Made by a program: the position numbers and the translations under genes. Positions 1 to 51,735 of a DNA stretch of 51,735 nucleotides are shown piece by piece. Source of the DNA: a virus; the IMG/VR virus record IMGVR_UViG_3300030329_001756, positions 1-51,735 of that record; one strand, 5' to 3'. The stretch's first letter is position 1; each line of letters opens with the position of its first letter. Under the pieces are notes generated by a model. That model did no database searches, was not told the DNA's origin, and saw only the letters and a program-made list of their open reading frames with translations.

Positions 1-12
1 TATTCTTTAACT

Positions 13-237
13 TTATCTCCATATATCTGAAATTATTTCGTGTCCACACATTGAACAAAGATTGTTTTCTACATCTTCAAGAAAAAGAGTGTGATCACAA
101 TTAGTACACTGTCTAAATTTTCTATCTTCAAAGCCGTCGTCGTGTTCAGGATTAAGCCAAGACGGGTGTATGCTGTCGTTAACCGTCATTTGATGAATTA
201 AGGTCTTCTGATGATTTATTGCAGTTACAGGTTTCAT
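13..237 (-). CDS. Small zinc-ribbon-like protein (74 aa)
   Basis: Unknown function. The C-terminal half has two Cys pairs, CTNC at about residues 44-47 and CSMC at about 62-65, spaced as in a zinc ribbon, so metal binding is likely; DNA, RNA or protein binding cannot be told apart. The start is uncertain: ATG at 237 overlaps the upstream gene by 59 bases, whereas ATG at 189 (MTVNDS) leaves only an 11-base overlap and fits a coupled gene better. Neither has a clear Shine-Dalgarno. It lies last in a minus-strand series with the Cys-rich peptide and the exported protein. Confidence 0.65.
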   Translation of the reverse strand: MKPVTAINHQKTLIHQMTVNDSIHPSWLNPEHDDGFEDRKFRQCTNCDHTLFLEDVENNLCSMCGHEIISDIWR

Positions 238-355
238 TGGTACACATATACTTGCAAGTGCATCCTTTGCACTCTTCGCAGTGACAGTAAAGATTTTTAC
301 ACGCTTTAGATGCCATACGTATAACTATTTCTAATAAACAATCTAGTTCTTTCAT
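179..355 (-). CDS. Cysteine-rich metallothionein-like peptide (58 aa)
   Basis: Ten cysteines in 58 residues; nine fall between residues 19 and 45 in CxC and CxxC spacing (CHCEECKGCTC, then C, then CNC). Clustered CxC/CxxC without large hydrophobic residues is the hallmark of metallothioneins, which bind Zn, Cd or Cu through thiolates, so metal storage or sequestration is a reasonable guess. The ATG at 355 directly follows the TGA of the exported 126-aa gene, suggesting coupling. A second ATG (residue 14) would give a 45-aa product keeping the whole Cys cluster. No family was confirmed. Confidence 0.6.
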   Translation of the reverse strand: MKELDCLLEIVIRMASKACKNLYCHCEECKGCTCKYMCTNETCNCNKSSEDLNSSNDG

Positions 356-717
356 TCATATGTTTGGTCTTTGTAAAGCAATCACAAACCCAAATGGATT
401 GTTGTCGCTGAAGATGTAGTTGATTTGTAATATGAAAGTTTCTCTTTTTAAGTAATCTTTGTACGAAAGAAAAACCTTGTCAACTTGAAACTCTGTAGGA
501 CGCATAAAAGATACACACCTACCTTGTTGTAATAAAGCCTGTACAAAAGAAGAAGCATTTTCAAGGCTTATTGAGTCTTGTCTTGCTACTTCAAGAATAG
601 TTTCTTCACTTAAACACACAATGTTGGAGTGAATAATGTCGTCTTTCTTCCACGCTTTAGCGGAACTAGTAACACTGCTGAAAAACACAATAATACAAGA
701 AATAAATAAAAATAAAA

Positions 718-736
<19 letters not shown>
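356..736 (-). CDS. Exported protein with signal peptide (126 aa)
   Basis: Residues 1-28 form a typical Sec signal: a basic N-terminus (MFKAR), a long Ile/Val/Phe core and an AKA-W cleavage motif at about 26-29. The mature part, about 98 residues, has two Cys that could form a periplasmic disulfide. Function not recognised; position beyond the replication genes suggests a host-interaction or superinfection role, which is only inference. The ATG is preceded by an uninterrupted GA tract on the coding strand, which may serve as an extended purine-rich ribosome binding site. Confidence 0.65.
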
Positions 737-858
<122 letters not shown>

Positions 859-904
859 TTGAGGAGATATGATTCCAAGACTACTATTTTTACCTTAATT
901 ATAC

Positions 905-933
905 ATTATAACAACAATTTAGCACTTTGTCAA
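905..933 (-). promoter_or_regulatory. Consensus sigma-70 promoter (minus strand)
   Basis: On the minus strand TTGACA (933-928) and TATAAT (910-905) are both perfect and separated by 17 bases, with a T-rich stretch upstream of the -35 box. It points at the exported protein and Cys-rich genes. The -35 neighbourhood (GTGCATTTTTTACTTGACAA and TGCTA just after) is repeated in inverted orientation at the plus promoter 1135-1163. Confidence 0.85.
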
Positions 934-1007
934 GTAAAAAATGCACTAAAAAAGTACGATTTCAAGTAAGTCATTGATTATAAAAGAAAACAAAATTAAA
1001 AAAAAAT

Positions 1008-1107
1008 AAAAAAATATGTTCTTCTAGTAGTGGAAAGTAGTGGGTTTTGGTGCTATTTAAAAAAATATGTCCCTAGTAATGGAAGGGGGTGGTATGGTGC
1101 TTTTAAA
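1008..1107. repeat. Two diverged tandem units of about 50 bp, third copy near 17003
   Basis: Units 1008-1058 and 1059-1107 each start with an A run plus ATATGT, then TAGTARTGGAARG, a G-rich GGTGG and TGGTGCT. A single related copy lies at about 17003-17038 (TCCTAGTAATGGAAGGAGG). The translated frames differ between copies, so conservation is at DNA or RNA level. The minus-strand reading TTACTAGGGACATA slightly resembles a single-subunit polymerase promoter core, but no phage polymerase is seen. Confidence 0.7.
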
Positions 1108-1134
1108 AAAAATAACATTACGTGCATTTTTTAC

Positions 1135-1163
1135 TTGACAAGATGCTATTTCAGGTGTATAAT
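1135..1163 (+). promoter_or_regulatory. Consensus sigma-70 promoter (plus strand)
   Basis: TTGACA (1135-1140), 17-base spacer, TATAAT (1158-1163): both hexamers perfect. It is immediately followed by the near-palindrome AGGAGGTACTCCT, which could be an operator or the first bases of a transcript hairpin. No protein gene on the plus strand lies within 500 bases, so its product is probably an RNA. Confidence 0.85.
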
Positions 1164-1354
1164 AGGAGGTACTCCTGCGCCGGGGTAGTATATACATATG
1201 ATAAGGGATACTAATTAGTACTGAGTAGAGGCTTAGTAGTAGTTTATAAGCATTTTTACATGTACCTTGTTTAAAAATATAAAAAAATTCTTGGCTTTGT
1301 ATATACTGGTATAGGGGAGGCCAGTGGCCCAATCCCGCCCCTGATTGTTATTTT
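1164..1354 (+). ncRNA. Small RNA candidate between consensus promoter and hairpin
   Basis: Bounds are inferred: start just after the perfect promoter, end at a hairpin where AGGGG (1313-1317) pairs with CCCCT (1338-1342) enclosing GGCC-AGT-GGCC, followed by a T-rich stretch (GATTGTTATTTT). Frames inside are 4 to 7 codons long. It would be about 170-190 nt. Function unknown; an antisense or regulatory role towards the mirrored promoter is possible because both share a 27-bp inverted repeat. Confidence 0.45.
1313..1354 (+). terminator. Terminator-like hairpin (plus strand)
   Basis: Nested stems AGGGG/CCCCT and GGCC/GGCC, then GATTGTTATTTT. The T tract is interrupted, so strength is uncertain. 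Confidence 0.45.
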
Positions 1355-1614
1355 ATGTTAAAAATGACAGAAATTGACTATATCCTCGCCGAACCTATAG
1401 CTATATAGGGAAAACCCTTCGCATCTTTGCAGTACTTCTAGTCATTGCAATCTTCCGCGCCTTCCCGTGTGCTTTTTAGATCGTCCTAATGACAAAAGTT
1501 TTTAAGACTGTAGAGGGGGGGTGGGCGCACAAATCAGATACCCTCCGAATAATACTTTCCGCAACCAATCCAGCGCCTTGCAGATATATTCCTGTGCTTT
1601 GCAGAATTCAGCGC

Positions 1615-1646
1615 AAAAAAGAACCCGCCGAAAACGTTGGCGGGTT
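1615..1646 (-). terminator. Rho-independent terminator (minus strand)
   Basis: AACCCGCC and GGCGGGTT form an 8-bp stem (1639-1646 with 1622-1629) around a 9-base loop; on the minus strand it is followed by CTTTTTT. It ends the GC-rich cassette coming from about 3.9 kb. Confidence 0.85.
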
Positions 1647-1684
1647 AAGTTTGGGAGGGAGAAGTTAAAGAGGCTTCATCGGCC

Positions 1685-1858
1685 TCAGATGTCGTGAACC
1701 GCGAAAGTTGGCTCGAAATAAACGTATTTCCTCCGCGTCACGCTGGACGGGCGAAAAGTCCGCACGGTGTCGTCGTCGGTACGTTCTTCCTCGATCATGT
1801 CGATTGTTACACGCTCGGCAGACTTGTGCTTCGGCTCGGGGATTTTGATCTCAGCCAT
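1685..1858 (-). CDS. Small charged protein of unknown function (57 aa)
   Basis: Starts MAEIKIPEPK with an AAGGGA ribosome binding site 8 bases before ATG. It is hydrophilic with an acidic central stretch (EEERTDDD) and a basic/aromatic C-terminal part (RRKYVYFEP). GC content and third-base G/C use are much higher than in the phage core, as across the cassette to 3885. It sits just before the terminator and just after its own promoter-like element. Not recognised. Confidence 0.65.
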   Translation of the reverse strand: MAEIKIPEPKHKSAERVTIDMIEEERTDDDTVRTFRPSSVTRRKYVYFEPTFAVHDI

Positions 1859-1870
1859 GTTGTGTTCCCT

Positions 1871-1954
1871 TCAAAGCAAGGTTGCGAATGCGTAGTAGGA
1901 TAGCGCCGTTGCGGCGGTTGTCAAGCACGCATAGACGATAACGTCGATCAGCAT
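1871..1954 (-). CDS. Tiny membrane peptide (27 aa)
   Basis: MLIDVIVYACLTTA... is almost wholly hydrophobic and would form one transmembrane helix. Its ATG overlaps the stop of the preceding 30-aa peptide (ATGCTGA), a coupled arrangement. No separate ribosome binding site. Function unknown. Confidence 0.5.
   Translation of the reverse strand: MLIDVIVYACLTTAATALSYYAFATLL
1897..1924 (-). promoter_or_regulatory. Probable sigma-70 promoter (minus strand)
   Basis: TTGACA (1924-1919), 16-base GC-rich spacer, TATCCT (1902-1897). It lies about 40 bases before the 57-aa gene and inside the 27-aa peptide gene. The -35 is perfect, the -10 is 4 of 6. Confidence 0.55.
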
Positions 1955-2040
1955 CCGATAAAGCCCCAAAGCGTGACCAGCACGACAGCGCAGCACACAG
2001 CACCAAAAACCACGTCGTGGATTGTGTCTCGCGTCATCAT
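1948..2040 (-). CDS. Tiny membrane peptide (30 aa)
   Basis: Starts MMTRDTIHDVV and continues as a single hydrophobic helix containing a CC pair and ending FIGC. It begins just 2 bases after the stop of the 34-aa peptide and overlaps the next one by 7 bases, so the three read as a tight set. Unknown function. Confidence 0.5.
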   Translation of the reverse strand: MMTRDTIHDVVFGAVCCAVVLVTLWGFIGC

Positions 2041-2042
2041 AG

Positions 2043-2147
2043 CTACATCAACAGCCCGGACCAGATGAAGACCAGCATGTCGGCCAGCGCAATCCATATG
2101 ACCGCGTAAGCCAACAATGCCGCACCGAGTGTTATCTTTGCTATCAT
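2043..2147 (-). CDS. Tiny membrane peptide (34 aa)
   Basis: MIAKITLGAALLAYAV and on: one long hydrophobic helix with a single Lys near the N-terminus. A good Shine-Dalgarno (AAGGGGAAG) precedes the ATG by 5-6 bases, which is the best evidence that this run of tiny genes is translated. It follows the 127-aa gene by 17 bases. Holin-like or anti-host membrane action is possible but unsupported. Confidence 0.55.
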   Translation of the reverse strand: MIAKITLGAALLAYAVIWIALADMLVFIWSGLLM

Positions 2148-2164
2148 TTGTCTTCCCCTTTCTC

Positions 2165-2548
2165 TCAAAAGAATTTTGTGGCGCTGTAGTATTTAGCAGC
2201 GCGGTCGTTAAGCTCTTCCAAAAGCCGCTCTTTCGCAGCGCGCTCTTCCTTGCTCCGTTCCTCTTTTTCAAACGTGTAGAAAAGATGATCAAACGCGGTT
2301 ACCCGCACCAGCATATTCGCCAGCACGCGACCGGGAGATTGAATGCCGGCTGGGCTGCTTACTCGCTCGTTGTGAATCGCTTTAATGAGCGTATCCCAAG
2401 CATCGTCGGAAAGCTTCGGCTTGATTACCTCGTACAAAAAAGCGGCGACTAATTCTGTTTTGGTCTGAAAGTATCCGCGCTCATCGTCGGCGTCGATCTC
2501 TGGCGACCATCCCCATTTCCAGTTCGCGTTGTCGTTATCTTTGGTCAT
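2165..2548 (-). CDS. Hypothetical protein (127 aa)
   Basis: Soluble, charged protein; the N-terminus is Trp-rich (NWKWGW) and the last 45 residues are a likely Lys/Glu/Arg helix. AAAGGA stands 9 bases before ATG. The leader AAAGGATACCAAAGA closely resembles that of the 130-aa gene starting at 8822. No family recognised. GC-rich like its neighbours. Confidence 0.65.
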   Translation of the reverse strand: MTKDNDNANWKWGWSPEIDADDERGYFQTKTELVAAFLYEVIKPKLSDDAWDTLIKAIHNERVSSPAGIQSPGRVLANMLVRVTAFDHLFYTFEKEERSKEERAAKERLLEELNDRAAKYYSATKFF

Positions 2549-2592
2549 ATCTTTGGTATCCTTTCAATGTTGCGATGCCGGATTATACACAC

Positions 2593-2627
2593 AAAAAAGG
2601 AGGCCGCGCAAATGGTATGACGCGGCC
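2593..2627 (-). terminator. Rho-independent terminator
   Basis: GGCCGCG (2602-2608) pairs with CGCGGCC (2621-2627) around a 12-base loop; on the minus strand it is followed by TCCTTTTTT, and on the plus strand by CCCCGATTTTT, so it may act both ways. It separates the DUF932 unit from the 127-aa unit. Confidence 0.8.
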
Positions 2628-2653
2628 CCCCGATTTTTGCTTTCACTTTTCTT

Positions 2654-2740
2654 TTAGAATAGCTGCGCGATCAGCATCAAAACACCAAACACGACAATCA
2701 CAACGGCTATTCTATAAAGCACCAGAACTAACTCGACCAC
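2654..2740 (-). CDS. Tiny membrane peptide, GTG start (28 aa)
   Basis: GTG overlaps the TAG stop of the DUF932 gene by one base (TAGTG), then a continuous hydrophobic helix (VLVLYRIAVVIVVFGVLMLI) to the stop. Likely coupled to the gene before it. Unknown function; it belongs to the same size and hydrophobicity class as the peptides at 1871-2147. Confidence 0.5.
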   Translation of the reverse strand: MVELVLVLYRIAVVIVVFGVLMLIAQLF

Positions 2741-3885
2741 TAAGCCGCTACCAATTCTCGCGCAGCATGGAGCGCGGCAGCCTTGTAATCACGTTGACCG
2801 GCGGGAGGACCGTAGAAAGCACGCTGAAGCTTGTGGTCGCTCGAACGATAACTCCGAGCAGGGTTGTGGTCTACGAAGTTCGTCACAGTCTGCAAAGCAC
2901 CCCAGACCGACAAGCGGCCATCGTCAGATCGCGCGCTGTCGAGATCGTGACCGGGGTTGATATTCGCCGACGTGACGGCGCTGGTCGTGTCGTTGTCGCC
3001 AGTGATAGCGGCAAGGTCGTCCGCAGTCATAAGCTTGCCGGTTTGCGCCGCTTCAGCCATCAAGCTTTCGATGGCTTCGAGCTTGGCTTTATTGCTTTTA
3101 CCCTTAGACTTGGTTTCGATATCTTTTCCGACCGAAATCGCGAGTGCTTTTTGTACGTTGCGACTTTCGATGACCTTGCCATCTTTTTCACGAACTTTCG
3201 CACCGAACACGCCACGGAAATAATCAAGCGTTTCTTCGCCGGTCAGATACCGCCGCGCCATCTTCTTCGCTTCCTCTTCGTATTCGTCGAACGCCGCGTT
3301 GAAGTAGTTAAGGGCTTCATCCATCATAGAGGGATCGAACACAACCTTGTGATTGTGGCGCACTTCGTCGGTTTGTTGTCTGATAGCCAACTGCATCGTG
3401 TTGTTACACACGACACGAACAGGAGACAGGATCATGCTGTTTGCTGCCAAACCAGTGTGGTCAAGCGTGAAGATAACGTTGTTTTTAACTTCGTCATTAC
3501 CGTCAAGCGTGAACCCTTTCATAGGCGACGCCATCACCCAAACCTTACGACCGTTGAACAGGCTTCCGGCAGTGTGAATATACAATCTGCCGTCTTCAAC
3601 ATAAGGCCGGAAGAAGTCAAATAGCTGGGAGTTCTGAACAGGCAGATATTTTTCAGTGACGCACTTCCCTAGAACTGCGCCATCGCTTTGCCGCTCAATA
3701 AAAAAGCTACCCTCGATTATGTCGCCGTTAGGCTTGCAGTTGCACTCTAAAAGTACATCCCAATCAAGCCCAGCAGCAACCTGAAAGCCGTGAAGATCGC
3801 CAGCGTCGGCCATGTCAATAGTCTGACCTAGCCCGTGCCACGGCGTCTCGCCGACAAATGCCATCGTTTCAATTTCGTGAGACAT
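2740..3885 (-). CDS. DUF932 / phage-plasmid-like protein (381 aa)
   Basis: Matches the DUF932 (TIGR03299) family by its start MSHEIETMAFVGETPWHGLG, the WDVLL segment, CVTEKYLPVQN, and the later VRVVCNNTMQLA motif; length is typical. Members are common on phages and plasmids, and their function is not established. AAGGAAA precedes the ATG. It is GC-rich with alphaproteobacterial-looking codon use, unlike the AT-rich core, so this cassette was probably acquired separately. Followed by a one-base-overlapping membrane peptide and a terminator. Confidence 0.9.
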   Translation of the reverse strand: MSHEIETMAFVGETPWHGLGQTIDMADAGDLHGFQVAAGLDWDVLLECNCKPNGDIIEGSFFIERQSDGAVLGKCVTEKYLPVQNSQLFDFFRPYVEDGRLYIHTAGSLFNGRKVWVMASPMKGFTLDGNDEVKNNVIFTLDHTGLAANSMILSPVRVVCNNTMQLAIRQQTDEVRHNHKVVFDPSMMDEALNYFNAAFDEYEEEAKKMARRYLTGEETLDYFRGVFGAKVREKDGKVIESRNVQKALAISVGKDIETKSKGKSNKAKLEAIESLMAEAAQTGKLMTADDLAAITGDNDTTSAVTSANINPGHDLDSARSDDGRLSVWGALQTVTNFVDHNPARSYRSSDHKLQRAFYGPPAGQRDYKAAALHAARELVAA

Positions 3886-3901
3886 TCTTCGTTTCCTTCT
3901 C

Positions 3902-4144
3902 TTAAAAGTGAAAAATCGTCACGCCAATCGCGACAAGTAGGAGTATAAACCAAATCAAGACAAGGACAAGAAAAAAAAGGGACAAAACGCCGACCGCTGC
4001 GCTGGTGAAAAAACATTTAAACAACAAGAATAAAAAAGAACGTAAAACAAAAACACAAAACAAGAATCGACGGAAAAGGCGGCTCGGAGGCGGCTGGCGA
4101 GGCCGCCCCGAACCCGGCGTAGTGGTCGCGGTGTCTATTTCCAT
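3902..4144 (-). CDS. Possible hydrophobic protein (up to 80 aa)
   Basis: The last 35 residues are a strong transmembrane segment (VLSLFFLVLVLIWFILLLV), preceded by more hydrophobic and Arg-rich sequence and a GC-rich Pro/Arg start. No ribosome binding site precedes the ATG at 4144, and the true product may start later. An 81-aa plus-strand frame mirrors it with Lys-rich low-complexity sequence and is less likely. Confidence 0.3.
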   Translation of the reverse strand: MEIDTATTTPGSGRPRQPPPSRLFRRFLFCVFVLRSFLFLLFKCFFTSAAVGVLSLFFLVLVLIWFILLLVAIGVTIFHF

Positions 4145-4151
4145 AATACAG

Positions 4152-4246
4152 TTATGGCTGACAAAATTATTGCTGACAAAATTATGGCTGACAAAATTAT
4201 TGCTGACAAAATTATGGCTGACAAAATTATTGCTGACAAAATTATG
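4152..4246. repeat. Six perfect 15-bp tandem repeats (alternating, 30-bp super-unit)
   Basis: TTATGGCTGACAAAA alternates with TTATTGCTGACAAAA three times (4152-4241), followed by TTATG. It adjoins the stop codon of the DUF2693-like gene. Each unit contains CTGACAAAA, a word also found at 6230-6280 (TTGACAAAA). On the minus strand 15 nt equals five codons reading IILSA six times, open to a stop at 4135, but with no upstream ATG or ribosome binding site. Iteron-like binding sites are the alternative. Confidence 0.95.
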
Positions 4247-4628
4247 TTAGTGGTTTTGTGTCTGCCAAAACAGGTATTTTACCAAACTGTCTTTTCAATA
4301 CAAAGTGTGTGCTGTATCTAAACACAACATGGTGACAAGATAGAGTGACAACACGATATATATTGACATTTCTATAACACTTGTTTTTCATATCAAAAAT
4401 ACACAGTGTTTCAGTATTTACCTTGTTTTGTGGTTTACCTTGTTTTGTGTATTTATGACAATTTAATCTCCCGTTTATAGTTCTCAAATCCCCGTTCTTT
4501 TTTATAAACTGGACCGTGAAAATATTGTTACCTAGTAAATCGATCCAATTTTGAATGTAATTATTAAAGTATCCTAGCTTGCTCAATTCATCATATCCTG
4601 TAAAAAACTCTGCGGATTTATTCAGCAT
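4242..4628 (-). CDS. DUF2693-like (WYL/SH3-type) phage protein (128 aa)
   Basis: Residues about 38-95 read as a small beta-barrel seen in DUF2693 proteins: TVQFIKKNGDLRTINGRL, then a variable loop, then LCIFDMKNKCYRNVNIYRV. Such domains are related to WYL/SH3 folds that often bind nucleic acids or ligands; function in phages is unproven. It ends inside the 15-bp repeat array and follows the GP88-like gene by 5 bases. Confidence 0.5.
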   Translation of the reverse strand: MLNKSAEFFTGYDELSKLGYFNNYIQNWIDLLGNNIFTVQFIKKNGDLRTINGRLNCHKYTKQGKPQNKVNTETLCIFDMKNKCYRNVNIYRVVTLSCHHVVFRYSTHFVLKRQFGKIPVLADTKPLT

Positions 4629-4633
4629 TTCAC

Positions 4634-5272
4634 TTACTTCCTTCTTTCTATGATTACGTTGGTATCGTTGATCTCATAACAAGCCAGACAATCCTTGCAC
4701 TTCTGACCAGTGCAGTTTTCACCATCGGTAGGATTATTGACATTGTTAAACACTTTGTCAAAGCCTTTTGGCGGCTTTCTCATAACCTTATCGATGACAG
4801 GGTTTGAGTATATCAAGATAAGATTATAGGGGCGTTCCTGTTTCTTGAATACTGCACGAACAATATTCTTGCGTTTCGTCCACAATGCAAAATTACAGTG
4901 ACTGTTATATTCTGCAATCAAGACAAGATTTCGCAAGTGTGTTTCGTTAATCAATTCGCCGTGTCCGTGAAAGCGGAATTGATTTTCCAAGATACAAGGT
5001 AATTGATATTCTTTCAATAAGCCTTTGCTTAGAATATCACTGTTTTGTTGCCACGAATCGACACAAGATTTACGGTATGTATTCAACATCCTGTGACTGT
5101 AGCAGAATGTACAAATAACATCTTTTTTTCCGCAATTGTACATTTCAACACAAAACTCATTTGAAAGCGTGTTTGTGTTTAACGCTTTGAACCCTTCGAG
5201 CTTGCCTGACATCTTAGATATTTTCAACGTGTCAGATAACGGCTTGATAACTTGCGGTATAGCACCCATCAA
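4634..5272 (-). CDS. GP88-like cysteine-rich phage protein (212 aa)
   Basis: Conserved-looking cysteine motifs at both ends (CTFCYSHRML near residue 55; NCTGQKCKDCLACY near 185-200) flank a middle with FRFHGHGEL and FALWTKRKNIV. This arrangement resembles the phage gene product 88 family, whose Cys residues may hold a metal or Fe-S cluster; biochemical role unknown. ATG at 5272 overlaps the end of the 135-aa gene by 4 bases, so they are co-translated. A second ATG follows immediately. Confidence 0.55.
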   Translation of the reverse strand: MMGAIPQVIKPLSDTLKISKMSGKLEGFKALNTNTLSNEFCVEMYNCGKKDVICTFCYSHRMLNTYRKSCVDSWQQNSDILSKGLLKEYQLPCILENQFRFHGHGELINETHLRNLVLIAEYNSHCNFALWTKRKNIVRAVFKKQERPYNLILIYSNPVIDKVMRKPPKGFDKVFNNVNNPTDGENCTGQKCKDCLACYEINDTNVIIERRK

Positions 5273-5676
5273 CTGTTTTCCTTGTTTCTATTGCTACGAT
5301 TATACACGTTGCAATACTCAGCATATTGCCTATCGCATTCTCTTTTACTATAAAACCATTTCGGAAGTATCGTGTAGCTACTTTCTACTTTTTTCTCCCA
5401 TAGATAACGTGAAAGCGGTTTATTGAAGTTATCTTTTTCTTCCTTTTCCAATATATAACGTTGGTAATCAAGCTTTTCCAATATATCACGTTGGTATTCA
5501 AGTTCACCGATTACGTCATCTATGAAGTCTAAATAGTAAAGGGAAATGGAAGTATAAACTTCCGATTCGTTTATGTCTTTACGCCATTGTAAAAACTTCT
5601 TCACTGTTTCCGTATCAGGTAACGCTTCGCCTGATACGTCATCATAAACAAACGTAATTTTGTCCAAATCACACAT
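5269..5676 (-). CDS. Hypothetical protein (135 aa)
   Basis: No family recognised. A short internal duplication gives YQRDILEKL followed by YQRYILEKE near residues 61-77, within a helical, charged stretch. Start and end overlap neighbours by a base or a few bases (5676 and 5269-5272), indicating one transcription unit with the GP88-like gene. Confidence 0.6.
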   Translation of the reverse strand: MCDLDKITFVYDDVSGEALPDTETVKKFLQWRKDINESEVYTSISLYYLDFIDDVIGELEYQRDILEKLDYQRYILEKEEKDNFNKPLSRYLWEKKVESSYTILPKWFYSKRECDRQYAEYCNVYNRSNRNKENS

Positions 5677-5876
5677 TATTTCGCCTCAATATCGCAAAGG
5701 CTAATATTCCAATCGAAAACGCCCGTCAAAATCCAAACTTTCTGAACATACGAATTGCTATTGCTGCAATCCTCAACGTGGCTATAATCCCCGAAAATAT
5801 CCGCACGATGAAGCTCCCATTTGTTCCATTTACCATCGGCGCGGCGCGTGTACTCAATTTTCGATGCAGTGTTCAT
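5676..5876 (-). CDS. Hypothetical protein (66 aa)
   Basis: Small Trp-rich protein (four Trp) with two Cys; no family recognised. It is the first gene after the terminator at 5929-5967 and shares its last base with the start of the 135-aa gene. Confidence 0.55.
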   Translation of the reverse strand: MNTASKIEYTRRADGKWNKWELHRADIFGDYSHVEDCSNSNSYVQKVWILTGVFDWNISLCDIEAK

Positions 5877-5928
5877 TTTACAAGCCTTTTCTATAGGTTA
5901 GAGCATTAACAGGCTATCTAATAAACGA

Positions 5929-5967
5929 AAGGCCCAGCGCAGTCAAGAGAAAATTGCGCCGAGCCTT
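5929..5967. terminator. Terminator-like hairpin
   Basis: AAGGC (5929-5933) with GCCTT (5963-5967) and GCGCA (5937-5941) with TGCGC (5955-5959) make a two-part stem with a small internal loop. T-rich sequence follows on both strands (CATTTATTTT on plus; TTCGTTTATT on minus), so it may end minus-strand transcription of the 77-aa gene. Confidence 0.6.
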
Positions 5968-5992
5968 CATTTATTTTATCTTAGATATAAGT

Positions 5993-6226
5993 TCAATCTG
6001 ATATAGATATTTTATCTAAACTATCAAGATAATCCTTAGTAACAGTTTGTAAGTCCATTACGTAGTTCTTTAATGGCACGATATAAGGATAGTCCGGCAT
6101 TTCTTCTTCAAATACTGATAACAAGGTTCCTATATCCGTCATTCTTTGTTTAACAACAATAGTACTATCTTGAGTCAATGTCACTGTAATCTGCGATAAC
6201 AATGCTTCTATGTTATCCGTTGACAT
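5993..6226 (-). CDS. Hypothetical protein (77 aa)
   Basis: Mostly helical acidic protein with alternating hydrophobics; no family recognised. Its ATG follows the stop of the tiny 28-aa peptide by one base, indicating coupling. It is the last gene before the hairpin at 5929-5967, so the RNR unit probably ends here. Confidence 0.6.
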   Translation of the reverse strand: MSTDNIEALLSQITVTLTQDSTIVVKQRMTDIGTLLSVFEEEMPDYPYIVPLKNYVMDLQTVTKDYLDSLDKISISD

Positions 6227-6227
6227 A

Positions 6228-6314
6228 CTATAAGGTTGACAAAAATACTATGGTTGACAAAATTATTGGTACTGACAAAAAACAAGCAGTAGTAATAAGT
6301 ATTGTTGAAATCAT
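6228..6314 (-). CDS. Tiny hydrophobic peptide built on repeat sequence (28 aa)
   Basis: MISTILITTACFLSV then PIILSTIVFLSTL: a single membrane-spanning peptide. AGGAG stands 8 bases before its ATG, and its stop abuts the next start, so translation is likely. Its codons are formed by three copies of the TTGACAAAA / CTGACAAAA word read on the minus strand (TTTTTGTCA giving F-L-S). The IILS motif also appears in the reading of the 15-bp repeat at 4152-4246. Confidence 0.5.
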   Translation of the reverse strand: MISTILITTACFLSVPIILSTIVFLSTL

Positions 6315-6317
6315 TTT

Positions 6318-8228
6318 CTACGCTCCTATGTCTACAATTTCACAAACTCCACCAGTACACGCCAACTCTTGTGTTCCTGTTGTAGTGTCGCCTTTTTCAT
6401 ATTGTTGTAATTCATTCCAATCAATTGACAAAGGCATTTTGGTTGACAAATCAATATACATATCTTTGTCAATATCTTGATATGGTGCTTGTTTGTATGT
6501 GTGTTCAGAGAATGGAAGAAAAGATATTCCTGACAACGCACCAAAATTATTCCAACACCAAGAACCAACTTCAAGCCATTCATGTTCCTTGACAGAAATA
6601 GTGACAGAAGGTTTGTGTTCACAATAGTTGTTTGCAATCTTCAACCACAATTCCAATTGTTCTAGTGCTGACATATCATTTCTACAAATTGCATTGTCTG
6701 GACTTTTCATAGGAAATGAAAATACTGTGACACTATCCGGTGACGTGAAGTCAGGTTCGTTTGGAATATTCATATCACGCATAAACTCAGTTAACGGGTC
6801 TTTGTTGTCTCCTCTTACAGTACGAATAAAGTAGTCGTTGTGTCTTGCGTGAATACCAGAAGCAGCATCAACCAACTGTGACACGGTTCCTGATGGTTTG
6901 ACACAAGTGACAGCAGTACTTTGATTAATACCTATTTCGGCTGACAAATTTTTATTGACAAAGACTGCTCTTTCTTTAAGCCATTGCAATTGTTCTTCTG
7001 ACGCATTGTAGACAGCAGGACAATCCATGATTCCTGTAAGTGACACACCAAGTAATCTTTCTTCTTCAGTAGTATCTTTCCAACGCTTGCGAAGATAATT
7101 GAAGTTAGTTAACGTAGCTTGAAATGTTCCTAAAATCGTAGCAATTCTAACTTTATCTAAAATTGTTTCTATCGTGTCGTTGTATCGACAAACAACTTCT
7201 GACAAGTTACAGAACTGATAAGGTCTAAGAATAATTTCACAACAAGGATTAGTTCCAAAATCTATTTCTCCGTTTCTTCTGTTATTAGAAGAAGCTTTTT
7301 CTTTTGCAGAAATCCTGTTGAAGATACCTCGTTCACCGCTTTTGCTTTCATACAGTGACAACCATTCTTTCATAAAGATACCGATATCAGGTTTCTCTGT
7401 GTAACAAACGGAGTTGTTAGCTAAAGCTCTTTGAGGATTATCTACCCACCATTCTCCACTCTTAGCCATACGCATTCGCTCGTCAGTAAGATTTGACAAA
7501 GATATAAGTGCAGACCTACGTACTCCACCTACAACAACAACCTGTCCAATCTTACACATGATATCGTGACATTCGATTGACGTTAACTTTCTACCTTTAG
7601 CTTTCTTAAATATGTTGATTGTAAAATCAAACAAGTCAATAAGAGGCTCAGGTCCAGAAGCTCGTCCACCAAAAGTTTTAAGTCTTGCACCAGCCGGTCT
7701 AATTTTTGACGTATCTATTTTAGGAATACGATTGGTGTACAAAAAAGAAATAAGATCACGTAACGCTCTTGCCCATCCTTCTTTAGAATCTGCAACAGAT
7801 ATAAGATCATCAGAACTTTCAAAATCAATATCAGGAATAGTAGGAAGTTTGTTGACATATTGTCGTTCAACTGAAAAACCTACGCCAGTTCCATTCATAA
7901 GAATATACAAACACTCATCAAAAGATCGTGGTGAATCAATAGGAAGATAAGAACAGTTATAACCAGCAATGTTCTCTCTTTTAAGAGCAGGACCGGCAGT
8001 CATCAATGCTCTCATTGACCCAAGAACTTCAAGTTTTAACATAGAAGTTTCTATCTCAGAATACATATCATCTGGAATAGTATAGTTGTAATTGTCTTTA
8101 AGGTGGTCTGACATAAATGACAGATACCTATCAATAGTTTCTTTCCAATTTTCTCTTCTTTCTTCTTTATCTATCCAACGTGAATACCTAGATAGGTGTA
8201 TAAAGTTTTGATAATCTGTTGGTAACAT
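6318..8228 (-). CDS. nrdJ: Class II (adenosylcobalamin-dependent) ribonucleotide reductase
   Basis: Reduces ribonucleotides to deoxyribonucleotides for phage DNA synthesis. Recognised from GYNCSYLP and NGTGVGFSVER in the N-terminal part, GTNPCCEI and FCNLSEV around the active site, SGIHARH, and a C-terminal Cys pair (CTGGVC) that would re-reduce the active site. At 636 aa it is close to monomeric, single-chain class II enzymes such as the Lactobacillus type; no ATP-cone or NrdB partner is nearby, and class II needs host or environmental B12. The coding strand is unusually rich in TGTCA. The gene sits with DUF3310 and upstream replication genes. Confidence 0.93.
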   Translation of the reverse strand: MLPTDYQNFIHLSRYSRWIDKEERRENWKETIDRYLSFMSDHLKDNYNYTIPDDMYSEIETSMLKLEVLGSMRALMTAGPALKRENIAGYNCSYLPIDSPRSFDECLYILMNGTGVGFSVERQYVNKLPTIPDIDFESSDDLISVADSKEGWARALRDLISFLYTNRIPKIDTSKIRPAGARLKTFGGRASGPEPLIDLFDFTINIFKKAKGRKLTSIECHDIMCKIGQVVVVGGVRRSALISLSNLTDERMRMAKSGEWWVDNPQRALANNSVCYTEKPDIGIFMKEWLSLYESKSGERGIFNRISAKEKASSNNRRNGEIDFGTNPCCEIILRPYQFCNLSEVVCRYNDTIETILDKVRIATILGTFQATLTNFNYLRKRWKDTTEEERLLGVSLTGIMDCPAVYNASEEQLQWLKERAVFVNKNLSAEIGINQSTAVTCVKPSGTVSQLVDAASGIHARHNDYFIRTVRGDNKDPLTEFMRDMNIPNEPDFTSPDSVTVFSFPMKSPDNAICRNDMSALEQLELWLKIANNYCEHKPSVTISVKEHEWLEVGSWCWNNFGALSGISFLPFSEHTYKQAPYQDIDKDMYIDLSTKMPLSIDWNELQQYEKGDTTTGTQELACTGGVCEIVDIGA

Positions 8229-8230
8229 GT

Positions 8231-8449
8231 TTACTCTACTCCCTCTATAAGTTTGTTAAGATACCAAGAAGATTTTAACAAGTCTTCTTTTGGTTTTCCC
8301 TTATGTTTATATCTTATAAGATACTTCAAAATATTACCTTTTAGGTAACCTTTAAACTCTTCGTCAGTCATAGAAGCTTGAAGGATATCAATAGCTTCTA
8401 AACCTTGCATGTTGTAATGTTTAGGATGATTAATGATATCCGCTGCCAT
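8231..8449 (-). CDS. DUF3310 protein (72 aa)
   Basis: Matches the compact DUF3310 pattern: NHPKHYNMQGLEAID, FKGYLKGNILKYLIRY, KEDLLKSSWYLNKLI. These small phage proteins are often annotated as nucleotide-kinase-like, but activity is not established. It overlaps the preceding 130-aa gene by 20 bases and ends 2 bases before the RNR start, which ties it to nucleotide metabolism. Confidence 0.85.
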   Translation of the reverse strand: MAADIINHPKHYNMQGLEAIDILQASMTDEEFKGYLKGNILKYLIRYKHKGKPKEDLLKSSWYLNKLIEGVE

Positions 8450-8822
8450 CGGGCGGTCCTTTCGCTTTATCTAACAAATTAGGTAGAAGGTCTACAACAT
8501 TATCGCCCATTTGATTAAGGATAGATTGCGAACCTTTCGTATAAACTTCCATCAAAGATTCTTGAAGTATGCAAAAGAGTCCTTGAGAAATTACAAAAGA
8601 CATAGATTCTCTTGGGTCAGAATTGTCAGTTGTGTCAACAACTTTTACACTGAAATAACCGTCATCATCATCGTCTTCTTCTTCTTCCATTTCTGTAAAA
8701 ACTCCGTTATCATTTAACGGATTTTTTTTATTATCTTCAAGAATAATGTATATCCTATTAGGTTTTAAATCTTTCTCCTCTTCTTCAATCATTTCTTTTA
8801 TTTCTTTTTCTTCTTTATCCAT
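8430..8822 (-). CDS. Acidic hypothetical protein (130 aa)
   Basis: Very acidic: an EEEE stretch near residue 14 and EEEEDDDDD near residue 46 flank a short NRIYIILEDN strand; the C-terminal half (SFVISQGLFCILQESLMEV) is helical. AAAGGA precedes ATG at a normal distance. Could be a DNA mimic or small regulator, but nothing proves it. Overlaps endonuclease I upstream by 25 bases. Confidence 0.6.
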   Translation of the reverse strand: MDKEEKEIKEMIEEEEKDLKPNRIYIILEDNKKNPLNDNGVFTEMEEEEDDDDDGYFSVKVVDTTDNSDPRESMSFVISQGLFCILQESLMEVYTKGSQSILNQMGDNVVDLLPNLLDKAKGPPDGSGYH

Positions 8823-9187
8823 TCTTTCGGTATCCTTTCTTTAGAAAATGTAAAACCATTCTTACTGCACCAATCACCATACGTTGTTTTAGATGATCTT
8901 GAAAGTCTGTTGAACGGAGTCATAAACACAAACCTAAGATCAATGTCTGGATGTTGGTTTGCTACACAAAGATGTTTTACTCTGTCAGAGGATGTGAATC
9001 TTCCTTTAGTTTCTATGTAGATATCATAATCTGGAAGATAGAAATCAGGAGTATAAACTCTAGGCTTTGGAATCCAAGATAGCTTTTTGGTTTCGTACTC
9101 ATAGTCTATGTTTCTTTCTTCAAGATCACGTGCAAAGTCTCTTTCAAACAAAGAACGAAACCTGTAATCTTTGTACTTCTTAACCAT
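8798..9187 (-). CDS. Endonuclease I-like Holliday junction resolvase (129 aa)
   Basis: T7 gp3-type enzyme that cleaves branched DNA during replication and packaging. Seen: RSLFERDFARDLEERNIDYEYE, then YTPDFYLPDYDIYIETKG (PD-(D/E)XK-type active site with D, E and K), and a C-terminal YGDWCSKNG. Length is close to T7 endonuclease I (149). I start at ATG 9187, which follows the stop of the preceding gene by one base, rather than the longer TTG frame at 9310 that would overlap it by 122 bases. Confidence 0.88.
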   Translation of the reverse strand: MVKKYKDYRFRSLFERDFARDLEERNIDYEYETKKLSWIPKPRVYTPDFYLPDYDIYIETKGRFTSSDRVKHLCVANQHPDIDLRFVFMTPFNRLSRSSKTTYGDWCSKNGFTFSKERIPKEWIKKKKK

Positions 9188-9188
9188 G

Positions 9189-9584
9189 TTACGGTCTGTA
9201 GATACGAAGAAGTTTGGTAATTCTGTTCTTAAAATACTTGTAAGAACGAGGTGATATTTCAAGAAACCTTTGTTCATTGTACGAATCAAAGTCTCCTTTT
9301 GCAAACACAACAGTTCTTTCGTTTTTTAACAACTCTTCCAAACTTCCTATATCTTCCTTCATCTTATCTGTGTTGTATCTGAACTCTTTGTCATCCCAAT
9401 AACAACCTATCTGATCACCATGAGACTTCTTTAATCTTATACCTATTCCTTGATCAGAGTCTCTAAGAAAAGTAGCTAAAGCGGTTCCTCCAGACTTTTT
9501 GTCGTTCTCTAGATACGCAAACATTACGTTGCTGTTATTGATGACATCTTCTGTAAGAACCTTTTGTTGAACATAAACTGGCAT
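9189..9584 (-). CDS. DUF7831-like phage protein (131 aa)
   Basis: Starts MPVYVQQKVLTEDVI and carries a central GIGIRLKKSHGDQIGCYWDD segment, recalling the DUF7831 pattern seen beside phage replication genes (MPVYVQ, later an ExxGIxTK-like part); the similarity is from memory and moderate. Function unknown. Starts 1 base after the primase-helicase stop and is coupled to endonuclease I. Confidence 0.5.
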   Translation of the reverse strand: MPVYVQQKVLTEDVINNSNVMFAYLENDKKSGGTALATFLRDSDQGIGIRLKKSHGDQIGCYWDDKEFRYNTDKMKEDIGSLEELLKNERTVVFAKGDFDSYNEQRFLEISPRSYKYFKNRITKLLRIYRP

Positions 9585-9585
9585 T

Positions 9586-11217
9586 CTACATTAACTCGTT
9601 ATCTTTAACATTGTTAACGTGGTTTGTAGCGATGTTTTCTGAAGAAACTTCATTCAATCTTCCTGTATTTGCGTCGTAGAACAAAGTACTACAAAGACCA
9701 GTTACTCCGCTAAACCTGTTTTTAATGATACGTACTTTTGTTGTGTTTCTTTCGACAGGACAATCAGCTTGACCGTTTCGTTCCAGACCTAATACGATAT
9801 CACTTAACTGACCAATACTGTGTGAGCCTCTAAGGTGGTTCAATGACAACTCTTTACCTTCTTCATGCGAACCATCTTGTGTTCTCCTCAGATGGCTTGC
9901 AATGATAAGACAAATATCAAGTTCTTGAACAAGAGTACGAAGCTTAGTCATACATTGATCTATGTTCTTTCTTTCATCCATTCCGAACTCTTGAGAACTT
10001 ACAAGAATAGAGATATGGTCAAGAATGATATACTTACATTTAAGTATCTTTACCATATACCTTATTCTGTTGATGATGTTGTCAATTGCGTTAGAACCGA
10101 AATGGTCAAAGAAAAACACTCGACCGCTTCCTACAGTGTTGTCGTAAGCGTCTTTGTATTCTTCCATTGTGTAATCTGCATCAGGAAGATGATAGTTCTT
10201 GTTTGAGTGAACTCCCATCAAAGCTTTAGCTGTAGTTCTGATAGGTTCTTCAAGGAACATAAGGCCAACATTGTTATCAGTATTAGAAATAATATGATAA
10301 CAAATTTCTCTCATAAAGCTGGACTTACCAATACCTGTTCCTGCACAGATGCAGACAAGTTCTCCGCTTCTTAAACCGTAAGTGGATTTGTTAATACCAT
10401 TGTAAGGATACTGAACAATAGCCTTCTCTGGTCCTTTTAACAACTCATCCCAAAGACTATCACCTGACACAATACCTTCCGGAGTGTATCTTTCAGCGTT
10501 CCACCAATCCTGTTTGAACTCAGCTACCTTACCTTTAAGCAGATATTCGTTAGGGTCTTTGTAGCGCATACGAACAACAGAAGCTTTAGGAGCAAGTAAC
10601 TCAGAAGCTACTTTCGATGCAATCTTTCCTGCATCGTCATTATCAAAACATATAATTATGTTCTCAAACTTGTTAAGAAAATCATAATTATCGTTGATAT
10701 CTTTTTCAATTGATCCTGCACCTGTTCTCACAGAAATAAACGGCCACTTGCTATCAAACATTTGATAAGCTGACAAAGCGTCTATCTCACCTTCACAAAT
10801 AGTAATATACTTTCCGCCATTCCCGAAAGCTTGTTGACCAAAGAACCCTGCTTTAGCAATGTGTCCTTCTATCAAGAAATGCTTAGGAACAAAACGTATC
10901 TTACTTGCAATGTGAAAACCACCAGAATCGTAATAAGGATAGATATGCACAGACTTTCCTTTGACAGTCTTTTGCATAACATTATACTTAACACAAGTTT
11001 CTTTGTGTATTCTTCTGGACTCTATTGCAGACACATCACCCAAAGTAAGGTTGTTGTTTTCTACAACTCTAATGTCAGAAGTGTCATTTTCAGGCAAACT
11101 AGCTTTCTTACAAGAAAAGCAATAAGTCCCACCATCCTTGTAGATTGTCAAGGCATCACTTGAGCCACAATCAGGACAAGGTTGGTGAGTCTTTTCGTAC
11201 TTACTTTCATAATTCAT
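9586..11217 (-). CDS. Primase-helicase, T7 gp4 / TWINKLE type (543 aa)
   Basis: Makes RNA primers and unwinds DNA at the fork. N-terminal zinc ribbon CPDC at 14-17 and CFSC at 33-36; TOPRIM motifs CEGEIDALSA (141-150) and FDNDDAGK (191-198); then a RecA-type helicase with Walker A GTGIGKS (293-299), Walker B-like YIILDHISIL (about 395) and an SHLRR box followed by the LRGSHSIGQLSD motif. Length fits the family. It starts 11 bases inside the exonuclease gene end, consistent with co-translation. Confidence 0.95.
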   Translation of the reverse strand: MNYESKYEKTHQPCPDCGSSDALTIYKDGGTYCFSCKKASLPENDTSDIRVVENNNLTLGDVSAIESRRIHKETCVKYNVMQKTVKGKSVHIYPYYDSGGFHIASKIRFVPKHFLIEGHIAKAGFFGQQAFGNGGKYITICEGEIDALSAYQMFDSKWPFISVRTGAGSIEKDINDNYDFLNKFENIIICFDNDDAGKIASKVASELLAPKASVVRMRYKDPNEYLLKGKVAEFKQDWWNAERYTPEGIVSGDSLWDELLKGPEKAIVQYPYNGINKSTYGLRSGELVCICAGTGIGKSSFMREICYHIISNTDNNVGLMFLEEPIRTTAKALMGVHSNKNYHLPDADYTMEEYKDAYDNTVGSGRVFFFDHFGSNAIDNIINRIRYMVKILKCKYIILDHISILVSSQEFGMDERKNIDQCMTKLRTLVQELDICLIIASHLRRTQDGSHEEGKELSLNHLRGSHSIGQLSDIVLGLERNGQADCPVERNTTKVRIIKNRFSGVTGLCSTLFYDANTGRLNEVSSENIATNHVNNVKDNELM

Positions 11218-12067
11218 CAGTAACTTCCTCTACTCTTGGTTCCACTTCAACGTGAGTAAAATACTTTAAACTGTTGGAGTACTGAAACACTCTAAGTCCA
11301 GAGCCTTTATTGGCACCCTTCCAACAAATGTTTTTATAATCACAATAGGCACAGGCTGTACTCAATACATAATTGCCCTGAACTCCGAGAGGTTCAGGTT
11401 CATAACACTTCTCAGGAGGATTGTCAAGCGAAATAATCTCCTTCAAGTGCTTTATTCTGTCAGTAGCGTTTATTTTCGTTAGCTCGTCCACCATCATAAA
11501 GGTAATGTCGCCAGTGCTTTTGTCAAACGCAAGGAAGCCGCCTTCAAGAACATTCTTTGCGTCCATGTAACCGCTTATCTGACCAATGTATCCAAAAGGA
11601 TCATTTCCTAAAAGTGTTCTTGTTTTAAATTTTCTAAAAGAGCGAGTAGAAGCAGATTTAACGTCAACAACAGCACCGTCTATCATAGCGTCAATGTGAC
11701 CTGTGATACCTTCTATCTTTACCTCTTCTTGTTGATTAGTTACTTTGTGTCCTGATTCAGCAGCAAGAAATAACATTAAAGCTTCTACTATATTGCCGTA
11801 AAAGAATTTTAACAGCAACTCTGGAGGATGCTTGACTTGATTCTTGTTGTGTACATCGTACCAAATCTTTCTGTCTTCTTTACCTATGCTAGACATACGA
11901 AGATAACCAGAACGAGACTTTTCTTTAGGATTAAGAAAATTCTTTAAATCACTAGTAATAGCTTTAAGAAATATGTCGATGTTATTTTCATCTATATCAA
12001 CTTTACCTTCAGATATAAGATTCTTTATATCAGGTATTAAAGTATGGATTGTTTTTTCAACTGTCAT
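11207..12067 (-). CDS. RecB/Cas4-type PD-(D/E)XK exonuclease (286 aa)
   Basis: Probable phage exonuclease, taking the role of T7 gp6. Catalytic core: TGHIDAMIDGAVVDVKSAS (D and D-x-K) followed by the GQISGY motif (Q-x3-Y) near residue 165. The C-terminus has CAYCDYKNIC, and with one upstream Cys (EKCYEP) this gives the four cysteines of a Cas4/AddB-like iron-sulfur cluster. AAAGG precedes ATG. It lies directly before the primase-helicase, as expected for a replication or DNA degradation gene. Confidence 0.88.
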   Translation of the reverse strand: MTVEKTIHTLIPDIKNLISEGKVDIDENNIDIFLKAITSDLKNFLNPKEKSRSGYLRMSSIGKEDRKIWYDVHNKNQVKHPPELLLKFFYGNIVEALMLFLAAESGHKVTNQQEEVKIEGITGHIDAMIDGAVVDVKSASTRSFRKFKTRTLLGNDPFGYIGQISGYMDAKNVLEGGFLAFDKSTGDITFMMVDELTKINATDRIKHLKEIISLDNPPEKCYEPEPLGVQGNYVLSTACAYCDYKNICWKGANKGSGLRVFQYSNSLKYFTHVEVEPRVEEVTDEL

Positions 12068-12082
12068 TCTAAAGACCTTTCT

Positions 12083-12475
12083 TCAAGTAACTTTTTTGTA
12101 AAACTCTCCTACTTTTATTATTTCATCTGGCGTAGCACTTGATTTAATATTATTAACTTTATGAGAAACCCAAATTACATTTCCTATTTCATATCCTTTA
12201 TTGTTGTCTATTCTGTCTAAAGAAGGAGAACTACTAGACGCATGTTTATAACCAACTTCAAATTCAATTCCTAATACAGGACACTTTTTGTTTTTAGGAA
12301 AAATTTCAATTATATATTCTACAGTTATATTAAATAGTTTTTCTGGATGCCTCTTTTTATTCCTATTTTTTAACGCATTATATTTATGAGCAAAAAATTG
12401 TCTTTCAAAAGAATGTATTTGTTTTTTTCTTTTTTTACCATATTCTTTCCAATAATTTTTATCCTTGAAAGGCAC
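12083..12475 (-). CDS. HNH-type endonuclease (130 aa)
   Basis: Basic N-terminus, then CPVLGIEFEVG and SPSLDRIDNNKGYEIGNVIWVSHKVNNIK, the LDRID-x7-GNVxWV signature of phage HNH endonucleases (a homing type akin to HNH_3). Such genes often stand free between phage genes and spread by cutting sites in relatives. It sits between exonuclease and tRNA-Arg, interrupting the replication cluster, and its AT-rich codons match the neighbours. Confidence 0.8.
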   Translation of the reverse strand: MPFKDKNYWKEYGKKRKKQIHSFERQFFAHKYNALKNRNKKRHPEKLFNITVEYIIEIFPKNKKCPVLGIEFEVGYKHASSSSPSLDRIDNNKGYEIGNVIWVSHKVNNIKSSATPDEIIKVGEFYKKVT

Positions 12476-12500
12476 CTGTCTATTCCTTTTTTTCTCATTT

Positions 12501-12577
12501 TGGCGGTCCCGGTAGGACTCGAACCTACAACCTATAGATTAGAAGTCTATTGCTCTATCCTTTTGAGCTACGGAACC
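12501..12577 (-). tRNA. tRNA-Arg (anticodon TCT)
   Basis: 77 nt: acceptor GGTTCCG / CGGGACC (one T-G pair), D arm GCTC...GAGC, anticodon arm TAGA-CTTCTAA-TCTA with TCT, T arm GTAGG-TTCGAGT-CCTAC, discriminator G and encoded CCA. Reads AGA codons, common in AT-rich phage genes and rarer in a GC-richer host. Confidence 0.95.
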
Positions 12578-12834
12578 AGAAAAATTTTGAGCAGTTTTAC
12601 ATCGTGCTCAGGATGTCTTCATCTTTAGTTCAAATAGAAGAGGAGATCATTCTTCTATCAAGTTGTATCCAGTTCCCGTTAAACCCTCACTATGGATACT
12701 GTAACTCACGGTTAGAGTTACCCCACTTAGACTTAACATTGAGGATAAGGTTCCGTAGTTCGATCATTCACCTTATAACATTTCTGATTCAAAACTATCT
12801 GTTCCGGCGTTATCTTTACCGGCCTCAAACTCTC

Positions 12835-13293
12835 TTACATCAATTCGCGTTCAAGATTATCGGAAGACTCAAGAACACCAGTATTGAAGTACTGTGGCTC
12901 TGGATCAAGAGACATACGGTTAGGAGTGTACTCTTGCAATTCAAGAACCATAACTGCGTTAACACCAATGCCAACGCCCTTCTTTCCTTTGTAGTTATAA
13001 TCATAAGTGTGAATGGAAACTTTAGCGTAAGTTCCATTTCCGATTCGTACATCAGGGTTCCACGGATTTCCTGCTGCATCTAAAACTTTGATAGGAAACT
13101 TGGAACGAGCAACAATGAAAGATTCAAAATCTTCCTTTTTGCCTTCTCCAATTCGTACATTAACACCAGCGTTTTCCAGTTCTTCAACTGTGTCACTGTG
13201 AAGATTACCAAGAGTAACCTCATATTTTTGTGACATTTCATTAACTTCGTACAAACTGGGATAGTACAGTGTTGCATACAAAACTTTGTCCAT
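12835..13293 (-). CDS. T7 gp2.5-like single-stranded DNA-binding protein (152 aa)
   Basis: Coats single-stranded DNA at the fork. The middle PIKVLDAAGNPW...IGNGTYAKV and the following YNYKGKKGVGIGVNAVMVLEL follow the podoviral OB-fold SSB pattern (IGNG, aromatic Tyr, G-x-G, then V-x-VLEL). The C-terminal tail is acidic-poor and ends RELM, lacking the long acidic tail of T7 gp2.5. AAGGAG lies 8 bases before ATG 13293 and a perfect promoter is 35 bases upstream. Confidence 0.75.
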   Translation of the reverse strand: MDKVLYATLYYPSLYEVNEMSQKYEVTLGNLHSDTVEELENAGVNVRIGEGKKEDFESFIVARSKFPIKVLDAAGNPWNPDVRIGNGTYAKVSIHTYDYNYKGKKGVGIGVNAVMVLELQEYTPNRMSLDPEPQYFNTGVLESSDNLERELM

Positions 13294-13327
13294 TGCTTTT
13301 TCTCCTTAAAGGGTAAAATGTTCTAAT

Positions 13328-13356
13328 ATTATACAGGCTGAAACAGGTCTTGTCAA
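13328..13356 (-). promoter_or_regulatory. Consensus sigma-70 promoter (minus strand)
   Basis: TTGACA (13356-13351), 17-base spacer, TATAAT (13333-13328): perfect. It sits between the DNA polymerase stop and the SSB start and would drive SSB, tRNA-Arg, HNH and the genes beyond. Confidence 0.85.
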
Positions 13357-13366
13357 GTCTTTTTTT

Positions 13367-15085
13367 TCAGTGCGTATCCGCCCAAGACATTCCAATCTTC
13401 GCTTCAGCGTCCATCGGAAGTCTCAGGTTCAGCATACGCCCTGCTTGTTTGATTGTCAAGCCTGAAAGTTCAACTAATCGCTTTGCGTCATCTGCGTGGC
13501 TTTCGTACTGCAACTCATCGTGGACCGTATTGACTAGGTTCGCCTTCAGCTTCTCAGAGCGTATGCTGCGATCCATATTGACTGACCACTGCTTACACAC
13601 AATACTCCCGCCGCCTTGTAGAAGGGTGTTAAGAGCCGCGTGAGCGTGCCTAACGTACAGCCTTCTGCCGTCGAGTCCGCGAATGTACCCTCGCGATGCT
13701 GCGTCCTCTACCTTGCTTAAAAGCGCCCCCAAACTCGGTACGTTTTTAAGAAACTGATCCTTGAGTATCTTTCCTTGCACTGGGCTAACACCTAAAATAC
13801 TTCCTAGTTTAGTAGGTGAAGCTCCATATATGAAAGCGTAAAAGAATGTTTTAGCTAACCTACGATCATCTATTCCTAATGCTTGCATTGTAACATTGTG
13901 AGGATCACCAGAAAGAACTTCTTTTGTGTAATCAGCATCATTCATGTAGTGGGCAAGCATCCTTAATTCTAAACCTTGAGCGTCCATACCTACAATACGA
14001 AAGCTATCATTAGGAGAAGACCAACAATCTCTTGATTCTTTACCGTAAGGTTTATCTACAGCTACTACATTCGCCATATTAGGGTCTTTGTGTGTCATAC
14101 GACCCGTAACTGCACCAAGAGTAAACACCTTGCCGTGTACTCTACCGTCATCCCCTAAAGCGTCTATCCACGACTCTGCTGTTTTCCACCTGTTAGTAAG
14201 CATTTTCCATTCAGAAAGTTTTCTTGCTGATTCTGGCGCTGTTTCTGGTAACGTAGCAAGATTAGTTTCATTTACTTTTGGTGAACCTTTTGGAGTTAAA
14301 TCAATAGGCTTCCAGCCAGACTCATTCATTCTTTCAACTATTTGCTTGTGCGAAGCAATGTTAAAAGGTTGAAATTCTATCTTCCAAAAGGGGCCAACTA
14401 CATCTTTGTAATCAAAACCATTTAAACCTACCTTAGAAATAGCACCTGTTTTAGTATATTTAGGTAAATCCTTACGCAATACTTTAACTTTAGGCGGAAA
14501 GTACTTAGTAATATTACACTCTATTTCATTAGCTTTACTTTGAGTTTTATTTATTAGTTCAAAAGTCTTTTGCTTATTCAAGTAAAAGCCATACTTAGAT
14601 TGCCTAGATATTATGTCGGCAATGTCATGTTCAAGGTCGATGCTTTGCTGGGAAAAGTCTTTACCTTCCTCAGTAAGAATAGAATATATTTTGTATGTTA
14701 TTTCAACATCACGTTTACAATATTCTATCATTTTTTCTGATAGTTTTTCAAAGTCTATAAACTTTAATTTACTTATACCAAGCTTACATCCCCAAGACTC
14801 AAGGCTGTGTCCCCCTTCTCTATCAGGTACAAACAACCTAGACATAATTAAAGTATCTTCAACTTTCTTTATGTTTACATTCCAAAGACGTTTAAGAACA
14901 GGAAAATCAAACTCTACGGCATTGTGTCCGATAAACACATCATTATCAAAATCAAAACCGTGAGAAAGAAACTCCTCTTTTGTTTTGTGTACGTGTACTT
15001 CGTTTTTACCTATTGTTTTGGAACACACAACCCATATTTTCTTGGCATTAAGATGGTCAGTCTCAATATCAATTACGTGTTTCAT
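13367..15085 (-). CDS. Family A DNA polymerase with 3'-5' exonuclease (572 aa)
   Basis: Replicative polymerase of T7 style. Exo I DIETD (6-10), Exo II IGHNAVEFD (52-60), Exo III YCKRDVEITY (122-131); motif A with D368 in VGMDAQGLELR, motif B RRLAKTFFYAFIYGA (408-422), motif C VHDE (521-524). The residue matching E. coli Pol I Phe762 is Tyr416, as in T7; Tyr here is usually linked to lytic lifestyles. I start at ATG 15085 (MKHVIDIETD), which places Exo I as usual, instead of 15121. It overlaps the 180-aa gene by 17 bases. Confidence 0.95.
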   Translation of the reverse strand: MKHVIDIETDHLNAKKIWVVCSKTIGKNEVHVHKTKEEFLSHGFDFDNDVFIGHNAVEFDFPVLKRLWNVNIKKVEDTLIMSRLFVPDREGGHSLESWGCKLGISKLKFIDFEKLSEKMIEYCKRDVEITYKIYSILTEEGKDFSQQSIDLEHDIADIISRQSKYGFYLNKQKTFELINKTQSKANEIECNITKYFPPKVKVLRKDLPKYTKTGAISKVGLNGFDYKDVVGPFWKIEFQPFNIASHKQIVERMNESGWKPIDLTPKGSPKVNETNLATLPETAPESARKLSEWKMLTNRWKTAESWIDALGDDGRVHGKVFTLGAVTGRMTHKDPNMANVVAVDKPYGKESRDCWSSPNDSFRIVGMDAQGLELRMLAHYMNDADYTKEVLSGDPHNVTMQALGIDDRRLAKTFFYAFIYGASPTKLGSILGVSPVQGKILKDQFLKNVPSLGALLSKVEDAASRGYIRGLDGRRLYVRHAHAALNTLLQGGGSIVCKQWSVNMDRSIRSEKLKANLVNTVHDELQYESHADDAKRLVELSGLTIKQAGRMLNLRLPMDAEAKIGMSWADTH

Positions 15086-15611
15086 CAGGTAACCCCAATC
15101 CATGATAAGAAGGTTTATCATTAGATTTTTCTATTTTAAACCACTCAGGCTTGTTGCGTTTTTTCCAAGTTGCGAAATCACTTTTTTCAACAACGTAATA
15201 GGTACGATACGCTTCAACAGTGTCAGAGCCTTTGCAGTAGTCAGGCATACACTGCGGCGGCGGCGTAAAATCGTCATGCTCTATGTACACTGGAAAATGC
15301 CACAAATGATGAAGCAACCTACCGGAAGCGTGGTTTTTATCGTAACGATAAGTGTATTCTTTAAGAAGCTGGTCGTAAAGATTCCACAACCACTCATAAT
15401 TCTCAGAAGATTTACGAACCCAAATAGAAGAAGGATGGTTCTTGTGAGTAGCTTTGTACAGACCTCGTTCATCAGCAAGCTTGTCACCGTCAAGTAAACG
15501 ATGCGCTGTTGAAAGAAGCTGTGCAGACTCAAGGATCATTTTAACTACGTGTTTGTCGCAGTGCATCTGCGCTGCAAGTATAGGGTCTTTGTCAAGATAG
15601 AAGATGTTCAT
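15069..15611 (-). CDS. Conserved phage-type hypothetical protein (180 aa)
   Basis: N-terminus MNIFYLDKDPILAAQMHCDKHVVKMILESAQ, then conserved-looking His/Trp residues (HPSSIWVRKS, LLHHLWHFP) and a Pro-rich MPDYC segment. I recall this start from marine phage genomes beside ThyX and polymerase genes but know no established function. It overlaps ThyX by 20 bases upstream and the polymerase by 17 bases downstream, so translation is coupled. Confidence 0.7.
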   Translation of the reverse strand: MNIFYLDKDPILAAQMHCDKHVVKMILESAQLLSTAHRLLDGDKLADERGLYKATHKNHPSSIWVRKSSENYEWLWNLYDQLLKEYTYRYDKNHASGRLLHHLWHFPVYIEHDDFTPPPQCMPDYCKGSDTVEAYRTYYVVEKSDFATWKKRNKPEWFKIEKSNDKPSYHGLGLPDETRN

Positions 15612-16254
15612 CTAGTGCCTTCCACGATACAGGATAAAGGTTGCTACATTCTATTCTAATACTGTTTGCTATGTATCTAGTTTCTTTTTGTGCGTCATCC
15701 TTTGTTCTTAGAGAACACACTCTAGCAAAAGCAGCTAAACTACCACTCCAGTACCATTCTGTGTACATGTTTTGTGGTAAAATCATTCTTGCCATTTCCG
15801 GAGCAATTCCTGAATTAATCATATTAGAATAACATTCGGTAACAAATTTCATTAAAGGCGCTGTATTGTAGCGAATAACACCGTCGTTTGACGATCCTTG
15901 TTTTTTGTCATCGGCTCGTTTTCTCCAAACGTCAGGGATAAAAAACTCTGGTTCGTCATCAACATATCTCCTTGATACTTCGTTCCACACCAACCCTACT
16001 TGATGTTTGACCAACTGTCTAGCCACAAATACGGGCGCTTTGATGCGAAACTGAAGAAAGCAATGCCCGAATGGCGTCCAGTGATTGTGCTTGGCAAGGT
16101 AGTTTATAAGCCGTTCGTCCTTCTCTGTCAAGACGTTTTCTACAGGACCGGCAGGCAGTATCGTTTCCCAATCTGATTCTTTGTTAAAGGAAACTCTTGC
16201 AGCGTTAACCACTGTAAGATCAGACCCCATTGAATCAATTAACTCAACTTGCAT
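15592..16254 (-). CDS. thyX: Flavin-dependent thymidylate synthase ThyX (220 aa)
   Basis: Makes dTMP from dUMP with FAD/NADPH and methylene-tetrahydrofolate. The signature ThyX stretch is VKHQVGLVWNEVSRRY (about 82-97); this is the phage variant in which the usual RHR begins KHQ. Also HNHWTPFGH near residue 60 (flavin/dUMP binding) and ARMILPQNMYTEW near 156. Length is normal for the family. With the RNR it secures dNTP supply. It overlaps both neighbours by 11-20 bases. Confidence 0.95.
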   Translation of the reverse strand: MQVELIDSMGSDLTVVNAARVSFNKESDWETILPAGPVENVLTEKDERLINYLAKHNHWTPFGHCFLQFRIKAPVFVARQLVKHQVGLVWNEVSRRYVDDEPEFFIPDVWRKRADDKKQGSSNDGVIRYNTAPLMKFVTECYSNMINSGIAPEMARMILPQNMYTEWYWSGSLAAFARVCSLRTKDDAQKETRYIANSIRIECSNLYPVSWKALDEHLLS

Positions 16255-16495
16255 AGTACTTCACCAAACCATTAAAAAGTAAAGCTGAAGAAACAGAATT
16301 AATAACAATTAAAGCTCTGTCGTTCCAAAGTATACCTACAGTTAGCCAACCAAGCAATCCTATTGTATGTACAAATAGATTAAAAGGATACACGTTGTTA
16401 CTTGTCAACATCATTCCGAAGATAAGTATAAATGTAGCAATCCATTTAATATACCAATCTATAGTGTGAGTAGGCGTAGCCTTTTTAATACTCAT
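16244..16495 (-). CDS. DUF6552-like small membrane protein (83 aa)
   Basis: Three hydrophobic segments: about 15-30 (IKWIATFILIFGMML), 38-57 (FNLFVHTIGLLGWLTVGILW) and 62-79. The WIATFILIFGM, HTIGLLGW and WNDRALIVIN pieces fit a membrane protein common next to ThyX in marine phages (DUF6552 by memory). Function unknown. It overlaps ThyX by 11 bases and the nuclease gene by 4. Confidence 0.65.
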   Translation of the reverse strand: MSIKKATPTHTIDWYIKWIATFILIFGMMLTSNNVYPFNLFVHTIGLLGWLTVGILWNDRALIVINSVSSALLFNGLVKYYAS

Positions 16496-17001
16496 AAATT
16501 CTCCATCAAGTTAAGTTCATCAATTTTAAGATTGTAACAAGAAGCTTTTACTGTATAACCATTATCTTCGTCTACAGTTCCTTTCTTTAAGAATGTTGAT
16601 TTATTAAAATATTCTTGTTTAGGCAACCAACCTAATAACCAAATCTTTTTTAAGCTGTAAAGTATTCTAGTGAACACATAAACATCACATTTCTGTTTAG
16701 TGTTGTATTCTGCTATTGAGCAATCGTAGTAGCTTAAAGGTTTTACTCCTGTTGTTTTTGTTTTAACATCAATCTTTAATTTATCATTGTTTTTTATGTT
16801 AAGGTAAAAATCATAATCATAAGTGTTGTCTTCAACAACATCATGTTTATTGTTTAGAAGATAATCCATAACACAATACTCACCTACATAACCAGCCTTA
16901 TTACCTCTTCCTTGAGATATAGAGTTTGTAAGTACTCCTAGTTTATCTGATGCTTTTTGAGCTTTGTCAAGCATATTTTGAGATACGTTCATTTCTATCA
17001 T
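16492..17001 (-). CDS. PD-(D/E)XK-type nuclease-like protein (169 aa)
   Basis: GRGNKAGYVGEYCVMDYLL (about 32-50) gives the early Glu, and YDYDFYLN with LKIDVKTKT (about 62-82) gives D ... D-x-K, the core of restriction-endonuclease-like folds. Later hydrophobic strands (CDVYVFTRILY, KIWLLGWLP) fit the central sheet. Probably cuts DNA (host genome breakdown, recombination or repair); precise role unknown. Sits at the promoter-proximal end of the replication unit. Confidence 0.65.
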   Translation of the reverse strand: MIEMNVSQNMLDKAQKASDKLGVLTNSISQGRGNKAGYVGEYCVMDYLLNNKHDVVEDNTYDYDFYLNIKNNDKLKIDVKTKTTGVKPLSYYDCSIAEYNTKQKCDVYVFTRILYSLKKIWLLGWLPKQEYFNKSTFLKKGTVDEDNGYTVKASCYNLKIDELNLMENL

Positions 17002-17016
17002 AATTAAAAATATGTC

Positions 17017-17097
17017 CTAGTAATGGAAGGAGGTGGTTAAGTACACAAAAATCATTAAAATGCCTACTAAACATACTAAAAGTTCCGTTTTTGACAT
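17017..17097 (-). CDS. Tiny membrane peptide (26 aa)
   Basis: MSKTELLVCLVGILMIFVYL then TTSFHY: one transmembrane helix. AAGGTG precedes ATG by 7 bases. The 3' end of the gene lies in the repeat copy shared with 1008-1107. Same class as the peptides at 1871-2147, 2654-2740 and 6228-6314. Confidence 0.5.
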   Translation of the reverse strand: MSKTELLVCLVGILMIFVYLTTSFHY

Positions 17098-17147
17098 GTT
17101 TTTACACCTTATTTCACTTTTAATACTCATAAGAATAAAATCTTTTC

Positions 17148-17339
17148 TTAATCGTATAAATTGTCATCGTCTTCGTCTACCATTTTAAGCAGTTTTGAAT
17201 TAGAGTATCTTTTTTTTACTGATTTTTTGCGCTTAGATTCTACAACACGCTTCCTGTACAAAGGGTCTTCAAGGTTGTGCGCCATGACGCTTCTGCGTGA
17301 CCCTCTTTTCCGGTCGTTTTGTTTCCGCTGGTACGACAT
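17148..17339 (-). CDS. Small basic protein (63 aa)
   Basis: Rich in Arg, Lys and Ser (MSYQRKQNDRKRGSRRS, RKKSVKKRYSNSK) with an acidic tail (DEDDDNLYD); a nucleic-acid-binding role is plausible but unproven. It is the first minus-strand gene after the divergent promoters, as expected for an early regulator. GAGGA lies about 12 bases upstream of ATG, a little far. Confidence 0.55.
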   Translation of the reverse strand: MSYQRKQNDRKRGSRRSVMAHNLEDPLYRKRVVESKRKKSVKKRYSNSKLLKMVDEDDDNLYD

Positions 17340-17355
17340 TTTTTCATTTTTCCTC

Positions 17356-17407
17356 TTGACACGGGTTTCGATAGGGTGTATTTAAACGATTATTATGCCC
17401 CTGTCAA
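17356..17407. promoter_or_regulatory. Face-to-face divergent sigma-70 promoters sharing a -10 hexamer
   Basis: Plus: TTGACA (17356-17361), 17-base spacer, TATTTA (17379-17384). Minus: TTGACA (17407-17402), 17-base spacer, TAAATA, the same six base pairs read backwards. Genes diverge exactly here: early-type genes on plus, replication genes on minus. -35 boxes are perfect; the shared -10 is weak. A 16-base spacing on the minus strand gives TTAAAT as an alternative. Confidence 0.65.
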
Positions 17408-17428
17408 GGCCAAAAAGGAGAAAAAAAA

Positions 17429-17620
17429 ATGAGTAAAATGAGCGATTTACACATAGACTATTCAGAACACATAAGATTATGTTCAAAAAATAATATTGAA
17501 AAAGAAGAAGCATGGGTACTATTAGACACAAATATAAAGAATGTTGTATATAAAGAAGATTTTCTAAAAGATTATTCTGAAGTTAAAGGTGAAAATAAAA
17601 TGATTAAAGAAGCTGAATAG
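17429..17620 (+). CDS. Small acidic protein, first plus-strand gene (63 aa)
   Basis: AAGGAG lies 9 bases before ATG, a strong ribosome binding site. The product is helical and acidic (NIEKEEAWVLLD, VYKEDFLKDYSEVKGENK). No family recognised. First gene after the plus promoter, hence probably early expressed. Confidence 0.65.
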   Translation: MSKMSDLHIDYSEHIRLCSKNNIEKEEAWVLLDTNIKNVVYKEDFLKDYSEVKGENKMIKEAE

Positions 17621-17625
17621 TACAA

Positions 17626-17847
17626 ATGACTGATAAACGTGAACCTTATTGGAATTACATGGGAAGAAGGTTACGTGAAGTACGTGATAATACTTTCCTC
17701 ACAAGAGAGGATTTGTGTAAAAAGGAAATAGCAGAGATGCAAAAACAAGTACACATATTGCAATTAAGAGTTAAAGAGTTAAAAGAGATTGTTGATAGGC
17801 AAAGTAAAACCATTAAATCATTGTTACCTTCAATTAGTCAGGATTAG
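17626..17847 (+). CDS. Small coiled-coil protein (73 aa)
   Basis: N-terminus KREPYWNYMGRRLREVRDN and then a long heptad-patterned helix (CKKEIAEMQKQVHILQLR to IVDRQSKTIKSLL). I recall this KREPYWNYMG start from other marine phages as a small conserved protein of unknown function. It begins 5 bases after the 63-aa gene stop. Probably an oligomer. Confidence 0.7.
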   Translation: MTDKREPYWNYMGRRLREVRDNTFLTREDLCKKEIAEMQKQVHILQLRVKELKEIVDRQSKTIKSLLPSISQD

Positions 17848-17886
17848 TAACTTGTGGAAAGAAAATGTTGAATTGCAATGTGGTCT

Positions 17887-18014
17887 GATGCTCTCCCTTT
17901 TATGGAAGGTTTGGATAGCGAATGCCCTGACCCTCTGACTAAACGGGCAACGGAATGTCAGAGTACCGTAGCGAGAGGTTCGATTCCTCTCCCTTCCATA
18001 AAAGAGAGAGCATC
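17887..18014 (+). ncRNA. Structured RNA candidate with tRNA-like T arm
   Basis: A 23-position closing stem (17887-17909 with 17992-18014) has 22 pairs and one C-A mismatch. Inside: GCCC/GGGC (17924-17927 / 17945-17948), ACGG/CCGT (17950-17953 / 17966-17969), and GAGAGG-TTCGATT-CCTCTC (17973-17991), identical in layout to a tRNA T arm. The loops of the first two hairpins carry CTCTGAC (17933-17939) and GTCAGAG (17957-17963), a perfect 7-bp kissing pair. No usable D arm or anticodon loop, so it is not a normal tRNA. It lies between two small genes and just before the tRNAs. Confidence 0.6.
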
Positions 18015-18017
18015 CGA

Positions 18018-18197
18018 ATGGATTTTTGTAAAATGTTGGAGTTTATAAAAGTTGTTTCCTGTTGTTGTGTTTTACTTTTTTCTTTAAATGGATGTATTCA
18101 TTTGATAGTCTTTAAATCAATGTTAGACATTGTAGGAATACACAAACTTAATGAACTAGAAAAAGAAGTAGACAAGCTTAAAGGAAAAGAAGAATGA
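18018..18197 (+). CDS. Small membrane or lipoprotein-like protein (59 aa)
   Basis: I choose ATG 18018, right after the RNA stem; a longer frame from 17955 would read through the structured RNA. Residues 11-34 are a Cys-rich membrane segment (SCCCVLLFSLNGCIHLIVF) with a loose lipobox LNGC, followed by a charged coil ending KEVDKLKGKEE. GAGAGAG upstream, within the stem, may be the ribosome binding site, so folding could control translation. Unknown function. Confidence 0.5.
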   Translation: MDFCKMLEFIKVVSCCCVLLFSLNGCIHLIVFKSMLDIVGIHKLNELEKEVDKLKGKEE

Positions 18198-18400
18198 TAG
18201 TAACACGTAAGTTAGAATCGTTGTACGGGTGTCATACTTGTAAATCTAAAGCAGACGTAATAGATGATCATGTTTACTGGTGTTCGACATGCTGGCTAAA
18301 AAAGGAAAAGAAGAAAGATAGTCTTAGCCGTATCTCTGATTACGAAAGAGAATCAAACGTAGATTGTGATGAAGGTGGTCAATTTGGTATGGGAGCTTGA
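18194..18400 (+). CDS. Small zinc-ribbon protein (68 aa)
   Basis: CHTC (13-16) and CSTC (30-33) make a classical two-knuckle zinc ribbon, followed by a Lys-rich stretch (WLKKEKKKD). Likely nucleic-acid or protein binding. It overlaps the previous gene by 4 bases (ATGA) and ends one base before tRNA(CAT). Confidence 0.65.
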   Translation: MIVTRKLESLYGCHTCKSKADVIDDHVYWCSTCWLKKEKKKDSLSRISDYERESNVDCDEGGQFGMGA

Positions 18401-18401
18401 T

Positions 18402-18478
18402 GGACCCGTAGTTCAGTTGGTTAGAACGAACCGCTCATAACGGTTATGTCGTAGGTTCAAGTCCTACCGGGTCCACCA
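18402..18478 (+). tRNA. tRNA with anticodon CAT (Met elongator or Ile2)
   Basis: 77 nt: GGACCCG / CGGGTCC acceptor, anticodon arm AACCG-CTCATAA-CGGTT, T arm GTAGG-TTCAAGT-CCTAC, encoded CCA. A paired G1-C72 excludes an initiator tRNA. Met and lysidine-modified Ile2 (reading ATA) cannot be told apart from sequence alone; ATA is common in this AT-rich genome. Confidence 0.93.
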
Positions 18479-18480
18479 AA

Positions 18481-18567
18481 GCGGGCGTGGCGGAATTGGT
18501 AGACGCGGCAGACTTAAAATCTGTTTTCCGTTAGGAAGTGTGGGTTCAAGTCCCGCCGCCCGCACCA
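18481..18567 (+). tRNA. tRNA-Leu (anticodon TAA)
   Basis: 87 nt with the long variable arm of class II tRNAs: GCGGGCG / CGCCCGC acceptor, anticodon arm GCAGA-CTTAAAA-TCTGT with TAA, T arm GGG-TTCAAGT-CCC extended, encoded CCA. Reads TTA, the favoured Leu codon of AT-rich genes. Two bases after the preceding tRNA. Confidence 0.95.
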
Positions 18568-18584
18568 AAAAAAGGAGCTAAACG

Positions 18585-19262
18585 ATGCAGATACAACATA
18601 AAGTTACTGATGATGTGCTTTTTGAGGGGGACTACCTTTCGGTTATGGCTGCGGCAGAAGCCGCTGTCAGAGAGGACGTATCCCTCAAAAACGCTGATCT
18701 CAGGGAGGCTGACCTCGAAGGCGCGAATCTTAGAAGTGCTAACCTCGAAGGCGCGAACCTCAGAGGCGCACGCCTCATCGACGCTGACCTTGAAGACGCA
18801 TATCTCGCAGAAGTTGATCTCAGAGGCGCATACCTCGAAGGCGCGAACCTCAGAGGCGCATACCTCATCAACACTGACCTTGAAGGCGCGTATCTCAAAG
18901 GCGCGAACCTCAGAGGCGCATATCTCAGAGGCGCGTGCTTCGGGGGCACCCACCTCGAAGGCTCTAACCTCGAAGGCGCGCGGCTCAAGGGTGATGACCT
19001 CATCGACGCTGGTCAAGACCGGCGCGGGTTTCAGTTCATCGGCTGCCGCTTCGCCAATGGGGTATGGGTGGTGGTTGGGTGCCGCTGGTTCTCCTTATCC
19101 GACGCCAGAGCGCATTGGGGTGAGGGCTATCCCGGCGACGCGGCGAGCAAGGCGTGGGCGTACACTGACACTGGCGACAGGGTTGAGATCAACGCCAAGT
19201 TGGACCTGATCGAGGCGACCGCGCAGTCGCGGGGGTGGAAACAGCCTGAAAAGGAGAAGTGA
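18585..19262 (+). CDS. Pentapeptide-repeat protein (225 aa)
   Basis: Residues about 33-145 are about 23 tandem pentapeptides of the A(D/N)Lxx type (ADLREADLEGANL...), which fold as a right-handed quadrilateral beta helix. Some members mimic DNA and block gyrase; others have unknown roles. The C-terminal 80 residues (FQFIGCRF...WFSLSDARAHWG) form a separate domain. AGGAG 7 bases before ATG. GC content is far above the flanks, so it was likely acquired from a GC-rich donor, and it lies beside tRNAs, a common insertion point. Confidence 0.9.
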   Translation: MQIQHKVTDDVLFEGDYLSVMAAAEAAVREDVSLKNADLREADLEGANLRSANLEGANLRGARLIDADLEDAYLAEVDLRGAYLEGANLRGAYLINTDLEGAYLKGANLRGAYLRGACFGGTHLEGSNLEGARLKGDDLIDAGQDRRGFQFIGCRFANGVWVVVGCRWFSLSDARAHWGEGYPGDAASKAWAYTDTGDRVEINAKLDLIEATAQSRGWKQPEKEK

Positions 19263-19264
19263 AA

Positions 19265-19558
19265 ATGGATAAAGATTATGTTGTTGTAACTTGTGTCTCA
19301 TCTTTCCGTGTGCGTTATGTCTTACACAAAGATGATTTGCAAAAGTTAAATCCAGATAAATCGTGTAATCCTATTGAATGGGCAAAAGATACTGTTACTT
19401 GTGAAGAGTGCGATGAGTTTTCTACAGAATATATAGGAGAACACATATATGACGCTGACCTTATTACAGAAGAACAAATGATAAACTTATTTGACCGAGA
19501 CAACTCGCATATTAAAAAATGGTCACGGGAACAAAAGATTAATTGGGTCAGAAAGTAA
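19265..19558 (+). CDS. Hypothetical protein (97 aa)
   Basis: I start at ATG 19265 (MDKDYVVVTC), 8 bases after AAGGAG, instead of GTG 19259, which is too close to it. Compact alpha/beta protein with four Cys, one pair as CEEC near residue 46, in an acidic region (TCEECDEFSTEYIGEHIY). Not recognised. AT-rich again, in contrast with the pentapeptide gene just before. Confidence 0.6.
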   Translation: MDKDYVVVTCVSSFRVRYVLHKDDLQKLNPDKSCNPIEWAKDTVTCEECDEFSTEYIGEHIYDADLITEEQMINLFDRDNSHIKKWSREQKINWVRK

Positions 19559-19572
19559 GAAGGACAGTAAGA

Positions 19573-20250
19573 ATGAAGACCAACCGTAGTATGCCTTCAG
19601 TAAACAAAATAAAAGAATACTGGGCTTGTAGGTTATCAAATAATGTTTGGCGCAAGGCAGATAATCCATACGAAGTTTTAACAAAAGATTTTTGTTGGGC
19701 ATGTGGTGCGGTTGGATTTCCTTTACAAAGAGCGCATATATTATCTAGAGCAGGACATCCTGATCCAAAGTCTACTGATAAAGTAGAAAATTTACATATG
19801 CTTTGTAGTGTTTGTCATACTGACAGTGAGGAAATAGATGGTCTAAAATATTTTCGCTGGTTTAGAAAACGTAAGTTTGGTGCAGGACCAGACAAGTTTG
19901 TTAAAGGTGTTTTAAATATATTACAACAAAAACATAACCTTAACAAACTTGACGAATTAATACGGCTATTCGGTACGATATCCGAGTTTGAGAAAGCGCA
20001 GAACTTATCAAAGATGAGGGCAGCGAGAAATCGTAAACGGAAAAAGGTAGGGAAATGTGAAGGTCGAAAAGGTTACCACGAAACGAATCCTACGTTGGTG
20101 TGTGAGGCGAAACGGCTACGCAGAAAATCACCTAAGACAGGGAAACGAAGATCGCTCAACAGCGTTTCCCAAGAACTGTTCGCTCTAGGCTTCAAGACAA
20201 GCAAGGGCAACGCTTTCAGTGCATCGCAAGTGCAGAGGTTGATTGAGTAA
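19573..20250 (+). CDS. HNH endonuclease with recombinase-like DNA-binding tail (225 aa)
   Basis: HNH domain: CWACG, LQRAHILSRA and LHMLCSVCH (about 42-90), with two CxxC knuckles and the His of the nuclease loop. After a basic linker, the C-terminal 60 residues (SLNSVSQELFALGFKTSKGNAFSASQVQRLI) resemble the helix-turn-helix tail of serine recombinases (S-x-IA-x-L-x-x-x-G-x-x-T-x-x-G). Probably a free-standing homing-type endonuclease with added target recognition. AAGGA stands 10 bases before ATG 19573. Confidence 0.75.
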   Translation: MKTNRSMPSVNKIKEYWACRLSNNVWRKADNPYEVLTKDFCWACGAVGFPLQRAHILSRAGHPDPKSTDKVENLHMLCSVCHTDSEEIDGLKYFRWFRKRKFGAGPDKFVKGVLNILQQKHNLNKLDELIRLFGTISEFEKAQNLSKMRAARNRKRKKVGKCEGRKGYHETNPTLVCEAKRLRRKSPKTGKRRSLNSVSQELFALGFKTSKGNAFSASQVQRLIE

Positions 20251-20260
20251 GGATGCAAAA

Positions 20261-20395
20261 ATGAGTTTAGATTGGCAAGTACAAAACTACCTTGAAACTT
20301 TAGTAGAACAGTTCATGGAAGAAGGATTGTCTGAAAAAGAAGCTGAAGAAAAAGCTATGGAACGATTGGATCAGTCTCAATATGATTACAAATAA
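20261..20395 (+). CDS. Small acidic helical protein (44 aa)
   Basis: MSLDWQVQNYLETLVEQFME and on, with EEGLSEKEAEEKAMERLDQ: one or two amphipathic acidic helices. AAGGA lies 7 bases upstream. Last plus-strand gene, three bases before the terminator. Unknown function. Confidence 0.65.
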   Translation: MSLDWQVQNYLETLVEQFMEEGLSEKEAEEKAMERLDQSQYDYK

Positions 20396-20397
20396 AA

Positions 20398-20430
20398 AAA
20401 GCTGCACAAAGAAAAACAAAGTGCAGCTTT
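20398..20430. terminator. Bidirectional terminator between convergent units
   Basis: AAAGCTGCAC (20398-20407) and GTGCAGCTTT (20421-20430) form a perfect 10-bp stem with a 13-base loop. T runs follow best on the minus strand (CTTTTTTTATTT); on the plus strand only CTTTAAAG follows. It separates the plus early genes from the end of the minus late unit. Confidence 0.9.
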
Positions 20431-20454
20431 AAAGTAATGTTAGGTTCGTATTTC

Positions 20455-20928
20455 TTATTCTTTAGAGGCGATGTATTTCCTTGCTTTAGACATGGCTCTG
20501 TTACCAAACCAAAAAGCTATAATAGCAGAAAATATAGCTTGCGTTTCAGAATCCCAAGCTGTCTCTATCGCTACTGTCCAATCAACATTTTGATTAGAGA
20601 TTAAAGCGTACATGAGTACACCTTTAACACAAATAAACATCATGAAGAAAAGATAAGTAATGACAGGGCGCACAGAACCCCTGAGAGAGTTGATAAAAGC
20701 TCCAGAGTCGATAGTTCTATCATGTTCGTATATACTCTTTGTTTCTTGAATGTCTGCTTCAGCGTCAAGTTCTTTAAGCTTTAGTTCTGATAGTTGTGAA
20801 GCATACTTAGCTTTAGCTTCAAGCATGTTGAGTTCTTGTTCGTTGGCTTGCTTTTGTTTGAAGTAGCCTAATACTTCAGGTACAATGGACGTACCAAAGC
20901 CTAGAAGAGTGCCTAGAAGACTGATCAC
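20455..20928 (-). CDS. 3TM-type holin-like protein (157 aa)
   Basis: Fits the holin family of three membrane segments (Holin_3TMs type, best known from gene-transfer agents): an N-terminal hydrophobic MISLLGTLLGFGTSIV, a helical linker, RGSVRPVITYLFFMMFI (about 84-100), and IFSAIIAFWFGNRAMSKAR (about 133-150). Holins open the inner membrane at lysis. It overlaps the EF-hand gene by 4 bases and is last in the late unit. Confidence 0.7.
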   Translation of the reverse strand: MISLLGTLLGFGTSIVPEVLGYFKQKQANEQELNMLEAKAKYASQLSELKLKELDAEADIQETKSIYEHDRTIDSGAFINSLRGSVRPVITYLFFMMFICVKGVLMYALISNQNVDWTVAIETAWDSETQAIFSAIIAFWFGNRAMSKARKYIASKE

Positions 20929-21212
20929 TTCTTCTTACTCATCATAACAGATGCCCCCATATAAGCTCCTACAACGCCCGCCATACCTATGTAGAACAAG
21001 GAGAACAGGTCTGCTAAAGCTTTGATTCTTGAGTCAGGAAATACAGGTAAAAATACCAACGCTGTAAACACCAGCATAGAGATCAAGGCTATCCACGCCA
21101 TAGATTTCTGTGCGTCCATCTTTTCAGCGTCAGATGCTGCACGTAGTTCTTCCTCTGTTATTACGCCGTCGTTGTTAAGATCGACATTGTATGTATCTTT
21201 AGGTGGATTCAT
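20925..21212 (-). CDS. EF-hand membrane protein of the lysis region (95 aa)
   Basis: A canonical EF-hand calcium loop (DLNNDGVITEEE, residues 11-22) precedes two transmembrane helices (about 38-58, IALISMLVFTALVFLPVF; about 66-88). Calcium binding at the cytoplasmic or periplasmic end is suggested by the loop. I recall similar short proteins in marine podoviruses. Sits between spanin-like and holin-like genes; a role in timing or regulating lysis is inference. Confidence 0.65.
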   Translation of the reverse strand: MNPPKDTYNVDLNNDGVITEEELRAASDAEKMDAQKSMAWIALISMLVFTALVFLPVFPDSRIKALADLFSLFYIGMAGVVGAYMGASVMMSKKK

Positions 21213-21214
21213 AA

Positions 21215-21472
21215 TTAACCTACCTTATCTTTTATTTTGTTCACAAACTCCCACAGTGCAGTTATTTGTCTGTTTGTAACGTCTTGTTCAGCACGTAACT
21301 GCACTAGTGTTTGTTGTTGTGTATTGTTTTGAGTTGATATGCTTTTTACGTTGTTTTGCAGTATCTCTGTGTCTTTTAAAAGACCAGATACTTGTTCTCT
21401 TGAGCGAGTAGCCCAAACGATCAACAGTCCTATGAATATAAGTTGATCCCAATGCTCTGTTATAAAATTCAT
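21215..21472 (-). CDS. Single-span coiled-coil membrane protein, i-spanin-like (85 aa)
   Basis: One N-terminal membrane segment (LIFIGLLIVWA, about 11-21), then a long polar coiled coil (Gln/Asn-rich TQNNTQQQTLVQLRAEQ). This is the Rz-like layout of inner-membrane spanins, but no o-spanin lipoprotein partner was found. Neighbours are the EF-hand and holin-like genes (2-base and 4-base spacing). Confidence 0.45.
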   Translation of the reverse strand: MNFITEHWDQLIFIGLLIVWATRSREQVSGLLKDTEILQNNVKSISTQNNTQQQTLVQLRAEQDVTNRQITALWEFVNKIKDKVG

Positions 21473-21475
21473 TTT

Positions 21476-24400
21476 TTAAATTTTTATATCTAATAATCCG
21501 GGTATTTTATTTTGATTTTGTTTAGAAAAACTTTTACCGTATTCTTGTTCTAAAATTTTTCTTCTACTGAAAATATTTTCTATATCAGGACTAATGTTTA
21601 GTTCACTTTCAGAACCAAATTGCTGACCATATTGTTGTAAATTTTTAAGCATTTCTTCACTATCTTTTAAAGCTTTTTCATTTTGTAATTTTGTAAATGG
21701 AAGCCATTGATTCATAAAATCTATTACATCTCTATTAGTATTTAAAGGAGGAGCGCCATACACTTCTTGTTTTTTATATTCTTCTATAGCACTAAAAGGC
21801 CAAATAACATCGTCAAAATTTTCTATTAATCTAGGCACAGTATACGTTGTAATTTTTTCGTAAAGAGCAGAACGAGGTATACCGTTTTCTTCAGCGTGAT
21901 TTTCTAATCTTGCTTGTACTGAAGATTGAATAGCTATCATTTTAGCAGACCAGTACGCTAAAGAATCTTGAGGTACTCCAGTTCCTTTATTACCAGCTTC
22001 AAAGATATCTTTAAAAGTTTCAGCAAAAATTTTGTCATTAAATAATTCTCTCATAATTTGAAATTGACTTTGCCTAAAGTGCATTATACCAAATTCAGTT
22101 ATAGCATATCTAGGAGATAAAAATCCTCTAACTATGCTATTTGCTTTACCTAAAGCTTGAGGAACTGTCCATTCACTTTGAATAGAACTCATGGCTAGTT
22201 TACCTGATTCTTGCAAGTTTTTTATCATAGCCATTGGTGCTATTAAAGCATCTAAAGTTTCTAAATGTTCTTCGTCAAAAATTTCTTTTAATACTGGCCT
22301 TTTTTCTTTAAGAAATCTACTCATAGATGCGGGGTCTACTGTTCTATCAAAATTAACTGTAGATTTAAATAAATCTTCGTTAGAATATTTAAGTTCTTTT
22401 AATTGATCCATAACTTCAGAGTTGTTATTTTCAACTCCTTCAAGAACTTCATTTATTCTGTATTTAGGAATATTTCCGCGTTTCAAAAACATCCTTCGTA
22501 ATTCTTCTCTAGTTTTAGGATAAAAAGAAAGTTCACCTACGTTTACTTCAGGAAACCCTATTTTTAAGATTTCATCGGTTGTTAAAACTTTTAAACTTTC
22601 TATGAAATCATTATATGCTCTAGTAGGTAAAGTTTCTTTTAAATGATTCTTCATAAAAAGTATTGGATTAAATCTTTCAATACCATCATCAGTTAACTTA
22701 AAAGCGTCTATAATATTTTGTTCAATTGCTCTAAGACGAGGTGTTTCATTTATAAACCTATCTATGTCAGGATCATTATATCCGTAGTTTTTCCTTATAT
22801 TTGATCTAAACTTATCTAAAAATTCTTCTTTAGTTACAGGAGAAAGGGGTAACGTAGTTGATCTATCGCCTAATCCTAACATTGTTTGTGTAAAAGTAGT
22901 AGGGTCTATATCAGTTTTTGTTCCTTGTTTACCGGTTCCAAGCATTTCATTAATTAATCTAGTAGGAACACTTAAATCTCTATCCGTTTTAAGTTCATCA
23001 ATAGCTTGTCGTATAGCTGATGAAGCTTTTATTACAGCTTGTTCATTTTCTTTGTTTGCAACTAAACTTGATTTTCCTTTTGATTTTAAAGCATTTGCAT
23101 ATTCTTCTACATCAGTACCTTTAAATATAGAGAATCCTGATTCATTAGTATTATGAAACGAAGACATAAAATTATTTATTTGTCTATCGTTTAAAAGTTT
23201 TTTATTAATTGCATTACCCATGCTGTACACAAATAATCTTGCTAAATCTTGTTTTTCGTCATCAGACATATCTTTAGTCATTTGATTATAAGCTCTTTGA
23301 GTAGCTTCTTGATTAGGATGTTTTATTATTTCTAAAAGAAGATTTTCTGAAGAAATTCTACCTTTATCAGGATTTCTATTTATAAAAATTTTATAAAACG
23401 GAGAATCATTATCTCTAAAAGGAAGTATTGTTTTCATCCAATTTTCATTAGCTTCTTTAAAACTTGAAGATAATTCAGGATATTCTTCTAAACTATCACT
23501 TAAAGATTTAATAACTGGACTTAAATTATAGTAATCTTGATTAGATGTTTTTCCAGATTCTAAATCTTTTCTAGAAATTTCCGATAACTTTCTTTTAAGT
23601 TCTACAAAATCTGGCATTGAAACAGAAAAAGGCGCTGCATTTTTTTCTTGTATTTTTTCAATTAATTCATTTTTAATTGATTGTAATTGTTTATTTGTTG
23701 AACCTACTTCTAATTTAGCAGCTATTTTTATAGCTTCTTCATTATCAACAGACCTAAGTAAATGGTCATTTAACCATCGTATCTGTTCTTTTAAATCATC
23801 TCCTACTACATCAGTAATTTCTTCTATAGTATTTAAACTTGTAGTTTGTTTAAGTTTTTTAAGAACTGTTAAGCTTACAGGAGTTTTACCTAATATACTT
23901 GCAAATGCTTGGGATACACCACTAGGTAATTTAGGATCAGATAGAATATCTATAGCTTCACTTATATCTATATTTAAGTCTAATTTGTTAGCTTCAGTTT
24001 TAACTTTAGTGTATGCTTCATTAGAACTTGTCACAAGTTTTGGATATAAACCATCTTCACCAAAAAATGAATTTCTGATATTTTCTCTTAAATCTGTAAC
24101 ACTAACTCTATCTGAAGATGTAGTTGGTTCATGCACAACTACTCGTAAAAGTTTGTCTATTATTTTACGTTCTTCAGGAGTAACTGTAAGTATGTCAGTT
24201 TGATTTAATCCTTCTCTTTGTATTATTTGTTCAATCTGTCTATTTGTTTCTATTGATTTTTTATTAGCAGCTTTTGTTATGTTTTTTAAAGAATCATAGA
24301 ATTGTCTGTCTACTTCATCTACAGATTTACCGTGTGTTAAAGCTATTTCAGATAAACCTTTAATTAAATCAGCTTCTTGACGCGCGTATTTTTGAATATC

Positions 24401-26863
24401 AGGTATTAAAGCAAAATTACTTATCATTTTACCTGACATAGCACTAGCATTTATTTTTTCAGTTAAAACGCTTTTTAAACTTTGAATAACATTTAGTTGT
24501 AGCATGTGACCTAACAAGAAATCTACATTACCTAATTTAGATGGGACTCTTTCTGCAAGATCATCAAGTGCTTTAAATGAAGTTTTAATAGAGTTGTACA
24601 TTCGTTGTCTAGGACTTGCTTTTCCATCAACAGATTCGTCAGATAATTCGTCTATGTATTTAAGAAGATTTCTAAGATAATCTACATGTGCTGCTTTAAC
24701 ATTTTTATTAGCGTATTCTTCAGCATATCTCCATTTATTTACACTTCCATCTTTATTTAAAATGTTGTCGTTTTTTAACTGATCAGTAATAGCACCTCTT
24801 TCAGCGTTACTTTTAACATATCCTCCTGTTTCAGCTAACTCATCTCTTATTCTTAAAGCTTTTGCTGCATCACTAATTGCTCTTTGTTGCATTTGTTGTA
24901 AATCTACTTTTGTAAAGCCTTTACTGTATAACAATGCTGCTCTAGTTGAATTTTTTATAGCGTCTGAAGGAGATATTCCTTTTTCTTTTAATATTGTTAT
25001 CATTTCTTTAACAGGAGTTACATGAGCAACGAAATTTCCAACAGCACTTAATGTTTTACTGCTACCTAATTTTGCAGATAAACTTGCAAGATTTTTCCCT
25101 ATAAATTTTTGACCTATAGTAGGATACGCAAAAGCACCAGCCATACCAAATATTTCCGGCCAAAAGTTTTGAGATTCTTTAAATTGCTTTCTTTCTTTTT
25201 GTGTTATAGTACCATCTCTATTTATATCCATAATAGGTGTGAATAAATCCGAGATTGGTTCTCTTCCCCCTTGACCCCAATTTTCTATCATCATTGCAGT
25301 GTTTGCTGATGCCATTGCTGCAATACCCATATGGTAATCCTGCATTATAGATTTAGTAAATTTAGCTGCTTTTTTAGGATCGCCATGTAAAGCAAGCATC
25401 TCTCTATATTTTTGATGTATTAAATTGTCTGACATCATACTCATTTTTACATTTTCACTTTTAAATTCTTGCATTTTAAATACACGATTCCAGTAAGCTT
25501 CCTCTTCAGGAAGTTCTTGTTTGTACAATCTTGTATCAGTATAAATTCTAACAGAAGGATATTTTTGTCCTGTACCTTTAACTACGTCTTTTATAATGTT
25601 TGCTTTTTTAACATTTCGCATAAAGCTATTGGCGAGAGTTTGAGCAGACTTTGCTCCTCCAAATGAGGCAAACATTCCAGCAACATAAAGACCTCTATAA
25701 AAGTCAGTCATTTCTTCTTCAGGAACAGTTACAGCATCTTTTACAAACTTCCACATATCAGAAGCATATTTACGTTCTTTTTCTGTCATTCCATATCTAG
25801 CCATACCAAATACTTGCGCTATAAAATTATCAGGAAGCATAGCTCTGGACATTAAATTTATTTTGTCATTTCTTTCTACAAATCTATCCCATCCTCCAAA
25901 TCTTTTATCATCATAATACGCCAAATCTTTGATATCAGACCAAAGACTTATACCGTATCTTTTTTCATCTTCACTTATAGGAGGAGCCATTTTTATACTA
26001 AAATCTGAAGGATCAATTGCAAAAGTATAACCTAAAGCTACTGGTGCCCATTTATGAGAAAAATCTAATATATCGAAAGCAAGTTCACCTAATTCAACTA
26101 GAGGAGTACCTAATGATTTTGCACTGTTAAGTATAACTTTAGAAGTTTCAGGAACGGCGTTTTCTATAAAAATAGCAGTTTTACTTGCGGCGCTGCCGGG
26201 ATGTTTCTCGGCTTTTTCAACAGCTTTATCTACAGCTATTGCAAACGGATTAAGCTGTCCTCTACTGGGAGATATGAAATGGCTGGGTAAACCTTTTTCT
26301 GGAAACACTTCTGGATAAAGATGTCCTAAACCAACTTCTTTTAACGTAGTTTCTATAGTAGGTTTTTCATCTGAAGGTCTAACAAAAGGAAGGTAAGGAA
26401 ATTCTTCAAGTTTTTGAAGTTTTCTTTGTTCTTCTTCACGTATTAATTGTTCAGTTTTTCTTCTTTCTAATGGTGATGCAGAAAAAAGATTTTCCATCTG
26501 TACTGCAATAATATTTTCACCTCTTTCTGGCGGTTCATCTGTTCCAGTGATATAGTGTCCTGAAAATTCTTCACCTACTCTAGGTTCTATTGTTAAATCT
26601 GATATTAATTGTTCTCCTTCTTCTATTTGTTTAAAAGCAGGAGCTAAATACTTTTCTGATTTAGATTCAGGAGTAGATTTATCTAAATAAGATTCAAGAC
26701 TTTTACGGTTAACGTATATTTCGGAGATATCGTTATCCATTTTTCTCTTTGCCCTCTCAATTTGAGCTTGCAAAGAATTATAATTGTCTGTCTCAAAATA
26801 AGCATAATCTAAATCATTTTGATTATTTTCTTTATTGCCTATTTCTTGTTCAAAATCCACCAT
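21476..26863 (-). CDS. Giant internal virion protein (1795 aa)
   Basis: At 1795 aa it is the largest gene; its place after the tail and other internal proteins fits the ejection proteins of podoviruses (like T7 gp16, which pass through the envelope). I see no lytic transglycosylase motif. Long helical stretches predominate (about 600-1400). An EF-hand-like loop DINRDGTITQKE lies at about 546-557. Calcium loops also occur in the 95-aa neighbour. Starts 5 bases after the 1008-aa gene. Confidence 0.7.
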   Translation of the reverse strand: MVDFEQEIGNKENNQNDLDYAYFETDNYNSLQAQIERAKRKMDNDISEIYVNRKSLESYLDKSTPESKSEKYLAPAFKQIEEGEQLISDLTIEPRVGEEFSGHYITGTDEPPERGENIIAVQMENLFSASPLERRKTEQLIREEEQRKLQKLEEFPYLPFVRPSDEKPTIETTLKEVGLGHLYPEVFPEKGLPSHFISPSRGQLNPFAIAVDKAVEKAEKHPGSAASKTAIFIENAVPETSKVILNSAKSLGTPLVELGELAFDILDFSHKWAPVALGYTFAIDPSDFSIKMAPPISEDEKRYGISLWSDIKDLAYYDDKRFGGWDRFVERNDKINLMSRAMLPDNFIAQVFGMARYGMTEKERKYASDMWKFVKDAVTVPEEEMTDFYRGLYVAGMFASFGGAKSAQTLANSFMRNVKKANIIKDVVKGTGQKYPSVRIYTDTRLYKQELPEEEAYWNRVFKMQEFKSENVKMSMMSDNLIHQKYREMLALHGDPKKAAKFTKSIMQDYHMGIAAMASANTAMMIENWGQGGREPISDLFTPIMDINRDGTITQKERKQFKESQNFWPEIFGMAGAFAYPTIGQKFIGKNLASLSAKLGSSKTLSAVGNFVAHVTPVKEMITILKEKGISPSDAIKNSTRAALLYSKGFTKVDLQQMQQRAISDAAKALRIRDELAETGGYVKSNAERGAITDQLKNDNILNKDGSVNKWRYAEEYANKNVKAAHVDYLRNLLKYIDELSDESVDGKASPRQRMYNSIKTSFKALDDLAERVPSKLGNVDFLLGHMLQLNVIQSLKSVLTEKINASAMSGKMISNFALIPDIQKYARQEADLIKGLSEIALTHGKSVDEVDRQFYDSLKNITKAANKKSIETNRQIEQIIQREGLNQTDILTVTPEERKIIDKLLRVVVHEPTTSSDRVSVTDLRENIRNSFFGEDGLYPKLVTSSNEAYTKVKTEANKLDLNIDISEAIDILSDPKLPSGVSQAFASILGKTPVSLTVLKKLKQTTSLNTIEEITDVVGDDLKEQIRWLNDHLLRSVDNEEAIKIAAKLEVGSTNKQLQSIKNELIEKIQEKNAAPFSVSMPDFVELKRKLSEISRKDLESGKTSNQDYYNLSPVIKSLSDSLEEYPELSSSFKEANENWMKTILPFRDNDSPFYKIFINRNPDKGRISSENLLLEIIKHPNQEATQRAYNQMTKDMSDDEKQDLARLFVYSMGNAINKKLLNDRQINNFMSSFHNTNESGFSIFKGTDVEEYANALKSKGKSSLVANKENEQAVIKASSAIRQAIDELKTDRDLSVPTRLINEMLGTGKQGTKTDIDPTTFTQTMLGLGDRSTTLPLSPVTKEEFLDKFRSNIRKNYGYNDPDIDRFINETPRLRAIEQNIIDAFKLTDDGIERFNPILFMKNHLKETLPTRAYNDFIESLKVLTTDEILKIGFPEVNVGELSFYPKTREELRRMFLKRGNIPKYRINEVLEGVENNNSEVMDQLKELKYSNEDLFKSTVNFDRTVDPASMSRFLKEKRPVLKEIFDEEHLETLDALIAPMAMIKNLQESGKLAMSSIQSEWTVPQALGKANSIVRGFLSPRYAITEFGIMHFRQSQFQIMRELFNDKIFAETFKDIFEAGNKGTGVPQDSLAYWSAKMIAIQSSVQARLENHAEENGIPRSALYEKITTYTVPRLIENFDDVIWPFSAIEEYKKQEVYGAPPLNTNRDVIDFMNQWLPFTKLQNEKALKDSEEMLKNLQQYGQQFGSESELNISPDIENIFSRRKILEQEYGKSFSKQNQNKIPGLLDIKI

Positions 26864-26868
26864 TATAT

Positions 26869-29800
26869 TTAATTCCTTTGTCCTGCTTTAAAATTTAAAA
26901 TTTGCTGCATATTACTTTTATACAATTTGTTTTGAAATTCATTAAAATAATCTGTAAAAAATTCCCTATCCTCTTGATCAGCTATTCTACCTATTTTTTT
27001 ATTTAGTTTAGAATCTATATCGTTAAAATCTTCCCAATTAACTGAGAAAATTTTATTTTTATCTAAAGAATATTGTTGAAAGAGGCTGCGAGGAAGACCT
27101 CTTATAAGATTATTTATACTTTTATCGGTTTTATTACGATAAACACCATTGAAAAGTTTTACTAAACGCTCATATTTTTCAGGAGTATACCCGTCTGTAC
27201 CGAATAACTCATTTTCTCTGTAAGCTATATTTTTTGTTGCATAATTTATAGCGTGCATAGCTTTCAATACAGTTCCAGATAAACTATATTTATATAACAT
27301 ATACTCTTTAATTTGTTGTTCCGTTAAAGGCTTTTCGTCTGAACTTACTAAACTATTAAAATCTTGAGTATTAAAAGTTATGTTTTGATCTGGGTCTAAC
27401 GGGCTTTGAAAACTTACTATTTTAGCTGTACTATCAAAGTTTGCTTTTGTAGGAATTTGAAGATTTAGATTTTGGTTTTCTATTTCTTCACGCAAAGTCT
27501 TTCCAAAACTATACATAGCATCTCTAACATTAACGTGTAATCCTGTTACTGGACTTAAAGTTTGTGCAGCTATTGATTCACTTTTTGCAAAATGAAGAGA
27601 ATGATACAGTTCTCTTAAATTAGCTCTTACAACACGTTCATTTGGCGACCATAAAGCTCTCATAATAATCTTAAAATCTTGGTCAGAAATTGTTCTACTT
27701 CCTGAACTTCCTCCTTGAAACACACCAGCTAACGTATATGCTAATTTTACTTTTTGAAGCTGTATTTGTGAGTATATTTCTAATTGCCTATCATTCATTA
27801 AATCCTTGTTTGTTTCTTTTTCTATATTATCTTTAGCAGCTTTCATATATGTTTGTAAATATCCTTCCATGTTATCTCTATTTTCTTTAGTAAATTCTAT
27901 ACCTCCAGTATTAAGTATTTTAGATGTTGCTTTATCATCGTCAAGAAAACGAAGTATTTCTTTTGCTTCACCAAAAGCAACATTAAGAGTATTTGCAAAA
28001 CCAGATGTTAATGAAGTCATAGATTTAAAGGTTTGACCTCCTTCTATATAATCTTCATTATACATTACATTATCCATTAATTTATCATTAGACATAAAAA
28101 GAAATATTAAATCTTGTACATTTTTAATACCCTTATCGGCATTTTGTACTGCGGATTGAATGTCTTTATAAGCTTTGCTTTTTACATCAAGAGCATTATA
28201 TCCTTGACGTATTTTACCGGCAACACCATCTTTTTCAGAATGATGATAAACAAAATTACCGGTAACTAAACCTACCGCAAGTTGATTTAATTGTTCTTCA
28301 TTTAATTTATGTTTCTTAGCGTATTTAATTAAATACCTTGCAATATTTTTTTGATCATCTTTTGTAGATCGTATTTCTTCCTGTCCTTCGTAATTATTTG
28401 GGTCTATATTTGATCCCCAATCTTGCATACGCATACGTGTTATAGCGTCTCTTACTTCTTTCGGACTATTCATGCTAAGGTGTCTAACTAAATTTCTTTG
28501 ATTTTTAACACCAAAACGAATAGCCCATTCAGTAGGCCCTACTTGAGGATTAAATACAGGATTATCTTTTCCTTCCTGATCAAAATTAGTAGGAGGAGTG
28601 TTTTTTGCTATTTCTGCTTCTACTTCTGGTTGACTAACTCCTGATTCTAAAGACCCTGAATTATTGGCTATCTTCAAATTTTCTACTTTTTCAGAACCAT
28701 CAGGAAAATCTTTACTTAAATCTACTTTTCCATCTTGTAATAAAGGAGTAACTATGTTTTTTAAATTTTGAAATTGATTAAGAATACGGCGACCATCCAA
28801 AGTATAGCCGTCACTCATTCCTCCAGCAAGTTCAATTTGTTTTTCATTAAAGTGCATATAAGTTTTAACTATATCATTTTTTAAACGAGGGCTTGAATTA
28901 AATGTTTTAATTAATCTTTGATAACTATCTTCTGAAATTCTTTTAGAATCTCCTAATGATCCATCTAACATAGTCATAAATTTAACCATTAACTCTTCGT
29001 CATTTTTTGTAATTTGTGATGAATGTTTACTAAATATAGACCTATCAAAAAATTGTTGAACTTTACCGTCTTTCATTATAGGTAAAACGAAAAGAGACGA
29101 TAAAAGTTCATTATCGGTATTTACAGCGTGCTGACGAAATGCAGGATAAACAGCAGTAAGAGGAATTGTTTTACCTTCGTTTAGAGCTTTTTGATCTCTT
29201 TCAGCTATCTTTTGTTTTCTACGTAAATTATTTACCTTTCTTATATTTGAAAAAGTAAATTGTTTACTTACTTTTCCTGCTCTTAACCAAAAAGGATCAT
29301 TCTCAGGAATCATAGCTATCTTACCAGTTGACATGTTTTCTATAGCATCTTTTACATCAGGATGTCTTAGGTTTGAAGTTTTATATTCACTTTCAATACG
29401 TTTATGTTGTGCTTCTGCTTCTCTAGCACCAACAAGTTTTTTTATTCTTTCGTAATCATAACCTAAGTTATCAAGTGCATCTTGAAATTTTTTATTTTCA
29501 AAATAAGGTGTATCTCCCGGTCTGTAATTAGTTTCATAAAGAGCTTCAGGACCAACTTCTTGATCGTCTAATTCTCCAGTAACTTGAGATTCTTTTTCTC
29601 TAATAGTGTAGGAAGGTTCAGGTAATGAAGTTCGACCTGCTACTACATCGTCAATGTAATCACGATGAGCTTGTCTTTGTTCTTTTCTTTTTTGAATACT
29701 TTTTTCTAAAAAATATTTTTTTCGTGCAAATTCTGTTTGTTTTTTATTTTCTTCATATTGAAGTTTAAAACGCCGTTCCGCTGAAGCAGCTTGAGCTTTT

Positions 29801-29895
29801 TTAAAAGCTAACTCTTGCTCTCTAGCCTCTTGTCTTTCAAGTCTATCTAAACCTTGCTTAACACCTTCAGCAAGTCCTGCCATAAATCCAGCCAT
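26869..29895 (-). CDS. Large internal virion protein (1008 aa)
   Basis: Soluble, mainly helical. Residues about 15-85 are a charged Glu/Lys/Arg/Gln coiled coil (EQELAFKKAQAASAERRFKL). No enzyme motif recognised. It starts immediately after the 178-aa gene stop and precedes the 1795-aa protein by 5 bases, so the two are likely made together as in T7 gp15/gp16. Assignment rests on size and order. Confidence 0.65.
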   Translation of the reverse strand: MAGFMAGLAEGVKQGLDRLERQEAREQELAFKKAQAASAERRFKLQYEENKKQTEFARKKYFLEKSIQKRKEQRQAHRDYIDDVVAGRTSLPEPSYTIREKESQVTGELDDQEVGPEALYETNYRPGDTPYFENKKFQDALDNLGYDYERIKKLVGAREAEAQHKRIESEYKTSNLRHPDVKDAIENMSTGKIAMIPENDPFWLRAGKVSKQFTFSNIRKVNNLRRKQKIAERDQKALNEGKTIPLTAVYPAFRQHAVNTDNELLSSLFVLPIMKDGKVQQFFDRSIFSKHSSQITKNDEELMVKFMTMLDGSLGDSKRISEDSYQRLIKTFNSSPRLKNDIVKTYMHFNEKQIELAGGMSDGYTLDGRRILNQFQNLKNIVTPLLQDGKVDLSKDFPDGSEKVENLKIANNSGSLESGVSQPEVEAEIAKNTPPTNFDQEGKDNPVFNPQVGPTEWAIRFGVKNQRNLVRHLSMNSPKEVRDAITRMRMQDWGSNIDPNNYEGQEEIRSTKDDQKNIARYLIKYAKKHKLNEEQLNQLAVGLVTGNFVYHHSEKDGVAGKIRQGYNALDVKSKAYKDIQSAVQNADKGIKNVQDLIFLFMSNDKLMDNVMYNEDYIEGGQTFKSMTSLTSGFANTLNVAFGEAKEILRFLDDDKATSKILNTGGIEFTKENRDNMEGYLQTYMKAAKDNIEKETNKDLMNDRQLEIYSQIQLQKVKLAYTLAGVFQGGSSGSRTISDQDFKIIMRALWSPNERVVRANLRELYHSLHFAKSESIAAQTLSPVTGLHVNVRDAMYSFGKTLREEIENQNLNLQIPTKANFDSTAKIVSFQSPLDPDQNITFNTQDFNSLVSSDEKPLTEQQIKEYMLYKYSLSGTVLKAMHAINYATKNIAYRENELFGTDGYTPEKYERLVKLFNGVYRNKTDKSINNLIRGLPRSLFQQYSLDKNKIFSVNWEDFNDIDSKLNKKIGRIADQEDREFFTDYFNEFQNKLYKSNMQQILNFKAGQRN

Positions 29896-30432
29896 TTATA
29901 TTACTCCTTTTTCGGGTAAAGGCATAAAACCTTCAACTGCGTCTTCTTCTTTTATGTTTTTTAAAGAATCTTGTATTTTTCTATCTATTGCATCTGTCTC
30001 AGGATCAGTATACATATTTTTAGGTGCTAGTTTTTCTTGAATAGAAATCATTTCTTCATCATCAGGTTCTTCAAGTTCTAACATTTCATTAAAGATTTTA
30101 ATATTAGATACTTTAGGACTGACTATTTCAAATATTTTTAAAGCTACAGGAACATCTAACAGCATAGCTAAATCAGGATTAAAAGCTCCTTCATTAACTC
30201 CTTGTTTTGTTAAAATTTGAGCAATAGATTGTATAGAAACTCCAGAACTAACTGCTTTAACAAGATTTCTTTTTACTCTTTTTTTGTTTAAACCTTCAGC
30301 TATAGTATTAAACGCTTCTTTTAAATCTACAGTAGCTGGAGGTTTATCCATTGGTAATGAACCCGGTTCAAGCGCCCAACTTGATCCCGGTATAGATTCT
30401 GTCAGTAAATCAGTATCAAATTTTTCAATCAT
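29896..30432 (-). CDS. Hypothetical virion-module protein (178 aa)
   Basis: Helical; a Pro-rich N-terminus (GSSWALEPGSLPMDKPP), middle amphipathic helices and an acidic EEPDDEEMISIQEKL region. No family recognised. Position between the 162-aa and 1008-aa genes and zero-base spacing to the latter suggest a structural or ejection accessory role. Confidence 0.6.
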   Translation of the reverse strand: MIEKFDTDLLTESIPGSSWALEPGSLPMDKPPATVDLKEAFNTIAEGLNKKRVKRNLVKAVSSGVSIQSIAQILTKQGVNEGAFNPDLAMLLDVPVALKIFEIVSPKVSNIKIFNEMLELEEPDDEEMISIQEKLAPKNMYTDPETDAIDRKIQDSLKNIKEEDAVEGFMPLPEKGVI

Positions 30433-30449
30433 ATCGCCACTTTCCTTTT

Positions 30450-30938
30450 TTATGTATATTCACTTAAAGCTTGAAAGAATTTTAAAGGGTCTTCTTGTTC
30501 TTTTTTAAATCTATCTTCAAAATAACGATGATCAAAATTTTCATAATCTTCAGCAGCTAAGTCACCAGAACCTTCATCAATGGTTTCGTTAAATTCTTTA
30601 AAGCTTTCTATATAATCATCTTGAATAGCCTGCATAACTGCTGGACTTACTTGACCTTTAATACTTTTAGCAACTTGACTCCAATTAGTTTCTCCTAAAA
30701 TATCTTGAAGCTCTTCGTACACATCACCTTCAGCATCAACTTCTTCTGCTAAAGTTTCTTGCGGTCTTTCAATAAAAGGTGTTCCTGCTTCTTCTGTGAG
30801 AGCATCGCGCCGTCGTCCTGATCTATCTATAGCACGATCAATAGCGGTAAATTCTCTTCCTTGACCGGATTCTTGACCTTTTTTGTTCATAGAACTCATA
30901 ATCGCGCTTGCTGCAATAGTCGCTATGGTTGCCCACAT
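30450..30938 (-). CDS. Hypothetical virion-module protein (162 aa)
   Basis: A short hydrophobic N-terminus (WATIATIAASAIMSS) is followed by a basic-acidic hydrophilic body rich in Asp/Glu. Similar small proteins with an Ala-rich hydrophobic start occur between tail and internal proteins of podoviruses. Function not recognised. Confidence 0.6.
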   Translation of the reverse strand: MWATIATIAASAIMSSMNKKGQESGQGREFTAIDRAIDRSGRRRDALTEEAGTPFIERPQETLAEEVDAEGDVYEELQDILGETNWSQVAKSIKGQVSPAVMQAIQDDYIESFKEFNETIDEGSGDLAAEDYENFDHRYFEDRFKKEQEDPLKFFQALSEYT

Positions 30939-30976
30939 AATGTATTCCTTCTATTAGTTAAGTTAATTAACATTAC

Positions 30977-33313
30977 CTAATCCTTACCTAGATTTTTCAA
31001 CACACTACCTAAAACTGTAGTAGCAATGCTTCCTAATAATGATCCTGTAGCTCTCTTATCAGCAGCACTTAATTGAATGTCTACCAATTCTTTTTCAAAC
31101 TGTTGATTAAGAACAGTTAAAGCTGTTTGTTGCGCTCTAGCTTTTGCATTCTCTGTAGCTGTAAAAGCTTGTGCAGCATCATCTCTAAATTTTTGCCACA
31201 TTTCTTCTTGAGCCTTAACAGTTATGCCTAATAAGGTAGCTGCATTTTGTTGATTAGCTTTATTTTTCTCTGCTGTATTAGCAGTATTAATAGTTCTTCT
31301 CCACGTAGCATTAGACTGCTCAATTTGTAAAGCTAAATTAGCGTTAAATTTTTCTCTTGAATCTCTCATTTTAGAGTTATATTGAGCTACAGCTAAATCT
31401 TGATTTGAATTAAACTGTTGATTAGCAGTATCTCTAGCTTTATTTTCTAAGTCTACTGAAGTAGATAGTTGATCATAAAATTGATTCACTTGATTTTCAG
31501 AAGTAGCGTTAAATTGCTTTCTAGCGTTTTCAGCAGCTTGATCAGTGAATAAAGATTGCACTTGACTTTGATGATTTAATGTGTTCATAGCCTGTTCGTT
31601 TTCAACATTTGTTAGATTCATCTGTAAAAACGATTGAGCATTTTGTTGTGCAGCTTTCATTCTGTTGTCAAGATTTTGACGATCCATAGCAGCGATAGTA
31701 GCAGCGTTAGCTAAAGCAGTTTGTTGTTCGTTGTTAAGATTTTGAATTTGAAGCGTTGCAGCTTTTTGAGCAACATCAGCAGCAATAGGTATAGCTGATT
31801 CCATAAGACCTTGTGCTACTGCCGCAGCAGCCATACTGGAAGCACCTAAACCTCTTTGGTTCATAAGTTCGTTTACTTTACGAACTGTAGGTGACGCCCA
31901 CGGTGGGAATTTGCCTGTTTCAATACCTTCAGTTAACTTTTCAATCTGATAAGCTGTAGAAGCTTCTTGAGCTAGTTCTTGTGTTTTAGCTTCAGCAAGA
32001 CTGCCTCTTTCAAACATTTCTGTTCTTGTACGTTCGTCTACGACCTGATTAGGATCAATGACATCCTTAGAAGTAATATTTCCTTGTACAGCTTCAGCAG
32101 TAGGAAGGCTTGAATACGTTCTTTCTATATTATCAACAACAGAAGCCTCAGACGTATCAGCTACAGCATCAGTATACGTAGTGGCAGTAGGATCACCAAT
32201 ATCTACTGTTGATGGTTTTCTTGATCCGTCATTAGGATCAACTGGTTTTCGCGTCAAAAGTCCTTTATTACCGACATCAACATCAGGATAAACTGGTGGG
32301 TACTTAATCGGTTGAAATCTCTTACCTGTTGATAGTGCGCCGGGACCCCTTAAAAGTTCATTAGTTTGAACTTTTTGATCTTCAGGCGTATACAGCATCT
32401 CAATACCGCTGGTATCAATTCCTGTAACATTGCCATCTTCATCTACAATAGGTTTACCAGCTTTACCTGTTTGTGTAATAATATTAGGAATACCAACAGC
32501 TTGAGTACCCTTAATATCAATAATTGGTTTATTAATTACATTAGGGTCATTAGTTTTTGGCTGAATAACTCTAGGGTCTTTTGGTTCAGTATCTACTTCA
32601 TTTATATTAGATGTGTCTGACACGTTTTGATTCCCTGTATTAGTTGGTGGTTTATATTTTGTAACAGATTCTTTTGGTCCTGAAATACCTTTATAGGCAG
32701 GATTTTTTACTTGTCGTGTTTTTTTGACGGTAGTATGTTTACGCCCTTCTTTTTTACCGTGTCTTTGATAATGCAGATGAGGACGTGATCCAAAGTACCA
32801 ATCATTAGCTATGTCTGGATTTTGTCTAAGGTACTCAGCCGCATCAAATTCTCCGGTATCGTATTCTTCTTCAATAAACTCTGGTTCAGACGGTTCTACT
32901 GGCTTTTGAGGTTCAGGTTGCGGTTCAGGTTCAGTAGGATATTCGTATTGACCTGAGTACACTTGAGATACAGAACTTTTAGGATCAATAAGAGTGGGTT
33001 GAGTTTTAGATTCAGAAGGTTTACCGTCTTGACTTGAATTTAAGTTATACTGCTCAATTTGTGAAACTAAATCAGTGTTAATTTTTCCTGATCCTTGTTC
33101 CATTTGTTTTGTTAGATTAGCATTAAAATCTGATCTACGTTTATCCCAAGACTGCCAAGCAGGATTAGATACTTGTTCTGTTCTTTGTTTAGTGACCATT
33201 TCTTGATCACCGCCCGCCGTTTGTTCCTGTTCTTGATATGAAACTTGCTTATTAATAGTTTTAGGAGGTTCTGGCTCCGTAAACATAGTAGTTCCAAAAA
33301 GAGGTGTACTCAT
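30977..33313 (-). CDS. Long Gln/Ala/Asn-rich virion protein (778 aa)
   Basis: Proline/Glu/Thr-rich N-terminal half with a module at about 156-193 (FDAAEYLRQNPDIAND ... HYQRHGKKEGR), the 'YLxxNPD ... Hyxx-GxxEGR' motif found in bacterial surface or secreted proteins. From about residue 420 a very long coiled coil rich in Gln, Asn and Ala, with a small C-terminal hydrophobic patch (LLGSIATTVLGSVLKNL). Likely an internal core or tail protein. The surface-protein motif is unusual. Confidence 0.6.
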   Translation of the reverse strand: MSTPLFGTTMFTEPEPPKTINKQVSYQEQEQTAGGDQEMVTKQRTEQVSNPAWQSWDKRRSDFNANLTKQMEQGSGKINTDLVSQIEQYNLNSSQDGKPSESKTQPTLIDPKSSVSQVYSGQYEYPTEPEPQPEPQKPVEPSEPEFIEEEYDTGEFDAAEYLRQNPDIANDWYFGSRPHLHYQRHGKKEGRKHTTVKKTRQVKNPAYKGISGPKESVTKYKPPTNTGNQNVSDTSNINEVDTEPKDPRVIQPKTNDPNVINKPIIDIKGTQAVGIPNIITQTGKAGKPIVDEDGNVTGIDTSGIEMLYTPEDQKVQTNELLRGPGALSTGKRFQPIKYPPVYPDVDVGNKGLLTRKPVDPNDGSRKPSTVDIGDPTATTYTDAVADTSEASVVDNIERTYSSLPTAEAVQGNITSKDVIDPNQVVDERTRTEMFERGSLAEAKTQELAQEASTAYQIEKLTEGIETGKFPPWASPTVRKVNELMNQRGLGASSMAAAAVAQGLMESAIPIAADVAQKAATLQIQNLNNEQQTALANAATIAAMDRQNLDNRMKAAQQNAQSFLQMNLTNVENEQAMNTLNHQSQVQSLFTDQAAENARKQFNATSENQVNQFYDQLSTSVDLENKARDTANQQFNSNQDLAVAQYNSKMRDSREKFNANLALQIEQSNATWRRTINTANTAEKNKANQQNAATLLGITVKAQEEMWQKFRDDAAQAFTATENAKARAQQTALTVLNQQFEKELVDIQLSAADKRATGSLLGSIATTVLGSVLKNLGKD

Positions 33314-33316
33314 AAT

Positions 33317-33481
33317 TTATCTCTTATTTAAAAGCTTCTGAACAGTATCTGTTTCGTATATTCTAATTCCAAACCAAATTAGAGTAATCACAGAAACTAA
33401 AGGAGGAAGCCAACCAGCTAAAAGAGCAACCGTCGATCCAACCCCTACAACGTCACCAACAGTCTTTACTTCTTCTAACAT
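33317..33481 (-). CDS. Small holin-like membrane protein (54 aa)
   Basis: MLEEVKTVGDVVGVGSTVAL then a membrane segment (LAGWLPPLVSVITLIWFGI) and a charged tail IYETDTVQKLLNKR. This amphipathic helix, membrane span and YETxTVQ tail resemble small T7-type class II holins. GAGGAA precedes ATG by 4-5 bases. Placed between DUF6447-like and the 778-aa gene. With the 3TM protein at 20455 there would be two holin candidates. Confidence 0.6.
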   Translation of the reverse strand: MLEEVKTVGDVVGVGSTVALLAGWLPPLVSVITLIWFGIRIYETDTVQKLLNKR

Positions 33482-33501
33482 ACTTCCTCTTTTTTTTTAT
33501 T

Positions 33502-33747
33502 TTACGATGCTAACTTTTCAGACACAATCTCTTCTTCATTATTCTCTTCCAAACTTTTAAGAAGAGCAGAAGTGAAAGATTGTAAAGCAACTTGAGTTTG
33601 ATCAAGCTTAAATTTTTCAATTTCAAATCTAGCTTGCAAATCTCTGATCTGAGCAATTACATATTTCTGTTCGTTATTAAACGAATCAGTGTCGTACTGA
33701 GTACCGTTAATATTAATGATGTTATCTTTGTTTACGTCTTTAACCAT
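33502..33747 (-). CDS. DUF6447-like small protein (81 aa)
   Basis: ININGTQYDTDSFNNEQKYVIAQIRDL, then a coil EIEKFKLDQTQVALQSF, matches the 'INGTxYDxDSLSdexk' small phage protein family. Role unknown, found in virion gene runs of marine phages. Confidence 0.65.
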   Translation of the reverse strand: MVKDVNKDNIININGTQYDTDSFNNEQKYVIAQIRDLQARFEIEKFKLDQTQVALQSFTSALLKSLEENNEEEIVSEKLAS

Positions 33748-33771
33748 CGTATGTTTCTCCTTTTAATTTTA

Positions 33772-34101
33772 TTAAGACCACGGTAGGTTAGGCTGAATTA
33801 TAGGAGGATTAATTTGATTGTCAATATCTTTTTGGATGTTAACTTCAGTTTCATCCTTATCTACCTCTTGCCAGACCCAACCAAGAACTTGATCTTTAGT
33901 TAAATCTGTAAAGGGTATGAAAGGGTCGCCCTCTTCATATGTTACACCAACCGCACCATACTGAGTTGAGAAATAAGTTTTACTATCATTCTCTTCAGAC
34001 CCATTACAGCGCCAATGTACCGTCATAACAACATCAGTCTTACTATCTTTTGTAGGGTAACAATCTAATGCTTCTACTAGCCATTTAATTGTAGCAGCCA
34101 T
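33772..34101 (-). CDS. DUF7936-like conserved phage protein (109 aa)
   Basis: ATIKWLVEALDCYP, TDVVMTVHWRCNG, GAVGVTYEEGDPFIPFTDLT and VLGWVWQEVDKDETE, INPPIIQPNLPW follow a compact conserved family in phages (DUF7936 by memory), beta-rich with an acidic helix. Often near tail genes; function unknown. Confidence 0.7.
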   Translation of the reverse strand: MAATIKWLVEALDCYPTKDSKTDVVMTVHWRCNGSEENDSKTYFSTQYGAVGVTYEEGDPFIPFTDLTKDQVLGWVWQEVDKDETEVNIQKDIDNQINPPIIQPNLPWS

Positions 34102-34137
34102 AATTTAATTCCTTTTCATTAGTATGTCGTTATTTAA

Positions 34138-34365
34138 CTATATCCGTTGCGCGGCAGCAGCGGCATCGCGCTGCGCTCTATTTAAATAATCGCTACTGTC
34201 TTTAGCCTCGTCGTAGGCAGCCGCCCAGCGAGATACTTTCGCTTCAAGCCGCGCTGCCGCCTCAATTTCGGTCGCGCATGAGGCGAGATTATGCACGCAC
34301 CATGCGTCAGGATCGACCACTATATGCTCTAGAACATCACGTTGTCTTTGTGTCAAGTTTATCAT
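34138..34365 (-). CDS. Small fibre-associated protein, possible assembly chaperone (75 aa)
   Basis: Start chosen at ATG 34365, overlapping the fibre stop by four bases (ATGA); the longer frame adds only eight out-of-place residues. MINLTQRQRDVLEHI and VSRWAAAYDEAKDSSDYLNRAQRD are helical; the LT-QR-x(n)-W-A-A-YD pattern occurs in small genes right behind tail fibres. GC-rich like the fibre tip, so the pair may have been exchanged together. Confidence 0.6.
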   Translation of the reverse strand: MINLTQRQRDVLEHIVVDPDAWCVHNLASCATEIEAAARLEAKVSRWAAAYDEAKDSSDYLNRAQRDAAAAAQRI

Positions 34366-36962
34366 GCTACTAGCTCCCCGCTGAACCAACTCACCAATCC
34401 GCCAACACCGTAAACACCCTCATCATCGCTGGCGCTTCCCGTCGCCTCAACTTCGATGTAGGCTGTGTCCGAAGCATCCATATCGCACAACACGCTGTTT
34501 CCAGCGGTCATTCCGGCAGCACCGCCAGCCCCGGTGCCCAATACGGAGAGATCGAAGGTTCGGTTCGATGTGACCAAAAATACGTTGAATCGGGTCGCGC
34601 CGCCATCATTAGCCCATCGAACTGAGGCAGAAAAACGATACCGGCCTGTTACCGGCGCGGTGAATATGCCACTGCTGTTATTGTAATCTGCGTTCTGATC
34701 GAAAATTTCCGAATTAAATACAATGGTTACGTTTGTACCGTTGCCTGTGATGCTAAGTTGGTTTGTGGTCAGTTCAGCCAAAAATGCGGGCTGGCTGGGC
34801 ATTGTAATCTCGCCAGCGGAACTGATCGACATGCGCTCTGCCGCAGCAACACCGGCACCACTGTTGGTGTAAAACCTGAGTTTAGTGCTGCCACCGCCGC
34901 TGTACGACATCAAATTGACGTTACCACCGCTATCTGGCTGGATATAAAATCCGTATTGACCGCCGGGAGTCGTATCCACACCAGCACCAGTGCTTCGCAC
35001 AAGAACTTGACCGTTAACGTCAAATTTTGCGTCAGAGTCTGGCGAACTGGTGCCAATCCCAACATTGCCCGACGAATCTATGCGGAGTCTTTCAGAGGCA
35101 TTAGTAACAAATCGCATAGAGTTGCCGCCGTGATCGTAATTGATTCCGGCTACATCGTTATCATCAGGATCACCAAAAACGATGCTTGCCAGTTGATCAT
35201 TCGGAGTTAGAATAGAAAGACCGGCAAATCCACTATTTTCGATAATTAATTCATCTGCGTTTGCATTGGCCGTGACAGACCCAGCAGATGCGTTGTGAAT
35301 ATGTACTTTGCCGTCTGGGGCTGTTGTGCCAACCCCTAACGTAGCCGCTCCACCTAAGATTAAATCATCCGTCGAGGCATCCCAGAGCATGTATGCACTA
35401 GCCGTATCTCCAAAGAATTTAACGTCGTAGCCAGTATCATCTACACCAACAGTAACTGTATTATCGATTTGAACAGCACCATCTATATCAACGGCATCTA
35501 GATTAGTTGTGCCATCAATATCTGCATTACCTGATATATCTAGTGTTGTAGCATCTAATTCACCAGCTACAGTTAGAACACCGCTTGTAAGAGTTAGAAG
35601 ATCAGTATCAGAAGTATGACCTATAGTTGTTCCATTAATGATAACATTATCAACCGTAAGAGTTGTGAGTGTTCCAAGAGAAGTAACATTGCCTTGAGCC
35701 GCTGTAGCAAGTGTACCAGCAATTGTACCGCCTGAAACATTGATACCAGCACTAAATACTGGTATCTGATTCATTGTCACAACACCGCCACTAGAGATAG
35801 CTATTGCATCTGTGTCAGAAGCAGAACCAATATTACCAGCATCAGGAATAACAATGTTACCGCCAGTAGTCATCAAACCACCACCAGTGTAAGTTCCGCT
35901 TACATCTAGGTTGGCATTAACATCTACCAAAGTTGCGTTCAGTTCGATTTCATCTGTAGCATTAATGTCTAAAATAGTTGCGGAAGGAGCATTAATATAT
36001 TGAGAAGCGTCATTAAACTGAAGTGCCATTGTACTATTTAGAAGTAACCCAGTATCAGCAACGTGAGTTAAGGTAACATCACCATCGTCACCAAAATGAA
36101 TTACTGCTGCATCACTATCAAGATATAAATCATCTCCAAGTGTTAAATCTGAACTGAATACTGGCGTTTGACTAAAAGTAACAACACCACCAGATGAGAT
36201 GGCTATGGCATCCGTATCAGAAGCAGAACCAATATTACCACCATCAGGAATAACAATGTTACCTCCAGTAGTCATCAAACCACCGCCAGTATAGGTGCCA
36301 CTTACATCAAGGTTAGCGTTTACATCCATTAAAGTAGCATTTACTTCAACTTCATCTGTAGCGTTTATATCCAGAACAGTAGCAGAAGGAGCGTTGATAT
36401 ATTGAGAAGCATCGTTAAACTGAATAGCCATTGTGCTGTTTAACAGTAATCCAGTATCAGCAACGTGGGTTAGTGTTACATCATTATCTGCACCAAATCC
36501 TAATACAGCGGCATCGCTGTTAAGTTTTAAATCATTACTTACAAGAACTGCTGTAGATGCGTTAAGATCAATAGTAGCTTCACCATCGATAGTAAGAACA
36601 CCATCTGAACTTTGATGAATAAACGAAGCAGTATCTCCAAACATAATCTTTTCTGTAGAATTAATAAGAATATCGTCGGAGAATTTAAAATAGTCTTCAT
36701 CTTCCATCCAGTAAAGAACACCATCGTTTGATTCGCCATCAAACGTAATGGTAATATCTGTTCCAGAAGTACCAGCACCAAACGTAAGAGTATTACTTAA
36801 AAGTTTAGCAATTGCTCCACCTTCACCGGCAGTACCATCATGTGAGTGTCCACTTGTTCCAAACGCTGCTAAAATAGCATCAAATTCATCATTTGAATCA
36901 TCAGCATTAATAGTATCGCCTTGTGTGTAACTACTTTGTCTAGCTGAATAAGCTGTACCCAT
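34362..36962 (-). CDS. Tail fibre with C1q-like tip (866 aa)
   Basis: Receptor-binding fibre. N-terminus MGTAYSARQSSYTQGDTINA and DDSNDEFDAILAAF are typical of phage fibre attachment. Residues about 60-520 are repeat beta structure with two copies of a 134-residue unit (SDAAVIHFGDDGDVTLTHVADTG...). Residues 736-866 form a C1q/TNF-like domain (FDQNADYNNSSGIFTAPVTG and YRFSASVRW), trimeric and suited to bind surface ligands. The 3' third is GC-rich whereas the 5' part is AT-rich, suggesting tip exchange. Confidence 0.88.
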   Translation of the reverse strand: MGTAYSARQSSYTQGDTINADDSNDEFDAILAAFGTSGHSHDGTAGEGGAIAKLLSNTLTFGAGTSGTDITITFDGESNDGVLYWMEDEDYFKFSDDILINSTEKIMFGDTASFIHQSSDGVLTIDGEATIDLNASTAVLVSNDLKLNSDAAVLGFGADNDVTLTHVADTGLLLNSTMAIQFNDASQYINAPSATVLDINATDEVEVNATLMDVNANLDVSGTYTGGGLMTTGGNIVIPDGGNIGSASDTDAIAISSGGVVTFSQTPVFSSDLTLGDDLYLDSDAAVIHFGDDGDVTLTHVADTGLLLNSTMALQFNDASQYINAPSATILDINATDEIELNATLVDVNANLDVSGTYTGGGLMTTGGNIVIPDAGNIGSASDTDAIAISSGGVVTMNQIPVFSAGINVSGGTIAGTLATAAQGNVTSLGTLTTLTVDNVIINGTTIGHTSDTDLLTLTSGVLTVAGELDATTLDISGNADIDGTTNLDAVDIDGAVQIDNTVTVGVDDTGYDVKFFGDTASAYMLWDASTDDLILGGAATLGVGTTAPDGKVHIHNASAGSVTANANADELIIENSGFAGLSILTPNDQLASIVFGDPDDNDVAGINYDHGGNSMRFVTNASERLRIDSSGNVGIGTSSPDSDAKFDVNGQVLVRSTGAGVDTTPGGQYGFYIQPDSGGNVNLMSYSGGGSTKLRFYTNSGAGVAAAERMSISSAGEITMPSQPAFLAELTTNQLSITGNGTNVTIVFNSEIFDQNADYNNSSGIFTAPVTGRYRFSASVRWANDGGATRFNVFLVTSNRTFDLSVLGTGAGGAAGMTAGNSVLCDMDASDTAYIEVEATGSASDDEGVYGVGGLVSWFSGELVA
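35780..36520. repeat. Two tandem copies of a 402-nt unit in the fibre gene
   Basis: For example AGAAGCAGAACCAATATTAC recurs 402 bases apart (134 codons), with third-position differences in between. The unit encodes a repeated beta shaft segment. Confidence 0.8.
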
Positions 36963-36966
36963 TTTT

Positions 36967-38463
36967 CTACATCCTTGTTCCCGGTGTAAATTCTAATTGA
37001 AAACCTTTTAATGTAATAGGTGGATTGCTTGATGTATCATCAATTTTAACAACTGCTGTAAATCCACTTCCTTCTATAGGTTGTCTAACGATTGGGAAAC
37101 CTTCTGATCCATAAACTCCTGAACCATACGTTGTTCCTCCATACAAAGCGTGTGAAACCTGAGTAGTAAGATTGTAATTTGCTGGTTGCGGAATATCAGC
37201 ATTCTCAAAATCAAATTTAACACCTAACATAAGGTCTACTTCACCCTCTGAATCATAATTAACATTTATTCTTTGCATATTTTTACGAATACCAGCATCA
37301 CCTAATGTAAGATCAGGAGAACGATAAGATGCTCGTATATTAGTTCCTGCAAAAGTGTTACCGCTTTCTTGTTGATATACATAGCCATCATATCCGCCAT
37401 GCACAACTACTTCATCATTACTTATATAATAAGAATCACAACAAGAAGGTTTAATTCCTTTTAAATCTGCCCATTCCCAGCCTATACCACCTTGAGGAGT
37501 TGCTTTAATAACACCTATAATACCTTTTGCTGCTTTTTCAATGCCGTTTGTTGAAGGAGTAAATAAACGATATTGGCTTTTTTCTCTTATAACAACAGAA
37601 CTAATTCTGTCTAATATAACATCTTCAAATCTTCTTTGAATAGGTTTAGAAATAGAACCTAATTCAATATCGCCAATCCTAGCAGTACCTTGCACTGTGC
37701 GAATACCATCAGGACCGAGAAACGCTAGATCACCTCCTATCTCCTGTATGCTAAATCCATCTAAGCAGCCAATATGTCTAGAAATATTTTCGATAGCAAA
37801 AGAAGCTAATCCGCTTCCTGTAAGCTTAAATATTCTATCTTGGCAAAAGATGAAAAGGTTATCACGAAAAACTTTTAATCCTGTTACATTATCATCAACT
37901 TTAATAGAACCAGCACCATTCGATGCTTGAAAATCATCTTCATTAAACGGTGCAGAAAAAACTATTTCTTGCGGATTTGAAGACATTCCTGCATAAAACA
38001 TATGGCTTCTAAACGAAGCTACGTGTTGAGCATCTGTAGGAACACCACTTGCAGTGATTGTAGCAACAGTATTTCCAGTAAGAACGCGAGGATTATCTGC
38101 TCCATTTACAAGAATAAGTTTTTCCGTATTTTCGTAATTGAATCTTTCTCCCATGTACCTTCCGCTTGCATTAAGACCTGTTTCAAGATTTGTCCAAGAA
38201 CTTCCTGCGCTACGAGCTAATGTACCGTTTGAGATAGCAAATACTTGATCATTATAAACAAACACACCTTGAACAGTGTTGCTACCGTTTACTTGAGAAG
38301 AAGAATATTTTGAAGTTCCTTCAAGTCTTCTATACCCACCAAGAATTGACGGTTCAAAATTATTTAAAATTGAAGCCGCTCCCGGCGGCATTGAGTAAAC
38401 GTCTTGATCAAGAATAAGTCCACCACTGACTGTAACAATACTGGAAGTAATTTGTTGTGTCAT
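36967..38463 (-). CDS. Tail tubular protein B-like (498 aa)
   Basis: Nozzle protein of the short tail, below the A ring. Starts MTQQITSSIVTVSGGL and has repeated beta-strand blocks (QGVFVYNDQVFAISNGTLAR, TGLKVFRDNLFIFCQDRIFKL, DGFSIQEIGGDLAFLGPDGI) typical of the beta-propeller in T7 gp12 homologues. Its first ATG overlaps the stop of the A protein. Shorter than T7 gp12 (794), but similar to marine podoviral versions. Confidence 0.8.
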   Translation of the reverse strand: MTQQITSSIVTVSGGLILDQDVYSMPPGAASILNNFEPSILGGYRRLEGTSKYSSSQVNGSNTVQGVFVYNDQVFAISNGTLARSAGSSWTNLETGLNASGRYMGERFNYENTEKLILVNGADNPRVLTGNTVATITASGVPTDAQHVASFRSHMFYAGMSSNPQEIVFSAPFNEDDFQASNGAGSIKVDDNVTGLKVFRDNLFIFCQDRIFKLTGSGLASFAIENISRHIGCLDGFSIQEIGGDLAFLGPDGIRTVQGTARIGDIELGSISKPIQRRFEDVILDRISSVVIREKSQYRLFTPSTNGIEKAAKGIIGVIKATPQGGIGWEWADLKGIKPSCCDSYYISNDEVVVHGGYDGYVYQQESGNTFAGTNIRASYRSPDLTLGDAGIRKNMQRINVNYDSEGEVDLMLGVKFDFENADIPQPANYNLTTQVSHALYGGTTYGSGVYGSEGFPIVRQPIEGSGFTAVVKIDDTSSNPPITLKGFQLEFTPGTRM

Positions 38464-39506
38464 TAGATATGTAATCCTGACGCAAATATATAATTTCTTT
38501 TATTAATAAGTTCAACCCTCATTCTAGATAAACCTTCTTTATAATCTTTTTCAGATAATTGGGCTGCGGGCATATTAGCTCTTACAATGTGAAGATAGTA
38601 CTTTCCTCTGTTTACAATTACATCGTCATATCGTGAAGGAAGATCAGGAGTATCGTCGTGTGCATCCAAATCAGTGTGAGTTTTGTAGTACTCGTATCTT
38701 ACGCTTAAAGTGCTTCTGTCTGGAACAGGACTAAGACCGTACTTATCGTCAAATGTTTCGTACACATACTCAGGAGTACCAAATTGTTCTTTTTGAGTAG
38801 GGTCTAAATCTCTAGCTGAAAACTTATCGTACCACTCTTCATACGACAGAAATTTTAATTGTCTTGGCGGCGTATCTTCAGATACTTCAACATTGTCTAC
38901 ATCGTAGTTAGCAGATGCAGAGTTAACAAAACCTACATATGTTGTAGTTGTTGTAGCAGCAAACTTAATAGCATGATACTGCCCATCACCTAAATCATCA
39001 ACACTTAATGTTTGTGTGTCTATTTGAGTTCCTCCAGAACCTGTTCCTATGTTCAAAGTAATATCGCCTCCAAATGTACGACATCTTAAAACATATTGTT
39101 TGTTTACTACAGTGCTGAATGACTGTTCTGCACCAGCGGAGTTAAGTCTCATAACACCGGATGAATGAGCAGGAGTGCCAGATGTTGTAGACCAAGAATT
39201 AATGTTAGAGTCAAACGTGCCGTTTGTAATAAGATTAGTTGGAATAAGAATAAACGTACCCATCTTAACTTTTCTAGCATCAGAAGGAAAGCTATATTCT
39301 TGTGTTCCAGCAGTAAGAGAATCAGTCTTATCGCTATGTATAAAAGGCCACTCTACTTCAGAATTGTAGATATCGTGAACACTTTTATTAACCATGTTCT
39401 TTGCGATAGTCTGAATACCTCTAGAACTCGTAAAATTACCTGATGTAAGTTCAGGTTCGTTTAGCTCGTTAAGTATTCTATTCGTTAGTGATAGAAATGT
39501 AGCCAT
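38463..39506 (-). CDS. Tail tubular protein A with inserted carbohydrate-binding-like domain (347 aa)
   Basis: T7 gp11-like adaptor: ATFLSLTNRILNELNE, VNKSVHDIYNSEVEWPF, RQLKFLSYEEWYDKF and C-terminal PSRYDDVIVNRGKYYL. Residues about 91-210 are an extra jelly-roll-like module: NLITNGTFDSNINSWS, then VLRCRTFGG, GQYHAIKFAATT and YDVDNVEVSE, the usual layout of CBM4/9-like domains. Without it the protein would be about 225 aa, close to gp11 (196). It sits between decoration protein and tube B. Confidence 0.82.
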   Translation of the reverse strand: MATFLSLTNRILNELNEPELTSGNFTSSRGIQTIAKNMVNKSVHDIYNSEVEWPFIHSDKTDSLTAGTQEYSFPSDARKVKMGTFILIPTNLITNGTFDSNINSWSTTSGTPAHSSGVMRLNSAGAEQSFSTVVNKQYVLRCRTFGGDITLNIGTGSGGTQIDTQTLSVDDLGDGQYHAIKFAATTTTTYVGFVNSASANYDVDNVEVSEDTPPRQLKFLSYEEWYDKFSARDLDPTQKEQFGTPEYVYETFDDKYGLSPVPDRSTLSVRYEYYKTHTDLDAHDDTPDLPSRYDDVIVNRGKYYLHIVRANMPAAQLSEKDYKEGLSRMRVELINKRNYIFASGLHI

Positions 39507-39587
39507 TTTTTATCCATGCTGTTTTAAAAAAATAAAAAGGAATGAAGTGTGAGGGAGAAATTAATCTCCCCCACAACAACATGTAAC

Positions 39588-40061
39588 TTAGGCGAACGTA
39601 ACCTTCTGAGATTCGTTATCACCTAAACCGTCATAGTCGGCAACGATAGCCCAAACACGCACAACCGCGTTAATGGCTCCCGTAGCAACAACAACGTCAA
39701 TAGTGTCGGCAGAGGTATAGTTACCGTAACCGATAGAAGTAGTGCCTTGCGACCCTGCACCAGCTTGGGCGCGAATAGGAACAAGGTTGGTGTTAGCGAT
39801 AGTCTGAGCGGTAACGTAACGATCCACATCATCGCCATCTCCAAGCGAAACCGTGCCACTGTTGCCAGCGGAATCAGCGGTCATAACTTCAAGACCAGCA
39901 GTAACAACGTAGGTGTTAGCGGGAAGTTCGATGCACTCAAACACATCGTTTGCAGCGTTAGTCGTAGAGCTAAAATCTACGACCACGCTAAGTAGTTTGA
40001 CATCAACGGCATTTGAGGTAATACCAGTGCTGCCACCACCTGTAATAGTATAAGTAGCCAT
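39588..40061 (-). CDS. Probable capsid decoration or head-fibre protein (157 aa)
   Basis: All-beta, small-residue-rich protein (MATYTITGGGSTGITSNAVD ... ELPANTYVVTAGLEVM ... VRVWAIVADYDG). Position directly behind the major capsid and lack of Lys/charged helices fit a capsid-bound protein. No family was recognised with certainty. GC-richer than the neighbours, like the capsid gene. Confidence 0.6.
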   Translation of the reverse strand: MATYTITGGGSTGITSNAVDVKLLSVVVDFSSTTNAANDVFECIELPANTYVVTAGLEVMTADSAGNSGTVSLGDGDDVDRYVTAQTIANTNLVPIRAQAGAGSQGTTSIGYGNYTSADTIDVVVATGAINAVVRVWAIVADYDGLGDNESQKVTFA

Positions 40062-40078
40062 TTTCTAGTACTCCTCTC

Positions 40079-41029
40079 TTAACTGTCTAAGTCCATCAAA
40101 CCCTTGAACGCACCCTTGAAGCCCGTGCCACTGCCCTTGAGAACCTTACGTCCGAAAACGTGAAGACCTCTAACAATGTCAGCAAAGCTGTCAGGGTCAC
40201 GAATCACTTCTGTCTTGGCAATGTGAGAAGCCGTAACAACAGCACTCTTATGCCCGTACAGAATAAGCGTCTGACCGGAAGTTGAAGACGAACCAAACGT
40301 GTGCGTAGCCGCAGAACCCGTAGAACCAACTGCAATAGCGTTGGACTGATACAGGTCGAAACCATGCAACTGTTGGGCAGTTACCTTGCCGTTCAAGAGA
40401 GGCGAGGAACCGCCACCCGTGACCGACATGTCCATAACCTTAGACGAAGCGCCTCTAAGAACTTCGTAGAACTGCGGCGGTGCCACAAGCCAACGATTTT
40501 CTTCAGGAACGTCGTTTTCGTCAAGATTACGAGCAGCCTGTGCAACAAGATTAGCAACTTCATCACCAGTGTTGGCGGAAGTGCCTTGCGTTGCAAGAGT
40601 ACCACTGGAAGCAGCGGCATTGTCGTAAATGTTCTTGAGAACATTATAGTCGAACGCTTTCTTCAGCGAGTAAGCACCCGATGAAGTGGAAAGCGATTCA
40701 AAGTTAAGATGACTGTGACGCTCTTCAATGTCATCGACCTTAAAGGCAAAGTAGTTGCCCTGATCGACAACCAGTTGAATCTGGTCATCAGACAAGTCTT
40801 CCGTATTTACCGTCGAACCTCTAGCATAAGAACGGACCGTGATGGACGGTTCTTTGATGATGTTCACGGTATCGCCAAAATTCTCAATTTCACCAGCATA
40901 GTCGGTATTGGTGATTGCTTCAGCTACCGATGCGCGTCGGAAAAACTTGAGAACTTTTTGGCTGTAAATTGTAGGTACAAAATTACCAGACGGTAAATTC
41001 TGATACCCACCAGCGCGAGTAAAAGCCAT
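40079..41029 (-). CDS. Major capsid protein (316 aa)
   Basis: Forms the head shell. MAFTRAGGYQNLPSGNFVPTI, QKVLKFFRRASVAE, the long-helix region DDIEERHSHLNFES, AARNLDENDVPEENRWLVAPPQFYEVL and C-terminal ADIVRGLHVFGRKVL follow the pattern of HK97-fold capsid proteins in T7-like and marine podoviruses. Length is normal. Preceded by scaffold and followed by decoration. Slightly higher GC and preferred codons suggest high expression. Confidence 0.93.
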   Translation of the reverse strand: MAFTRAGGYQNLPSGNFVPTIYSQKVLKFFRRASVAEAITNTDYAGEIENFGDTVNIIKEPSITVRSYARGSTVNTEDLSDDQIQLVVDQGNYFAFKVDDIEERHSHLNFESLSTSSGAYSLKKAFDYNVLKNIYDNAAASSGTLATQGTSANTGDEVANLVAQAARNLDENDVPEENRWLVAPPQFYEVLRGASSKVMDMSVTGGGSSPLLNGKVTAQQLHGFDLYQSNAIAVGSTGSAATHTFGSSSTSGQTLILYGHKSAVVTASHIAKTEVIRDPDSFADIVRGLHVFGRKVLKGSGTGFKGAFKGLMDLDS

Positions 41030-41059
41030 TTTGCTTCTCCTTTGATTTTTGGTTAAATG

Positions 41060-41905
41060 TTAAATTGAGTCAACGATACGCCCGTCACGGGCAGCAGCGT
41101 CAATCTCTTTCTCTAGTTTTTCATATTCCCACGGTTTGAGGCGGGAGATTTCTTCAATAGTCCAAACTTTCTTATCAGAACCTAAAGGCTCTAAACCTTT
41201 ACTGGTTCTTGTAACAGCTTGTGCAGCTTGTGCATTAGACTGTCTAGAATTAGAACGAGTAGACTTTGATTGACCGATATCAGCTTTATAAAGATCAATT
41301 ACTCTAGCGGCCCATTTTACATCTGAACTGTTGTGGTACACACCATCAGATATACTTTCAGGTTGTTCTTCAAGCCAGTTGATAAAGTTTTCGTCAGTTT
41401 TAAGTTCGTTGAAATCTGGATGAAGTGCAAGAAGTTGTTTTTCTGAAGTAATTCTTTCAGCTTCTACTTCTTTTTCTTTTAGATATTCAAGTTGATCTTC
41501 AACTTCCTTTACTTTATCTTGTGCTTTAAGAGTAGAGATAGTTTCAACTACATCGTAGACATCAGGATATTGATCTCTAAAAGTATCTAATTCTTCCCGT
41601 GTCTTTGGAAGCTCTTGAGCAACATTAACAGGTTGTTCAGCCATTTTAAGCTTTGCTTCCATAATCTCTCGATTTTGACGCCATTCGTTAAGTTTGGAAT
41701 CGTAGTGTTTCTTGAGATCGTCGTAACGCTTTTTGTAGTCGTGTTCCTCTTTTTGAATTACACCATCAGACTTTCTAGGAGTAGCCGCTTGTTCAACAGC
41801 GGGGTCCAGTTCGTCTTCATCTGGTTCGCTCAATGTTCGCCTGTACTCATTTTCATATGGGGTAGGCTCTAGTAATTCTTCTTCTTGTGTAGTATCATCG
41901 GTCAT
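41060..41905 (-). CDS. Scaffolding protein (281 aa)
   Basis: Very charged, acidic N-terminus (MTDDTTQEEELLEPTPYENE), a long coiled coil (YKKRYDDLKKHYDSKLNEWRQ) and a basic/Ala/Gln-rich C-terminus that would touch the capsid. Typical of capsid assembly scaffolds such as T7 gp9. I use ATG 41905 with AGGAG 9 bases upstream, rather than the GTG at 41938, whose codons contain that binding site. It directly precedes the major capsid gene. Confidence 0.88.
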   Translation of the reverse strand: MTDDTTQEEELLEPTPYENEYRRTLSEPDEDELDPAVEQAATPRKSDGVIQKEEHDYKKRYDDLKKHYDSKLNEWRQNREIMEAKLKMAEQPVNVAQELPKTREELDTFRDQYPDVYDVVETISTLKAQDKVKEVEDQLEYLKEKEVEAERITSEKQLLALHPDFNELKTDENFINWLEEQPESISDGVYHNSSDVKWAARVIDLYKADIGQSKSTRSNSRQSNAQAAQAVTRTSKGLEPLGSDKKVWTIEEISRLKPWEYEKLEKEIDAAARDGRIVDSI

Positions 41906-41927
41906 TTTTATTATCTCCTTTTTCTCT

Positions 41928-42003
41928 GGGGCCGACACGTAGCCGGGTAGCCGTTCAGAGGAGTAGTGTTAATTAGCGGGGCCAATATTGTATCGGGTAG
42001 CCG
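41928..42003. repeat. GC-rich direct repeat in the scaffold leader (50-bp period)
   Basis: GGGGCC-N10-CGGGTAGCCG occurs at 41928-41953 and again at 41978-42003 exactly 50 bases apart, in an otherwise AT-rich region between the peptidase-like gene and the scaffold. On the minus strand it lies 20-100 bases upstream of the scaffold ribosome binding site. AAGACT-GAAGAA-AGTCTT upstream could be a weak hairpin. Possible RNA processing or regulatory role. Confidence 0.7.
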
Positions 42004-42055
42004 CTCCGTTTAAAGACTTTCTTCAGTCTTATCTATGTTATGTGTCGGTTGTGCG

Positions 42056-43429
42056 CTATTTATTTTTTCTTGCAGCAGCCCAACGCATAGTGTTTATCTT
42101 TTTTAGTCCGTTATCAGTAAATCCTATATCAACATGTATTCCAGTACCATGTTCAAAGTCTTTAGTGATTAAGTAATCTTTGTTTTCTTCAAGACCGTAA
42201 TTATTTTTAAGTTTTTTTATTAGGTCTTTCGTATATTTTTTATAATCTTTTACTTTGTTTGTTTTATATGTAAAATCAAGTTTAGTTCCTCTTAGATGTC
42301 TACTGGGTGGTTTCCCTGCTTTTTTTCGATCATCATAATAAGAACCATGATGAAATTTATCATTTTGTGCAGTAACTCTACCAAATTTATTAGGTAAACT
42401 TTTTTGAATTTCACCAGCCATCCAAGTAACATCAGGATCGTTATATCTTCCCAGATCAATAGAATCTGTACCTAAATAATCTTTATCCCACTTTTTTTGT
42501 CCACCTTTAAATGCTTGACCACCTAACCGAGATAATTCAGAATAGTATTTTACGCCTAAATCTCTTAGAGTTTTATCTCCAAATTTTTCTGTTTTAACTC
42601 TTAAATCTAAAACTGATTCTGGAAGTATGTCCATAATATCAACATTAAGTTCTTTCTCTTCAAATTCACCTGTTTTCCAAGAACCCGGATTGTGTTCAAC
42701 AGAGACTAACTGTTTTTCTATGTCAGTAGGTAGTTCCACAAATCCTCCTTCATCAAATTTTAACTTCAACCTTGCATAACCTTCTTTATTTCCTCCAGAA
42801 GTAGAAGCTCCTATAGATGCTTCTCCGCGATTATTAAGAAATTTACGTTTTAATTCAGCACGATACGTATTTTTAGGTTTTCCGTGTGGTGGCATTACTT
42901 TTTCAGCACCTACGCTACCAAAATAATCTCCAAAATTTTTACCAACATTAAAATCATACTTTTTTTGACCTGATGGATTTTCTTTTTCAAAACCTAAATC
43001 TAAAGTACCGTCTTCTAAAAATTTTAAACCTAATCTGCCTTTTAAAGAACTTCCCTCTCTTTTAGATTTAAACCAAGCATTAGTAAAATTTTCATTTCCT
43101 TTAACATATTCTATTAACAATTTTTCAACATCATTTTCACGATCAGAAGGTACATTATATTCTGCCATTAAACTATTTACAGCACGTTTTACAGTTTCTT
43201 CATAATCATTAACTTTAAATGTTTCTTTTCCAGACGATCTTCCTGCTTGTCCTTGAATACTTCCTTTTCCTACAGGAATTTTAATTCCTACACTAACATC
43301 ATATTTATTTTTCTTTGTACTAAAAGGTCTAGATTCAGATGGTGCTTTATGTTTTGATCCGTATCTATAATTAAATCTTGGAATAAAAAGAGGTTTATCT
43401 TGAGCTACTAAATCACCATCTTTATAGGC
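42056..43429 (-). CDS. M15-like zinc peptidase domain, probably reached by -1 frameshift (457 codons)
   Basis: Open from the A9 slip site to 42056, without ATG or ribosome binding site until ATG 43168, which has none. The first 200 codons are repeated beta-like segments (KGRLGLKFLEDGTLDLGF; RAELKRKFLNNRGEASIGAS). The C-terminal 110 residues read PSRHLRGTKLDFTYK and later EHGTGIHVDIGF, matching the SxHxxGxxxD ... H zinc motif of M15 peptidases that cut peptidoglycan cross-links; zinc ligands would be the two His and the Asp, with Glu or Asp near the last His as base. As a fusion the product would be about 688 aa. Virion lysin is a good guess. Confidence 0.65.
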   Translation of the reverse strand, partial: AYKDGDLVAQDKPLFIPRFNYRYGSKHKAPSESRPFSTKKNKYDVSVGIKIPVGKGSIQGQAGRSSGKETFKVNDYEETVKRAVNSLMAEYNVPSDRENDVEKLLIEYVKGNENFTNAWFKSKREGSSLKGRLGLKFLEDGTLDLGFEKENPSGQKKYDFNVGKNFGDYFGSVGAEKVMPPHGKPKNTYRAELKRKFLNNRGEASIGASTSGGNKEGYARLKLKFDEGGFVELPTDIEKQLVSVEHNPGSWKTGEFEEKELNVDIMDILPESVLDLRVKTEKFGDKTLRDLGVKYYSELSRLGGQAFKGGQKKWDKDYLGTDSIDLGRYNDPDVTWMAGEIQKSLPNKFGRVTAQNDKFHHGSYYDDRKKAGKPPSRHLRGTKLDFTYKTNKVKDYKKYTKDLIKKLKNNYGLEENKDYLITKDFEHGTGIHVDIGFTDNGLKKINTMRWAAARKNK

Positions 43430-44121
43430 TTTTTTTTTACAAGACCTCCACCTCTCATATCCAAAGTCTGTTTTTCCATAGTCTTTGTAGGAGGTTGTAA
43501 AGGATTGTTAAAACCGGGATTGTCCACATTACCAACACCTTGCATTGGAACGTATCCACCGCCTTTCATCATAGGCATAGCTGGTGCTTGTTGAGGCATA
43601 GCTAGTGCTTCTTCAGGCAATTCTTCTTGCGGAGGAATTTCAGGCATTGCAGCACCTAAACCTTCAACATCCTCGCTTGGTCTTTCCATGAACCCGTCAT
43701 TTCTTCCTGCTTCAAGTTGCGCTCTAAATTCTAATCCTTTTTCACGTAAAGCATTCAAAACGTCCATTCCTATGTACGGAATCAGTTCTTGAGGAACACG
43801 ATATTCATAATTAGAGATTTGAATAGGAACTTCATCTTGTGGATCAATTTCTTCTACTTGTATATCATCCTGTTCAGCAGCAGAAGCAGCTTCAAGAATC
43901 ATATTGTTTATTTCTTCAAATCCTACAAACAGAATAGTCTCGTAAGGAAGGATAAAATCACCTTCTTTAGCAGTAGCAGAAACATCGTCTTCCATAGATG
44001 CTACACCCTCATCAGGTAAAGCACCTTCAGCTTCATTCACCATTCCCGGTTCTAAAGCATCCCCTTCTAATAAGGGCGCTGGCGGTGCATTCATCATTTC
44101 TGGTCTGTCCATTAGTGCCAT
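43408..44121 (-). CDS. Virion-type protein carrying the -1 slip site (237 aa)
   Basis: Acidic Pro/Glu/Met-rich N-terminus (MMNAPPAPLLEGDALEPG, PPQEELPEEALAMPQQ), a globular piece with VPIQISNYEYRVPQELIPYIG, and a tail with MKGGGYVPMQG and MRGGGLVKKK. Such Gly-Gly-Gly-aromatic motifs occur in small virion-module proteins of marine podoviruses. It ends PIKMVI in frame 0. Ribosomes slipping at codon 231 would instead enter the peptidase frame. Lies between the 493-aa gene and the scaffold. Confidence 0.75.
   Translation of the reverse strand: MALMDRPEMMNAPPAPLLEGDALEPGMVNEAEGALPDEGVASMEDDVSATAKEGDFILPYETILFVGFEEINNMILEAASAAEQDDIQVEEIDPQDEVPIQISNYEYRVPQELIPYIGMDVLNALREKGLEFRAQLEAGRNDGFMERPSEDVEGLGAAMPEIPPQEELPEEALAMPQQAPAMPMMKGGGYVPMQGVGNVDNPGFNNPLQPPTKTMEKQTLDMRGGGLVKKKPIKMVI
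43429..43449 (-). promoter_or_regulatory. Programmed -1 frameshift signal (candidate)
   Basis: Minus strand GGAGGT (43449-43444), 8 bases, then A9-G (43438-43429). In frame 0 the codons are GTA AAA AAA AAG, so the heptamer A-AAA-AAG, the strong slip site of E. coli dnaX, is in phase, with a Shine-Dalgarno-like stimulator at the dnaX-like distance. The -1 frame stays open for 457 codons; frame 0 stops after six more codons. Confidence 0.7.
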
Positions 44122-44169
44122 TTTATTTCTTCCTTTTTGGTTAGTATAAATTTTATATGTATATAGATA

Positions 44170-45651
44170 TTATGCTCCAACATCTTCACCCGCTGGATCA
44201 TCCGCTTCGTCCCCGCCGCCGCCGCCGCCGGGGCCTCCGCTGTCTTCGTCGTCTGCTCCTACGTCTTCTGCTGTTCCAGCCGAGCCAACATCAGGACCAG
44301 TGTCTTCTTCGCTTGGTTCATCTTGATCAGGATCACCATCGTCGGTTGTAGAGGTATCTTCTTCCTGTTGTTGTACAACTTGTACTATTTGAGGAAGAAC
44401 AGGTTCTTCAGGATCAATAGTGCCAGCCCAAACATCTCCATACGGATTAGCTAAAGTTTTTAAATCATAATAATAACTTGCGCCACCAGTAAACAAATTC
44501 ATTCTATAAAATGATGCTGGGTCCATTCCTACTGGTACATCAAAAGTTCCTGATCCTGTCTGACCTACAAGCTTTCTATGTTCGTTTCTTAAATCTTGAA
44601 TACTGTTAATCATTCTGTTATTGATAACAAGCTTACCACTAATAGGATCAATTCTCATAGGAACATCGAAATGTTGAAAAAGACGTACAGCTTGATCCAT
44701 CAAATTACCGGGATCAATAGCTGAACTAGGGTCGTATTGTAAGCCAAACTCAGGTGTAAAATCTTCAAATTCGTCAATTTGAGCTTGTCTTTCTTCGTAT
44801 ATTCTCATAGCTTCTTCAAATTCAGCTAACTCTTGTTCATATCCCTCTCTAATTGAATCAGGCGTTTGTGACCACGTTGTCCACGCTGGATTATCATAAT
44901 TTATGTCTTGATATCCAATCTTCTCGACCATTCCCCAATCGCCCTCACCATATTCTTCATAGTCTTCATAGGTATAAGGTTCTCTTTTTGTAATGTATCT
45001 AGCAGGCTCTGGACCTCTAGCAAAATCTTCAGGAACATCAGGAGCAATTGGTTTAATATTCTTTAAAGAAACCCAACCTTCAGGAGCAATGAATCCTTCG
45101 TGAGGCGCTCTTACTACTTGCCTAGTAGTAGGATTAAAATAAATTTCTTCTTGTTCTCCTACCGTAACGCCTTGATCAGGAGCAGTAAACCCAGCGTCAT
45201 CCCACGTAACAGTTCTATAGTTAGCTCCTTGTTCTGGAGTTTTTAATGAAAATCCTGTTCCTCCTTTTTCAGTTCCAAGAAACTCTTGACCAAGCAAATC
45301 AAGAGATTTTTGCCAATCTAGTTTTTCATAGTCAAAATAAGGGTTAATACCGGAAACAGACGGTAAAGTTGGAAAAAGTGAATCAGTATACTTTTCCTTT
45401 CGTGGTTCTGAATAAGGTTTGTACATTGCATCTTTTTGTTCTTGAGTAGGTGCAGTAACAAACGATTTTTGTTTTAACGGTCCAGTAACATATTTTTTAG
45501 TAAGAGGAAGACTAGGATCAACGTAGCCGGGTGTAGCAGACATATCAGGAGCGACGTTCATAACATCACCCTTTTTCCTTTTCATAAAAGGTCTATTTTT
45601 TACTTTACTGTATGTATCAAAATACGAAGGATATATGTTAGGGTCTGCCAT
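44170..45651 (-). CDS. Unknown virion-module protein with acidic Gly-rich tail (493 aa)
   Basis: Soluble, Tyr/Pro/Asp-rich, few helices. The last 70 residues are low complexity: Asp/Glu/Gly/Ser with a run of seven Gly-rich residues (GPGGGGGGDEADDPAGED), encoded by GCC repeats. No family recognised. Position between portal and capsid genes, and a 2-base gap to the 76-aa overlapping gene, suggest a head or head-tail accessory protein. Confidence 0.6.
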   Translation of the reverse strand: MADPNIYPSYFDTYSKVKNRPFMKRKKGDVMNVAPDMSATPGYVDPSLPLTKKYVTGPLKQKSFVTAPTQEQKDAMYKPYSEPRKEKYTDSLFPTLPSVSGINPYFDYEKLDWQKSLDLLGQEFLGTEKGGTGFSLKTPEQGANYRTVTWDDAGFTAPDQGVTVGEQEEIYFNPTTRQVVRAPHEGFIAPEGWVSLKNIKPIAPDVPEDFARGPEPARYITKREPYTYEDYEEYGEGDWGMVEKIGYQDINYDNPAWTTWSQTPDSIREGYEQELAEFEEAMRIYEERQAQIDEFEDFTPEFGLQYDPSSAIDPGNLMDQAVRLFQHFDVPMRIDPISGKLVINNRMINSIQDLRNEHRKLVGQTGSGTFDVPVGMDPASFYRMNLFTGGASYYYDLKTLANPYGDVWAGTIDPEEPVLPQIVQVVQQQEEDTSTTDDGDPDQDEPSEEDTGPDVGSAGTAEDVGADDEDSGGPGGGGGGDEADDPAGEDVGA

Positions 45652-45653
45652 AG

Positions 45654-45884
45654 TTACTTATCACCTTTCCATTTAGAATCTGCTTCAACCGACACCTTGA
45701 GGCTGATCAGTGTTTCCAGCAAAGCCAGCTTCCCCTGCAATCGGCGCATCTCCAATTCCGATTCCGCCACCACCAGTTGCCGCTGCATCATTTGGGCCAA
45801 CTGTTTGAGGTACTCCTCCAGCGGCTCCCATAGCTGGGGGTTGCTGACCAGCGGGAGAAGGTTCTTGGCCTGTTGGTTGTGCAT
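45654..45884 (-). CDS. Overprinted small helical gene on the portal 3' end (76 aa)
   Basis: ATG 45884 has GAGAGG five bases upstream; the first 200 bases overlap the portal gene in another frame. Sequence WEPLEEYLKQLAQMMQRQL and ELEMRRLQGKLALLETLISLK is a tidy helical protein and matches the short gene that usually follows the portal in phages (pattern: WxxFxxYL ... E-x-x-RLQG-x-x-xLxxL). The portal frame over the same bases is Gly/Ala/Pro-rich low complexity. Confidence 0.75.
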   Translation of the reverse strand: MHNQQAKNLLPLVSNPQLWEPLEEYLKQLAQMMQRQLVVAESELEMRRLQGKLALLETLISLKVSVEADSKWKGDK

Positions 45885-47751
45885 TTATACCTCTCAAAAT
45901 ATCTGCGAAAATAGCTGCGTCATTTACGTCGTTAACAAGCAAATCAGGATCAATATCTTGACTGATAGCAAGTTCTTTTATAAGGTTTGGAATCTTGATG
46001 AACGGAGCAAGCATTGGGTTTGAAATAGTCTGAAGAAGCGTAGTAAGACGCTGACTACGTACTTCCTTTTGAACTACTGCGCTTGTTCCTCTTGGTTTAA
46101 TTTCAAGGTCACCGTGTATTTCAGGCATGTAAGTATTGAACTGCATGTTCCATTGAAAGTACGATTCTCCAAGAGGCTTGAGAAGAAAATCATCAATGTT
46201 CTTGATAACAGTCTTGATGCTTAATCCTGCGCTGGACATAAGCATACTTAAACCAGCAGCAGTTCTTCCTGTTCCTGTAACACCTGTCTGCCCGTGCATG
46301 ATACTTGGAATACCAGTTTGTTCGTCAGCAAGTTGCCTTGCCTTGTCGTACATCTGAATATTTTCTCCAGCAGTATTAGGAAACTTGATGCCGTTAATAG
46401 CTGTTCCTGTTACACCAGATTGCCTTCTAAAAACTTTACCGGGAAACACATCATAAGATTGTCCCGGTACAAGTTGAGCTTCGTCAATGTCAAAAACAAG
46501 ATTACCAGCTAAAGCAAGATTGTCAATAGCCATTCTTACGTGACCGTTCATCAACAGTTGACTATCTTCCATGTTTTCCGCAACACCTACACCAAAAATT
46601 TGATAAGGATTAAGTTCAAACGGAAACGAGTAGTACGGAAGCCTAGTAGGAAGAAATGGATTAGAAACTATTCTAAGAATTTCTTCACCACAAACCCAAA
46701 CATTTACCTGAACAGATCGTCCCGAATCCTCCGATACTTCGAGGCCAGCTTCTCGTGCAAGTGCCGTATCCATAATACCCCAGTATTCCAATACCTCATA
46801 ACGGTTTTTCTCATTAGTAGTATCCTTTTCATTATTGTACAAAGTACTTTCAAAATAGCGTTCTTGATAGTTTGGACCTTCCTCAAGAACTCGCTTAATA
46901 GCATCTTCATCGAATAAAGGACGGTTAAGAAGATCACGTAATTGCTCCCTGTTAAATCTGTGTCTTTCGATAACATATTCACAATCATTGATAGAGGTAG
47001 CAGAAGGATCAGGATAAAAATCCCAACAGCTAACGGAGCTTAAACGAGGAACAGTCTTTTCGTAAGGCTGGTATTGTTTCTCGTCTTCAGGACTACCTTC
47101 TTCTGGAATTGCCCAGTTGTGTACTGTCTTGCTATAGTTAAACGGTCCTTTTACAACACCAGTACCTAATAAGGAACACTCAAACAACGAGTGCCTCATA
47201 ATAGTTACTGCGTTAGTGTCTAAAAGTTGATCTTGAATGCACTTCTCCATATAACGTGCGGATTCTCTTGATGGAGATATTTGAGGTTGATTAGGAACTT
47301 TAGCTACACCCTCTTCTAAATTAGCTCCTTCGTACTTTTCACTTAAACCACCAAGCGGAGTAGCTTGTGTAGCACCCGGCAAAAGCTCTCTGCCGTCACC
47401 GGGAAAACCGTAAGGGTCTTCAGTTTCAGGTTGTTGAGGTTGTTGTGAAAGATGAGCAAACTCAGCAATACCTTCAGGAACAGGTGTAGATTCCACAGAG
47501 ATAGGAAATTTGTTCTGTGAAAATAAAATATCTACAATCTGTCCGTAAGCAGCAAGTACTTTTGTCTTTGTAATCTTGATAAAGACTTTACTACGCTCGT
47601 TATCACGGTATTGTGTTGTAGAGTCGTAGATACCACGATAGTTTTTATAGGCTTTAAGCCAGCGTTCTTCATCAGGTCTACGCCCTGTCTCAGCGTCCAT
47701 AAACCTTGATTTTACTAAGCCTACCAGCCTATATTCTTCGTATTCATCCAT
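45685..47751 (-). CDS. Portal (head-tail connector) protein (688 aa)
   Basis: Dodecameric ring at the capsid vertex through which DNA passes. Early residues (RRPDEERWLKAYKNYRGIYD; KVFIKITKTKVLAAYGQIVD) and later LPYYSFPFELNPYQIFGVGVAENM and PSIMHGQTGVTGTGRTAAGLSMLMSSAGL follow podoviral portals. The last 60 residues are Gly/Ala/Pro-rich and shared, in another frame, with the overprinted gene. Just downstream of the 76-aa gene at 47832 and the recombinase-like gene. Confidence 0.9.
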   Translation of the reverse strand: MDEYEEYRLVGLVKSRFMDAETGRRPDEERWLKAYKNYRGIYDSTTQYRDNERSKVFIKITKTKVLAAYGQIVDILFSQNKFPISVESTPVPEGIAEFAHLSQQPQQPETEDPYGFPGDGRELLPGATQATPLGGLSEKYEGANLEEGVAKVPNQPQISPSRESARYMEKCIQDQLLDTNAVTIMRHSLFECSLLGTGVVKGPFNYSKTVHNWAIPEEGSPEDEKQYQPYEKTVPRLSSVSCWDFYPDPSATSINDCEYVIERHRFNREQLRDLLNRPLFDEDAIKRVLEEGPNYQERYFESTLYNNEKDTTNEKNRYEVLEYWGIMDTALAREAGLEVSEDSGRSVQVNVWVCGEEILRIVSNPFLPTRLPYYSFPFELNPYQIFGVGVAENMEDSQLLMNGHVRMAIDNLALAGNLVFDIDEAQLVPGQSYDVFPGKVFRRQSGVTGTAINGIKFPNTAGENIQMYDKARQLADEQTGIPSIMHGQTGVTGTGRTAAGLSMLMSSAGLSIKTVIKNIDDFLLKPLGESYFQWNMQFNTYMPEIHGDLEIKPRGTSAVVQKEVRSQRLTTLLQTISNPMLAPFIKIPNLIKELAISQDIDPDLLVNDVNDAAIFADILRGINAQPTGQEPSPAGQQPPAMGAAGGVPQTVGPNDAAATGGGGIGIGDAPIAGEAGFAGNTDQPQGVG

Positions 47752-47831
47752 ATTAAGATTACTTTCGTACTATTTTTCTATACATATGTTGTTGAACGGC
47801 GACAAGTACAAAATGTCACCAAGCGACGACA

Positions 47832-48062
47832 TTAGCTATGAGGAGATTTGTCGGCAAGACTGCCAAGAACTTTGGAGTCTACGTGCTTTCCACCGTTCTT
47901 TTTACCAAAATCCTCAATAAGAACACCGTGCTTGATCTTCATATCAAACTCAGCCTTTTCACGGTAAAGCGCACTTTCATTTGCATCACTAACTTCGCCC
48001 TGTTTGGACATCTGCTTCATGATGTAGTCCTTACCGTACATCTGTTTGTTTCCGTATGGCAT
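47832..48062 (-). CDS. Small basic hypothetical protein (76 aa)
   Basis: Starts MPYGNKQMYGKDYIMKQ, Lys/Gly-rich and hydrophilic throughout. No family recognised. It lies between the large recombinase-like gene and the portal; small basic genes here are often assembly factors, but this is inference. Confidence 0.6.
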   Translation of the reverse strand: MPYGNKQMYGKDYIMKQMSKQGEVSDANESALYREKAEFDMKIKHGVLIEDFGKKNGGKHVDSKVLGSLADKSPHS

Positions 48063-48095
48063 AATGTTATTCCTTTTTTCTGTGTAAAGTTAAAT

Positions 48096-50639
48096 TTACT
48101 CGCCCATAAGAGCGGACATTTGATCTTGATAATTTTTAGCTTGACGTTCTAAATCAGCATTCTCAATATCTTTAATACTTCTTATTCGTTCATCTTCTAA
48201 AGAAGAATAATCTTCTTCAGTGTATCTGTGTTCACCTTCTTGATATGTTGGCTCAGTTTCAGCTATATTTCTCCATTGACTTACGGCACCTGTAGAAATA
48301 CGTGCTGGATCAGGTTTTATGTACTTGTCTCGTAATCCTTCAAACAAACTTCTTTCATCTACATCCGTTTCACGTTCTGATAAAGGTCTTTGAGAAATTA
48401 TGTCTTGTAATTCTGCTAAGTATCCTTCTTCATCTCTAGGTGGAAGGTCTGCAATCTCTTGTTGAAAAAGGTTTCTGTCAATACTTTGATCAACAAATTG
48501 ACCAACAGTAGGACGTTCTGGTAAAGGCATATTTGCTTTTGCTACAGGCGTTGCTGAAGTTAACATTTCAAGTGCTACATCAGCACCTAAAACAGCAGGA
48601 CCAGCAATTGCACTTTTAGGTATTTTACCAAGTAATTTATAAATTTGTTTTAATTTATCTCTTCTAGAAAAATCGACTCTGCCTTTATGAACGCCTTCCT
48701 TTATTCTTTTAGAAGCTAAATCTGCTTTTGATCTAGCTTCTTCTAACATTGAAGACATATCAGGATACCTTAAACTAGGTTCCATAAGACCTTTTTCATT
48801 TAAAAATCCGTTGGTATCAAGCCAAGCTGATAATCCTTTGCTATCTTTAATATTATGATCTGGGCCTGTTAAAATAGTTGTTAAAAGTTGAGCCTGTTCT
48901 CTATCATCTAAATTATTTTCTAAATCAAGTTCTGGAGCTATCTTTTTTAAAGCTTCAAAAACTTTATCTGTTTTATTTAATTCGGTTGCAACTTTTATTT
49001 TATCGTTAGATGTAGCTCCTTCACCACTACCTAAATCAAAATCAGATTCGGCTTCTCGTAATGGTACAGGAAATTCATCAGCATCAGATATAGCTTGTCT
49101 GTCAACATTATCTATAAGAGGAGTAGGAGATTTTACTGGTTCTGATGGCGCATCATCAGGAGGTTTAAATTTTATGTTTAATTTTTCAGCTATCTGACCT
49201 TTATTATTTACTCCTAAATGAACTCCTAGATTATTTTCAAATTGTTTTGTAATTTCAAAAGGCGTTACTCTGGAGAAACTTCTTATATAGCTTTTAGTTG
49301 TTACGTTACTGCCTTGACTGTCAGCATGTTCTAAAAGCATATCTGCTACTATTTTTTTATCAATTTTAGAACCATTTTGATCTTCAATATCAGTATTGTA
49401 TGCAATAACAGAAGCACCTATTTTTCTTAAAACTGAATGATCATCTGCTTTTCTTCCTAAAATTCGATTATACTCACTTCCAACGTCTGTTAACGGACCA
49501 GCTACTTTCTTCATTACTTTAGTAACATCTTGTGTTGTTAAATTTCCAAATACTTTACCTTTTCTTCGTTTTCCTTGATGAAAAGCTAAATCTTTAAACA
49601 TATTTTGCTGAGAAGTAGTTAATCGTATAGTTCCTTGTTGTTTCTTACCTTGTGAACCGGGAAATACAATTTGTGTAAAATCATCATTTAAATAAGGAGC
49701 GATACTTACTCCTTCAGGTTTACTGCTAAGAATATTTAATAAGTGTGTTGCTCGTATGGGCAGTTGACTGTTAATATAAATAGCAGATTTAACTTGTTTT
49801 TTAGTTCCATTTATCTTTAAACCACCCTTTTTAAAATTAGCGTTATCTACTCCCTCCATAATGTTGCTCATAAGAGTAGAATATTCGTCTAAAGTTAAAG
49901 GATAATGGATTGCTTTTCTACTTTGCCCTCTTGCTTGATCAGACAATCCTCTAGTAATCCAATGAAATAAAGTCTTTTGTTTTTTTCCTGCTGATTCTCT
50001 AAGACCTATTTCCATAGAGTTCCAGTAAGTTTTAAAATTTTGAGCCTTTTTACCTTCTCCTAAAAGCGGTATAGGGTCTTCTTCATCTATTGCCATATCT
50101 TGAAGACCAAGAAAAGTATTTAAGTCAAGTTTTTCTTGAAAACCATCTCCTTTTAAAACATTGTCTAATTCCTGTCGTTCTAAAACTTGACTTGTAAAAG
50201 ATTTGAAATTGTTTAATATTGTTTCAGGAGTAGGACTAAATCCTGATGCTTTATCTCCTGTAATATTAATTGGTTTAGAAACCAATTTAAAATGATCTCT
50301 GATTAATTCATATTCTTTGACGTAATCACTTCCTTCTTTTACACCCTCTTTAACAAAATCATTATGATATTCTGGATTACCTATTGTTATACCTCTTTTT
50401 ATTAAAGAAAGTATAGAAGCTTCTCTTAAAGTAATCTGGTCAGGAGTTCTAAGTGCTTTATCTAACAAATTTTTCTTTACTGTATCATTAAATTCACTTT
50501 CTCCTAAATTATCAAGATAAGGATCAATAATAAGTGTTTTTAATTCTTTTAATTGTTTGCCAAAACTATCAGTATCTAACAACGAAACACCACCACCAGA
50601 TGCGTATCCTTTAACTTGTTTTTCTACGAAACCTACCAT
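48096..50639 (-). CDS. Large protein with tyrosine-recombinase-like domain (847 aa)
   Basis: Start chosen at ATG 50639, next to the stop of the 73-aa gene (the frame opens three codons earlier). Residues about 290-460 look like a tyrosine recombinase catalytic domain: IRATHLLNIL (Arg296), a hairpin QGKKQQGTIRLT (Lys332/333), HSVLRKIGA (His401 and Arg405), LLEHAD (His438) and TTKSYIRSF (Tyr451). His and Arg are one residue wider apart, and the H-to-Y loop is 4 residues longer, than usual. Residues 1-280 and 465-847 are unlike known integrases and have a helical, acidic C-terminus. Between terminase and portal, so it could be a virion protein. Confidence 0.6.
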   Translation of the reverse strand: MVGFVEKQVKGYASGGGVSLLDTDSFGKQLKELKTLIIDPYLDNLGESEFNDTVKKNLLDKALRTPDQITLREASILSLIKRGITIGNPEYHNDFVKEGVKEGSDYVKEYELIRDHFKLVSKPINITGDKASGFSPTPETILNNFKSFTSQVLERQELDNVLKGDGFQEKLDLNTFLGLQDMAIDEEDPIPLLGEGKKAQNFKTYWNSMEIGLRESAGKKQKTLFHWITRGLSDQARGQSRKAIHYPLTLDEYSTLMSNIMEGVDNANFKKGGLKINGTKKQVKSAIYINSQLPIRATHLLNILSSKPEGVSIAPYLNDDFTQIVFPGSQGKKQQGTIRLTTSQQNMFKDLAFHQGKRRKGKVFGNLTTQDVTKVMKKVAGPLTDVGSEYNRILGRKADDHSVLRKIGASVIAYNTDIEDQNGSKIDKKIVADMLLEHADSQGSNVTTKSYIRSFSRVTPFEITKQFENNLGVHLGVNNKGQIAEKLNIKFKPPDDAPSEPVKSPTPLIDNVDRQAISDADEFPVPLREAESDFDLGSGEGATSNDKIKVATELNKTDKVFEALKKIAPELDLENNLDDREQAQLLTTILTGPDHNIKDSKGLSAWLDTNGFLNEKGLMEPSLRYPDMSSMLEEARSKADLASKRIKEGVHKGRVDFSRRDKLKQIYKLLGKIPKSAIAGPAVLGADVALEMLTSATPVAKANMPLPERPTVGQFVDQSIDRNLFQQEIADLPPRDEEGYLAELQDIISQRPLSERETDVDERSLFEGLRDKYIKPDPARISTGAVSQWRNIAETEPTYQEGEHRYTEEDYSSLEDERIRSIKDIENADLERQAKNYQDQMSALMGE

Positions 50640-50641
50640 AA

Positions 50642-50863
50642 TCAGCAATCAAACTTCTTATACAGTACTTCCATTCTTGCAGCATCCAGTTCAGCACTAG
50701 GAACAGCAGAATCAGTTTTCTTTTTTGTGTAATTGGTATCGTTATACGGATAAGGTCTTTCTTCACCCGTATCGTAAGGATTGAAGTTAAAGTTGTTCAA
50801 GCTTGTACCAAAAGAATGAATCATAAAAGGAATGTGGTGCGTAGTAGTTTTTTTCTTAGCCAT
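50642..50863 (-). CDS. Small hypothetical protein (73 aa)
   Basis: Lys/Thr/His-rich start (MAKKKTTTHHIPFMIHSFG), Asn/Pro/Tyr-rich middle, C-terminal helix (SAELDAARMEVLYKKF). No family recognised. It begins 2 bases after the terminase stop and is directly coupled to the large recombinase-like gene. Confidence 0.6.
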   Translation of the reverse strand: MAKKKTTTHHIPFMIHSFGTSLNNFNFNPYDTGEERPYPYNDTNYTKKKTDSAVPSAELDAARMEVLYKKFDC

Positions 50864-50865
50864 AT

Positions 50866-51735
50866 TTAATATCCAAACACTTCGTTAGAGGGTTCAAATG
50901 ACTGTTGTTGTTTAATAGAATTGAACATAGAACTGGTTACATGGCCGGTCTGGCGCGTCATGCACATGTATCGTAGGGCGTCATACGCATGATCCTCTGC
51001 TTTAGTGTCTACGTCCTCTGAATTAGTTCGAGACAAAGGCAGAGTAGGAAGAGTACGTATAAGGTTTGTACAAGTGCTAAAGATACGCAAACCGTGTCCA
51101 CCTTTAGAGCTTAGTGGCTTGTCTTCATCAAGTCTTCTGTGAAGTTCGATTTTCCCGGCCATGCGATTTCTGTCCGCTGGTATAAATCTAGCACCATTAC
51201 GGATCATTGTTTCAGCTATACTTGGTCCTGTGCCGTGCTTTGACCAACAAGACCCGTCAAGAACATTTTGCGTCATAGGAGGATCATCATGCTCTAAAGC
51301 AAGAATAAGACTTGCTAGGCTTTCTCCTGTATGTCCTTTTTCGTACAATTCTCTATATACCCAGATTGTTCCGTCCCAATCTACCGCGCCCCATAAGACA
51401 CAACTAGGGCTACTGTAGCCGTAATCCATTGCTCGTATACGGGGCCAGCTAAAGGGAACTTCAAATGGTTCAACAACATGTACTGATCTATCGAACTCAT
51501 AAAATGCTGCCCCTTCTGCAACATCCCAATCTCCTTCAAGTAACCTACGTCTTTCAACTTCAGGAAGACTGAGAAGCATTGATTCATATTCACCTGACTC
51601 CGATAGATAAGGATTATCTGTTAGTCTTGCAGGAATAAACTTTCTTTGAAACAAGGGTTGTTGTGTTTTTGGATTTGTTAAAGTTCTTCCTGTTTCTGGA
51701 TCAACTGCCCAAAACGGTGTATTTGGCGGTACAGG
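50866..51735 (-). CDS. Terminase large subunit, C-terminal part (289 aa visible)
   Basis: Partial: the frame is open to the window edge, so the ATPase half is missing. The RNase H-like nuclease is present: EGDWDVAEGAAFYEFDRSVHVV, then WPRIRAMDYGYSSPSCVLWGAVDWDG with the first catalytic Asp, and a later KAEDHAYDALRYM with Asp residues. It cuts concatemers during packaging. It heads the late module, read leftwards to 20455. Confidence 0.93.
   Translation of the reverse strand, partial: PVPPNTPFWAVDPETGRTLTNPKTQQPLFQRKFIPARLTDNPYLSESGEYESMLLSLPEVERRRLLEGDWDVAEGAAFYEFDRSVHVVEPFEVPFSWPRIRAMDYGYSSPSCVLWGAVDWDGTIWVYRELYEKGHTGESLASLILALEHDDPPMTQNVLDGSCWSKHGTGPSIAETMIRNGARFIPADRNRMAGKIELHRRLDEDKPLSSKGGHGLRIFSTCTNLIRTLPTLPLSRTNSEDVDTKAEDHAYDALRYMCMTRQTGHVTSSMFNSIKQQQSFEPSNEVFGY

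Follow-up and report, generated by a model that had tools for sequence, protein, structure and literature searches.

Results

Gene order and anatomy of the junction

The DNA analysed here, referred to as the window, is a single virus record of 51.7 kb (IMG/VR record IMGVR_UViG_3300030329_001756, 51,735 nucleotides) whose portal protein is closest to those of the HMO-2011-type pelagiphages and roseophages (57% identity to HTVC033P). Along the minus strand lie, in order, the portal gene, a variable gene (44170-45651), the core gene (the frame-0 ORF of Table 1), a scaffold-like gene (41060-41905) and the major capsid gene. The position of the core gene between the portal and scaffold genes suggests that its product is probably a virion or ejection protein. 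A tblastn search for relatives of P0001 in annotated phages found none.

The variable gene upstream of the core is also strongly divergent between phages that are otherwise 90-97% identical, and in the loci L016, L017 and L024 a single long ORF spans both this region and the core. In the gap between the cassette and the scaffold gene (41900-42020, minus strand) there are two similar hairpin-like elements, GCGGCTACCCGAT..ATTGGCCCCGC and GGCTACCCGGCT..TCGGCCCC, for which Rfam gave no match; related GAGCTACCC motifs occupy the same location in HTVC033P and HTVC115P.

Table 1. Features of the core-cargo locus, in window coordinates
Feature	Position	Strand	Remarks
Frame-0 ORF, 237 aa, core protein (probable virion/ejection protein)	43408..44121	-	C-terminus LDMRGGGLVKKKPIKMVI*; relatives L002-L007
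Conserved core domain, EGDFILPYETI...ISNYEYRVPQELIPYIGMDVL...	43711..44019	-	HMM search; common to 59 HMO-2011-group loci
GGAGGT, Shine-Dalgarno-like	43444..43449	-	8 nt upstream of heptamer
A9 run, junction and putative slippage site	43430..43438	-	A10 in L003; A9-A11 in other lineages
A-AAA-AAG heptamer	43429..43435	-	In frame 0, fitting X-XXY-YYZ
Frame-0 stop TAG	43408..43410	-	Soon after the A9 run
-1-frame cargo ORF (KKKAYKDGDLV...)	42056..43438	-	457 codons after run; TAG 42058-42056
Strand-rich region, junction to peptidase-like domain	42740..43405	-	Ends FDEGGFV; differs in L004; AlphaFold2 low confidence
GTG, possible internal start of M15-like domain	42737..42739	-	AGGAGG 4 nt upstream; spacing not kept in L004
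M15-like domain: SRHLRGTKLD (H codon 42298, D 42277), HVD (H 42136, D 42130)	42056..42562	-	No profile or fold match
Conserved 3' flank of cassette (GTCTTTAAACGGAGCGGCTACCCGAT...GGCCCCGC)	41906..42055	-	Found in relatives whatever their cargo

At the junction, frame 0 reads GTA AAA AAA AAG CCT ATA AAG ATG GTG ATT TAG. An earlier note on this DNA, which proposed a ribosomal -1 frameshift at this place, had described a frame 0 (43408-44121) that runs across A9-G, together with some 457 open codons in the -1 frame, as far as 42056; the sequence confirmed all of this. An opening of 457 codons is far beyond chance: in 2000 Markov-1 random segments matched in length, with all three frames considered, the longest open stretch never exceeded 133 codons and its median was 54. 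The GGAGGT upstream of the heptamer, which the note had likened to that of dnaX, is present, but it doubles as the Gly-Gly codons of a GGGLV motif, and since GGAGG is kept in L005 and L006, which lack the cassette, it is not specific to a frameshift site. The note had also found no start with a ribosome binding site in the -1 frame near the junction. None is well supported near the junction, the first ATG lying at 43168, 270 nt past it and without a Shine-Dalgarno sequence, but GTG 42739 does follow an AGGAGG in the window; in L004, 16 nt separate the closest GGAGG from the equivalent GTG.

The idea that coding DNA generally avoids A9 gained no support, and taken by itself A9 is not remarkable in the window (2 observed, being one run counted in both frames, versus 3.2 expected by codon shuffling). 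Off-frame stops past the run, considered as a sign of programming, were no closer than background.

The A-run in close relatives

A search of IMG/VR returned six relatives of the frame-0 protein (L002-L007), which mostly match the window at 89-97% identity in their flanks and differ from it past a conserved LDMR(G/S)GGLV. L004 has A9-G followed by a -1 frame of 672 codons, including KKK, with the same M15-like domain at its end. L002 also has A9, with the heptamer A-AAA-AAC and a different cargo of ~100 codons in the -1 frame, and in L007, with A9 and the heptamer A-AAA-AAT, the -1 frame stops after 11 codons. L005 and L006 have neither cargo nor A9. The run of L003 is A10, giving one continuous ORF of 341 aa. 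L002 and L003 are 99.7% identical over 5.5 kb and A9/A10 is their sole coding indel, the other differences being 12 substitutions and small intergenic indels. No other disrupted structural genes were seen in L002 or L004, and the cargo ORFs are intact in A9 members of the lineage (457 codons in the window, ~670 in L004).

The earlier note had held that homologues with one continuous ORF would refute its proposal. Such ORFs were found in L003 and in the wider family, whose sampled lineages apart from the window's all have the run in frame, but the A9 split with its -1 ORF recurs in L002 and L004. Judged from these sequences, the window's lineage alone shows the split, as a variant of run length.

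In L007 an SLT-like lytic ORF with its own start (L007:420-968) fills the cassette slot; its PHROG matches are a baseplate hub and an internal virion protein with endolysin domain, and L015 has a similar end.

The cargo and other lysis-related genes

The last ~170 residues of the window's cargo carry the zinc signature SxHxxGxxLD...HxD, with S146, H148, G151, D155, H202 and D204 kept in the window and L004. A two-sequence AlphaFold2 model of this M15-like domain (pLDDT 68) has a plausible order of elements, which we take to suit the M15 topology. The M15 peptidase of the earlier note thus keeps its motif, SxHxxGxxxD...HxD, but found no counterpart among known families: searches of PHROGs, PDB sequences, PDB folds and BFVD folds for an M15 match to the cargo were all negative, Pfam gave no hit to it up to E=10, PF08291 had none in the record, and relatives of the domain were found neither in phages nor in GTDB genomes. 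The M15 identity, drawn from motif and topology, is only a motif-level call. The model of the whole cargo was too poor for classifying the strand-rich region.

No separate endolysin was recognised in the window or, by eye and by tblastn against the window, in the examined part of cassette-less L006. With no second one seen in the window, the cargo may have an endolysin role, and for the same reason its roles as entry lysin and as endolysin are indistinguishable. A 157-aa holin-like protein (20455-20928, minus strand; phrog_6637, holin by eye) is 97% identical in L006 and has no recognisable endolysin adjoining. The gene at 36967-38463 (minus strand) matches phrog_5107, labelled "amidase" (lysis), over its full length. 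Its further matches to virion structural families and its place among tail genes make that label a probable misannotation. On the strand opposite to most genes, 18402-19262 (plus) holds tRNA-Met, tRNA-Leu and then a pentapeptide-repeat protein.

A core with exchangeable cargo in the wider family

A core profile search found 59 loci with the core in the HMO-2011 group, most with a C-terminal cargo in the same frame, and in ~50 loci core and cargo form one ORF. As far as these sequences indicate, fusion of core and cargo is the family norm. Pfam identified the cargo as Hydrolase_2 in L016 and L084, Phage_lysozyme2 in L074 and a Pesticin-type lysozyme in L067, and the cargo of L023 matches an endolysin PHROG. 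With L003 fusing the two in one ORF and many relatives fusing other wall hydrolases in frame, it is very probable that the joined product of the window, a core with a C-terminus of muralytic type, is a natural protein, and given the cargos of relatives it is plausible that the window's cargo is a peptidoglycan peptidase.

Past the core domain, L016-L094 show many unrelated cargos, as at a hypervariable swapping site adjoining the scaffold gene. Among those assigned by eye only are possible HExxH zincins and, in L029 and L040, strand-rich modules ending ..YRF. In L016-L022, L024 and L026 a separate lysozyme gene, T4-type by eye, lies just downstream, between core and scaffold, so that in several loci the fused cargo is not the sole lysin.

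Poly-A runs at the core-cargo linker

The KKK linker before the cargo is often written A9-A11, far oftener than KKK elsewhere. Runs of A>=9 made up 14 entries in 531 kb of long ORFs (one run counted twice), most of them in the core-cargo linker. Counted by lineage, they occur in 7 lineages in ~45 kb of tails versus 2 in ~485 kb elsewhere, where 0.19 would be expected in the tails at the background rate (P ~1e-9). A KKK motif in the protein accounts for part of the excess. The effect is codon-level too, since 10/16 KKK in tails carry A>=9 versus 0/31 elsewhere (Fisher p 1.5e-6; 2.5e-5 by lineage), the lone outside hit being a junction of the same core-cargo family and the count elsewhere therefore 0/31.

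By pattern search, the linkers GFIQKKKGD and GFIKKKFGDEV have A10-A11 ahead of different cargos, always in frame, and the window's -1 reading KKKAYKDGDLV resembles the in-frame linkers of relatives (KKKGDVV, KKKFGDEV). Junction runs of A9-A11 are in frame in 14/14 cases in other lineages versus 1/5 in the window's lineage (p 0.0013; 0.07 when collapsed to lineages), the latter sample being the 5 loci with cassette and run, all metagenomic. Recombination, or a need of the protein itself, could explain why the runs stay in frame elsewhere.

Discussion

We propose, with moderate confidence, that slippage at the level of expression, of either kind, joins core and cargo in the window's lineage. The core protein would carry an exchangeable C-terminal cargo through a lysine linker written in poly-A. 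Since the run is out of frame in the window, the fused product would need slippage there: with the DNA run usually at A9, the normal product would be the short, core-only protein of 237 aa, and a slip would yield a minority long form of ~688 aa bearing the cargo, whether the mRNA gains one A or the ribosome shifts by -1 on A-AAA-AAG. In L003 and the other lineages, where the run is in frame, the long form would be the default and slippage would yield the short one. We infer that the short and the long form are both produced, that slipping takes place in transcription or translation and not solely in the DNA, and that the protein is found in the virion, where the cargo would cut peptidoglycan during entry, or else would serve as the endolysin.

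As for the kind of slippage, the ribosomal -1 shift proposed in the earlier note retains its in-frame heptamer. However, a stem-loop downstream of the slip site common to the window, L004, L002 and L007 was not found (z-scores +1.0, -0.4, -3.1 and -1.1, respectively). Given this, slippage by RNA polymerase is no less likely than a ribosomal shift of the dnaX type. It is the poly-A run that is conserved, so polymerase slippage or switching of run length competes with the ribosomal explanation.

Long homopolymers are classic contingency loci. The run might expand and contract during replication (A9 off, A10 on), giving a mixed population of core-only and fusion phages in which slippage during expression is unnecessary, and L002 and L003 fit such phase variation in being the same phage save for their few substitutions, intergenic indels and run length. 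We consider this possible but rather unlikely, since the cargo ORFs have stayed intact in A9 phages and the uniformly in-frame runs of the other sampled lineages (14/14) are contrary to free switching.

It is unlikely that A10 in one frame is the true or ancestral state and that A9 represents a recent loss, whether as a natural null indel or as an error of assembly or sequencing, even though the whole wider family is in frame and L003 has A10. A9 is present in four assemblies of the window's lineage, structural genes elsewhere in L002 and L004 appear undisrupted, and the cargo is intact across hundreds of codons. Noise was judged an improbable source of A9, as the indels between L002 and L003 are confined to intergenic sequence and the run, and the longer runs of other lineages (A10-A11) assemble in frame; counting A9-A11 together, all 14 junction runs there keep the frame, against 1/5 in the window's lineage. 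Least likely, and very improbable in our judgement, is that the downstream ORF is an independent endolysin gene read by re-initiation from GTG 42739, with the open -1 stretch upstream as a fused relic: the AGGAGG 4 nt before that GTG, the nucleotide homology block with L004 that starts there, the free-standing T4-type lysozyme genes and own-start SLT-like ORF in the same core-scaffold slot of other loci (L016-L022, L024 and L026; L007) and the want of another recognised endolysin in the window favour it, but L004 does not preserve the Shine-Dalgarno spacing, the -1 reading is open from the run itself and resembles a linker there, and the module of L002 and L003 has no start near the junction.

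Extending slippage at the run to the family, we suggest more tentatively that the conserved poly-A lysine linker may be a built-in switch that sets the cargo-bearing share of a virion or ejection protein in many marine phages, with the default either "cargo on" (in-frame runs) or "mostly off" (A9, as in the window's lineage). If so, abundant HMO-2011-type phages would dose an entry or lysis enzyme via homopolymer slippage, the trial of a swappable C-terminal module without loss of the core protein would be explained, and the length of the A-run alone should fix the ratio of long to short protein. For annotation, there is a warning that such genes look broken and may not be.

Comparison with known systems

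The earlier note knew of no described system with this exact design, but the general design has been described elsewhere (PMC5009743, PMC4256274). The sequence A-AAA-AAG is the frameshift site of E. coli dnaX (PMC5009743), and the window shares with dnaX both this heptamer in the right frame and a Shine-Dalgarno-like GGAGG ~9 nt upstream. Unlike dnaX, it has no 3' stem-loop shared with relatives, its GGAGG also occurs without the cassette, and the shift would add a long domain rather than truncate the product.

The run of about nine or more A at the frame switch that marks poly-A slippage is present (A9 in the window; A9-A11 at the linker in 7 lineages). In tssM1 of Citrobacter rodentium, 11 A give transcriptional slippage of 20-25% and two length forms (PMC4256274). 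As at our locus, tssM1 and the Shigella genes mxiE and spa13 have an A-run just ahead of an early stop and a long C-terminal domain in another frame, and whether the default is long or short varies between relatives (tssM1 versus tssM3 of Y. pseudotuberculosis; PMC4256274). Here, in contrast, the gene is a phage gene, the cargo is exchangeable, the run is A9 rather than A11 and slippage is deduced from sequence. Little or no slippage was seen on the short A-runs tested with E. coli RNA polymerase (PMC6260861), which may not be the polymerase acting at the window's A9.

Like virion-associated peptidoglycan hydrolases and internal virion proteins with a lysin domain, the core-cargo relatives carry Hydrolase_2, Phage_lysozyme2 and Pesticin domains. 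The fusion in the window's lineage differs from these in being split by reading frame, so that it would exist only by slippage, and its virion location is putative.

Phage Ig-like C-terminal domains (T3, A2, A118/A500 and PSA; PMC5009743) likewise combine a structural protein with a mobile domain that is in frame in some phages and elsewhere is reached by a -1 or +1 shift to give a minority long form, as proposed here, and whether such a domain arrives in the right frame may be a matter of chance (PMC5009743). Here, by contrast, the cargo may be an enzyme that cuts the wall or some different swappable module. Its joint to the core, known at the level of sequence, is a poly-A lysine linker kept across lineages. 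The window's locus is therefore a variant of the known extension of phage proteins at their C-terminus by frameshift or slippage, and what is new is a poly-A joint found family-wide ahead of swappable cargo, with one lineage out of frame.
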